A DNA stretch of 64,000 nucleotides, taken from contig NC_088331.1 of assembly GCF_036884655.1 (NCBI RefSeq), positions 11,966,001-12,030,000 of the forward strand, read 5' to 3'. The notes beneath the pieces are model-generated. The model did no database searches. It saw nothing but the letters and a program-made list of their open reading frames with translations, and was not told the DNA's origin. Shown one piece after another: positions 1-64,000 of the stretch. The first letter of the stretch is position 1. The number at the start of each line of letters is the position of its first letter. This stretch comes from Musa acuminata AAA Group. Its lineage: Eukaryota; Streptophyta; Magnoliopsida; Zingiberales; Musaceae. The position numbers were made by a program, and so were the translations under genes.

Positions 1-803
1 TACTCTCTGAATTTCTCAAAGGCCTCGGACTTGTACTTCATTAAGTACACATATCCATACCTTGAGAAATCATCAGTAAATGTAATGAAGTAGGAGTAAC
101 CTCCAATGGCATGAGTTGACATGGGTCCACATACATCACTATGTATGAGTTCCAACAACTCAGTGGCTCTCTCTCCAGTTCCACTAAATGGAGAGTTGGT
201 CAGTTTTCCACGAATGCAAGGCTCACAAGTTGCATATGACACATAGTCGAATGGATCTAGATATCCATCATTTAGCAACTTTTGAATCCTTCTTTCATGG
301 ATGTGACCTAGCCTACTATGCCACAGGTATGCACTGTTCAACTCATCTCGTTTCCTTTTGGACACATTTATATTTATGATATGTGGAGTGGTGTCTAACA
401 TAAATAAACCATTATGCAATGTTCCTTTCGTGATGATCTTATCATCTAATAATATCGAACAACCATTGTTCTCAAAAACAAATTTATATCCACTAACTGT
501 TAAACATGAAATGGAGATAATGTTTTTGATAATAGAAGGAACAAAATAACATGCATCTAATGCAATAAAAGCTCCACTAGGCAGATGTAGGGCGACCTCG
601 CCAACAGCTAATACAGCAACTTTTGCTCCATTACCCATCTTGAGGTCCATCTCGCCTCTCTCTAGTCTCCTAGGCCTTGCCAGAACTTGCAACGAATTGC
701 ATATATGATAAGCACTACCGGTATCTAATACCCATGTGTTATCATAAGAGTCTGACAAATGGAGACTGATCATAAATGTACCTGAAGCTTCATCAAGCTT
801 TTG
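1..803 (-). CDS. Ty1/copia pol, N-terminal part (protease, GAG-pre-integrase, start of integrase), cut by window edge
   Basis: Reading the minus strand after the gag stop, the frame stays open to position 1. It shows a retroviral-type protease motif (VLDTGSAYHIC), a GAG-pre-integrase domain, an integrase HHCC zinc finger (WHSRLGHIH followed by CEPCIRGK) and the integrase core start (HSDVCGP, then FTDDFSRYGYVY). The frame is the same as gag, separated from it by one TAA, so gag and pol were probably one polyprotein. The rest of pol lies outside the window. Domain content and order fit Ty1/copia; with the LTR and leader the best placement is the Angela/Tork group. The open frame suggests a fairly young copy. 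Confidence 0.88.
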
Positions 804-1599
804 TTACGACCTTTCTGCAAGGTACTCTTTGCAGTTTCTCTTCCAGTGCCCATCTTTACCACAGTGGAAGCACTGGCCTTTGTCCTTTGTTGGGTCTTTC
901 TTAGCAACCTTTGCTTTACCTTGTTTGCCCTTGCCCTTTCCCTTCTTAAGGGACCTTTCTGCTTTCCTTTTCTTTCTGGTCTCACCAGTGTAGAGAACTG
1001 GCTTCTCTTTCTTAATAGTACTCTCTGCCTCCCTCAACATATTGAGGAGCTCTGGGAGAGTCACCTCAAGCTTGTTCATATTAAAATTCATTATGAACTG
1101 TGAAAAGGAATCTGGTAGGGACTGAAGCACAATGTCCACACACAAGTTATCCTCTAGGACCATTCCTAGACCTGTGAGTTTCTCAATCCACTCAATCATC
1201 TTTAGGACATGGTTCTGAACCGGTGTCCCCTCAGTCATCCTAGCGCGGAAAAGGCTCTTGGATATCTCATATCGTTGAGTCCTTCCCTGTTCCTCAAACA
1301 ATTTACGGACATGTAGGAGAATGGATCTGGCATCCATCTTTTCATGTTGTCTCTGTAACTCTGGAGTCATAGAGCCCAACATATAGCACTGAGCAAGAGT
1401 GGAGTCATCAATGTACTTCACGTAGCGAGCGATCTCATCCTCGCTTGCCCCTTCTTCGGGCGTAGGCATCACTGTATCAAGGACGTACACGATTTTCTCC
1501 GCTGTGAGAACAATTCTCAAGTTACGGAGCCAATCCGTATAATTTGGACCAGTGAGGCGGTTGACATCAAGTATGCCACGTAAGGGATTTGAATAACAT
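804..1599 (-). CDS. Ty1/copia gag (UBN2-type) with CCHC zinc knuckle
   Basis: The capsid-like protein packages element RNA into virus-like particles. The frame carries the typical N-terminus ([17 protein letters not shown], just upstream of 1520), a UBN2-type body, a basic Lys/Gly-rich stretch and one zinc knuckle ([14 protein letters not shown]), and ends at the TAA at 804-806. There is no ATG in this frame: it stays open upstream to a TAA near 1645, and the nearest ATG (1597-1599) lies in another frame. The start may have been lost by a short insertion, or another codon is used. Pol follows in the same frame. Confidence 0.85.
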
Positions 1600-1747
1600 G
1601 CAGATTTTGCAAGAAATAAACTATCAAGATATGGACTTCTATCTTAATATGCTCCCACTATTTTACTAACGAGTCACGCGACACCCTCAGCACGTGAAAC
1701 GGAAGTCTCCGGCAGACTTCTAGTGGGGATCAGGATCCAATCAGCGT

Positions 1748-2060
1748 CTTAGTGTAACCTCGAGGGACTCGACCAATCACACTAAGCCTAAAAGATAGAC
1801 AACTCTTGCCGATCACAACTCCTTGTGATTCCCGTCCTGTTCGGCCTCCGAATCACCATGGCCTCGAGGGACTCGACCAACCATGATGCTCGGTTAAGTC
1901 AACACCTTCGTTACAAGATGAGTCTGATTTGATGATATACCCTCGAGGGACTCGACCAAGCATATCATGCCCTCAGGTCACCGGTGACATCTCTATGTCG
2001 TAAGCAAGATAGCGAATCGCGATATAGGTGAGTCTCGAGGGACTCGACCAACTCAACCTA
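1748..2060 (-). repeat. Four interspersed copies of a 19-bp motif, each flanked by its own inverted repeat
   Basis: The motif CCTCGAGGGACTCGACCAA occurs at 1758-1776, 1862-1880, 1941-1959 and, with one change, 2033-2051. The sequences on either side differ between copies but are complementary within each copy: CTTAGTGT with ACACTAAG (copy 1), CATGG with CCATG (copy 2), ATGATAT with ATATCAT (copy 3), TAGGTGAGT with ACTCAACCTA and one bulge (copy 4). In the element RNA the motif itself can fold (UCGAG/CUCGA). See the findings. Confidence 0.85.
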
Positions 2061-2825
2061 CACCGGGATTCGGTTCCTACTCATAACGATGGAAGGCCAC
2101 GTGGGTCAATCTAATTGCCTCACGTTTACCGACTTAATATTATCGAGAGATGTTTCTATGATTTGGTCTCCTAATATGACATGTCACACATATGCATATT
2201 TAATATATATCTACATCGCATGCAAATATATATACATATCTAGTATGTGTATAAGCAATCACACCAGATGATCATGGACCACAACCTAATATGATTAGGC
2301 CCGAGCCAGTAGGCCTAATCACTCACATCAAGATCTATGTGTGCAACGGTGCATCTCCATGCCTTGTGATCGTCCATCTCGTCCTCGTCGGTTCCGTCGA
2401 CATCTTGATGCATCTCCATGCATCACGATCGTCCGTCTCGTGGGTCCCGCTATGGCATCCACGCTCCCGCTGCGCCTCCTCATGTGATTACAACTTAATC
2501 ATAGGCACGCAGGCCCGACAATAAACGAGAAATATAATGGAGGTTCGCAGACCTCAATAATAATAATCACAAGTACACACATCACACGGTCCATGATCAT
2601 CCGTCCACACATCATACATCACATGTATAAATAATCATCATCATGTAGGACTACTAGATAATAATAAAAATAATAATCAACTAAACCTTTTAATTAATTA
2701 ATATTTTTCTGAAATCAGGGACATGTAGGGAATTTCTCAATTCCTAAGGGTATTTTCATAATTTGGACAAAAGACAGAAACTGGAATTTCTCAAATTCCG
2801 AGGGGCAAAACTGTCTTTTTCCCAG

Positions 2826-3345
2826 AAAACCCTAATGCCCTTTCCCCTTTTCGCTGCTGCCGCCGCCGCCACCCTGCCGGCGGCGGCCTGTGCGGCGAGG
2901 GGCGGGGCGCTGCCCTCGCCTGCGGGCGGCACGCCCGCTGGCCCCCGCGGGCGTCGCCGCCTCCGCGGGCAGTCCTGCCGGCGAGGCAGTGCCCGCAGGC
3001 GGTGCTGCCTCGCTGGCGGCCGCCCCTGCGGGGTTTTTGCCCGTGGGAGCAGCGGCCACAGGCGCCGCTGCCCTGCGGTGCCTCAGCCCGCGCTGCTGCC
3101 CCGCGGCGCCTCTACCCGCGGACTCAGCGGCCGCAGGCGCCTCTACCCGCGGGCTGCCAGCCCCGCCGGCAGCAAGCCTGCTGCAAGCAGGCCGCCGGCC
3201 GGCTGCTGCAGACACAGCGCTTGCGCATGCGCCGGCGCTGTGCTGCCTGGCTGCGACTGCGGCTGCCGCTGCAGGTGGCTGCAGGCATGCAGATCGAGGG
3301 CAGCAACTGTTGCTGCCCTTCCTCGCTTTTGCGTCAACGATTTTG
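2826..3345. other. GC-rich block in the copia leader
   Basis: About 520 bp made almost entirely of G and C in short gcggc, cgcgg and gccgc runs, in an otherwise AT-rich leader. It starts and stops abruptly. A comparable block occupies the same relative place (PBS, then GC block, then a TTAGGGTTT segment) in another copia leader at 13955-14375. Confidence 0.75.
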
Positions 3346-3406
3346 ACGTCAAAATTCTTCCTAAACACAATACACGCAGTTCAAAACCAATCATTCGCAC
3401 GAACAA

Positions 3407-3422
3407 CCTGGCTCTGATACCA
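3407..3422 (-). promoter_or_regulatory. Primer-binding site (initiator tRNA-Met)
   Basis: The minus strand reads TGGTATCAGAGCCAGG, the full 16-nt complement expected for the 3' end of plant initiator tRNA-Met. It starts one base from the LTR end (..CCCAACA). It fixes the orientation of the element (minus) and the inner LTR border at 3424. Confidence 0.92.
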
Positions 3423-3423
3423 C

Positions 3424-4905
3424 TGTTGGGAAATCATAGGGGGCGACATCATATGCGCAGCGGAAGAACAAGAAAACAAAAATCCCCGATTCCCAAAAAG
3501 ATGTTCATCGTCGTGCGAAGATTGGTGCGCAAAATCCGCAAAAAACACAAAACTGCGTATAGAGATTGTGTTACCTAGGGAGATCGTATATCCCTGTTTC
3601 CTTGCAGATCCTTAGGAGAGGATGAAGGAGGTCAAGCGTCCTCCTCTCTAGCGGTGATCCACACAGCAGGGTTGCGACGACGCTCCTCAAAACTCCAGGC
3701 CTACTCTGAGGGGGAGAGGGAGAGGAGAATAGGAAGGGCAAGCAAAGACTTAGCCTATGAGGCTGTGAATCCCTCCTATTTATAGAGATCCCGTGTCAAA
3801 CCCTAATAGGTCCTTCCCTAGTGGGTATTGGATCTGCATCCAATAAGACAAGGGCTCCGTCGGATATCTCATATCCGAACCTCTACTCATCGCAATGCCT
3901 ACCATATGTGTGTGACCCTCTAGGCCCAATATCGAGCTGGCCGTGAGTCATACCTGTCAGAACTCCTTCTGACTGAGTGAATTATTATCTCTGTAATAAT
4001 TCACTCGACTCATCGACTACGGAAGTACTAGGCCACTACGCCGTAGTCCCCAGACGATACAGGGGAATCCAATCCATTGGACCTGTCTGTCCTCAGTTAC
4101 CATGTACCTATAGTCCCTCATCCATCTAATATCCCAGAGACCGTATATCGAGCATGGTGCTGTCAGACCCATACAGTTTCTACTCGAGTCTCGCTCTAAT
4201 CGGATTCTCCCGGAGAACTCTTTCTCTCTCAACCTGAATGACCCTGGCCAGGGATTTGTCTGAGCAAGAACACATGGGATATTCCTCTCATTATGCCGAG
4301 AGTGGATGATCCTCTATTGACACTCAATAGCCCTCGTAAGGTCGACTACCACTCCCAATGACCAGCTGTACTAGATCTGGGGACAGCCAAACCTATAAGT
4401 CTGGTATCAAAGAGTGGAGCACTCATACAGGACATCCTTGGTGTCTCAAGTCTAAGGACCAGATACACCACTAGGACTACGGAATCGCTGTCTGACAATA
4501 AGGCATCATCAACCATCCAGCATTCCGTAAGCGGATCAATCAGTGAACTCATTCTCCAATGAGCACCTGTACTGTATCCCTAGTGTCCCTACACGAGCAG
4601 CTATGAGACCAGCTGCATCCATCATATGGACGGGTATACAGCACACCAGTCTATCCGGTTATCACGATGTCCCTCTCGAGTAACCTATGACCGGGATTAT
4701 TTAGGATATGTGTTTAAAGGTGAATCGATCTCATTATCGTGATCTCATCACGATCCGATTCCCATTGCACAAATCCAAGGACATCACAATATATATACAT
4801 TTATGCAATAGTTATAAAGTGATATACGCCAAAATATAATAAGCAAAAAGATTCTGTATCAAGTCACACGTGCCATCACTCACGTGATTGGCTTGCTGGG
4901 CACCT
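3424..4905 (-). mobile_element. 5' LTR of the Angela/Tork-like element
   Basis: The inner border is exact (CCCAACA next to the PBS). The outer border lies somewhere in 4865-4915, where SIRE-type LTR sequence takes over, and I cannot place it to the base. A TATA box (CTCTATAAATAGG on the minus strand, 3775-3786) is well placed for transcription toward gag. The U3 part at about 4360-4800 recurs, in the opposite direction and diverged, at 18926-19383, which supports calling it LTR. Confidence 0.8.
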
Positions 4906-4906
4906 A

Positions 4907-5731
4907 TGACTAGCAGTAGCAAGTGTTGAGCCGGAGTCAAGACCAAGATCACGTTGGGGGTTTGAGAGTTTGTCGGAAGTCCGGACGGTAGTTATTACTA
5001 CCAGCGGTGGTACCGCCCCTGTCAGGCGGTGGTACCACTTGAGCTCGGTCTCCGAGCGATGTCAAGCGATAGTACCGCCCAGACTGAGTGGTGGTACCAC
5101 TCAATGATAGATAATAGGCGGTAGTACCGCCCAATTATGGCGGTGGTACTACTAGGACCTTGGAAATCTGGGAATGGACACTTTTGAGCTCCGAATTCAA
5201 ACTGATTTGGGCCTATATAAACCCCACCCTTTCTGCATGAAAAGGAAACCAAAAAGCTTGCTTTTATTCTGAGTATTTAAGAGCTTAAAAGTGTTGTAAA
5301 AGCTAGAGTCCTTCTCTCTCTTTCTTTCTAAGTGTTGATCATTCAAGAGAGGAGTGAAAACTTGTAAGGGTTGTCTCCTAAGCCCGTTTAAAAGGAGAAA
5401 AGCTATAAAAGGGTGGTTGGCCTTCGCCTATTGAAGGAAGGCCTCTAGTGGACGTCAGTGACCTCATCGGAGGAAGAAGCCAAAAGTGGATGTTGGTTAA
5501 GATTGACCGAACCACTCTAAATCTCGGTTTGCATTTATATTCTGCTATTTATCTTAACTGCAAACTGCCTCTATTGCTTTACATCAACTATACTTTCGTT
5601 TGCTCTCAAGTTAAAGATCTTTCCGAAATGGTTTTCATCGAAAATAGATTTCATCATACAAAAGTTGTTTTAACCGATGAAAATTTTCTGCTGCACTAAT
5701 TCATCCCCCCTCTTAGTGCTCTTGATCCTAA
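4907..5731 (+). mobile_element. Truncated 5' LTR of SIRE-like element 1
   Basis: This matches the middle and end of the SIRE-type LTRs elsewhere in the window: the GGAGTCAAG and GTCGGAAGTCCGG segment, paired GCGGT..ACCGCC palindromes (5000-5150), a TATA box (CTATATAAACC at 5213) and the end segment TAATTCATCCCCCCTCTTAGTG..GATCCTAA. The first several hundred bases of the LTR are missing and replaced by the Angela-like LTR. Confidence 0.8.
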
Positions 5732-7611
5732 TAGAGAACCACTTTCTAAAGAACAGGAAGGATTTCAGACTAAGAACAATCGAAGACTACTCAAGCATAA
5801 GCTCACGTGATGGTAAACTTGAACCCCTCATGAAATTTTTAAAACAAGAATAAAAAATTAAAAGTGAACTTAAAAAAAAAAAGAAGGTGACTTTGGACGA
5901 ATCAAACTCATCCAAAGACGAGGAGAAAAACAAAGGCGAGGTGGCAAACTATGCCTTAACGACTTTCTTAAATGAGGTAAACAACTCAAATGAAACTCCT
6001 TTAATTTATTTCGAAATTACATAATGCTTTTCATGTGTTATTTTTAATTTAGTTTAATTATTTTTCTTGAAATTTGCATCTTTAATGATGTAATGAAAAT
6101 GCCAAAAAAAATAGGGATCATGCTAAGTAATTTTGAAAATAATCATGTTTTATGATAAATAAACAAAATGATTTTGATTAAAAACGCCTTATGAAATCAT
6201 GCTTGATGTTTTAATGATGCTCTATGATTAATGAAATCATGTTTCATTTGAAGTAATGATTTGATATTATACTCAATAAGTTTATGTTTCGAATTTATGC
6301 ATAATGATTCTTAGATTTATGGATTATCGATTTTTACAAAACGTGACCTTTTAAGTTTCAAACCATAATATATGATTTTTATATAAAAAAACTTAGGCAT
6401 ACTTGTATGAAATCAAATCACTTAGATTAAAACAAAAAGGGGGAATGCATATTTTTCTTAAAAATACCTCTAAAGCTTTTCGATTTTTCAACAAGTGATT
6501 CTTAGTGATGAATCTATCTTATATAATCTCTTGAAAATTATCTTGATTTAACGATTTGAATGAGCTTTATCTTGATTTTTTAAAATTTATAACTTGAGAT
6601 TTCTTTTGCATGAATCAAGATCTCCTATGTTTCTTTTATCCACTTATAAAAGAAGAGATTTGTTGAAATAAATCATGTCTTATGACATTCATGAAAAATT
6701 GAGACATTATGCATGAATCGAGTTCTCATGAGAATCTATTTACGTTGTCTTCATTGAATTTTCTTGAAAAGATTTTGATGATTTGAATTTGAACGAGTTT
6801 TTACCTATATCGTGATTTTGATTCCTCGGAATTACTTAAGATTTGAATTTGAATCATAAAATTTCTTATGCATAAATTAAAATCTTTTTCTCCTACGTCT
6901 CCTTTTACGATTTACTAAAGAGAATATCTTTTTAGGAATTCATGACTGAAATTTTATTTTGAAGATCTCTTACTATTTGATCTTCTATGATTCTACATGC
7001 TATATATTAAAAGGAAGTATTATTGAACTCATGATCTTGATTCTCGGAATCAAATCTTGATATTTTCTTTAATTGAATCAAGATCCCTCACTTTTATTCT
7101 CGAATGATTTCTTACAGTTTATTAATGAGAATATTTGTCCAAATGAATCACAATGTTTCTATGATTTTTTTTTCTCACAACTTGAGATGATGTGCTTTGA
7201 AGTTTGGAACATGGTAAACATAAATTGATTTTTCTTTCATCTTTCGAAACTTCCTTATATTCATTTAATGTATATCTCATCACCTAATTCTTCTTGATAT
7301 TTTTCATATGATGATATGAATGCATGAAATACTTATGATATTGTGTTGATGCTCTAAAATGATATAAATTTGCTAGCTTATGAGTATCATGTATGATATG
7401 ATAATTGATAGTTGAACTTCTCCTTTTTGTTGATGACAAAGGGGGAGAAGTATGATGATGTTATATATAAGTTTATGATAATATGTTACTTGGATTTTTG
7501 AATCCAAGAGTTCTATCAATATGACATATTGATAGGGGGAGTTTATTTAAACTCCGGGAGTTAAGGTTAACTCCGTCATCAATTAGTTGTCATCATCAAA
7601 AAGAAGAAGAT
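5732..7611 (+). mobile_element. Internal region of SIRE-like element 1: gag remnant plus AT-rich spacer, no pol
   Basis: 5740-5990 aligns by eye with the end of the gag at 45720-45990 (AGGACAGGAAGGATTT, GAGCATAAGCTCA, GGCGAGGTGGCAAACTATGCC), but with stops and an A-rich insertion. 6000-7600 is AT-rich, non-coding and similar in style to the spacers of the other two gag-only elements. It ends with the SIRE-type 3' signature: GACAAAGGGGGAGAAG (7436), then GTTAAGGTTAACTCCGTC and a purine tract (AAAAAGAAGAAGAT) directly before the 3' LTR. No protease, integrase, RT or RNase H is recognisable. Confidence 0.8.
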
Positions 7612-9171
7612 TGTTAAATCTCATATTTTGATGGTAAAACCAATTGATAAGTCTTTATGATCTGATCTGTGTTTTGAGTGACGCGGGATGCTTCGATCAG
7701 GGAGAGACAATTAAAGCAAGAAGAATCATGTTGTGCTGGAGGAAAACGTGTCAGAAGATTAGACGTCGGGCCGGAGGATCGATCGACATATCGATAGAAG
7801 GCTTCGGGCCATCGATTCGGGCATTGGGCCAAGAAGAGCGGATATTGCTCTAAGGATATCGGAGTTGCAGAGATCAAATGATCGATTGGGAAATAGGCTG
7901 CAAGATCGGACGATGTGCCGAAGAATCGGACGAAGCGTCGATGGACCAATGACATGTCGGACAACATGATTCATGCTAAGTAATAATTGTCTAAATCAAA
8001 GTGTGTTTTTGTATATGCAAGATTAACTATGATAGCAAGGCATAAAGCAAAATGAAGTCCCAAAGTCAAGAACACAATTTCGTTGAGAGTTTGAGAGTTC
8101 ATTGGAAGTCCGAACGTTAATCAGAAGTTCTACCGGAACCAACCAAGAAGTCCAAGAGCTTGCCAAAGAAGCTTATCGGAACTCACTAAGAAGATCGTCG
8201 TGAAGTCCAGGAGCTTGCTAGGAGACCGTCGGAACATTGCCGAGAGATTGTCAAAAGTTCACCGGAAGATCGTCAAAAGAAACCAGACTTATCTTGCTTA
8301 GATTATGTCTTAGGAATCATAGTTAGCACATAATTGGAGTTGGGATTGGGAGGTAATGCCATCAACTCTGTTAGGGGCCAATTGGGCCTGAAGTTGGGCT
8401 GGTTTGGGCCGGATTCAAGGCCCAACCAGGGTGCTAAAACCCTGGCCGGCGGTGGCACCGCTTGGGGAACAGCACCGCAGGTACTCTAGGCAATGGTATT
8501 GCCGACAGTAATGCTGCCAACGGTGGTACCACCCCTGTCAAGCGGTGGTACCGCCCAATGGCAGATCCTACAGCGGTAATACCACCCAAGAATAACGGTG
8601 GTACCGCCAGTACCCAGGAAACCTGGGATGAGACCTTTTTAAGCCTTGAGTTTGAATCAACTTGAAGCCTATAAATCCCTCTCTCATCCCTGGTTAATAA
8701 ACACAAGCATAGAGAGTTTAAAAGTAAGAAAATACTATAGAAATCTCTTGAGAAATCCCCTCCTCTAGCTTAAACTTAGAATTCTATTTAGAGAGGAGTG
8801 TGTGCTTATAAAGGTTGTCTCATAAAGCTATGAAAAGGAGAAGAGGGGTGTAAGAAGGAGGTTGATCTTCACCTATTAAAGGAAGATCGATAGTGGATAC
8901 CGTTGGCCTCGATGGAAGAGGAATCGACGGAGTATATATAGGTCACGACGACCGAACTGCTATAAAAATCTAGTTTGCCTTTTCTTTTGTGCAATTTATA
9001 TTATTACAAACCTCCTTACTTGCTTACTGCTTTTAATACGTTTACAAATATGCTTTCAAGTTAACATCTTTCGAAATTGGTTTTATCGTACGAAAGAAAT
9101 TTTCAGAACCGATGTGATTTTACCGCTGCACTAATTCACTCCCTCCTCTTAATGTCGACTCGTTCCTAACA
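7612..9171 (+). mobile_element. 3' LTR of SIRE-like element 1
   Basis: It starts TGTTAAATCTCATATTTTG directly after the polypurine tract and ends CGTTCCTAACA, giving TG..CA ends. It carries the family palindrome cluster (8450-8610) and a TATA box (CTATAAATCC, 8669). The inner edge is secure from the PPT, the outer edge from the abrupt change to a copia pol remnant at 9172. I saw no matching target duplication, because the 5' LTR is truncated. Confidence 0.85.
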
Positions 9172-10700
9172 AACATGAGATGATGGTTCCTAGTACACCT
9201 CAGCATAATGCTATTGCAGAGAGGATGAACTGTACCATCATGGAAAAGATCAGATGTATGCTTTCACAATCCAAGCTACCCAAAAAGTTTTAGGATGAGG
9301 TTTTGAATCTGTTGTTACTGTGATTAACTTGTTACCATGTACAACCCTAGATGATGATGTTGTAGAGCATGTATAGTCAGGAAAATATGTTTCCTATAGG
9401 TATTTGAGAGTGTTTGGTTGTCATGCATTTGCACATGTTCTAAACAATGAGGTCCAAGCTAGATGGTAAGACTAAAGAATATATTTGTCTTGGCTACTCA
9501 CATGATCAGTTTGGTTACATGCTTTGGGATCTAGAAAAGCATAAGGTGTTTAGAAGTATATATGTAGTCTTCTTTGAGGATCAAACCTTTGAGGATTTGA
9601 AGAAGAAGGCACTAGCCAAGACTTCTGTAGAAGGATTAGCAGATTGTGACCCAATTACTCCTCCAGTATATCAGGGTGATGGGGGAGATGTACAGGAAGA
9701 TGGTGTAGAGCCTGATATTGATCTACCTACAGGACATGTTGAGCAAGAAGAAGTTCGAGAGCAACTTCCCGCAGAACCTCAATTGAGAAGATCTTTTAGA
9801 TAACATCAACCTTCCAGAAGATACTCTATAGATGAGTATGTGATGTTTACTGATGCAGGTGAACCAGTGAGTTACTAGGAAGCAATTGAAAGTGAGCAGA
9901 AAATGAAATGATTAGTTATTATGTAGGAAAAGATGGATGCTCTATAGAAAAATTGCATATATAATTTAGTGCAACTACCAAAGGGAATGAAGGCCTTGAA
10001 GAACAAATGGGTTTTTAAGTTGAAGACTTAAGAATATTGTTCTCAACCAAAGTACAAAGCTAGATTAGTTGTGAAAGGCTTTGGTCAAAAGAAATATATT
10101 GACTATGAAGAGATTTTTTCTCCTTGTTAAAATCTATTCGTGTTGCTCTTGGTATTGCTGCTAGCCGAGACTTAAAAGTTGAGTAGTTAGATGTGAAGAT
10201 AGCTTTCCTTCATGGTGATTTGGATAAGGAAATTTATATGGAGCAACCAGAAGGCTTTGAAGTTAAAGGTAAAGAGAATTTTGTCTACAAGTTGAAGAAG
10301 AGCTTGTATGGGCTGAAGCAAGCTTCAAGACAATTATACAAAAAGTTTGATTCATTTATGATTGAAAATTGATATAAAAGAACGGCTACAGATCATTGTG
10401 TGTACATCAAATGGTTTAGTAAGGATTTTATTATTCTCTTATTTTATGTTGATAACATGCTTATTCTTGAGAAAGATATGTCTATAATTGACAAGTTGAA
10501 GAAGGAACCGAGTGAGTCTTTTGCAATGAAGGACATGGGGCCAGTAAAGCAAATATTGGGCATGTAGATTTTCCGTGATAGAAAAAATAAGAAGATTTGG
10601 TTGTCATAGGAAAAATACATCGAGAAAGTATTGGAAAGGTTCTGAACAATGCAAAGCTAGTTGGTTCTCCTCTTATAGGTTACTTTTTAACCTAACCCTA
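9172..10700 (+). pseudogene. Decayed Ty1/copia pol (end of integrase, connection, most of RT)
   Basis: In several frames this shows the end of integrase (AIAERMNCT, then KEYICLGYSHDQFGYMLWD near 9480), the copia linker, and RT motifs including QLDVKIAFLHGDL-like and YGLKQA-like stretches. The active-site loop near 10450 is degraded to YVDN. Many stops and frameshifts make it non-functional. The RNase H end is missing. The longest open piece is 9447-9803. The linker is acidic and the type is Tork-like; the subgroup is uncertain. Confidence 0.85.
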
Positions 10701-11097
10701 GATCTAATAAGGGGGGTGTAGTGACTGTGAAAATAGGGAAAAACAATTGCAGTAACGAGGTAGAAAACTACAGTAGGATTCAAAAAAAAAGGAGAAAATG
10801 ATAGAAAAACAAGAGAAGGAAAGGGAAGAAGATAAGGACAACGTAGAGAGACTATTCTTAATCATCCAAGCAACGTTCTCATCTCAAGTTAGATTAGATC
10901 TACAATAGATTCTTGTTGTAATTACTTAGGAAAAATTTGGATATTGTGCATAGTGACGTAATCCTTATATCCCAATTATTCTCTTGAGATTGTTGCATGG
11001 GTTTTGGACAAGTCTTCCATTTAATTCCACTACATGTTATGACCTACTTGTATTTATTCGTATACAAAAGTTTATTTATCTTTTTATATCCCATCAC
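10701..11097 (+). other. Non-coding flank, possibly an LTR remnant of the preceding copia
   Basis: No coding signal. A purine run (AATAAGGGGGG at about 10709) followed by TGTAGTGACTGTG looks like a polypurine tract and the start of a 3' LTR of the preceding element. There is no second LTR to compare with, so this is a guess. It ends sharply where the P450 duplicate begins. Confidence 0.35.
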
Positions 11098-11395
11098 GTA
11101 AATGAACAGGAAGTCGATGCCCAAGAACCATGGGCCGCGGAAGAAAAAGTTGCACCCGACCACCCTAAGGAGGTCGGTGCACCAATCATGGAGGTGGTCG
11201 AGGTTGAGCAGAAGCCCCGGGAGCACCTGACGAGCGGCCAATCCACTGGGACGCTCGACCTCCGAAAGACTTGGCCGAAGTAGCAGAAGAAGACGAAGCA
11301 GACGATAAAGAGATGGACCTCAGGGTACGATCGCAAGAAAGCCTTGGCAGCCGCGAAGCAACTGCCGGCCATGGCTGCTGTCGGAGAAGACATGC
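11098..11395 (-). pseudogene. Truncated duplicate of the CYP96-like P450 gene (first ~96 codons)
   Basis: The minus strand repeats the start of the P450 encoded at 25545-27170: the same N-terminus ([17 protein letters not shown]) and membrane anchor, then a one-base deletion around codon 55. The reading then continues in another frame ([20 protein letters not shown]) to about codon 96 (FLG..LF), where similarity stops at 11097. No catalytic part remains. The upstream region of the gene is duplicated with it (11396-13322). Confidence 0.93.
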
Positions 11396-11786
11396 TATCA
11401 GTTTACAGAAGGATATGCCGTATCTATATGGCGATCGGTGCTGGGAAGGGACGGCGAGGGAAAACGACATACCGACAGACACGTCAAGCCTACCAGCACG
11501 GTGATCTCTCCGGCGCTGACTGCAGCCACTGCACTTATACTCGTTCCGAATGTTGCAATCCGGTCCACACCAAGAGGAGGTACTGGTTCAGCCACGTCGT
11601 GTGGTAACTCGAGACGCGTACAATTCTTTCATGACGAGTTCAACGGAAACACCATGCACACCGTGCATTCATTGTCATATGAAGGTCGACAAAGGATCGC
11701 AACTCATCGGTCAATTAGCCAACAGCCTCGTTCAAGATGTATTTTGTTTTTGTTTGCATCTACTCTCGCTGAGAAGGTCTTTGCAT

Positions 11787-12597
11787 TAGTGGTGTTGAAA
11801 AGGTTCGAACCGAATCATTATTGAATTAAATTAAAAAATAATTGGATTCAATTAAAGTAAGATACTTTTGAAACTAAATCATTTTGGATCTATTTAATTG
11901 AACTAGTTTAAAATCGGTTAATCCGATTCTATTAACCGATTAACTAGTTTTTAATTTTAAATAATTAAAAAATATATATTTCAAATAAATGGTACTATTG
12001 GATTTGATGAATCGGTTCAGTTTAATCGAACCAAATTAGAATTTTGATCCAATTGGACTTATATTTTTAAAATGTTTATATCACAAATATCATTCTAAGT
12101 AATCGAAATAATTGAATCTATCACAAATATCATTGTATGTAATCTAAATAATTGAACCTATGCATAAGTAATTTTTATTTTTTATTGAAAGATGTTATAG
12201 AGGAATAACGACTTTGTTTTTTTGACGAAGATATACAGTGATGTATATAAATCAACAAAGAAATTTATACAAGTCAATAAAAGGATTATTAACACAGAAG
12301 AATTATAAAAAATATAGAGTTTATACTTGAGACAAGAGTGTAAGGCCAATAATAAGATAGGAGGAAGAGCACAAAGACGAAGGAAGAGTGGTGAACTCGT
12401 AGAGTTTGGAAAGATATTTTAGAGTGTTTAGGGTATTTGGATTAAGTTGGTATTTTAAAATTAAAATCGATTCAGTTTGATCTAAAAAGAATATCCTCTC
12501 AATTTATATTATTCTAGACTAAATTATTGATGAATCGGATTTGATTTAGATTTAATTCGGGATTGACTCGATTTTCCAGTTCTATGTAAACACACTA
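11787..12597. mobile_element. Non-autonomous hAT-like DNA transposon, 811 bp
   Basis: An 8-bp direct repeat CTTTGCAT (11779-11786 and 12598-12605) flanks an insert with short inverted ends (TAGTGGTGTT at the left; the right end reads TAGTGTGTTT on the minus strand). The related sequence near 27660 has a single TTTGCAT at this point and no insert, so it serves as the empty site. The interior is AT-rich with AATCGGTTAA-type words and has no transposase. An 8-bp duplication with TAG..CTA ends fits the hAT superfamily. Confidence 0.8.
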
Positions 12598-12969
12598 CTT
12601 TGCATCAAATCAGAAATGATGAAACGAAGATACGCACACCCAACTGTTTTTGTGGTTGTTGCGAGACTTCCAATGCTATAGTTAAAGCTTAATGCCCACC
12701 CAACTAGTATGTGATTATCTTTACTCCAAATCGACAATAGCTAATGCAGATCAACATCCAACAAAGGAAATGCTGATTGAGTACTAGTGACAATGGGAGG
12801 AGTGGACCACCCAACTGCTATTGGTACGTGAGGAGTGGACCACTCAACTACTATTGTTACGTGACTAAACCCTAAACATGATAATTAAGTAAGAGATGTT
12901 AATGCATGTTTTGGCTCTTCGGAACACCATCCAAACCCCAAAGGTTGTAAGCCTTGCAAAACTTGTTGA

Positions 12970-13114
12970 CTTTGCCGTCCACCACAATGCAAACCATACT
13001 AGTTATCGTCCACCACCCGCAACCTGTGCTTTGCCGTCCACCACAATGCAAACCATACTAGTTATCGTCCACCACCCGCAACCTGTGCTTTGCCGTCCAC
13101 CATGCAAACCATAA
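12970..13114. repeat. 59-bp tandem repeat, about 2.4 copies
   Basis: TTTGCCGTCCACCA recurs at 12971, 13030 and 13089. The first two units are identical over their length apart from the edges; the third is shortened. The matching place in the 28-kb copy of this region has no repeat. Confidence 0.9.
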
Positions 13115-13324
13115 AAGGTTGTTAGTTTTTATGGAGCATACTCCACCGACAGTGTTGCATCTGAATCATCTTATCATTAGAATCAAAGCCCATGATTCTA
13201 TGATAGGCTTAATTGTTTGCCTCTTGCATCTTCTTACCTCCACAAATACTTCGATCCAAATCGGTAAGGAAGACGTCTTGCTCTGCTTTTTGTTCTTGAT
13301 GACCTTGTCGAGCTTTGAAATAAC

Positions 13325-13730
13325 TGTAAGATTATATAACCCTATTTAATTAAGTAAGATATATTATAGATATTATTGGATTCTGATTATGGCTATTGGC
13401 CAATAAAAAAGGAGTCTAGGATTCCTTAGGAAATAATCTTGAGGGGAAAAACTCTTCTAATAACTTATCCTAAACCCTCTGCTCTCGTCTATAAATAGAC
13501 AGGACCTCTAAGGGTTTAGTGTGTATCTAAGTAGCACTAATCGAGAGATTAAGATTTTTTAATCCGAATATAGAGCGTTTGTAAATCAGGTAAGGTTTAT
13601 TCTTCTGAATAACAAGAAATGTACGCATCGTAATATTGTTAGATTCAATTTATTTGATTTCAATCTTGGCATAAAAGTTTTTCCGCATTACAGATATTAC
13701 AGATAGCATGATTACAGATTTTATGCTAAT
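13325..13730 (+). mobile_element. Copia 5' LTR
   Basis: It begins TGTAAGATTATATAACC directly at the end of the P450 duplicate and contains a TATA box (TATAAATA, 13490-13497). A tRNA-Met primer-binding site (TGGTATCAGAGAC, 13734-13746) follows. The 3' border is uncertain: either ..GATTACA near 13716 or just before the PBS. It does not match the 3' LTR at 17638-18322, so the two are not a pair. Confidence 0.7.
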
Positions 13731-13733
13731 AAT

Positions 13734-13746
13734 TGGTATCAGAGAC
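13734..13746 (+). promoter_or_regulatory. Primer-binding site (tRNA-Met type)
   Basis: TGGTATCAGAGAC, one mismatch from the usual TGGTATCAGAGCC at its end. It sits just inside the LTR above and gives plus orientation. Confidence 0.8.
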
Positions 13747-15431
13747 AAGTTCTTAAGATCAAATATATTGAATTTATTATTTTTTATTACGATGCCTGAT
13801 GATTCGTCGGATATTATTGATCTGTTTTTTCTATATGATTTGCTCTATTATTGATTATGAGTAATGTATAATTTTATATTTGATTGATGAATTTATTGTT
13901 TACTATCATTGATGTTATTGAGATGATCATCTCTATTGATCGTTGTCAACGAAGGGCCATGTACCACCCCACAGTCGCGCATCACGGTCGTGCGCTGGCA
14001 ACAGTTTGCTTGCGAGCGGTGGCAGCACCACGGGAATCTCGCACTGCCTATGAACGCGGTGCCTGCAGAAGGGTGATGGCCAAGCGCAGGCAGGAACCGC
14101 GGCAGCCGCGCGCAGGTAGTGGCAACGGTCGCGCGCGGGCACAGGTGGCACATGTAGCGCCGCGGCGTGGCAACCGCGCACCGACGACGGCCACACGTGG
14201 GTAGGCCATGCACAGGCGGCAACCACGTGCGGGCAGGAACCACCGCAGCAGCCGCTCATGGGCAGAGGTAGCCCCAGCGGCCGCATGCTAGCAACAGCTG
14301 CGGCCAGCCATGTGCGCCGTCCACAGGAACGGCCAGGAGCGAGTAACGACAACGCGGCGGCGGCAAGGCAGATTAGGGTTTTTGGTATAATTATGGTTTT
14401 GACCTCGAGGCTAGAGTTTTACAAAATTATAGTTCTGCCCTTTGCAAATTTCGTAATTCTAGTTTATGTTCGGTCAATATATTTACAGTTTTACCCTCAG
14501 GTCTAATTTTTGACAAATTACAGTTCTCCCCTTCATAAATTGCATATTTTCAATTTATATCCTATCAAATATTTATAGTTTTATCATTATGAAATTAAGA
14601 AATTTGGTTTATATTTTCAATTATAAAATTGATAAATATGATTTATTATAATTATGATTAAATTTAATCATTATTATAGTTTTGATTATTTGATTGGATT
14701 TAATTTTGATTAAAAAACTATAAATTATGGTTTATTTTATAATTTTCTCATTTGAATTATTGATTATACATGTGGTAAATAAAATCCAATTATTGTTCTT
14801 GGATATTTATTTAGTTATTCACATGTATATATTTGAAATTATGAAATAATATTTACCTTTCATATGAAGGCATGATTTATATGTTATCATGATTATCATA
14901 TGAGTTTTCTTTTGCTGATAAATGTTCAATAATTATTATGATTATTATTCTATTATTAAACTACTTAGCATTAATGTTCAATAATTATTATGATTGTTAT
15001 TCTATTATTGAACCGCTTAGCATTAATGTTCAATAATTATTATGGTTGTTATTTTATTATTGAACTACTTAGCATTAATGTTCAATAATTATTATGGTTG
15101 TTATTCTATTATTGAACTACTTAACATAAATTAAAGAAATTTGATTAATATTATTTATAATTCATCTCCCTAAGTTTTATCTAACTTGTACCTACTAAAG
15201 TGGCTTAGAATGATAGACTTTTGTGATATGAATTACAATAAAAGTTTTATCATCTATAGGACATTTTAGATTGTATTTTATATTTTTGTATTAGTCTCAC
15301 CAAAGTGACTTGGACCAATAATTTATAAAATACATTTTGAAATTAGTCCTAAATGATATTAAATAAAATAATATTCACAATGGCAGCATGAATCAGAAAT
15401 TTAGTGAATATTATTTATAATTTATCTTCCT
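13747..15431 (+). mobile_element. Copia leader with GC-rich block and AT-rich tail
   Basis: 13955-14375 is GC-rich and open in several frames, without a recognisable protein. It is followed by GATTAGGGTTTTTGG and repeated short phrases of the type AGTTCTGCCC (14370-14600), then AT-rich DNA with four 52-bp tandem units (14923-15128). 15145-15175 and 15400-15432 are near copies of each other and bracket 15176-15399. The order PBS, GC block, TTAGGGTTT segment repeats that of the element at 1-4.9 kb. No gag is left. Confidence 0.65.
14923..15128. repeat. 52-bp tandem repeat, four copies
   Basis: Units start with TGTTCAATAATTATTATG at 14923, 14975, 15027 and 15079. They differ by a few substitutions. 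Each unit holds an inverted pair (TTCAATAAT.. and ..ATTATTGAA) and can fold on itself. Confidence 0.92.
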
Positions 15432-17621
15432 AGAACTGTATGGCAGAAAGGATGAACAGAACCATTGAAGAAATGATTAGGTGTATGCTTTCCCACGCCA
15501 AGTTACCAAGTCATTTTGGGGAGGCTATGAGAACTACAGTTGATCTGATAAATCTTTCTCCATCAGTTCATTTGAAAGATGATGTTCCAGAGAGAGTATG
15601 GAGAGAAAAAGATATATCTTATAATCATTTAAGAGTCTTTGGGTGTAAAGTATTTGTTCATATTCCTAAAGATGAGAGGTCCAAGCTTGATAGTAAAGCA
15701 AAAGCATGTATCTTCTTGGGATATGATCATGAAGAGTTTGGGTACAGATTATAGGATCCAGTGAACAAAAAGATTATTAGAAGCAGAGATGTTGTGTTTC
15801 TTGAAGACCAATTGTTTGATGATGGTGATAATATTGAGAAGCCAGAAACCTCTGTTTATATTCTTTGGAGTTTGGGTCCAGTTTCTTCACTTGTAGTTCA
15901 TGATGATCATGGGGGAGATTAACAAGAAGATTGTGGTGAGAATACCAGTGATGATACACCTACAATTGATGATACTGAACAAACTAAACAAGCACCTCCA
16001 CCACCAGTTGAGATTCCATTGAGAAGATCCACTAGAGAGCGACAACCATGCAAGAAGGAGAGCCAGAAACTTACCAAGAAGCTATTCTACATGAGAATAA
16101 GAATGAGTGGGTTAAAGCCATGCAAGATGAGATGAGATCCTTGCTTGAGAACCACACTTATGACTTGGTAAAGATGCCTAAAGAGAAGAAAGCTCTCAAG
16201 AATAAGTGGGTTTACAAATTGAAGACTGAAAACAATAGCTCACAACAAAGATACAAGGCACGACTAGTTGTGAAAAGATTCAGTCAGAAGAAAGGTATTG
16301 ACTTTGAAGAAATATTTTCTCCAGTTGTGAAAATATCCTCTATCCGAGTTGTTCTTAGTTTGGCTGCCCGCTTGAATTTAGAAGTTGAGCAACTTGATAT
16401 AAAAATAGCATTTCTTCATGGTGATTTGGAAGAAGAAATTTACATGGAGCAACCAGAAGGTTTCAAAGTCAAGGGAAAAAAAAATAAGGTGTGTAAGCTT
16501 AGGAAAAGCTTATATGGACTCAAACAGGCACCTAGACAGTGGTATAAAATGTTTGATTCCTTTATGATGAGCCAAGGGTATGATAGAATCACATATGATC
16601 ATTGTGTGTTTATGAAGAAATTTTCAGATGATGATTTTATTATTTTACTGCTATATGTTGATGATATGCTGATTGTTCGCCATAATATTGGAAAAATTGG
16701 AAAGCTTAAAAGAGAACTAAGTATTTTGCCATGAAAGACTTGGGATCGGTGAAACAAATACTTGGCATGAAGATTCTTCGTGATAGGAAGAAAAGGAAGA
16801 TTTGACTATCTCAGGAGACTTACATTGAAAAGGTTCTTGAAAGATTCAACATGAGTAAAGCCAAAGCAATTTGTTCTCCACTTATAGGTCATTTCAAGCT
16901 TAGTTCGAAATAATGTCCTACAAGTGAAAAAGAAAAAGAAGAAATGTCTAGAGTGTCTTACTCATCTGCAGTATGTAGTTTGATGTATGCTATAGTTTGT
17001 ACTAGGCTAGATATAGCTTATGCAGTTGGAGTTGTCAGCTGATTTCTCTCTAATCTTGGAAAAGAACATTGGGCAGTAGTGAAATGGATATTAAGATATC
17101 TAAGAGGTACTTCCAGGTTGTGTTTATATTTTAGCAGTGATGAACTTGTGTTAGAAGGTTACACAAATGCAGACATGGCAGGTGATACCGATTCTAGGAA
17201 GTCCACTTCGGGATTCTTGATGACATTTGCAGGAGGAGCAGTCTCTTAGCAGTCTAAGTTACAGAAGTGTGTTGCTCTATCAACCACAGAAGTAGAATAC
17301 ATAGCAATTACTGAAGCTTGCAAGGAAACTTTATGGATGAAAAAGTTTCTACAGGAATTAGGCGTGAAACAGGAAGGATATACTGTTTACTGTGATAGTC
17401 AGAGTGTCATTCACCTCTCCAAGAATTCAACATACCATTCTAGATCCAAGCATATTGATGTGAGATATAACTGGATTCGTGATGTGCTTGAGATTAAAGA
17501 ATTACAGTTGGAAAAAGTGCATACTAATGAGAATGGATCAGATATGTTGACAAAGTCTTTGCCTAAGGAGAAGCTTGAAGCATGTAAGCGAAGAGCGGGC
17601 TTGGTACAGCCCACCATATGA
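15432..17621 (+). pseudogene. Decayed Ty1/copia pol (end of integrase, RT, RNase H)
   Basis: Starts abruptly inside integrase (MAERMNRTIEEMIRCML) and runs through the linker, the RT (NKWVYKLK, QLDIKIAFLHGDLEEEIY, SLYGLKQAPRQWYK, active site YVDDM near 16660) and RNase H (NADMAGD.SRKSTSGF, then HSRSKHIDVRYNWIRD) to the natural end near 17621. Defects include a stop at 15752-15754, a stop near 15920, frameshifts around 16045 and 16730, and stops near 16803, 16911, 17042 and 17248. The RT block 16048-16734 is open. The layout is Tork/Tnt1-like. Confidence 0.9.
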
Positions 17622-17637
17622 GTTGGAGGGGAAGAAT

Positions 17638-18322
17638 TGTTAGGTCCAGCCTATATGTGGGCTTGGACAAATTGGGTTGTTTGAGCCCAAATTAAATAAA
17701 TTAAAAAGAGAGAGAGAAAGGGCAAAATTAGTAAGTACAGCGTGCATGTGTGCATGTGAGCGTGCACAGTGCGGCGGCGTGCAGAGAAAAGAGGAGAGAG
17801 AAAGTAAGGTTTCTGAGTTTTCTGCTTGTCGATCGGTGGCCAAACGTTGTCAGTTTTGACCCAAATTTTATGTGGAGAATCCTTGCAACAAAATTTACAA
17901 TCCTAACGGTGTTGATCTACATTTTACCCTCTCTAAGGTATTTTCTTGTTATATCTACTTTGTAAGACCTAGAATTCTCTATGAGGAGATCTGATGAAGA
18001 TATGCTATTCTTGAGCTAAGATCTATGATCTTGATGTTATTCCGATCCTCTAGTTATTCTAGAGAAGATCTATTATAAACCTGTTATCATTACTATTAAT
18101 AGTAGAAATTTGAGGTGGACTACGGTCCCGTGGTTTTTCCCACATTGGATTTTCCACGTTAAAAGATTTGGTCTCATTATGTGATTGATTTTTGCTCTAT
18201 TGTTTATGCTGTGCCGGTTGATATTTACATTTGGATACCAAGTTGGTATTTTGATGAGGAACCCATTTTGATACACAAAGAGGGAAAAGAATATTCTGCT
18301 TTAACAGGTTTTTTTCTCAACA
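17638..18322 (+). mobile_element. Copia 3' LTR
   Basis: Begins TGTTAGGTCCAGCC after the purine-rich tract GTTGGAGGGGAAGAAT and ends TTTTTTCTCAACA. It contains the phrase GTGGACTACGGTCCCGTGG / TTTCCCACATTGG, common just before the 3' end of Tork-type LTRs. It is paired with the pol at 15432-17621; no matching 5' LTR is present in the window. Confidence 0.85.
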
Positions 18323-18925
18323 GGTACCACCACGTAGAACATCTAGGAGACTAAGTCCCAAGCAGTGCCACTACCGACCTTGGTGATGCCACCGCTGGCC
18401 ATGACTTTAAGTGCTGAATTGGCTATTCAATCCAGCCCAATTCAGTCCTATTAAGGGCCTAGTTGGTCCCTAACTGAGTTAATGGGATTATCTCCCAATC
18501 CTAACTCAACTTAAGGTCTAAATACAATAATTAAGAAATTTAATAAAGCATTCTTGTTCCGGTTCGTCAATTGTTCTTCCAGCGAGCTTCCAACGATCTT
18601 CTGACGTACTTCCGATGATCTCTCGATAATGTTCCAGTGGACTTTTAGCAAGTTCCTAGACTTCACGACGATCTTCTTGGCGAGTTCCGATGAGCTTCTT
18701 TGGCAAGCTCCTAGACTTCTCGGTTAATTCCGACAGAACTTCTAACGAACGTCCGGAGTTCCGACGAACTCTCGAACTCCCAACGAAATCTTGATCTTGA
18801 CTCCGGCATAACATTTGCTTTGTGTATTACTGCTATTGTAGTTAATCCTGCATACTTTTCTCAACATATAGATTAGATCAAACAATTGACCAATTGATTT
18901 CATCATCAAAATCTGAGATTCAACA
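18323..18925 (-). mobile_element. SIRE-type LTR fragment (5' part)
   Basis: On the minus strand this starts TGTTGAATCTCAGATTTTG (end at 18925) and follows the family LTR through the GAACTCGCC/TTCCGA series to the palindrome zone. It is cut at 18322 by the copia 3' LTR. Confidence 0.8.
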
Positions 18926-19383
18926 TTTATCACTTTATATTGCTTGTTGCATATATGCATATGTATATTGTGATGTCCATGGATCTGTACAATAAGAATT
19001 AGATTATGATAAGATCATGATAATGAGACCAATTCGCCTTTAAACACATATCCTAAACAATCCCGGTTATAGGTTACTCGAGAGGGACATCGAGATAACT
19101 AGATAAACTAGTATGCTATATACCCATACATATGATGGAGGCAGTAGTCTTATAGCTGCTCGTGTGGGGATACTATGGCTATTGTGCAAGTGCTTATGGG
19201 AAAATAAGTTTACTGATTGATCTGCTCACGAAATACGAATGGTTAATGATACTTGATTGTCAGACAGCGATTTCGTTGTCCTAGTGGTGTATTTGGTCCC
19301 TAGACTTGAGACACTAAGGATGTCCTATATGAGTACTCCATTCTTTGATACTAGAATTATAAGTTTGGAAATTTTAAATCTAG
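18926..19383 (+). mobile_element. Angela/Tork-like LTR fragment (U3)
   Basis: Diverged copy, in the opposite direction, of about 4360-4830. Shared phrases include TTTAAACACATATCCTAAA, GTTACTCGAGAGGGACATCG, CATAGCTGCTCGTGT and AGACTTGAGACAC. It is wedged between two SIRE-type LTR fragments that both read on the minus strand. Confidence 0.8.
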
Positions 19384-20147
19384 TGCTAGGATCAAGTCGG
19401 CACTAAGAGAGGGTAGGGGGGTGAATTACTGCTTATGATAAAATCATGTTGATTTGAAAAATTCTTATTCGATGAAAATCGATATCGGAAAGCATTTAAT
19501 TTAAAAATGCATTCATAAGCATAGTGAAAGTAGTAAGGAGGTAAATCAGTTTGCAATATGAGAATGACAATGAAAAGTAAAACAGAAATGCAAATCAAGT
19601 TTTATAGTGGTTTGGTCGTTGTGACTTACGTCCACTCTCGATTCCTCTTCACTCGAGGCCACCGGCTACTACTACCCGATCTTCTTTCAATGGACGAAGA
19701 TCAACTACACTTTTATACTTCTTTTCTCCTTTTTATAGGTTTAGGAGATAACATTTACAACCACTCACCCTTCTCTTAAACTTCACCCAACACGAGAGGA
19801 GTTCTCACAATATTACAATATCGTTTTCCTTTCTTTTTTCTCTCAGTTGATGTGTTTTCTATGCTGGGATGAGTGAGGTTCTTATAGGCCTCAAATGGAT
19901 TCAAATTTATAGCCAAAATAATCTCATCCCTAGTTTTCGAGGTACTAGCAGTACCATTGTCAGTATTGGGTGGTACTATCGCCTGACACTCTGACACTGG
20001 GCGGTACCACCACCTAATTTGGTGGTACTATCACCTGATAGAGCCTCAGAGATTAGACTCTAGCGATACCACCACTTGATAGCCATTTATGGCCGATAGT
20101 ACCACTGCCCAATTTGGGCGGTACTATCGCCCAAACTCCTAGGAGGT
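19384..20147 (-). mobile_element. SIRE-type LTR fragment (3' part)
   Basis: Starts TAGGATCAAGTCGGCACTAAGAG, the complement of the family LTR end, followed by GTGAATTA and the block of GGCGGTACTA-type palindromes (19930-20130). Truncated by the gypsy LTR at 20148. Confidence 0.75.
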
Positions 20148-20497
20148 TGATAGAACCCTTGTAGATTCTAAGCTTGGGGTTAATCTCTTTAGAGGATCGG
20201 CCTTCTTTGAACTCTATAGGGGTTCCTTCCTCCAAATTGCTGCTTAAAGGCTATAGAAAAAATTCATCTATTGCTTGTTAAAAGAGGATGAATACATAGC
20301 TATTTATAGGGCTTCTAAACCCTAACTCCTAATAAGACTCCTACTCAAGACTCCTATTCCTTTACAACTCCTAATGCTTCTCTAAGAAATAACCTCCTAA
20401 CCCTAGCTGGCCTCTTCACCTCTTTAATAAGGGTCAGCTAGGTAGGTTAACATGAATGCTCCTCTCTATTAGAACTCTCCTAGCTAGAGTGCTAACA
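20148..20497 (-). mobile_element. Ty3/gypsy 3' LTR
   Basis: On the minus strand it begins TGTTAGCACTCTAGC after the purine tract AAAGAGAGCGGGTC and ends GGTTCTATCA. It contains a TATA box (CCCTATAAATAGC, about 20297-20310). The 350-bp length and the adjacent gypsy pol support the call; the 3' border is set by the TG..CA rule only. Confidence 0.7.
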
Positions 20498-22250
20498 GAC
20501 CCGCTCTCTTTAAATTAGCCTTATTCTCGAGGCTAACAATTCATGAATTCTGGAAATTTGATCTTCAAGTCATCATAGTTCTCCCAAGTGGCACCTTCGG
20601 CTGGTAAGTTCGCCCACTTTATTAGCACTTCAGTAGTGGGTCGTCGTCATCGAGTCACGACCCGTCGATCAATAATGGCACTCGGCTGAGTCTGGAGTTC
20701 TCCTTGGATAGTCATATTTGGTGGATGGCTTTGGGCTATCTCCAAGCACCTGTTCATCACTTCCGTCTGGCCATCGGTTTATGGGTAATATGTCACACTC
20801 CTTTTCAATTTAGTGCCCTGCATCTGGAATAACTCTATCCAAAATTTGCTCGTGAAGATGCAAGTAGAATTTGGCACAAGCACAATGCATCTCTTATAGC
20901 GCAATCCTTTATGTCTCAACTGTAATGAGCCACGAAGCCTGGTGCTTCCTCCAATTTTTTTATGATCTTACTAGTCTCCGAATCTTCCTACCATTCCCTC
21001 TTAATATTCTCAACGAAGTCGCTGGTCGGAAGTGAAACGGTCGAAAATTCAACTTGCTCGGGTAGTTGTGAAAGCCTATTTGCAATAATATTCTCTTTCC
21101 CCTTTTTGTAAGTTATTTCATAATCATATCCAAGAAGCTTTGTTACCCATTTTTGCTGCTCAGGGGAAGATATCTTCTGCTCTAAGAAATTTTTTAGGCT
21201 TTTATGGTCGGCCTTAATTTGAAAGCATCGCCCGATCAAGTATAGTCTTCACTTGGCCACCACATGCACAATCGCAATCATCTTCTTGTCCTAAATAGTC
21301 ATCTTGAGATGGGAAGGACATAACACCTTACTGGTATAAGCGAGCGGGTAGCCATCTTGTATTAGTACAGCACCAATTCTGACTCCAGAGGCATCAGCTT
21401 CAATAACAAAAGTCTTACCGAAGTCAGGTAGCGTTAGTACGAGCATTGTCATCATGGCTGCCTTAAGTTTGTCAAAGGCAGCAGAGGCTTTGTCCGACCA
21501 TTGGAAGACATCTGTTTTCAGTAGAAAAGTGAGGGGTGCGCTAATCTTCCCATAGTCCTTAACAAATTTTCGGTAGTAGCCTGTTAGTCCAAAGAACCTA
21601 CGTAGTAATTTCACATTTGTAGGTTTCAGCCAGCCTTGCATTGCTTCAATTTTTGTTGGGTCTACCGCCACTCCTTCTGATATTATGTGCCTAAGGTACT
21701 CTACTTTTTGCTAGAGAAAACTATACTTTGGTTGCTTAACAAAAAGAGTATTCTCCCGAAGAATCGTCAAAACAACTCGTAAATGCTGAAAGTGAGTCTC
21801 AAGAGAAGGGTTTGTAAATGAGAATATCATCGAAAAATACCAGCATAAATTTATAAAGAAAGTTTCAAAAAATATTGTTCATGAGACTTTGGAAGGTTGA
21901 ATGAGCATTAGTGAGTCCAAAAGGTATTACCAAGAATTCATAATGGTCGTTATATGTGCGGAATACAATTTTAGGAATGTCGTCTTCACATACCCGAATT
22001 TGGTGGTAACCGGATCGGAGGTCCAACTTCGTGAAGACTCGAGCTCTTTTTAACTCATCAAGAAGTTTATCCGTATTGGGTACTTGTTCTTGACGATGAT
22101 GTCATTTAAAGCTTGATAGTTAATACACATCTGTCAAATTTCGTCCTTCTTGTATACAAGTAGCATCGATGAGAAATAGGGGTTGCAACTTGGTTGAATC
22201 ACTCCTATTTCAAGCATCTCCTCGTGGATGTGTGCATATCGGTAGTACTG
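20498..22250 (-). pseudogene. Decayed Ty3/gypsy pol (RT and RNase H)
   Basis: The minus strand shows, in broken frames, the gypsy RT active site (FFDDILIY near 21830), the RT end (LRRFFGLTGYYRKFVKDYG), the RNase H start (FVIEADASGVRIGAVLIQDGYPLAY) and DHKSLKNFLEQKISSPEQQKW. Integrase is degraded and the 5' half (gag, protease) is absent. Open pieces are 20988-21239 and 21291-21671. The sequence style suggests a chromodomain-type gypsy. Confidence 0.87.
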
Positions 22251-22310
22251 AGCATTTTGAAAAAAACAAAAACAAGTAGCACCGTGGACATTTTGAAATA
22301 TTATCCTATT

Positions 22311-22328
22311 CCCCCCCCCCCCCCCCCC
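22311..22328. repeat. Poly-C run
   Basis: About 18 consecutive C residues directly before CATGGTGGGGG. Such runs are prone to length error in assemblies. Confidence 0.9.
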
Positions 22329-23245
22329 ATGGTGGGGGCAGCACTGTATGTGTTGTTTCTTCGTATCATCTACACGTCGATGTCTCTTCGTATATATTTA
22401 AAATAAATTAAGGTTCATTTTAATCATCATAAATCGTGGATCATTTAAATTTTTATAATTTATTCATATCTAAAATAATTTTTACATCATCAAAAATAAT
22501 TAAGAATAAACTTACATTTTTAAAAATTACTAGAGTAAAAAAATAATTTAATTTAAACTCAAACTTTCTAGGGTTAAAATGCTTGGCGAAGGTTCTATTC
22601 TACGAGCGTGGTTGACAAATCAAATCTTTGTAGCTGATGTGATCACGTCAAAAAGAGAATGTTTGGCTGAGAGAAAACACAATTAATTTGGATAAGATTC
22701 ATACCCCTACTCTAGTAACAACAAAACAGACCAGTTTTAGAATAATATTTATTTCTTATCCTAATCTCAATATGATTGAGACTAGACTGGTGATGTACGC
22801 CAACATTCTAAAGAACCAATGGCACAGAGAGAAGAAAATATCTCACCAATCAAAGATGACGAACCCCATGCAGCATTGACGACGCCTAAACTGCAGCTGT
22901 TCGATTTCACTGACAGTAAGACGAGTTAGTAGTTTTCTTGCTCCAATCTATATTTATACCTTCGTGAGATGATGACAATCATGTCTGAATCTCGTGTACT
23001 TTAGTAGTTCTTTCGTTCTTTCTTTAAAAGTTCTCATAAGCACCTTGGATACTCGTGGAAATGCTTCTTTGTCGTGGACATGTGGTGGCCATGGAGTTAT
23101 GGAATGGGTTGAATCTTGTCTTGTCCTATTGCATGGTGGGGGTGCCCAGCACTGCATGTGTTTGTTTCATCTTATCATCTACACGTGCATGTCTCATCGT
23201 ACATATTTAAAAAAGATTAAGATCCATTTTAATCATAAACTTTTA
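22329..23245. repeat. Two direct copies of a ~115-bp segment
   Basis: 22329-22450 and 23132-23245 share CATGGTGGGGG, CAGCACTG and TATCATCTACACGT in the same order. The ~700 bp between them has no coding signal. Confidence 0.7.
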
Positions 23246-24415
23246 CTTGTGTCTAAAATAATTTTTATATTTTAAAAAATATAATATATAAAACATCACC
23301 TCTAAATTAACTAACGTTAAAATCTATCGTAATAGATCATTAATATAATGATATATGTAATTTAAGTTTAAAAAAAATTTAAGATATATTTTAGCTCTTG
23401 TGGTTTTAGTCATAGACCACTTAAGTCATTATTATTTACTCATGTCTAAAATAACTCATATATTTTTAAAAATATTACATATAAATCCCTCCTTTCAAAT
23501 TTGAGTTAATAGACATTAAAATATACTTATATAACATGTTAACTCATAATAAATTATTCATATAATAACATAGATAATTTAAATTTAAAAAATAGTTAAG
23601 GTCTATCTTATCAAGGAAGAGGAAGCAATGAAGATTATAGTGATAAAGATAAGAGAGATCGAAGGTGGAGATGAGAGAGAGTTGAACCACCACATTATAG
23701 GCCTGACGGGTGAGGGAGGCAAGAGAGGACGAAGTGGGAGGCTATGGGGATAAAAATACTCAAGAGGAGGAAGAGGGACTAAGAGACCACTGCGTACTTA
23801 GCATCGGACTAGTTGACGCACATCCACTTGAGGTAGGACTAGAAGCTCCTAAGCTCATCGTTAACATGAGAGAGACTACGTGTGTACGACACCCTACTAG
23901 GCAATAGCGACTCAATGTTGTAGTTGATGGTTGCTTCCATGATGACGCCTCCTCCTACCATTGATGATGGTCTCGGTTTCTTTTAAAAACTTAAATTACA
24001 TGTTGTTATATTAATGGTTTATTGTGAGTCAACATGCCACATAAGTAGACTACAACTCAAACTTGATGAGAGAAGCTTATATGCTATATTTTTAAAAATA
24101 TAAGGATTATTTTAGATATTAATAAATCATAATGGCTTAAGTAGTCCATAACCAAAACTATTTGAGTTAAAATAGATTTTAATCCTTTTTTAAACTTAAA
24201 TTATATGTATCATTATATTAATAATTTATTATGAGTCAGTATTCCAGATAAGTAATTCTAATATTTGTTAACTCAAACTTAATAGGAGAAGCTTATATGT
24301 TATATTTTTGAAACTATAAAGATTATTTTAGACATAAAAAAATCATAAAGGTTTAAGTTGTCCATGACCATAAAAGTTAAAATGGACCTTAACCCTTATT
24401 AAAACAGTAGACTCA
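23215..24415. repeat. Large inverted repeat built of ~210-bp units
   Basis: Two diverged units read one way at 23215-23605 and two read the other way at 23985-24415. They share phrases such as CTTAAATTA(C/T)AT, TTTATTATGAGT and ATTATTTTAGACAT. The 380 bp in the middle is less AT-rich, purine-rich and non-coding. It resembles a foldback element; no terminal duplication was found. Confidence 0.65.
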
Positions 24416-24868
24416 TCAATTTTTATACATCAATTGGAATATTTGGTCACATAAATTCATGCAATAAAATTTTCATTTAAATACTTGATATTTTTATAAA
24501 AAATAATATAACCCAAAATTAAATCCTAACATAAAATTCACCTCAATGATGATGTCATGTCATGCTGTGTCTTTCGACATCATCACTCCTCCGTTAGCGC
24601 TCACCATATGAAATATTAGATAATTTTGATATTGCCTGCCCATTGCCTTATTGAGCATGAATCACTAAAATGTATAACCCAAATTAACGATAGATACATC
24701 CCTTAATTATTTATTAAAACATGCACTCTAATCCTTTATGGATTGGATCGAAAAAAATAATATCATAATCATCTTATATGGGATTAAATAATACATCATT
24801 TTGAAAATTTGATGGATGTAACATTGATAATTTCGATTTAAAAATTTGGGTCAATAATTGAGACTCGT

Positions 24869-25544
<676 letters not shown>

Positions 25545-27170
25545 TTACTGTTGTTGATCATCACCAGCTCTCCTCTTGATCTTCACCCTCAGGCCATTTT
25601 TCAGGTGAAGGATGATTGAAAGCTTTGGCTCGACCACATGACCTGGAAGCACTTGAACTTGGAAGTTGTAGACCATGGCAGCCACCACTGCCTTCATCTG
25701 AGTGAAGGCCACTTCCTTCCCCAGGCAGGTCCTGGGGCCCGAATTGAACGGCATGAACTTGTAAGATGGCTCGTGCCGCACCCGCCCCTTCTCCGAGATC
25801 CATCTCTCGGGCCGGAACTCCAAGCAGTCCTTTCCCCATATCCCTTCCATCCTTCCCATCGAGTACAGGGAGACCAAGATCTTTGTGCCTGCTTCAACTC
25901 TGTGTCCACTCGGGAGGATTTCATGTCGCAGAGCTGCCTTGTGCTCGAAGGGAACGGGAGGGAACAGCCTGAGCGACTCGCAGAGGGCTGCATGCAGATA
26001 GACCAACTTGCTCAGCTCCTCGGTGTCGAATATGGTCATATCATTGGAACTCGATCTCTGTTTTCGCAAGGGTGTCGAACTCAATTCCTCGAGGATCTTG
26101 GACTCCACCACGGGATTTTTGCAGAGCAGCCAGAAGAACCATGTGAGCGCTGCACCAGTTGTGTCCCTCCCGGCAAGCATGAAGTTCATGGCGGTGTCAC
26201 GGACGAACTTGTCGAACTCGGTCGATCCTTGTCGATGGCTGTCTTGCTGCTCTTCATCGTCATCGTCGTTGATGTAAGACGATAGTAGATCGGCTTTTGC
26301 TTCGCCTCCAACGTCTTTTTTATTCCTGAGGCTTCTTAGTTTCTTCTTCTCCGCGATGCTTTCCGCTATATAACGGTCTATTACCTTCCATGACATCGCC
26401 AACTTCTTCTCGTCCCCGATCCTCAGCCATCTCGCCAACTTCCACCAGGCCGGCGGTACCGTATGCCGGAGCAACAAGGCGCCCATGGCGTCGTCCATGG
26501 CTCTGGCGAACGGGACTGTTGGCAACCCGATGGAGAGGCAACATGGATCGACGCCGAAAACCAAGTAGGAAGTGGCGTCGAAGGTCAACCTCATGAACAC
26601 ATCTTGCAAGTCCACCACCGCCCCTCGTCGCACGACATCGTCCACGAGTGGGATCAGTCCTTTCTCCACCTTGTTTCGAATAGAACTGGCAACGAAGGAC
26701 CGGAACCTGCGGCCGTTCATGAGGCCGTGGGCCTTCATTCTCTGCTTCTTCCACGACTCGCCGTCGGAGTTGAAGATGCCATCGCCGAGGATATCGAAGA
26801 TCTCCGAAAACTCCCCTCCCTTTGGGTAATTCGAGAAGTTCGCACTGAAGACGTGTTGCAGATTGGCGGGGTCGCAAGTGAACAGGTAGTCCATGCCCAA
26901 GAACCACGGGCCGCGGAAGAAAAAGTTGCACCCGACCACCCTAAGGAGGTCGGTGCACCAATCATGGAGGTGGTCGAGGTTCAGCAGAAGCCCCGGGAGC
27001 ATCCCGGCGAGCGGCCAGTCCACCGGGAAGCTCGACCTCCTAAAGACCCGGCCGAAGTAGCAGAAGAAGACGAAGCAGAAGATAGAGAGGAGGACCTCAG
27101 GGTACGATCGCAAGAAGACCTTGGCAGCCGCGAAGCAACTACCGGCCATGGCTGCTGTCGGAGAAGACAT
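25545..27170 (-). CDS. Cytochrome P450, CYP96-like (CYP86 clan)
   Basis: Single-exon gene, 541 residues, normal length for the family. Members of this clan hydroxylate fatty acids and alkanes at the ER; the Arabidopsis CYP96 enzyme MAH1 makes secondary alcohols and ketones of cuticular wax. Seen in the protein: an N-terminal membrane anchor (about residues 24-40), the basic/proline hinge ([10 protein letters not shown]), the I-helix motif AGRDTT (333-338), ExxR as ESLR (398-401), PERW (454-457) and the heme loop [10 protein letters not shown] (475-484) with Cys482. All key residues are present, so the gene is probably functional. A second in-frame Met at residue 8 is an alternative start. The 5' end and upstream region are duplicated at 11.1-13.3 kb. 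CYP96 versus CYP86/94 is from overall look and the lack of introns; substrate is unknown. Confidence 0.9.
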
Positions 27171-28600
27171 GCTATCTGTTTACAGAAGGATTGCAGCGAG
27201 AGAAACTTGGACCGAAGCGAGAGAGGAAATGCCGTATCTCGACAGGTTTGTATGGCTATCGGTGCTGCTGCCACATCAACCGTCCTAAATAGTAGAAATC
27301 TGCGAAGTCGATGAGTGCGAAGGGATAGCCACGGAAAACGACATACCGACAGACACGTCAAGTCTACCAGCGTCGCGGTCTTTCCGACGCTGACTGCAGC
27401 CACTCCACCGCTACGTGTTCCGATTCAACTTACGACCCGATCCACGCCAAGAGGAGGCACAGGGTCAGCCACGTCGTGCGTTAGCAAGAGACGCGTATAA
27501 TTCTATTATGACATGAGCTCACAGGAAATACCATGCCCACCATGCATTCATTGTCATGTGCAGGTCGACAAAGGATCGCAATGCATCTGTCAATTAGACA
27601 ACTGTCTTGTTCAAGATGAGGCATGTAGATTTTGGTTGCATCTTCTTGCGCTGAGAAGGTTCTTTGCATCGAACCAGAAATAGTGAAACGAAGACACGCA
27701 GGAGTCGTGCCATAGAGTTTAATTCAAGTGTGATTGCTACGCACACCCAAGTGATATTGTGGTCGTTGCGTGATTTCCAATGCTATAATTAAATCTTAAT
27801 GTCCGCCCAACCAGTAGGTGATAATTAAATCTTTACTCCAAATCGACGGTAGCTAATGCAGAATGTTGACTGAGTGCAGCATAGTAGCCTCATCTGTAAG
27901 ATTACTGATGACGATGGGAGGAGAGGACCACTCAATTATTCTTGATACGTGATTAAATTATAAACATGACAATTAGGTAAGAGACATTAATGCGTGTTTT
28001 TGGCTCTTCTGCAAACTCCAAGGGTCGTGAGTCCTGCAAAGCTTGTTGACTCTCACCCTGTGCTTCAATTATCTTATGGGGGCTTATTCCACCGACGGAC
28101 TTCCATCTGAATCATCTTTATATCATCGGAATCACAACGCATGATTCTATCATAAGCTTAGTTGTCTGCCTTTTGTCATCTTCTCACCTTCATAAATGCG
28201 TCTTGTTTGCTTTCCGTGTTTGATGACCTTGAGAAGTTTTGAAATGTCGAATTTACCTCCCAAAAGTCGCATATATGCATCTCTACCTTGTGAATTTTTT
28301 GGTACCCTTTAAATTATACATATCTATTCATCATAATGTGACATCCACGTACTACTGTCATAATTACCGTAAAATTTACTTGTTATATGTATGATAAAAG
28401 AACACATCATTTTTAGGAGGTACCCTTTAAATACGTATGATATCCACATGATAATTATCATAAATCATACTTGTTATACGTAGGAAAAAAAGGACACCCT
28501 TTTTTCAGAAGCATAAATGCCAAAATCAAATAAGAATGTTCAAAACGAACTTTGAGCAAGACAGACTTGAAACACACATTGATTAAGCTTTAATTTTTTA
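27171..28600. other. Upstream region of the P450 gene
   Basis: Non-coding. 27171-28246 is the source of the duplicate at 11396-13322. I see no convincing TATA box; CTACTATTTAGGAC on the minus strand near 27290 is the closest. 28295-28505 holds two diverged direct copies of a GGTACCCTTTAAAT..GTTATA(T/C)GTA segment. Confidence 0.7.
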
Positions 28601-28910
28601 TCGAATGACATCCATCGTAATCATTTTTACCTATGAACACTTTTTTTCTTATTTGGACAGAAATACATTCACTCATTATACTAAATACATTAGGACCAAT
28701 GCAGAATTCATTTTGTTTTTTCTTGTTAAACCCATCAGAATCAAAATTTCTACGTCTCTAACCTATCTTTCGTCCTCCTCTTCATTTGCCTTCTTCTCCT
28801 CCTCCTCCTTCACCTCCACCTCTTTCTCCTCCGCCATTTCTTCCTCTCATCCACCTCCACCACCACTTTCTCCTCCTCCGACTTAGCCTTTTGACTCTCC
28901 TTCTCATACC
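28601..28910. other. CT-rich tract flanking the old copia element
   Basis: No gene. The stretch from about 28765 is (CTC)n-like. A similar CT-rich tract resumes at 52885-52945, on the far side of the copia element, so the element appears to have landed inside one such tract. Confidence 0.6.
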
Positions 28911-29217
28911 TGTTGGCTTCATAAAGAACTTTAGGAACAAAAGAGAGATGAAAGTAGAAGGAACGAATAGTATTTTAAATTTATATTACCTTAGATGAGT
29001 CCAAGAGCATATATTTATAGTAGCCAAAAAGATAAAATATAAATTTTTTAAGTAAAAAAAAATCACCAACATAGCCTAATAACCCAACTCATGTGCTCGG
29101 AGCCTAACAAACCTCCTCATCCTCATCCATGCACTAACATAACTCATCTATTTATTTTAATTTAAATCCTTATCTTTTGTTGCATGTAATTCTAATTTTT
29201 GAATTAATTTTATCACA
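28911..29217 (-). mobile_element. 3' LTR of the old copia element split across 28.9-52.9 kb
   Basis: On the minus strand it starts TGTGATAAAATTAATTC after a TTAAAGGGG purine tract and ends ..GAAGCCAACA. It resembles 52585-52884, read the same way (TATTTATA, CCTAACAACCCAACTCAT, CTCATCCTCATCCATGCA, TTTTGTTGCAT). The pair brackets the pol and gag pieces described below. Confidence 0.8.
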
Positions 29218-30087
29218 CCCCTTTAATTAAAAATAGTTATAATTTGATGTTGTCTTTGAAAAAAAAAAAAGAATTTCTTACGCCAAGGCTTTCGTAAAGA
29301 TGTTGATAAGCCAATCTTCAATACTACAATAGTCCATTTGAATTTCTCCTTTGTCCATTAATTCATAAATGAATTGATGTCAAATTTCGATGTGTTGAGT
29401 GCACCTATGGGAAACAAGATTCTTTATCATTGTAACAGTAGACTTATTCTCATAGTAGATTTGAGTTGATCCATCTTACTTTTCTTATATATCTACTAGA
29501 ATAATTCGAAGTCGCAACATACTTTGCCTCATAAATTAAGAGAGAAATAATTTTGCTTTTTAGTTGTCCATAAAATTACCACTGAGCCAAGACAAAGCAC
29601 AAATCCTGAAGTGTTTATTTTTTTATCATTTTGCATAACTAACCCAATCATTATTAGTATGGGAATATAACTTAAAATCTTTTACCTACTCGAATGTCAT
29701 AATTAAGAGTTCTATTGATGTATTTGAGAACTATTTTAGCTGCTTCGTAGTGATACTTGCTAGAGTTGTATATGAACTTGGATAACAAGATAAATTATCT
29801 CTCTAATTAAATGTTTGTACTACTAATATATTTTTTCAACTTCATTATTTAATATAAATTTATCATTTGTATTCATTAGAGCCGTTACTAGCTTACAAGT
29901 TGTCATATAAAACCTTTTTAACAAACTTTAGCATTTTTTTTTGTCACAAAAAGAAAATCTATTTGCATCTTCAAAAATTTTCATTCCTAAGAAGTAATAT
30001 AAAAGCCCCAATCAAGCATTTTAAATTCTCACATCATATTTTTCTCAAATTCAATAAGTATATTCATTTTGTTTTTAGTATAAATCA
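29218..30087 (-). pseudogene. Old copia pol, RNase H and RT end
   Basis: In broken frames the minus strand gives the RNase H tail (TQHIEI.HQFIYELMDKGEIQMDYC, INIFTKALA) at 29275-29430. Further up is the RT-connection motif (KMQIDFLF.QKK and NTNDK) at 29850-30010. Stops and frameshifts throughout. It is continued at 35737 beyond the solo LTR. Confidence 0.8.
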
Positions 30088-33000
30088 TGTTAGGATCAAG
30101 AGCACTAAGAGGGGGGGGGGTGAATTAGTGCAGCGGAAATCTTTCACGATAAAAAATAATGTTCGAACGATAAAAATAATTTAGGTATGAAAGCCGATTC
30201 TAATATTACTTTAACTTAAGATCAAGCGAGATGACGTTAAAGTAAATCTATGAAGGCAGTTTGCAGTTATGATGAAAATCAGAATATAAGCGCAAACTGA
30301 AATACGACGTTCGTACGATAAAAGCGATTTCGTCTAAACGTCGATTCGGAAAGCACTGAACTTTGAAACACGTTCGTAAAAGCACAGAATGCAGTAAGCT
30401 ATTGAGGAGGTTTGCAGTAAAGATAAGATGCTCAAAGTACATGCAAACCGAGATTTAGAGTGGTTCGGTCAATCTTGACCTACTCCACTTTTGGCTTCCT
30501 CCACCGACGAGGTCACCAACGTCAACTAGAGGCCTTCCTTCAATAGGCGAAGGCCAACCACCCTTTTACAGTTTCACTCCTTTTGACGGGCTTAGGAGAC
30601 AACCCTTACAGAATTTCCTTTTCTCTCTTAACATATTAGAACTTGGAAGAAAAGAGGAAGAACTTTCAACTCATACAACACTTTTGAGCTCTAAAAATCA
30701 CAAAGTAAAATCAGAATTTTGGTGGTTTCTGGGTGCCCTTTCAGTGCTGAAAGGGTGGGGTATTTATAGGCCCCAACCCAGTTTGAATTTGGAGCTCAAA
30801 ACTGTCAATTCCCGAAATTTCGGGATCTGGCGGTTGCACCGCCTAGCAAAACTCGAAGACTGAGCCTCTGGGCGGTGCCACCTCCTGTCAGGGGCGGTTG
30901 CACCTCCTGCCAGAGCTCAAAGACCGAGCTCAAGCGGTGCCACCGCCTGACTGAGGTGGTTGCACCGCTCAGCCAGAGCTCGGAGACCGAGCCCAGGCGA
31001 TGCCACCTCTGTCAGGGGCGGTTGCACCTCCTGCCAGAACTCGAAGACTGAGCTAAGGCGGTTGAACCGCCTGGCAGAAATCAGGGTCCGAATGGATTGA
31101 TCCATTCGGCCCAATTTGGGTTTCTCAAGGGCCCAATTGCCCCAAGATTAAGTTAATGGGATCACCTTCCATTTCCAACTTAATCATTGTGCTAACTATG
31201 ATATTTCCTAAGATATTTACTGCAACTTACTCCGGTGCGTCAATCGCTTCTTCCGACGAGCTTCCGGCGAACTTTCGTCGATCATCTGATGAACCCTCGG
31301 TGATGCTACTGCGGACTTCCGGCAAACTCTTGGACTTGCGACGATCCACTTGGCGAGTTCCGACGAGTTTCTTTGGCAAGCTCATGGGTGAATTAGTGCA
31401 GCGGAAATCTTTCACGATAAAAAATAATGTTCGAACGATAAAAACAATTTCGGTATGAAAGCCGATTCTAATATTACTTTAACTTAAGATCAAGCGAGAT
31501 GACGTTAAAGTAAATCTATGAAGGCAGTTTGCAGTTATGATGAAAATCAGAATATAAGCGCAAACTGAAATACGACGTTCGTACGATAAAAGCGATTTCG
31601 TCTAAACGTCGATTCGGAAAGCATTGAACTTTGAAACACGTTCGTAAAAGCACAGAATGCAGTAAGCTATTGAGGAGGTTTGCAGTAAAGATAAGATGCT
31701 CAAAGTACACGCAAACCGAGATTTAGAGTGGTTCGGTCAATCTTGACCTACTCCACTTTTGGCTTCCTCCACCGACGAGGTCACCAACGTCAACTAGAGG
31801 CCTTCCTTCAATAGGCGAAAGCCAACCACCCTTTTACAGTTTCACTCCTTTTGACGGGCTTAGGAGACAACCCTTACAGAATTTCCTTTCCTCTCTTAAC
31901 AGATTAGAACTTGGAAGAAAAGAGGAAGAACTTTCAACTCATACAACACTTTTGAGCTCTAAAAATCACAAAGTAAAATCAGAATTTTGGTGGTTTCTGG
32001 GTGCCCTTTCAGTGCTGAAAGGGTGGGGTATTTATAGGCCCCAACCCAGTTTGAATTTGGAGCTCAAAACTGTCAATTCCCGAAATTCCGGGATCTAGCG
32101 GTTGCACCGCCTAGCAAAACTCGAAGACTGAGCCTTTGGGCGGTGCCACCTCCTGTCAGGGGCGGTTGCACCTCCTGCCAGAGCTCAAAGACCGAGCTCA
32201 AGTGGTGCCACCGCCTGACTGAGGTGGTTACACCGCTCAGCCAAAGCTCGGAGACCGAGCCCAGGCGGTGCCACCTCTGTCAGGGGCGGTTGCACCTCCT
32301 GCCAGAACTCGAAGACTGAGCTAAGGCGGTTGAACCGCCTAGCAGAAATCAGGGTCCGAATGGATTGATCCATTCGGCCCAATTTGGGTTTTTCAGGGGC
32401 CCAATTGCCCCAAGATTAAGTTAATGGGATCACCTCCCATTTCCAACTTAATCATTGTGCTAACTACAATATTTCCTAAGATATTTACTGCAACTTGCTC
32501 CGGTGCGTCAATCGCTTCTTCCGACGAGCTTCCGGTGAACTTTCGTCGATCATCTGATGAACCCTCGGTGATGCTCCTGCGGACTTCCGGCAAACTCTTG
32601 GACTTGCGACGATCCACTTGGCAAGTTCCGACAAGCTTCTTTGGCAAGCTCATGGGTGAATTAGTGCAGCGGAAATCTTTCATGATAAAAAATAATGTTC
32701 GAACGATAAAAACAATTTCGGTATGAAAGCCGATTCTAATATTACTTTAACTTAAGATCAAGCGAGATGACGTTAAAGTAAATCTATGAAGGCAGTTTGC
32801 AGTTATGATGAAAATCAGAATATAAGCGCAAACTGAAATACGACGTTCGTACGATAAAAGCGATTTCGTCTAAACGTCGATTCGGAAAGCACTGAACTTT
32901 GAAACACGTTCGTAAAAGCACAGAATGCAGTAAGCTATTGAGGAGGTTTGCAGTAAAGATAAGATGCTCAAAGTACATGCAAACCGAGATTTAGAGTGGT

Positions 33001-35731
33001 TCGGTCAATCTTGACCTACTCCACTTTTGGCTTCCTCCACCGACGAGGTCACCAACGTCAACTAGAGGCCTTCCTTCAATAGGCGAAGGCCAACCACCCT
33101 TTTACAGTTTCACTCCTTTTGACGGGCTTAGGAGACAACCCTTACAGAATTTCCTTTTCTCTCTTAACATATTAGAACTTGGAAGAAAAGAGGAAGAACT
33201 TTCAACTCATACAACACTTTTGAGCTCTAAAAATCACAAAGTAAAATCAGAATTTTGGTGGTTTCTGGGTGCCCTTTCAGTGCTGAAAGGGTGGGGTATT
33301 TATAGGCCCCAACCCAGTTTGAATTTGGAGCTCAAAACTGTCAATTCCCGAAATTTCGGGATCTGGCGGTTGCACCGCCTAGCAAAACTCGAAGACTGAG
33401 CCTCTGGGCGGTGCCACCTCCTGTCAGGGGCGGTTGCACCTCCTGCCAGAGCTCAAAGACCGAGCTCAAGCGGTGCCACCGCCTGACTGAGGTGGTTGCA
33501 CCGCTCAGCCAGAGCTCGGAGACCGAGCCCAGGCGATGCCACCTCTGTCAGGGGCGGTTGCACCTCCTGCCAGAACTCGAAGACTGAGCTAAGGCGGTTG
33601 AACCGCCTGGCAGAAATCAGGGTCCGAATGGATTGATCCATTCGGCCCAATTTGGGTTTTTCAAGGGCCCAATTGCCCCAAGATTAAGTTAATGGGATCA
33701 CCTTCCATTTCCAACTTAATCATTGTGCTAACTATGATATTTCCTAAGATATTTACTGCAACTTCCTCCGGTGCGTCAATCGCTTCTTCCGACGAGCTTC
33801 CGGCGAACTTTCGTCGATCATCTGATGAACCCTCGGTGATGCTATTGCGGACTTCCGGCAAACTCTTGGACTTGCGACGATCCACTTGGCGAGTTCCGAC
33901 GAGCTTCTTTGGCAAGCTCATGGGTGAATTAGTGCAGCGGAAATCTTTCACGATAAAAAATAATGTTCGAACGATAAAAACAATTTCGGTATGAAATCCG
34001 ATTCTAATATTACTTTAACTTAAGATCAAGCGAGATGACGTTAAAGTAAATCTATGAAGGCAGTTTGCAGTTATGATGAAAATCAGAATATAAGCGCAAA
34101 CTGAAATACGACGTTCGTACGATAAAAGCGATTTCGTCTAAACGTCGATTCGGAAAGCACTGAACTTTGAAACACGTTCGTAAAAGCACAGAATGCAGTA
34201 AGCTATTGAGGAGGTTTGCAGTAAAGATAAGATGCTCAAAGTACACGCAAACCGAGATTTAGAGTGGTTCGGTCAATCTTGACCTACTCCACTTTTGGCT
34301 TCCTCCACCGACGAGGTCACCAACGTCAACTAGAGGCCTTCCTTCAATAGGCGAAGGCCAACTACCCTTTTACAGTTTCACTCCTTTTGACGGGCTTAGG
34401 AGACAACCCTTAAAGAATTTCCTTTCCTCTCTTAACAGATTAGAACTTGGAAGAAAAGAGGAAGAACTTTCAACTCATACAACACTTTTGAGCTCTAAAA
34501 ATCACAAAGTAAAATCAAAATTTTGGTGGTTTCTGGGTGCCCTTTCAGTGCTGAAAGGGTGGGGTATTTATAGGCCCCAACCCAGTTTGAATTTGGAGCT
34601 CAAAATTGTCAATTCCCGAAATTCCGGGATCTGGCGGTTGCACCGCCTAGCAAAACTCGAAGACTGAGCCTCTGGGCGGTGCCACCTCCTGTCAGGGGCG
34701 GTTGCACCTCCTGCTAGAGCTCAAAGACCGAGCTCAAGCGGTGCCACCGCCTGACTGAGGTGGTTGCACCGCTCAGCCAAAGCTCGGAGACCAAGCCCAG
34801 GCGGTGCCACCTCTGTCAGGGGCGGTTGCACCTCCTGCCAGAACTCGAAGACTGAGCTAAGGCGGTTGAACCGCCTGGCAAAAATCAGGGTCCGAATGGA
34901 TTGATCCATTCGGCCCAATTTGGGTTTTTCAGGGGCCCAATTGCCCCAAGATTAAGTTAATGGGATCACCTCCCATTTTCAACTTAATCATTGTGCTAAC
35001 TACGATATTTCCTAAGATATTTACTGCAACTTGCTCCGGTGCGTCAATCGCTTCTTCCGACGAGCTTCCGGCGAACTTTCGTCGATCATCTGATGAACCC
35101 TCGGTGATGCTCCTGCGGACTTCCGGCAAACTCTTGGACTTGCGACGATCCACTTGGCGAGTTCCGACGAGCTTCTTTGGCAAGCTCATGGACTTCTCGG
35201 ATTTATTCCCGCAGAACCTCCGACAACTATCTGAACTTCCGTCGAACTCTCGAACACCCAACGTGATCATTGTCTTGACTCCGGCGCAACTCCTGCTGCA
35301 TATCTTACTTTCATCGTAGTTAATCCTGCACACTTAAAACAAAACTTCGATTGAGATAATTAATCCTAAGCAATTAACCAAGTTGTCCAACATGTCATTG
35401 GTCCTTCGACGCTTCGTCCGATTCTTCGGCGTATCATCCTCTCCTGCAGCCTATTGCCCAATCGGCCAGTTGACTCCGCAACTCCGATATCCTTGGCACA
35501 ATACCCACTCTTCTTGGCCCGATGCCCGAGTCCACGGCCCGAAGCCTTCTGTCGATACGTCGACCGATCCACCGGCCCGACGTCCAATCTTCTGACATGT
35601 TCCTCCGGCACAACATGATTTTCCTGCTTTAATTGTCTCATCCTAATCGAAGCATCCTGCGTCACTCAAAACGCAGATTAAATCATAAACATATATCAAG
35701 TAGTTTCCGTATCAAAATACGAGATTCAACA
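30088..35731 (-). mobile_element. Solo SIRE-type LTR, 5.6 kb, with four internal 1268-bp tandem units
   Basis: The ends are those of the family: on the minus strand TGTTGAATCTCG at 35731 and GATCCTAACA at 30088. A perfect 5-bp duplication AATCA flanks it (30083-30087, 35732-35736), so it is one integration event with no internal region left. Units start at 30121, 31389, 32657 and 33925, each with the palindrome zone and a TATA-like ATTTATAGGCCCC stretch. The junction phrase CTCATGGGTGAATTAG joins unit end to unit start; after unit 4 the ordinary LTR continues (CTCATGGACTTCTCGG) to 35731. Without the extra units the LTR would be about 1.8 kb. Confidence 0.93.
30121..35191. repeat. 1268-bp tandem array, four copies, ABAB pattern
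   Basis: Spacing is exactly 1268 bp between the first units. Copies 1 and 3 share variants against copies 2 and 4 at many places: CATGCAAACC/CACGCAAACC, TCTTAACATATTAG/TCTTAACAGATTAG, AAATTTCGGG/AAATTCCGGG, GGCGATGCC/GGCGGTGCC, CACCTTCC/CACCTCCC. This indicates that a two-unit block was duplicated as a whole. Confidence 0.93.
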
Positions 35732-35736
35732 AATCA

Positions 35737-36061
35737 TATCATCCATATATAAACATACAATAATAATTTTCATACCTTAAACTTTTATATGTAAGGTTGG
35801 CTTACTTGAACTTTTTTAAAAATTATATTGAATTAATATTTTCTCCATTTTGTACACTTTATTTTTTTATCAGATAATTTTAAATCCTTTACGCTTTGTG
35901 ATATAAATCTCCACTTACAACTTTGAACGCTAATTTAACATCAAATTGATAAACTTATCATTTTTTTAAAGCTGCCAATGCTAACACAGTTCAAATTATA
36001 TCAATTCTAACAACAAAATAATTTTTTTTTGAAAAGTTATATGCTCAAATGGTATACTCAA
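35737..36061 (-). pseudogene. Old copia pol, RT active-site part
   Basis: The minus strand carries RT motifs (VYQFDVK..F near 35950, then the active-site loop YMDDM around 35740-35755), interrupted by stops. The solo LTR lies just after this loop. The upstream part of RT and the end of integrase are missing. Confidence 0.75.
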
Positions 36062-36408
36062 ATACTAATGATCATATCACACGGTCTATGATTATCCATC
36101 CACATCATGCGTATATATCTTTATATAAGACTATTAGATAAATAATAATAGTTAATTAAACTTTTTAATTAACTAATATTTTTTTGAAATTTGAGACTGG
36201 TAGGAAATTTTTTGAATTATGAAGGGTATTTAGGTAATTTGGATAGAAAGGATACACCTTAGAATTTTTAAAATTCTGAGGGACAAAACTATCATTTTCT
36301 CCTAAAAAGCCCTAATCCCCCAGTCTCCTTTGTTATGGCCATCGCCACCCTACTAACGATGGCCTCTATGGGCGAGTGTGCCCTTGCTCGCGAGCAATGG
36401 TCGCCTCT
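36062..36408 (-). mobile_element. Angela/Tork-like leader fragment
   Basis: Diverged copy of about 2580-2880: CACACGGTC(C/T)ATGAT, ACTA(C/T)TAGATAA, CTTTTTAATTAA, AAGGGTATTT and CCCTAATCCCC/CCCTAATGCCC, followed by a shortened GC-rich part. Same orientation as at 2.6 kb. It ends where SIRE-type LTR begins. Confidence 0.7.
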
Positions 36409-36771
36409 ATTGAATTTCAATTTTTGATGATGAAATCAATTGATAAAGTTTTGATCTAATATGCATTTGAGTAACGCAGGACTAACTTCGAGCATGGAAA
36501 GACAAATCAATTAAAGCAAGAGAATCAGACATGGGGCGAAAGTGAACATGTTAGAATATTGGATGTCGGGCCGGAGGATTGGTCGATGTGCTAGCATAAG
36601 GACTTCGTGCCATGAGTTTGAGCATCGGGCCGGAAGAATCAAATATTACGCCAAGATCGGATATTGTAGGAGTCAACATGTCGAAGGAACGAGCAATACA
36701 TTGAAGGAGAGAACATGTAGCGAAGGTTCGGACGAAGCACCGGATGAACTAATGGCATGTAGGACAACTTT
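36409..36771 (+). mobile_element. SIRE-type LTR fragment, plus orientation
   Basis: Begins (TAT)TGAATTTCAATTTTTGATG and follows the first ~360 bp of the family LTR (GTAACGCAGGACTA, GTCGGGCCGGAGGAT, GGACAACT). It runs head-on into an LTR fragment of the opposite orientation at about 36772. Confidence 0.75.
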
Positions 36772-37772
36772 ACACCCCTCTTCTCCTTTTCACAGGTTTA
36801 GGAGATAACCTTTTACAAGCACTCACTCCTCCCTAAATAGAATTCTAAACTTAGAGCTAGAGGAGGGGATTTCTCAAGTGATTGCTGTAGAGTTTTCCAA
36901 CTATTAAGTTCTTTGTGATTGTGTGTGTTAACCAGGGATGAGAGGGGTATTTATAGTCCTCAAGTGGATTCAAACTTGGAGCCTAAAAGTGTTTCATCCC
37001 TAGTTTTCGGGGTACTGGCAGTACCACTACTTATGTTGGGCGGTACCATCGCTTGCAACACTGACACTAGGTGGTACCACCGCCTAATCTAGTGGTACCA
37101 CCACTTGGAAGATTGTGTCTGGGCGGTACCACCACCCAGACTAGCAGTATCACTACCTAACAATCTCGGAGACTAAGTCTGGGCGGTACCACCGCTTGAC
37201 ACAATCTCAGAGACTAAGTTTGGGCAGTACCACCGCTTGACACAATCTCGGAGACTGTGCCATCGATGGTTCAATCTGTTGGGTCATTATTTGGGCCTTT
37301 CTCTTGGCCCAATACAGCCAAAACTTGGGCCCAATTGGCCCCTAATTGAGTTGGCTTAATTCCAACCCAATTATGCTTAAAACCTACTTTGATCTAGACA
37401 ATTATTACAAAGCTTATCAAATGTTGTCTGGCATGTCATTGGTTCATCGGCGCTTCATCTGAATCTTCGACGCATCATTCTCTCTTGCGGCCTATTGCCC
37501 AATCGGCCAGTTGACCTCCGCAACTCTGATTTCCTTAGTGTAATTTTCACTATTCTTGACCCGATGCCCAAACCCATGGTCCAAAGCCTTCTACCGATAC
37601 GTCGACCGATCCTTCGGCTCGACGTCCAATCTTCTGACATGTTCCACTCCGGCCTAACATGATTTTTCTTGCTTTTAATTGTCTCTCTCTGATCGAAGTT
37701 TCTTGCGTCACTCAAAGTGCAGATTAGATAAATAATATTAATTGATTTTATCATCAAAATTTAAGATTCAAT
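36772..37772 (-). mobile_element. Truncated 3' LTR of SIRE-like element 3
   Basis: On the minus strand it begins TATTGAATCTTAAATTTTG at 37772, directly after the element's 3' internal sequence, and contains GGCGGTACCACC-type palindromes (37015-37260). The 3' end of the LTR is missing at 36772. Confidence 0.8.
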
Positions 37773-40700
37773 AATCTCTTTCTTTTTTATAATGACAACC
37801 AATTGATGACGGAGTTAACCTTAACTCCCCCTATTAATATGTCATATTGATATAACCTTGAATTCAAATTGAATTAAAGTCAAAACAAATTTAATCATGA
37901 ATATTTGTAACACATTATATGCATATCATTGCATTGCATGCATCATTATCATAAGTTTTGCATGTATCATCATAAATATTTTAAATTATCATGGTATCAA
38001 AATATCAAAGTATATTATATCCTACCATGTATGATTCTCATATTATCATATTTTCTCCCCTTTTGTCATCAACAAAAAAGAGAAGTGCAACTATCAAGTT
38101 TTAAAAATATGTAAGTTTTATAAGCTAGCAACATTTTGAGTTTTGCAAGTTTACAAATTTTGTTTCTTGAGATAGGTAAGATAGCACTTTTGCTTCTCTT
38201 GAGATTGCAAGCTAGCAATTCTTGGTGATGTTCAAGTTAGCAAGTTCTTTATTCTCTTTTAAGAAGTGCAAGCTAGCAATTTTTCTTCCTAGCAAGTATT
38301 TCTCCTTGCAATTTGTAAACTAGAACTTGAATTCAAATTGAATTCAAGTCAAAACAAATTTAATCATGAATATTTGCAACACATTATATATATCATTGCA
38401 TTGCATGCATCGTTATCATAAGTTTTGCATGCATCATCATAAATATTTCAAATCATCATGGTATCAAAATATCAAAGTATATTATATCCTACCATGTATA
38501 ATTCTCATATCATCATATTTTCTCCCCATTTGTCATCAACAAAAAGGAGAAGTGCAACTATCAAGTTTTAAAGATATGCAAGTTTTACAATATAAGCTAG
38601 CAACATTTTGAGTTGTGCAAGTTTGCAAATTTTACTTCTTGAGATAGGCAAGATAGCACTTTTGCTTCTCTTGAGATTGTAAGCTAGCAATTCTTGGTGA
38701 TGTTTAAGATAGCAAGTTATTTCTTCTCTTTTGAGAAGTGCAAGCTAGCAATTTTGTTTTGCTTCCTAGTAAGTTTTTCTCCTTGCAATTTGTAAGCTAA
38801 CAAATTTAGTAAGTGTTATATCATATTTATAACATGCAAGCTAGCAAATTTTACATCATTTTAGAATATGCAAGCTAGCAATTTTGCTTTTCTTTGCGAT
38901 GTGCAAGTTAGCAACTTTTCTCCCCCTTTGTAATTGTCAAAAAGAAGGGAAGAATATAATTTTCTAATTCTTTTTTCTTTACATCAATTTTCAAATCATG
39001 ACAAAGGTAAAGTATCAATCTTATTTCAATATGTTTGTGTATTATTATAGTTTTAAATTAAAAAATATGCATAATTTCAAAACCTTACATTTCATCTTTA
39101 CTTCATGCATGATACCAAAAAAATAAATCAATCATCACTATGGGCATATCATACATGATAACCATTCATTATATATCATTTTAGGCCTAACATTCATGAT
39201 GATAAGACATTAAAATTTTTAAGTCTTTATCACTTTAAGCATTAAATCAACATTTTGATCATGATACCAAATATTCATCATTTATTTACTCCCATTTTGT
39301 CATCAAGTAAGAGAATCATCCAACAATGCAAGTGTTTAAAAGCATATCAAGTAAGTTATAGATAAGAAAAAAATGAGAAGTTAAGCAAAAACTTTGCATG
39401 ATAACTACTTTTGGATAAGCTAACATTTTTACTTTAGATACGCAAAAGCTTTTTGGTTCTTCTTTAGATGTGAAAGTTTCTTTTTTCCTTTGCCATAAGG
39501 ATAAGAAGAAGAGGAAGAAGTGTAAGAGAGAAATTCATTCTCAAAAACAAAATCAAGAACCAAATTCATGAAAGGATTTGAACCAAGTCAATTTAAGTTT
39601 ATCATTCAAGCTAGAACCTTTTTTTTTTATTTTCTTTTGCAATGTGCAAGCTAACAATTTTATTTTTTTATATAATAATTATTCAATTATATCATGAGAT
39701 ATACAAATCATAAATATTTTAAATCATGATGATATGAAAATATCAAATTACATTACATCCTACTATGCATGATCATAAATTCTCATTTGTATGCATCAAC
39801 ATAATATCATGAGTATTTCATGCTTAATTTCATATCATCACATGAAGAATATGAAGAAAAATTAATTGGGTGATGAGATATACTTGTTGAATATCAAAAA
39901 ATCAAGAGAAAAATTATGATTCTTTTAGAAAAATTTTCCTCTTTAGTAGATAACAAGAAAAAACATAGCAATGATATCAATCATTATTCATTTGGATCGT
40001 AGATAACAAAAAGAAACATCGAGGATAAAAAATCTCGATTAATATAGAATAAATCTCAAGTTATAAACATCGAGAAATCAAGATAAAAAACATGGCTAGA
40101 TGAAACTCATCCAAATTCAAATCAACAAATCATCAAAATCACTTTCAAGAGAGTCAAAATGACATAAATAGATTTATCAATTCTTTATTAAAAAATTGAT
40201 AAGATAGAGACATTTTTAAAATGCATTCCTTTTTTAGTTGTTTGAATTCATGTGATTAATTTCATATAACCCTATCCTTGTCCCTTTTTTTTTGTCAAAT
40301 CAAAATATATATCATCGTTTAAAACAAAAATATAAGATTTATTACAATAAAGATCAATAAGCTACAAATCACAAAAATCATCATGCATAATTTCTAAATC
40401 TCATGCATAGTATAAAATCATCAAACATGATACCAAAACTTTTAATATTTTCATTATATAATTACATCATTATGCATCATTAAACCATCAAAATTAATTT
40501 TATCAAATATAAAGTATTTTCAATCAAAATCATTTTATTTGTTATAGTTATACATTTTTCTTTTTAGGTGAATCTAACTTTTCAAGTTTAGTCTTTCATA
40601 CAAAATCCATGCATCATTATTTATAATCGAAAGGCAATATGGAAATCATTAAAATATATATTATTGCTTCTTAAAATATATAGAGAATTAATCTTATTTG

Positions 40701-40800
40701 GTGTACAAGTATTACATTTAATTTTAATATTTTTATTCCTTTATCATAAAACATGTAATTATCATAAAATTTTTATTTTTTAAATTTTTTTACTAACTAA
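37773..40800 (-). mobile_element. AT-rich spacer of SIRE-like element 3
   Basis: Non-coding and AT-rich. It shows the SIRE-type 3' signature in reverse (GACGGAGTTAACCTTAACTC near 37812; CTCCCCTTTTGTCATCAAC near 38056). 37857-38330 and 38331-38815 are a tandem duplication of about 470 bp. The short phrase GCAAGCTAGCAA and close variants occur about ten times between 38125 and 38910. No pol remains. Confidence 0.8.
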
Positions 40801-41746
40801 TTTAAAAATAGCTCATGAGAAAACATCAAGTAATTTCATAGTAAGGTAAATACATTTCGGATGAGTTATATACCTCATTATGAAACACCACCTCGTCTTT
40901 ATTTGTTTGCTCCTTGTCTTTGGATGCGCTCGATTCATCCTTGAGTGCTTCCTTCTTCTTTGACAACTTTTTCCTTTATGTTTATTTTTATTCTTAGTTT
41001 CATGTTTTATAAATTTTATAAATTTACTTGTGATGAGTTCTATGTTATCATCACTTGAGCTTTCGCTTGAGTGGTCTTCTTTTATTCTAAGTGCCAAGTC
41101 CTTCTTGTTCTTTGGAAGGTTGTTCTTATGTTCATCAAGTTCATCATGTATCTTGCACATCATTTCATATGTCATCAATGAACCAATAAGTTCTTAAAGT
41201 AGAAACTTGTTTAAGTCTTTTGCCTCTTATATTATCGTTACTTTCGGATCCCAACTTTTTAGAAGAGATCTTAGTATTTTATTAACAAGTTTAAAATTCG
41301 AAAAACTTTTACCAAGTGTTTTTAAACCATTGACGATATCCATAAAATGGGTGTACATATCTCCAATGGTTACGCTTATTTTCATATAAAATAATTTAAA
41401 ATCATGCATCAAAAGATTAACTTTAGAATCTTTAACCCTACTTGTGCTTTCGTGTGTAATTTCAAGTGTGTGACAAATGTCATGCGTAGTTTCACATTCA
41501 AGGAAAAAGATTTTTTCTCAAAATCACTCCATTGATTCAAAGATTTAGAAGGTGTTTGAAAACCAAGTTCAACAATATTCTATAAATAAAAACTCATTGA
41601 AAATAAGAAAACTCTCATTTGAGTTTTTTGTAGTTCGTCCCGTTGAACATAGAAGGACGAATGATAGAATGACTCTTGAAAGCCAAAAAGAGTCATTTCT
41701 CCTAGGTGTTAAATAAAATGAGAAAGAACATGGCTCTAATACCAAC
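40801..41746 (-). pseudogene. gag remnant and primer-binding site of SIRE-like element 3
   Basis: The minus strand shows pieces of the gag seen at 45.2-46.0 kb (ISVTIGDMYTHFMDIVNGLKTLGKSFSNFKLVNKIL and KSWDPKVT; then NNLPKNKKDLALRIKEDH) separated by frameshifts. At 41731-41744 the minus strand reads TGGTATTAGAGCCA, a one-mismatch tRNA-Met primer-binding site next to the LTR start at 41747. No protease, integrase or RT follows gag. Confidence 0.8.
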
Positions 41747-42450
41747 TGTTAAGATCAAGAGCGGCACTAAGATGGGGGGGTGAATTAGTGCAGTGATAAA
41801 ATTATGTTGAGTCGAAAATCTTCGTACGATAAAATCGTTTCGATAAAGCCCATATAAGAAATATGTTTAGCTTGAAAGCGTATGGAAGTGTAGTGAAAGC
41901 AGTAAGCAAGTAAGGTAGTTAGTAGTAAGGGAAATTGCACAGAAAGAAATACAAATTAAGTTTTATAGTGGTTTGGTCGTCGTGACCTACATCCACTCTC
42001 GATTTCTCTTCTATCGAGGCCACCAGCATCCACTAACGATCTTCTTTTAATGGGCAAAGATCAACTACCCTTTTACACTCCTCTTCTCCTTTTTACGGGT
42101 TTAGGAGACAACATTTTACAAGCATTCACTCCTCTCTAAACAGAATTCTAAATTTAGAGCTAGAGGATGAGATTTCTTAAGTGATTGCTATAGTATTTTC
42201 CCACTATTAAGTTCTTTGTACTTGTGTGTGTTAACCAGGGATGAGAGTAGTATTTATAGGCCTCAAGTGGATTCAAACTTGGAGCCTAAAAGTGTCTCAT
42301 TCTTGGTTTTCGGGGTACTAACAGTACTACCACCTATGTTGGGCGATACCACTGCTTGCAATATTGACACTGAGCGGTACCACCACCTAATCTGACGGTA
42401 CCATCGCTTGGGAGATTGTGTTTGGGCGGTACCACCGCCTGACAGTCTTG
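41747..42450 (-). mobile_element. 5' LTR of SIRE-like element 3, split by element 2
   Basis: Starts TGTTAAGATCAAGAGCGGCACTAAG and follows the reverse of the family LTR to the palindrome zone. It is interrupted after GACAGTCTTG at 42450 by element 2 and resumes at 51018 with AAGACTGAATCTGC. It continues only to about 51112. Confidence 0.85.
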
Positions 42451-42942
42451 TGTTGAATCTCGGATTTTGATGATGAAACTAATTGATTGTGTTTAGATGT
42501 TTAATTGTATTTTGAGTGATGTAGGTCTACTCGATCAGGATTAGACAGTTGACGCAGGAGGAATTGACGTTGCGCCGGAGGAGATCACATTAGGATATTG
42601 GACGGTAGAAGGCTTCAGATGTCGGGCATTGGGCCAAGGAGAGAAGAATTGCACCAAGGATATCGGGGTTGCAGAGGTCAATCGCTAATTGGGCAACAAG
42701 CCGCAAGAGAGGATGATGCACTGAAGAATCGGACGAAGAGCCAACCAATGACGTGCCGAGCAACAGAATGTCAATTCGCATCGTAATAATTGTCTAGATC
42801 GGAGTAGAGTTTTGGCTTGTATGTGTAAGATTAACTACGATAACTACAAAGACATAAAGCAAAACAAAGTGTCAGAGTCAAGCGCAAAGGATTCGTTGCA
42901 AGTTCAAGAGTTCGACGGAAGTCCGAAGGTTCGTCGAGAATG

Positions 42943-43921
42943 TGATAAGACCCTAAAGATCTTATCGTAGACTCTGATACCAAATGATAAGACCCTAAAG
43001 TCTTATCGTAGGCTCTGATACCAAATGATAAGACCCTAAAGGTCTTATCGTTGCTCTAATACCAAATGATAAGACCCTAAAGATCTTATCGTAGGCTCTG
43101 ATACCAAATGATAAGATCCTAAAGTCTTATCGTGGAAGAAAAGGGAGAAATGGGGATGATAATGATCGCTTCGAGGGGATCAGCCTCCTTGATCGCTTCG
43201 AGGGGATCGGCCCTCCTTGATCGCTTCAAGGGGATCGGCCCTCCTTGATCTCTTCGAGGCGATCAAGGAGGGCCGATCCCCTCAAAGCGATCAAGGAGGC
43301 CGATCCCCTCGAAGCGATCATTATCATCCCCATTTCTCCCCTTTCTTCCACGATAAGACTTTAGGGTCTTATCATTTGGTATCAGAGCCTACGATAAGAT
43401 CTTTAGGGTCTTATCATTTGGTATCAGAGCGACGATAAGACCTTTAGGGTCTTATTATTTGGTATCAGAGCCTACGATAAGACTTTAGGGTCTTATCATT
43501 TGGTATCAGAGCCTACGATAAGATCTTTAGGGTCTTATCATTTGGTATCAGAGCCTACGATAAGACTTTAGGGTCTTATCATTTGGTATCAGAGCCTACG
43601 ATAAGACTTTAGGGTCTTATCATTTGGTATCAGAGCAACGATCCTTGGCACAGCCCACCGCAACCTTTCTTCCCTTCTTCCCCACCACCACTACAAGGCA
43701 ATTCTTTATTCACCGTTGTCGCTACCTCCAAGCCCTGCTCCTCTTCTCTACCGCTGTTGTAGGGCAACTCCTTCTCCACTATCGTCGCTAGTCTTATCAT
43801 TTGGTATTAGAGCCTACGATAAGACTTTAGGGTCTTATCATTTGGTATCAGAGCCTAGATAAGACTTTAGGGTCTTATCATTTGGTATCAGAGCCTACGA
43901 TAAGACTTTAGGGTCTTATCA
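42943..43921. mobile_element. 979-bp palindromic element made of short LTR-like and PBS units
   Basis: Inserted in the 5' LTR of element 2 with a GAATG duplication (42938-42942, 43922-43926). The 3' LTR at about 49880 shows the empty site. It starts TGATAAGACC and ends GGTCTTATCA. It is built of 41-42-bp units: a 24-25-bp self-complementary box (CGATAAGAC..GTCTTATCA) plus TTTGGTATCAGAGCC, the tRNA-Met primer-binding sequence. Five units point one way (42943-43132), seven the other (43351-43638), around a ~218-bp palindromic centre of GATCGCTTCGAGGGGATCGG repeats. Then follow 150 bp of unique CT-rich DNA and about three more units. No coding capacity. Confidence 0.9.
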
Positions 43922-44760
43922 GAATGCTGCCGGAACTAGCCGAGAATGAGTAGGGAGCTTGCCGAAGGGTTTTTCGAGAGCTCGCCAGAAGGTTCGTTGG
44001 AAGTTCACGGAGCTCGACGAGAAAGGTCGGAGCTTGCCGAAGAAGCTCGTTGAAACTCGCCAAGATCAAATCATGAAGTCTAAGAGCTTGCCGGGAGTCC
44101 ACAGAATGTTTTCCGAGAGTTTATCGGAAGACCGCCGGAAGTTCACCGGAAGCTCGCCGGAAGAAGTCTTGACTTACGGACTTTGTAATAGCTTAGGAAA
44201 TGTCTTTAAATTCATAGTTAGCACATTAATTAGGGTTAGGATTAAGTGTTAATCCTATAACCCAAGTAGGGGCCAATTGGGCCCGAGTTCGGACTGGTTT
44301 GGGCCAAGTTTAGAGCCCAACCAATGAGCTGAAATAGTGTAGGCGGTGGCACCGCCCAGAACCCGAGAACTGAGCGGTGGCACCGCCCAACACCCGCCAG
44401 CCTAGGAAACCCAAGAGAATTCAAAATTTGGAGCCCAAATTTGAATCCTCTTGGGGCCTATAAATACCCCTCAATTCTCAACTGAGATTACAACTTTTGT
44501 AAAAGAAATAGATTGAGATAAAGGTCTTAGAAAAGTCTTTAGCAAGTCTTGTCTTAAATTGCTTGAGTATTCACCTCCGTCTTCCTCTTAAAAAATTGTA
44601 AGAGTATGAACCACTTATAAAAGGTTGTAAGAGGGGTATTTGTCCTTCCCCTTCAAAGAGATTTGCTAGTGGAAGTTGGGAGCCTCGTTGAAGAAGGCTT
44701 CGCAAGTGGATGTAGGTCATTTGATCGAACCACTAAATTGGCATGTTCATTGAATGTGTG

Positions 44761-45118
44761 ACCAAAATGCTTAATCGGGAGTTAACATAGTACACTTCTC
44801 AGGGCCCTTATAAGCTAATCATACACATTGCCCACTTCTGATGTGGGACTAATGGTGGGATGTTACAATATCCCCAACTCAATTAGCTTGCAACATATCC
44901 CAGATCGAATCCTCTCACCCTGCCCAAATGCTAGGTCGGCTCTGATACCAAATGTCACAACCCGAGTTTGATGAGCCAACTGGCCAATAACTCCATTTTG
45001 GTCCTTCAACCACGGACCAAAATGCTTAAGCGGGAGTTAACGTAGTACACTCATCAGGCCCTTATAAGCTAATCATACACATTCCCCACTTCCGATGTGG
45101 GACTAATGAGATGTTACA
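44761..45118 (-). mobile_element. Truncated TRIM retrotransposon
   Basis: On the minus strand: a full LTR (45118 to 44953, 166 bp, TGTAACATCTC..GTTGTGACA), TT, the primer-binding site TGGTATCAGAGCC (44950-44938), 60 bp of interior, the purine tract GAGTTGGGGATAT, then a second LTR (44877 downward) cut at 44761. The truncation coincides with loss of the end of the surrounding SIRE LTR. Such a short non-coding element with a Met PBS fits TRIM. The LTR holds a plant snRNA-type promoter motif. Confidence 0.85.
45062..45103 (-). promoter_or_regulatory. USE-like and TATA motifs in the TRIM LTR
   Basis: The minus strand reads GTCCCACATCG (45103-45093), an exact match to the plant snRNA upstream sequence element RTCCCACATCG. 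A TTATAA box (45067-45062) begins 25 nt downstream. In plants this shorter spacing is typical of Pol III-type U6 genes and about ten more bases of Pol II-type snRNA genes. Function is inferred only from the motifs. Confidence 0.6.
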
Positions 45119-45129
45119 GTTACTCTCTC

Positions 45130-45969
45130 ATTCATCCTCCCTTTTTCAATGGGACGGACTACACTTGTTGGAAAACTCGAATGAGAGTTTTCTTACTTTC
45201 TTTGGATTTGAATTTATGACACATAGTCGAAAATGGATTTGAAATGTCTTCTCTCCCAATGAACCATTGGAATGATTTGGAGAATAAGATGTTTTCTCTA
45301 AATGCAAAGGCTATGAATGTCTTATATTGTGCACTTGACAAAAATGAATTTAATCGCGTTTCGATGTGTGACTCGGCTTTTGATATTTGGAGAACTCTAG
45401 AGGTCACTCATGAAGGCACTAGCCAAGTGAAAGAGTCCAAAATCAATATTCTTGTGCATTCTTACGAATTTTTCCGAATGAAACCAAGTGAGTCCATCGG
45501 AGACATGTACACCCGTTTCACGGATGTCATCAATGGACTAAAAGTTCTTGGTAAAAGTTTTTCTAATTTTGAACTAGTCACTAAAATCTTAAGATATCTT
45601 CCCAAAAGTTGGGATCCAAAAGTTACGGTCATTCAAGAGGCTAAGGACCTTAAAATATTCCCTCTCGAAGAACTTATTGGGTCTCTAATAACCTACGAAA
45701 TGAACAATGTGACAAAAATGGAACTCGAGAACAACCTTCCAAAGGACAGGAAGGATTTGAGACATAGAACATTTGAAGACCACTTGAGCATAAGCTCAAG
45801 TGATGGTGAATTCAAACTCACTAAGAAATTTAAAAAGTTAGTGAAACAAAAATTTAAGAATGAAAAGAACAGAACTGCTTGCTTTGAATGCAAGAAAAAG
45901 AATAAGAATTGGGATGAATCGAGCTCCTCCGAAGACAAAGAGAAAATCAAGAAAGGCGAGGTGGCATAG
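45130..45969 (+). pseudogene. SIRE-like gag (UBN2-type) with a nonsense codon and broken zinc knuckle
   Basis: The frame opens with the gag signature FNGTDYTCWKTRMRVFLLSLDLNL and meets TGA at 45217-45219, where a Trp codon would be expected. It then stays open to 45969. Capsid-like body: WRTLEVTHEGTSQVKESKINILVHSYEFFRM, YTRFTDVINGLKVLGK and PKSWDPKVTVIQEAKDL. The zinc knuckle stops after CFEC and goes straight into an acidic tail (WDESSSSEDKE), so the GH..C half is missing. Pol would normally follow; an AT-rich spacer does instead. Confidence 0.88.
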
Positions 45970-48900
45970 TGGCAAACTATGCCATAACCACTTTCAACGA
46001 TGAGGTAATCGAAATCCTCCCAATTTATTTTGAAATTACTTAATGCTTTCCATGATGCATTTTCTTTTTATTAGTTTAAAAAAATTATTTTTAATTGCTT
46101 AATGTAATGAAAATGAAAAAATTAGGAATCATGCTTATCATTCTAGTAATTTTGAAAATAATCATGAAAATTGTATGTTTATGATAAACAAAATGATTTT
46201 GATTAAAAATGTCTTATATGATATCGTGCCTAATAAATTTATTTTTTGAAACTATGCATGATGATGATGAGTTTTGGGTAATTTATAATTTATTGATTTT
46301 GATGATTTCCTTGATGATCTTTTGCGATTTATAGATTATCAATTTTTACCGTGATGAAAGTTGCTTTTAAAAATGATGCACGGCTTTTGTATGCAAACTA
46401 AGCATGAAAAGATAGATTCACCTAAAAAGAAAAATGCATGACTACAACAAATAACAAAATGATTTTGTTTGAAAATGCCTTATGCCCAATGAAACCATCA
46501 TTGATGAATATGCTTTATATTTAATAGTTTCTTTGGCTTATATGCCTTATCATGATAAACGTTTTGAAAAGTTTGTATCATACTTGATGATTGTTATACA
46601 TGATTTATTGGTCTTGAAGTTATTCAACTTTGATTAAATGAAATCATGTTTGACTTGAAGTAATGAGTTGAAATAATTTTTTTTTTTAATTATGTGTTGC
46701 ACATTTTTTTTTATGATTTTTGATCTTTCGGTTTTAAATGATGATGCATGGATTTGAAAAAAATAAAATAAAAGGACATGCATGTATGGAATCAATCAAT
46801 AAGTTGAAACAAAAGGAGGAAAGATTTTTTTATTAAAAATTTTCTTTTTCTCTATCTTATTGATTTCTACCTAAGAGACCAATAAAATTATTTATGCCAT
46901 TTTGAATCTCTTGAAAGAAATGTTGAGATTTTGATGATTTGGACAATTTGAATTTGAATGAGTTTTATCCAAAATCATGATCTTGATTTCGTGATATTTA
47001 CAAATTAAGATTTATTATGAATCAAGTTTTTTTCATTAATCGATCTCCTAAGATTTTCTTTTGATTATTTATGAGTAGGTTTTTCAAAAAGAAATCATGC
47101 CTTGCGGTATTCACATGTTCTAATCTTTCATGATATGATTTTTATGCAATTCCTTGTATTCATGAAATGTTTATCGCATCACCCAATTACTTTCTTCTTG
47201 ATATTCCTTATGTGGTGATATAAAATTATGCATGAAATACTCTTGATATTATTTTTATGCATACAAATGAAAAGTTATGATCATGAATGGTCGAATAAAA
47301 TTTGACAAGTTAATACCATCATGATTTGAAACATTTATGATTTGAAATTATGCATGCAATTGCTTTTTATTGTGATGATATATGCATATAATGTGTATCA
47401 TGAATACTTTATTATCATACATGAAAATAGTGATAAATATTTTGAAAATAAATGTTTGTATCATGTTAGATGATTTTACATTTTGTGCATGATGAGTTAT
47501 AGTGATGATTGAAACAATGATTGAAATAATATGAATGATGATTTGGAATCATGCATATAATGATGAGTTTATATGTTTTAAAAATATATATGATGATTTG
47601 GTATTATGTATGCAATACTTTAACGTATGATAATGATGCACGCAATGATGAAATATTCATGATAAAATTATTATTTTGATATTCATGACTTGAATCTTCC
47701 TTTTCCTTTTGCCAATGACAAAGGGGTAGAAAGAGTTGCTAATGTGCTATCTTGAATTGATGTAAAGGGTCATCTCAAAAAGAAATTAGCTAGCTTGCAC
47801 AAGTCAAAAAAATACAAAAACTTACAAATCTTTAAATTTGCTAGCTTGTATATAGTAAAACTTGTATATCGTAAAAATTGCTAGCTTGTAGAGAAGCAAA
47901 CAGCTGCTATCTCAAGAAAAACAAAAATGCTAAACTTGCACATATTTAATTGCTACATTGTATGATGATAAAACTTGATATTATATTTTTTTTTCATACA
48001 ATGTATTGAATTTTTTATCTCTAAACACTTGATGCTCGGAATATTTTAAAATGTGATCTTGATAAGAATGTTTCAAGTTGCTCTTTGTGCTATATCTTTT
48101 CAAATGAATCATGAGCCTTGATATCATATATTTTATAATATAGAAATGACAAGATTTCTTTGCCTTGTATGCCTTATGTGATGATTGTACATCAATTTGC
48201 TTTATTATGAATTATATGAATCTTGATCGTGAACTTGTTAAAAAAAATTTTAATGAAACATGAATCATATCTTTGGTATTCATGAATTGATCCTTATTGA
48301 TATATTTTATGAATTCTTTGCATATTTAGCTTGTTGAATGGTTCAAATTTTTAGCCATTGAGTCCTTCCTTTCTTTTTGACTTTGATAAAGGGGGAGAAG
48401 GTTTTGCTAGCTTATGCATTGAAAATGAAAGTAAACTTCCTAGCATGCTAAGGAAGTAAAATGTGCAAGCTTGCACTTCTAAAAAAGAGAAGAAAGATCT
48501 TGCTTATCAAAAGAAGCAAAAAGTGCAAAACTTAGAAAACTTGCAACAAAATTGCTTTTACCATGCTTTGTATCAAAAATAGGTTGATATCCTTAAAAGC
48601 ATCGCATTAAATTTTTTAGTGTATCGTAATGTATCACATGTATCGCAAATTGAAAATTTTGAGACTATTATCATATCATGTTTAACAATTGATATCTTTC
48701 ATTGATATGATAAATTATCATCTCATGATGTATCGCATAATGATATCATGATTTGCGATTGTATCATGTGATCCTTGCTAAATTTTCACATTGATATCCT
48801 TCATGAAATGATTTCTTTGCATTATTATCTTGTATGCATCATGTGATGATTGAAATATTGATTGATGCAAAGTTGATGTAAAAGTCTAAATCATTGGTTC

Positions 48901-49396
48901 CTCTCCTTCTTTTTGACATTGACAAAGGGGGAGAAAGTTATTGCTAGCTTGCACACTTAGAACGAAGAATTTGCTAGCTCGATCATTGTAATGAAGAAAT
49001 TTGCTATATCAAAGTGCAATCTTGCACAAAAATTCAAGTGTTGAATTGCCATGATTGAACTTAAGAATCTTGCTATGCTTTTGTGCTTATATGTTATGAT
49101 GAAAATCTAGCTTCATGTTGCAAAAACTTATATATCTTTTAAAATAGCTAGAGCTACTTCTCCTTTTTGTTGATGACATAGGGGGAGAAGTATATTGATG
49201 ACTTCATGCATTGAATTGAATATTTTATATATTTACATGATGGTTTAAATAACATGTGATGAATGTTACTTGGATTTAGGATAATCCAAGTGTTCTATCA
49301 ATGGCATATTGATAGTGGGAGTTTGGTTAAACTCCAGGGAGTTAAGGTTAACTCCGTTAGTCATCAATTAGTTGTCATCATCAAAAAGGGGGAGAT
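45970..49396 (+). mobile_element. AT-rich spacer and polypurine tract of SIRE-like element 2
   Basis: 3.4 kb of AT-rich, non-coding DNA full of ATGATT-type words. TTGCTAGCTTG-type phrases occur repeatedly from 47790 to 48960. Copies of the motif GACAAAGGGGGAGAA sit near 47717 (imperfect), 48384, 48921 and 49174, before the true tract at 49383. The final 200 bp (GTTAAGGTTAACTCCGTTAG, CATCAATTAGTTGTCATCATC) match the same place in elements 1 and 3. Confidence 0.8.
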
Positions 49397-51012
49397 TGTT
49401 GAATCTCGGATTTTGATGATGAAACTAATTGATTGTGTTTAGATATTTAACTGCATTTTGAGTGATGCAGGTCTACTCGATCAGGATTAGACAATTGACG
49501 CAAGAGGAATTGACGTTGCGCCGGAGGAGATCACGTCAGGATATTGGACGACAGAAGGCTTCGGACGTCGGGCATCAGGCCAAGGAGAGCAGAATTGCAC
49601 CAAGGATATCGGGGTTGCAGAGGTCAACCGTCGATTAGGCAACAAGCCGCAAGAGAGGATGATGCGCTGAAGAATCGGACAAAGCGCCAACCAATGACAT
49701 GCCGGGCAATAGAATATCAATTCGCGTTGTAATAATTGTCTAGATCGGAGTAGAGTTTTAGCTTGTGTGTGCAGGATAACTACGATAACGACGAAGACAT
49801 AAAGTGAAACAAAGTGTCAGAGTCAAGCGCGAAGGATTCGTTGCAAGTTCGAGAGTTCGACGGAAGTCCGAAGGTTCATCGGGAATGCTGCCGGAACTAG
49901 CCGAGAATGAGTAGGGAGCTTGCAGAAGGGTTTTTCGGAAGCTCGTCGAAAGGTTCGTTGGAAGTTCGCGGAGCTCATCGAGAAAGGTCGGAGCTTGCTA
50001 AAGAAGCTCATTGGAACTCGCCAAGATCAAATCGTGAAGTCTAAGAGCTTACCGGGAGTCCGCAGAATGTTTTCCAAGAGTTTATCGGAAGACCGCCGAA
50101 AGTTCACTAGAAGCTCGCCGGAATAAGTCTTAACTTACGGACTTTGTAATAGCTTAGGAAATGTCTTTAAATTCGTAGTTAGCACATTAATTAGGGTTAG
50201 GATTATGTGTTAATCCTATAACCCAAGTATGGGCCAATTGGGCCCGAGTTCGGACTGGTTTGGGCCAAGTTTAGACCCTAACTAGTGAGCTGAAATAGTG
50301 TAGGCGGTGGCACCGCCCAGAACCCGAGAACTGAGCTGTGGCACCGCTGGACTAAGCGATGGCACCGCCCAGCACCCGAGAGGTCCAGCGGTGGCACCGC
50401 CGGACTGGGCGGTGCCACCGCCAGTACACTGTCAGTGTCAGACACTAACAGGCAGTGGCACCGCCAGCCTCGGAAACCTAAGAGAATTCAAAATTTGGAG
50501 CCCAAATTTGAATCCTCTTGGGGCCTATAAATACCCCTCAATTCTCAGTTGAGATTACAACTTTTGTGAAAGCAATAGATTGAGATAAAGGTCTTAGAAA
50601 AGTCTTTAACAAGTATTGTCTTAAATTGCTTGAGTGTTCACCTCCGTCTTCCTCTTTAAAAATTGTAAGAGTATGAACCACTTGTAAAAGGTTGTAAGAG
50701 GGGTATTTGTCCTTCCCCTTCAAAGAGATTTGCTAATGGAAGTTGGGAGCCTCATTGAAGAAGACTTCACAAGTGGATGTAGGTCATTTGACCGAACCAC
50801 TTTAAATTAGCGTGTTCATTGAATGTGTGAGTACTTACTTTTCTGCAATCGTTATCTACACAACAGCAAGTTTCTGGTTTCTACTTTACTCAAGTTATAA
50901 TCAAAGCGAAATCTTTTTACATTTTACGGAATCATTTTCGAACTTACAAGTTTTAATCCGCTACATTAATTCACCTCCCCCCCCCCCTCTTAGTGTCGTT
51001 CCGATCCTAACA
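49397..51012 (+). mobile_element. 3' LTR of SIRE-like element 2 (complete, 1616 bp)
   Basis: Intact reference copy of the family LTR in this window: TGTTGAATCTCGG..GATCCTAACA, with TATA box CTATAAATACCCC at 50525 and a palindrome zone at 50300-50475 holding about seven GCGGTG(G/C)CACCGC units. The 5' LTR of the same element holds only about two such units at 44340-44400. Confidence 0.93.
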
Positions 51013-51017
51013 TCTTG

Positions 51018-51112
51018 AAGACTGAATCTGCGTGGTACCACTGCCTAGAATAACGATACCACTGCCTGACATAGTCTCGGAGACTGTGCCATCGATGGTT
51101 CCATCTGTTAGG
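51018..51112 (-). mobile_element. Continuation of the 5' LTR of SIRE-like element 3
   Basis: Resumes the palindrome zone interrupted at 42450 (GTGGTACCACTGCC, ATAACGATACCACTGCC, GGAGACTGTGCCATCGATGG, shared with 37250-37280). It ends at about 51112, where the old copia integrase begins, so the start of this LTR is lost. Confidence 0.75.
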
Positions 51113-52584
51113 CCACAGATTATTAATAAAATAACTATTTTATTTTTCAATATAACCCTTGAAATTTTTAAAATCACAAAAGGATTCAGCTTTTTTTTTT
51201 TCTAAAAGTACACCCATGCCATTATTCTATAATTATCTATAAATAATAAAAAATATTTACCTCTAAGCATAAGCCCATAAATATCTACATGCATTAATTT
51301 TAATCATTCTTTGACTCTCCAATAATAATCTGTTTGAAAAAAAAATCTATGCTATTTTTCAAATACACAAGAATCATAAATAATATTTTTATTCTAAATT
51401 TTAGGTAAATCAACTATCAAATTATTCTGATTTAACCGTTCTCATCCATCATAATTCAGATGATCATATTTTTTGTGTCATAGTATTGATTCATCAATAA
51501 CAATAGTAGTAACTATATGGAAGGAAAAAAATCGAAGAACAATAAAGGAAATAATTTTTTTTGTCATTCTAGTAATTACTATCAATTTTGTAGTTTTCTT
51601 ATCGAAAATCTGATATTTTTCATCATAAAAAATAGCATAATAATCTTTTCTCAATAGTTGCCCTATATTAATAAGGTTTTTCTTGAATTCAAAAACAAAT
51701 ATCATATCATTAATAAACTTTTTACCGAATTTGGTGTTAACGACAAGTGTTCCTTTTTCTTCTATCTGAATTTATCTATCATTTCCCACATGCACTACAG
51801 ACCTGATCAATCCATAAGTGAAACAAACTTGTATCACCTATTATATGGTTATTATATCTACTATCCAAACACCAAGTTCATATAGAACTAGAATATTCAT
51901 CATTAGATGTCATAAAAAAGTATTTTTTTATCTTTTTTCTCACTATTATTTTTTATGATAATTTGATTAATTTTTATTCTAATAATCTTTTTCAAGATGA
52001 TAATATTTTTTGCAATGAGAGAAAAGAATAGCATTTGGATTTTTGTTATTGTATCATCAATCTTTTTCGATATATCTAATTTTTTTACAATAAAAGCATT
52101 GATATTTTATTATCTTCATTAAAGTTCATCTTATTCTCATTTGATCAACCTCATCCCTTGCCTCAAGTGTCACTTGTTTGTACCTCTAAACATACCTTTT
52201 AATATTTTTAGATTTTTGTTGATATTGATGTTGTGAGGAAATATGGACTCATCTATTGCTTATTGTAGTATGTAAAGGGCTTTTGCATCTTATTGCATAT
52301 TCTCATTCATTTGAACTTTTTTATTTTCAATGATATTGAGATCCTACAAATCATACTCAGCAAAGTCATTTTCTAACAAATTTTACTATCCGAAATAAAC
52401 AAGGTTCTTATTTTAATATCTCAAAACTGATAATTTTCACCTTGAGAAAAGTTGATTGAAAATACTTAACAATAATATCTGTCATCTTTTTTTTCTTGAC
52501 TTTGTAGATCTGCTAGTCTCTTTTTCTTTTTAAATTGACGGATATTTGTTGTTCTTACTTTAAACTAGACTTTAATATGGTACT
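51113..52584 (-). pseudogene. Old copia gag, protease region, GAG-pre-integrase and integrase start
   Basis: In decayed frames the minus strand gives: a gag zinc-knuckle region (QCFYCKK near 52100), the GAG-pre-integrase segment (NIGQLLRKDYYAIFYDEKYQIFDK, 51478-51705), and the integrase core start (HVDIYGLM, then YFLLFIDNYRIMAWVYF near 51200-51290). It stops at 51112 shortly before the position of the second integrase Asp. It continues the element whose RT and RNase H lie at 29.2-36.1 kb. Confidence 0.78.
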
Positions 52585-52884
52585 TGTTAACTTTATATAG
52601 AATTTTAGAAAGAAAAGAGAGAAGACATAGGAAGAACTAGTAGTTCAAATATGTAGTACCTTGGATAAGTCTAAAAGCACATATTTATAATAGCCAAAAA
52701 ATAAAATATAAATTTTTAAATAAAAAATCACCTACTTAGCCTAACAACCCAACTCATCCACTCAATAGCCTAACAAACTTCCTCATCCTCATCCATGCAC
52801 CAACACTACTCATCCATTTATATTAATCTAAATTCTTATATTTTGTTGCATATAATTCTAATTATTTCAATTAATTTTATTAAT
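52585..52884 (-). mobile_element. 5' LTR of the old copia element
   Basis: Resembles the LTR at 28911-29217 over its whole length and reads the same way. On the minus strand it ends ..AAGTTAACA beside a badly eroded primer site. TATTTATAATAGCC (52681) is the shared TATA-like stretch. Confidence 0.75.
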
Positions 52885-52999
52885 ATATCCTCTTCCTCTA
52901 CTTTTTCTTCTCCTCCTCCTTCCCCTCCACCACCTCCTTCTTCTCTATAAATACTTCTAAAATTAAAACATAATGCATTTATATCCTTCAAAAATAAAA

Positions 53000-53860
53000 C
53001 AAATATGTTATAATCATATGGGGCATGGATATACAAATTTAAAGTGTTCTATGTAAAGTTCACTGAAAAATCTTCTATTAGAATGGTTTTGTAAACAAAT
53101 TAGAAGATATATCTAAAAAGGATTTTAATAGGATTTTAGAATAACTAATCATTAAGTTTGATATTTTTAGATAAATTATATAAATAAGTGTAATTTTAGT
53201 TCATTATCGAATATAACAGGTTAACATTGACCAAACCATCTCAAACTCTTACAAACCTAATAAAACATGACTATAACAAGTATTGTTTTTTTTTTCTATT
53301 TTATAATAAATCTATGACCTTATTCTATCAAAATTTATATATTTTTAGATATCTTCTATAAGCGAGTATATCTTAATTTAGTTTTTAGTATAATAGGATT
53401 AACTTCAATAAAACCATTTGAAATTCTCATAATTGTACTATAACATCCTTCCAATAAAAATTACATATTTTTTCTATTTTTTATAAATTTAAGATAATTA
53501 ATTATCAAATTTAACATGTTTTTATGATGTTGTATGAATGAATATATTTTAATTTGTTTTTTAGTATAACAGGTTACATTCCACCCAACATAATTAAATT
53601 TGAACAATTCTACTGGAATAGATTCTAACAAAGATTTTAATAAATTTTTAAATATTTAATTATTAATTTTAATATATTTTATGATGAATATAATTTAATT
53701 TATTTTTAACCGTAACGAAATCAACTTTAACCAAGTGATCTAAATTTTTTTAAACTCTACTAGAACATAATTATAACAAGAATTCAGCTTATTATTATTT
53801 TATTATGCATTTAAAATCTTATATATCAAAATTGACATATTTTATTTTAAATTATCATAT
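53000..53860. repeat. Diverged tandem repeat of about 175 bp
   Basis: The phrase TATAACAGGTTAACATTGACC and decayed versions recur near 53212, 53388, 53565 and 53712, each preceded by TTTTAGATA..TATAA(G/A)TGA-like and followed by AAACTCTAC/CTATAACA-like sequence. Strongly mutated and AT-rich. No coding signal. Confidence 0.55.
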
Positions 53861-54172
53861 AAAATGTAAGGTTGATGTAAGAGGCTAAACAAGAGGAGAA
53901 AAAAGAAAAGGTGAGAAGAGAGTAGGGAAAAGGAAGAGAGTGAGGAAGTAAATAAAAAGCAAGGAGATAAATGAGGAGAGACAATGGAGGGCATCTGACA
54001 TTCCAAAAAAGAGAAAAAGACTCAATCGGTTTGGGCTAATGAGATTTAAAGGATCCATGAGTAAAATTTTGATGTTTATGAAAAACACCCTATATCAAAA
54101 CAATTATAAGGTAAAAAAAAAATAAAACACTCTATTAGATAAATTACACTTAATTCAAAACCTACTACAAAT
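53861..54172. other. AT-rich intergenic DNA
   Basis: A purine-rich stretch (53890-54020) and AT-rich sequence; I see no gene or element here apart from the target duplication at its end. Confidence 0.5.
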
Positions 54173-54398
54173 CAAGGTTCGTCGTACCGTACCGTACCAG
54201 CGTTTCGACCCGGGCTCGGTACCGGTACGGTATACCACTCGGTACACCCAGGTGTACCGAGCGGTACACTCACGCGTACCGAGCACTGTACACTGCTACA
54301 GTACTCGGTATGGTACGGAAGGATCCGCGTACCGTTGGCCTATCGGACCGGTACATACCGCCCGTACCGGGCGGTACAGTCCGGTATGGCAAACCTTG
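54173..54398. mobile_element. hAT-like MITE, 226 bp, rich in CGGTAC
   Basis: Flanked by the 8-bp duplication CTACAAAT (54165-54172, 54399-54406). Ends are inverted: CAAGGTTCGTCGTACCG at the left, and CAAGGTTTGCCATACCGG on the minus strand at the right. The inside is a dense run of CGGTAC, GGTACC and GTACCG words. The 8-bp duplication fits hAT. Confidence 0.85.
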
Positions 54399-54880
54399 CT
54401 ACAAATTGCCATACCGGCCACACCTCAATGGCAACATCGTCTTCAGTAATTTGGTCAATTAAGGTGTTCCGAATGCAAAGTTCCCAGCGGAAATCTTTTC
54501 ACTTACGCTCTGTCTAAATAAAATGGATAAGTAATCACAACAAAATATCAGACAACATCGAGACAGCTGACAAGAATTAGACCATAAACAATGAAACTGG
54601 ATCTTATGATATAGAAGGCCATTGAAAGGAGAACTGACAGAATATGAATTGATTGGAAGAAACGCCAGACAGCCTAAAACATTGCAAAGCAGAAGATCAA
54701 TAGATGGATGTCTCATTCAAAATTGCAATTACTAAAATATTGTCTTCCAAGCAAGCATGTTAAAAATTGCATAAGCTTTATCTTCAACAATAATGTTCGA
54801 AGAGAAGAATCGCAAACAAAGAGTAGCTGATAAACAAGACTTTATGATGATCCAACAGAAAAGACATTGTCTCTATCCTT

Positions 54881-58034
<3,154 letters not shown>

Positions 58035-58118
58035 CGCGCGTCCGTGTTCTCCTCGATCGGCCCTTCTTCAGGGTTGGCGGCGATCGAGAACAAGAGAGGG
58101 AAAAGAGGGAAGGGCAAA

Positions 58119-58158
58119 CTGAAAACCCTAGAAAGTCGCTTCGGCTCTTTCTTTTATA
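58119..58158 (-). promoter_or_regulatory. eL37 core promoter: TATA box and telo-box-like motif
   Basis: TATAAAAG on the minus strand (58158-58151), about 120 bp upstream of the ATG. AAAACCCTA (58120-58128), a telo-box-like motif typical of plant ribosomal protein genes, lies at the expected start of transcription. Confidence 0.65.
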
Positions 58159-58259
58159 CGCGGGCGTGGAGCAATCCGAGCCCTCAAGCTGACTGACGCG
58201 ATTCGGACTCGGCGAGGAAACACATCCTAGCCGTTGAAGCTTACGTCGATGCATCAAAA

Positions 58260-60900
58260 TGGAGGCGGGCTTCTAAACAAAAATGAAATAAAGGAGAAAA
58301 ATTAGAAAAGGTAAAAATCTCGTTTATGTCTTGCGAAGTAATGTTGATGGAGATCCAATTTTTTAGGATTTTTCCCAATCGTGTTTGATTCCGTTATCGC
58401 AGATACGAAAAAGACAAACTCATGATTTAATTGCACTGTCCAATTCTCGATTCAAACTGAGGTAGGATAAAAAAAAAAAAAAGGCGTACATAAGATCGAT
58501 CCAAATCTCGATCAGATCCGTCATATCAGCGAACAAAATTATCGACATTTACCTGACAGGATTAAGTGTGAACCTTACTATCAACTAGCTAAAATTAGCT
58601 TTTTCATAAAGATTGATATACTAAATTGATCATCATCCGTTTCGTTATTTGAAATCTATCACACTTTGAGAATTGGAGTTTGCAAAATAATTTTTGAGAT
58701 GCATATGTTCTCGAGCTAATTTTTCGAAATTGATTTCTGATAACTTGAGATCACCAATAAGACTATTGTGGAACATGTACTTATGTCGAAGTTAATAATC
58801 TTTAAAAAAAATATCCTGAATTCAAAAACATAGCTAAATTAGTTTTTCATAATTAAGTCAGTTGGACACTAAATTGATCATCAGTTTGATCCAATCAGCT
58901 TGCATGAAATCTGTCATGCTCTTGGAATTGAGTTTCTAAAATGAATTTCGAAATCTATCATGCTTTTTATGATTCAAGCATCACTTATAATACATGTTCA
59001 GTGTGATGCTCATGTCAGAGATTAAAAAAAAAAAACTTTGCAAAGTGTTTCAAATTCAAAATCACATATAAGAACTGATTAACTAAGAGAATATTTTCTG
59101 TATCGAGAATATGATCAGTAAAATTGATTGGTCAAATATCTCAAGTCCTCATTGATCGAAAATAAATATTGATCCCAACATGAGTATCAAAATCTCATCT
59201 ATTGGAATTATTATTTTTTACACCGTCATTCTTTTCCCTTTTTTATTCAGTTTTGGTACAATGGAGAACATCTCTGTCAGTCATACTACTCCTAAATTAG
59301 ATCACGAAATATCCGGTGCTTGGCATATCGCCCATGCTCCCATCCACCATCCTAAACTTTTCACCATGCATGCATGGCCCTCGGCCCTTCGCACTACATG
59401 GTAAAACCACAAAGAAGCCGATGAAGGCCAAGTAATTACTTAATTCCCCCAGGGATCTCGTGTCTTTTCGGAGCAACAGGAATATGTCTGGAATTCAATT
59501 CCTAAGGAGAGGCCTGACAATATGCTTGGGTGGCTGCTGGTTAATGATTGTGAGCTTGGCATGGCCTAATTGGTGAAGGAACCCAGCATTTACAAGGGAA
59601 CAACCATGTCCCAGAGCTCAGCAGCAAACCATGCAAGTGGAGGTGCTGCAAGCACATGCCCATGGATGTTTGTGTTGTGAGAAGGAAGGGCATGAGATTC
59701 CAGTGGAGTACTAAAGGGGTGGCAGCAACCACCGAAGAAGATATCTGTGTTGATCCTCTCATTTGCTTTCTCTTCTCTTTTCTTCTCTCATCTGCTTTGG
59801 AGGGCCGGTCACCCCTCCTAGCCAACAGGGAATTAGTCTTAATGGGATATGGATTCTCAGGTCACTCACTGGCTGTGGCCTTAAAGAAAGCTTTGAGACA
59901 GTGGAATGGCCTTTCAACGGACTGATGGGAATTAGTTCCATATATACTGGTGTGAGAACAGCCTCAGCTGTGAGAGACTGAGAGCTGCACATATCTGCTG
60001 CTTTGGAGGACTATTTGGCTCTGAGACAAGCAAAAGCACACTAGATTTTATTCTGAACACTTGTGTTTCTTGTGGTGTTCTGCTCAAGCTTTGCTGCAGA
60101 CAAACTCAAACAGCCTCATGGCTTTTCCAGCATCTGAAGTTGTAGTGCTTGGGTTTGTGCTTACTGTGGCCTTCTCACTTGGTGCTGAGTAACAACTTGA
60201 ACAGCTCCGTCGTGTAAAGCTGCAATTCTTGCTTTGCATTACTGTATTATTTCCTGGCTACTTAATTCAATGCTGAGCTTTTCCACTGCAAAATATCTGA
60301 TAAATCTTTGTTGTTTTCTTCAGCAACAAAACCACTTGTTTTCACCTCTGATACCAACACATGGATTGCAACCGATGTTATTCCGAATGCCAAGTCTAAT
60401 ATCATCGACTGCTATGACTGTTCCTCCACAAATCATTATGTCTGTAATACAATTAGAGCAAATTTGTTAAAAGAGATATGAATATTTACCATTTATCTAA
60501 GACTTTTCAGTTTTGACTTCATCTAATATAAAATTATAATTAAATCACGAGACTCTAGGATATAAGAAGGGGGTCAAACATATGCCCCTTTTCTCTCTGG
60601 CAAGCGAAAAGATTGTCTCCTTTATCCAGATTTGAATTGAGATCAGCTATTATTAATGCAACAAGAAGACAAAAATCGACCATAATAGGTGCTCCCAATT
60701 AGTATTCAGTATCAAACATACCATAGAACTAGAAATATGGTTTGACTCGATTAAAATTGCATGTAAATCAATTAATATATAGGATTATATAATAATTATT
60801 CAGTTCATCATCTAGAAACTGTTCATTTGTCGTCAACTAAATAGGTCAAATTTGGTGTTTTTTTTTGGGATGTTGACCTAAATTTTCATTGTTTTGGGTA
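58260..60900. other. Intergenic region between eL37 and the CCT-family gene
   Basis: No convincing gene. 58590-58810 and 58840-59030 are diverged direct copies (AAATTGATCATCA, GAAATCT(A/G)TCA, CTTTTTCAT). 59410-60200 has a balanced composition unlike its AT-rich flanks, but no long open frame, no recognised protein and no known RNA. It could be an untranslated exon or a non-coding transcript, but I cannot support either. Confidence 0.5.
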
Positions 60901-60939
60901 CCATTTGCTGAACCAAAAACAGGAAAAAAAAAGCGGAGA

Positions 60940-61168
60940 TTGACTGTGGGTCACAAGAATGCTGACGCGGCAAACGGAGATTTGCGCTCTCTTGGTCCTC
61001 CGTCAACCTCGGACCCTAATCTTTGACGCCGTCACCTCGGACAGGAGACGGACCGGTAGTTGTCCTCGCTCCCTGTAGCTTCTCTCTCCAGTATTCTTGT
61101 CATCTTTTCTCCTCGTCCCATTTTTAGCTTGTCATTATAATAAGCCAACAACCTTCCTGCTTTCTCTC

Positions 61169-61241
<73 letters not shown>

Positions 61242-61415
61242 CACAATGTCTAACTTCTCTAGCTAGGAAGAACAAGACGATGTTAGGTTCTGCGTAGGAG
61301 CTAAAAAGCTAGAAGAGAGAGGACAAATATATACTTCTTTCAGTGATTTAGGTTTTCTTCTTCACCATTTTATCGTTTCCTTTTGCTCTATAGATCAAGA
61401 GGTGGTGAAAGAGGC
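60940..61415 (+). promoter_or_regulatory. Upstream and 5' UTR region of the CCT-family gene
   Basis: Contains W-box-like TTGAC cores (60948, 61022, and the reverse GTCAAC at 61004), a (CT)n tract (61173-61210) passing into (AT)n (61211-61235) that may serve as TATA, and about 180 bp to the ATG at 61416. Motif calls are short and of limited weight. Confidence 0.45.
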
Positions 61416-62610
61416 ATGTTGCAGGACATGATCGAACCGTCTTCGTTGGAGTTCTTCATCGTAAGCCTTCTGATCTTCTCCTTCCAGTTTTTCTAGTCGT
61501 CAGAATGATCATCTTTTTATCTCTCTAAATTTTTCGTTGACTGTAGTTCAGATGGTATTTCTCTTAGGAAGCTATCATGATTTCATAAAGGAAAACTGCA
61601 TACATCATTAGAAAAGCTGCGTCTTTAATCTTAGCGTTTTCTTGTTGTTGCTGGAAGAAGCTCCTTCAACAATGATGGAGTTTCATCAAATCTCTTCAGA
61701 TCTAACACTTCGCCTCCCACTGCTGCCTTACTCGTGATATTTTGCCTTCAAGAGCGACTTTTTTCACCAAAATGTCAATTTTCTTGTATTTCCAGACCTC
61801 TCAAATTATCTACCTGAGCGCTTCGTGCATAGAACTCATGTCCAAGCATGACCTCCCTCTCCGCTTTGTATGTATCTGAATTTCAAAAACGTTATCTACA
61901 GGAGGATTATTGAAAGGCTTAAATTAGTTGTATGAGAGAAAGAGAGAGAGAGAGATACTGGTGGTCAAGCACATATACTTATCTGCCGGTCTCTTCTAAA
62001 CTTTGCCGTCCTCACATGATGCCCATTAGAATCCAAGTTCCTTGCAGGACGCTAAAGCGCCCCGACCTATATCATTTGGACAAGACCTTAACTATTTTGA
62101 TGTTGGAGAATCTTGCACTTTGGCTTCGTTGCATGTAGTAAGCCAAATGTGTTTTGTCTGACATTTTATCTTCGAAGTCCTTATTACACTCCAAATGCCT
62201 CAGTTCAAATTTCTCGTCTTTACTGCAGCTTTGTATAACAAACGTAGTATCGTGATATCGTAGCACGAAATTTCAAATACACAAACATATACTTATAAAC
62301 CTTCCTATAGAAGTGATTACGTGCATACATGATACATTCACATGCATATGACCACGTGAAACGCAACGTTGGTGGCCGACGGCAGGCCTATCTTCTCTCT
62401 CTGAAGTGGCCACGGCGGCGGCCATGGAGGAGTAAGTGTCGATAGGCGGACTTGTCATCGTTATGTAGTGTGAAGAACACGTTATCATCTCGCCAGGACC
62501 GAACGTTCTCCTCTCTCTCTCCCCTTGGGCACCACCACATAGCCACCGGCAGTGGTCAACTGTCCGTTGACTTCTCCTTTGCCCAAACCAAAATGGACAT
62601 CACACGCGAC

Positions 62611-62641
<31 letters not shown>

Positions 62642-64000
62642 TATGATGCTATGAACACGCTCAAATTCCACAACACGATGTGTTCTTCGAAAGCAACAAC
62701 TGTACAGAAAGCATGATGTAAGAAGCTTTTGAGACGGTGGCCAGAAGCGTGGCCTCAAGCGAAGCTTCTTGGTGCCAAAAGTTCCTTAGCAATGTTATCA
62801 CAAATTAATAAAAAGTACTGTTTCGTAATGGCCAGTTTGAAAGTTAGGAGTATATATCGGATCTTTTTCGTTGTGGTATTTATGATAAGAAGAACTTCGT
62901 TGTTTTTTGTTTTATTAATTTATTTTTATTTTTATTTGCGCATTCGCGTTTTGTGGCTGGTTATAAGTAGTTCGTTATTTGAACGCAGGAGGGCATCTCC
63001 AGCCCCATCGCTGCGCAGCTGTTCGACTTCTGCGACGACGACGGCGGCGGAGCCGCCGGCGAGCTTTTCGGCCGCTCTGATCACCATCATAACCAATCCC
63101 TCCTCCCTACCTACGAGGACGTCTCCTCATCCTCGTCCTCATCCGCAGCCAGAACCGCCACCGCGGCCAATACGTCTCTCTGCTGCTACCCCGGCGACGC
63201 CGCCCCATTCTCCCCCTTTCCCTCCCTGTACGCCCTACTTGACGCACCTCCACCGCCCCCCGACCCCGAGCCCGACCTCGCCCAGTGTCGTTCCTCGTCC
63301 TCGTCATCAAACCCCCCTCCTCCTCCTCCTCCTCCTCCTCCTCCTCCCCCGGCACTGTTCCCGGTCTCGCCCACGCCGCCGTACGTCGGGGACCCGTTCG
63401 ACCACATCCTGCTGACGGAGGCCATCCCCGCTGGGTACTCAATCGACCGCGGCACAGTGGTCTCGGTGCCGGCGGCTGGGGGGCCACCGAGCCGGCTGCA
63501 GCACCCGCAGACGGCGTACGAGGAGCAGCGCTACGCAGCGGCGGTGGCGATGCAGCAACCGCCGGAGCTGGCGGGGCTGGAGGCGCCACCGTGCGGGTTT
63601 CTCGAAGGCGTTGGCATGGGCGCGGCGCTGTATGGCGGTGGCAGAGGCGAGACGCAGGGTTTCTTCGGGATGGCGGCGGTGGGACCGGACGCGGGGCTTG
63701 CGGGCGTGAGCGACATGGCAGAGGGCGGAGGCCTGTGCTCGTTCGGGCAGGACGCTTTGCCTCGCTTGTACGGCTCCGGCGACTCGCAGGTATTTGCGAA
63801 ACAAGATCATACACAACGTAGCGATCATGTCTAATAGTATCATCGTCAGATGTTGCTTCATGTTCATTTCGGATCTTGTTCAATCACTCTGAAGATACAA
63901 ACTCTGTCTTTTTTCTCTCATAAAGGTAATTGGCGGAGGCAACCAGCTTCTAATGGTTGGATGCAGCGGCAATGCGTTGCCGCTGCCGGCATCCGACATG
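61416..64000 (+). CDS. CCT-motif-family (CMF/ASML2-like) regulator, N-terminal part, cut by window end
   Basis: Exons: 61416-61460 (MLQDMIEPSSLEFFI), 62989-63789 and 63926-64000 onward. Introns have GT..AG ends and all junctions are phase 0. The N-terminal signature (LQDMIEPSS..., then EGISSPIAAQLFDFCDDD) is that of plant proteins carrying a single C-terminal CCT motif without B-boxes, which act as nuclear transcriptional regulators (Arabidopsis ASML2 is one). The CCT motif itself must lie beyond 64000, so the call rests on the N-terminus. Exon 2 is GC-rich, encodes Ser-, Pro- and Gly-rich low-complexity stretches, and includes 13 prolines in a row (63313-63351) made of a (CCT)n microsatellite. 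A conserved-looking block (PYVGDPFDHILLTEAIPAGYS) follows. Intron 1 (1.5 kb) has two GA microsatellites. Confidence 0.85.
61461..62988. other. Intron 1 of the CCT-family gene
   Basis: Non-coding, with (GA)n tracts at 61935-61955 and 62610-62637. I see no inserted element or RNA gene. The acceptor is GAACGCAG at 62981-62988. Confidence 0.8.

Follow-up and report, generated by a model that had tools for sequence, protein, structure and literature searches.

We describe a palindromic insertion of 979 bp (positions 42943-43921; C5:12008943-12009921) in a 64,000-nucleotide stretch of Musa acuminata DNA, hereafter the window. The insertion probably derives from minus-strand strong-stop DNA: primed at an inner primer-binding site (PBS) of a parental LTR retrotransposon, this DNA would have primed its own copying within the core repeats of U5, replaced plus-strand strong-stop DNA and been integrated. 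The anatomy of the insertion, its target-site duplication and its empty site can be read directly, as can the repeated occurrence of such structures in the genome and the 3′ LTRs that end at an inner unit of the primer-site array. The insertion starts with TGATAAGACCCT and ends with AGGGTCTTATCA and, as an earlier note on this DNA had claimed, the palindrome has GAATG on both sides and an empty site in the sister LTR of its host element, where GAATG occurs once (49883-49887). Its parts and surroundings are as follows.

42938-42942, no strand: left target-site duplication GAATG, equal to 43922-43926 and to the single copy at 49883-49887
42943-43133, minus strand: left arm, an inverted U5 array of five LTR-end boxes and four PBS words
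43134-43241, minus strand: left half of the centre, core tail and 28-bp core repeats, inverted
43237-43246, no strand: turn-round point of the inverted repeat, 10 nt between the arms, TCTTCGAGGC, around TCGA
43242-43349, plus strand: right half of the centre, core repeats and tail in LTR orientation
43350-43636, plus strand: right arm, seven LTR-end boxes, each followed by TT and the PBS TGGTATCAGAGC
43637-43789, plus strand: 5′ leader fragment, cut short, CGATCCTTGGC..., like the leader 3′ of the last PBS in other copies
43790-43921, plus strand: 3′ LTR tail, a partial box and three complete ones separated by PBS words, U5 end ..TCTTATCA
43922-43926, no strand: right target-site duplication GAATG
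42454-44761 (ends approximate), plus strand: host LTR, of an element with a copia gag, that received the palindrome
49400-50830 (ends approximate), plus strand: the host element's sister LTR, which contains the empty site (49883-49887)

Counted from the centre, the box variants run ACT, ATCT, ACCT, ACT and ATCT in the left arm, and the same five followed by two more in the right arm. The arms (42943-43236 and 43247-43540) align over 294 nt with 12 mismatches, in support of their being copies of one another; all 12 are transitions, which has the look of decay after exact copying. The outer end of the left arm is exactly an LTR 3′ end (TG...). We saw no U3 start or TATA-like box in 42943-43921, the left end being the inverted U5 array, and the element lacks the two direct LTRs with U3 of an LTR retrotransposon. 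The window contains 19 matches to the PBS word with at most one mismatch (14 inside the element, 0.18 expected) and 16 to the LTR-end word with at most two (15 inside the element, 0.25 expected). The earlier suggestion of a relative of LTR retrotransposons integrated with a 5-bp duplication is supported. Between the seventh right-hand unit and the duplication lie 153 bp of a different sequence (43637-43789) and a series of LTR ends, the first partial and the next three complete; this tail (43637-43921) was absent from the earlier description. A second contig carries the same insertion (C27:8339474-8340453) within a 6,025-bp alignment at 98.2%, so a single-locus assembly error is unlikely.

Other features of the window were recorded alongside. 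The copia gag (PF14223, profile match) was found only in the host element, at 45220-45969. An apparent ordinary TRIM on the minus strand (44768-45130), recognised by eye, has the PBS TTTGGTATCAGAGCC adjoining TGTGACA; it interrupts the end of the left host LTR and offers a useful comparison of LTR-PBS junctions. A unit of about 1,268 bp is repeated four times head-to-tail at 30118-35191, the copies being about 98% alike, and a 544-aa ORF at 25545-27179 (minus strand) resembles, by eye, a plant cytochrome P450.

To place the element in a family, we searched it against the window's own genome (1.53 Gb, 1,060 contigs), scoring the best 40 of 3,915 first-look candidates; the 40 places counted comprise the window and places in 38 fetched stretches. 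By eye, about 11 of these 38 stretches show inverted parts, and the others carry the core and the array in one direction. The first 45 nt of the LTR, with at most three mismatches, have 2,796 genome matches (1,296 + 1,500) and none in the reversed control. Ordinary anatomy is seen in copy L024 (C12), flanked by the duplication CAATT. Its LTR of about 600 bp, with a TATA-like box, reads TGTTAGGACCC...TATAAATAGGG...28-bp core repeats...tandem box-TT-PBS array...box ending TCTTATCA; the 5′ LTR is followed by the PBS (TTTGGTATCAGAGC) and a leader (CGATCCTCGGCG), about 2.6 kb of internal sequence, a polypurine tract and the 3′ LTR (GAAGAGGGAGGAAC followed by TGTTAGG). The array unit is thus only the last ~24 bp of such an LTR plus PBS, and not the mini-LTR it had been called. 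A 425-aa internal ORF matches Retrotrans_gag (PF03732, E 7.4e-16) and Ty3_capsid (PF19259, E 4.1e-12), which contradicts the proposed copia membership; this gag ORF, the LTR length of about 600 bp and the long internal sequence likewise speak against a TRIM derivative. No pol ORF was recognised within L024, for which the ORF list of one copy was used and one internal ORF was profile-scanned. The family looks like a non-autonomous LTR element of Ty3 type. Non-autonomous Ty3/gypsy LTR elements with gag only constitute the TR-GAG type, which L024 resembles in its LTRs, PBS, polypurine tract and gag ORF, and from which the present family differs by the array of LTR ends and PBS and by the 28-bp core repeats in U5.

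The parent family has the direct LTRs, TG..CA ends, 5-bp duplication, PBS and polypurine tract of LTR retrotransposons. The duplications are exact in the ordinary copies L024, L028 (GGTCC) and L043 (AGGAT) and agree at four of five positions in L030; solo LTRs are flanked by TAAAC (L027/L029) and TCGAT (L041). Among the matches listed, the nearest named relatives of the gag come from Zingiber, Ensete and Musa, and a comparison of the L024 gag with solved structures gave no match. The word joining LTR end and PBS had 0 matches in viral contigs and 0 in prokaryote contigs, the element had no match in plasmids, and no tRNA gene was found in the 64-kb window. An Rfam scan of 42451-50830 returned 20 weak matches, 14 of them in the hairpin centre, none at gathering score and none a hammerhead; the absence of a hammerhead among these matches leaves no indication of a retrozyme. 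Similar junctions turn up on two or three contigs each, which suggests that the genome may be polyploid or phased.

In this family, U5 consists of the 28-bp core repeats followed by a tandem array whose unit of 41-42 bp joins the last ~24 bp of the LTR, two bases and a primer site, which we take to be that of tRNA-Met. Because each primer site has an LTR end directly upstream, priming at any site would yield a valid LTR end; the 3′ LTR should then end at the primed unit, and the 5′ side keep the whole array. Four ordinary copies were read at both ends (L024, L028, L030 and L043; L044, taken as the homologue of L043, was left out), and in three of them the end of the 3′ LTR lies at an inner unit, as would follow from tRNA priming at that unit: the 3′ LTR retains one of the six units of the 5′ array in L028 (a count of six made on the fetched stretch, of which the box parser caught four), two of five in L043 and five of six in L030, where private variants stand in the same order in the 3′ LTR and the 5′ array. 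The fourth copy, L024, has six boxes at either end, the series being 1, 2, 3, one additional box, 4 and finally 5 or 6, and its 3′ end is ambiguous, an inner and the last primer site being indistinguishable. Some arrays (L049, L064, L066) have a longer unit that includes part of the core tail (about CATTTCTTCCATTTCTTCTACGATAAG).

A census of palindromic sites was made with two inverted-junction patterns, which matched 52 and 48 times in forward form, the reversed controls matching 3 times each; a narrower junction pattern gave 4. The matches listed for the two patterns (50 and 48) reduce to 65 places, of which 50 include core-repeat sequence and 15 lack it. About a dozen of the 50 core-type places are, by eye, homologous contigs and one tandem pair, leaving ~38 sites. 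Sites were sampled by similarity to the palindrome and by the core patterns; 19 of the 50 core-type places were opened, so the 50 may include places that are not palindromic elements. Since the patterns require a core junction, they would miss palindromes that turn elsewhere. One small further region, directly upstream of the core, was covered with exact words for inverted junctions, which gave 0 and 0 matches against the 50 core-type junctions, a weak control as many copies differ there.

The general plan is of U5 ends on both sides, arms that turn inside the core, and a right arm that usually continues into PBS and leader. Among the 11 sites readable at both ends, six have exact 5-bp duplications (the window, L031, L036, L047, L048 and L049), four have duplications matching at four of five positions (L010, L011, L017 and L051) and one has none (L066), whereas with swapped partners only 1 of 110 pairings reached at least 4/5. 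For L047, L048 and L051, the 1-2 kb between the two fetched ends are an unread gap; the left end of L049 was read as TGAATAAG, one base longer than usual, and L031 breaks elsewhere, its core-array arm being joined to an inverted piece made up of 3′ LTR and internal sequence. Dropped from this count were two head-to-head full elements (L013, L062), L045 with its 3′ end lost, L052 and L053 with broken left ends, L063 with its left end outside the stretch, L061, L064 and L065 with right ends outside the fetched stretch, and the complex L023 and L026; L042 and L009 were left uncounted beside L051 and the window. At 10 of the 11 sites, a U5 end adjoins a duplication of at least 4/5, six of them exact, and U5 ends that meet the duplication at left and right alike indicate that the palindrome was already present when integrase acted.

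At all of the 13 independent sites, the right arm has at least as many boxes as the left, with three ties (L047, L048 and, in the script, which missed a box with an insertion, L011). The right arm is followed by PBS and leader at nine of the 13; in L036, the array continues with a seventh box that is broken, and in L010, L049 and L066 the element ends directly after the right arm. Except on homologous contigs, no palindrome is shared between the sites read, and box counts and arm tails differ among them. L042 and L051, which we take for a single insertion carried by two homologous contigs, differ in core-repeat number, and palindromes may thus be remodelled after insertion. We rejected the idea that each distinct core junction marks an independent birth, as this one insertion has two junctions and L010 and L048 share one type; given that junctions can change later and be shared, we rely on sites, duplications and arms.

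The strand switching during reverse transcription put forward in the earlier note is supported as the probable origin, in the following form. We infer the priming, self-priming, strand transfer and integrase action from sequence. The parent would be a non-autonomous LTR retrotransposon whose LTR end carries tandem tRNA-Met primer sites, and the tRNA would have primed at the fifth of seven. Reverse transcriptase would copy U5 into the core repeats, giving minus-strand strong-stop DNA, whose 3′ end would fold back within the 28-bp core repeats, with their self-complementary words GATC and TCGA; the folded strand would then serve as its own template, up to its 5′ end and on into the tRNA. In general, priming at unit i would yield [inverted i units-core][core-i units-PBS]. 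This PBS-bearing hairpin would substitute for plus-strand strong-stop DNA, anneal to the minus-strand PBS and be elongated across the last two units, the leader and the rest to the end of the 3′ LTR; in the window element, an internal deletion that starts in the leader and reaches the 3′ LTR tail has presumably removed part of this. The integrase of an autonomous element would finally join the U5-U5-ended DNA and make the 5-bp duplication. By eye, GATC and TCGA words recur in the junctions; DNA folding of the core strand was not more stable than that of shuffled sequences (z -0.19). Contrary to the simple scheme, the 3′ LTR of L047 has four boxes and its right arm three. Also outside it lie L066 with no duplication, the broken left ends of L052 and L053, the head-to-head whole elements L013 and L062, and the inverted forms with other break points (L031, L045, L063). 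In L045 and L063, a complete LTR has an inverted U5-core piece attached at its U3 start, an arrangement that the simple model does not predict. Together, the forms of L013, L062, L031, L045 and L063 indicate that the hairpin step is not the only rearrangement.

Comparison of the arms bears on whether one molecule or two took part. In L036, L048 and L051, the arms match each other at 58/59, 59/59 and 52/53 positions and their own 3′ LTR at 53-54/59, 53/60 and 49/53; being closer to each other than to that LTR, they were probably supplied by a second strong-stop molecule. In L017 and L047, by this measure, the closer partner of the right arm is the 3′ LTR and not the left arm (L011 was left out of this comparison). 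It is unlikely, though seriously to be weighed, that the nascent strong-stop DNA changed template to another strong-stop DNA present within one particle, which would give an identical product. The probable presence of two templates in L036, L048 and L051 agrees with such a switch, as do TTCGAA junctions that, by eye, leave no room for a hairpin loop, and the structure of L031, in which a core-array arm adjoins inverted 3′ LTR and internal sequence. When the short core tail is compared, the partner arm is a best match for only 20 of 30 arms (at 15 of 17 loci), a count against the fold-back reading that is limited because many core tails are alike; at six loci (L010, L036, L048, L061, L064 and L065), however, each arm has the other as its sole best match, most in keeping with a single molecule. 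If both RNAs were alike, the switched and folded-back versions would look alike.

Self-priming of one strong-stop molecule before integration has also to be set against changes made afterwards. That an ordinary LTR insertion was made palindromic by DNA repair or replication fold-back is very unlikely: the apparent remodelling of L042 versus L051 and the irregular ends of L052 and L066 are in its favour, but an ordinary insertion puts U3 (TGTTAGG) at the left duplication, where 10 of 11 sites, at 4/5 or better, have a U5 end.

Foldback elements are characterised by long inverted repeats. Such repeats are the likeness between the present element and foldback elements such as Tetris (PMC4079207). 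Tetris is a DNA transposon, unlike the present element with its U5 ends and PBS words. The foldback-like parasite that the earlier note considered, spreading as a palindrome by means of the integrase of an LTR element, appears very unlikely on the sites read. In its favour are the U5-U5 ends with 5-bp duplications, the inverted core junctions at about 50 places and the junction type shared by L010 and L048; against it, box counts and arm tails vary among the sites read (19 of 50 places opened), a shared palindrome is seen only on homologous contigs, and the palindromic end is without a U3 part. An assembly artefact or satellite array scarcely deserves credence, even though tandem and inverted repeats are hard to assemble, since the structure is present on two contigs, its arms are diverged and not mirrored, and the duplications present at many genome sites are at odds with the ordinary satellite without target duplications that had been named as the contrary outcome.

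Self-priming of HIV strong-stop DNA has reportedly been treated by Guo (1997) and by Golinelli and Hughes (2001). The available portions of two later sources call this reaction aberrant and “suicidal” and reduced by nucleocapsid (PMC4668388, PMC3141651); the proposed fold-back and self-copying are the same reaction, but here it would have led to an integrated product. Tandemly arrayed TRIMs are described in the consulted sections of Gao et al. 2016 (PMC4717578), along with a maize case of two inverted TRIMs within a single 5-bp duplication (CTTCA), which our palindrome resembles as a small LTR-element structure with inverted halves and one such duplication. As presented there, tandem TRIMs repeat whole LTRs and internal regions, whereas the present family repeats only the LTR tail and PBS and has a gag ORF; the paper also mentions a rice copia element in which 25 bp, including the PBS and ending in TGGTATCAGAGCC, are duplicated (PMC4717578). 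Tandem LTR structures are likewise discussed in the accessible parts of PMC7215508 and PMC11899658. The former offers template switching as one origin of tandem Cassandra arrays, whose likeness to our case is in the tandem LTR structure; as there described, their unit is an LTR plus internal domain in direct orientation, unlike the present unit of LTR tail and PBS (PMC7215508). In the titles and abstract openings of the open-licence papers that our searches returned, a scope outside which most subscription papers fall, we found no report of tandem PBS units in an LTR and none of integrated self-primed strong-stop DNA.

Fold-back strong-stop DNA thus seems to have reached the chromosome, and about a dozen similar cases in this genome suggest that a reaction deemed suicidal for retroviruses can yield integrated DNA. 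It is possible, if rather doubtful, that redundancy of primer sites lets the tRNA start at any unit, that fold-back in the core gives strong-stop DNA a plus-strand start of its own, bypassing the polypurine tract and U3, and that U5-U5 proviruses are a standing output of this lineage. If our interpretation is true, genome sequence would provide a test of whether reverse transcription of one RNA starts at several primer sites, with the end of the 3′ LTR recording which site was used, and of the rescue and integration of self-primed strong-stop DNA, a dead end in HIV work. Annotators of LTR elements would have to reckon with genuine insertions whose LTRs are unequal or whose U5 ends are inverted, and which may be dismissed as artefacts or satellites.
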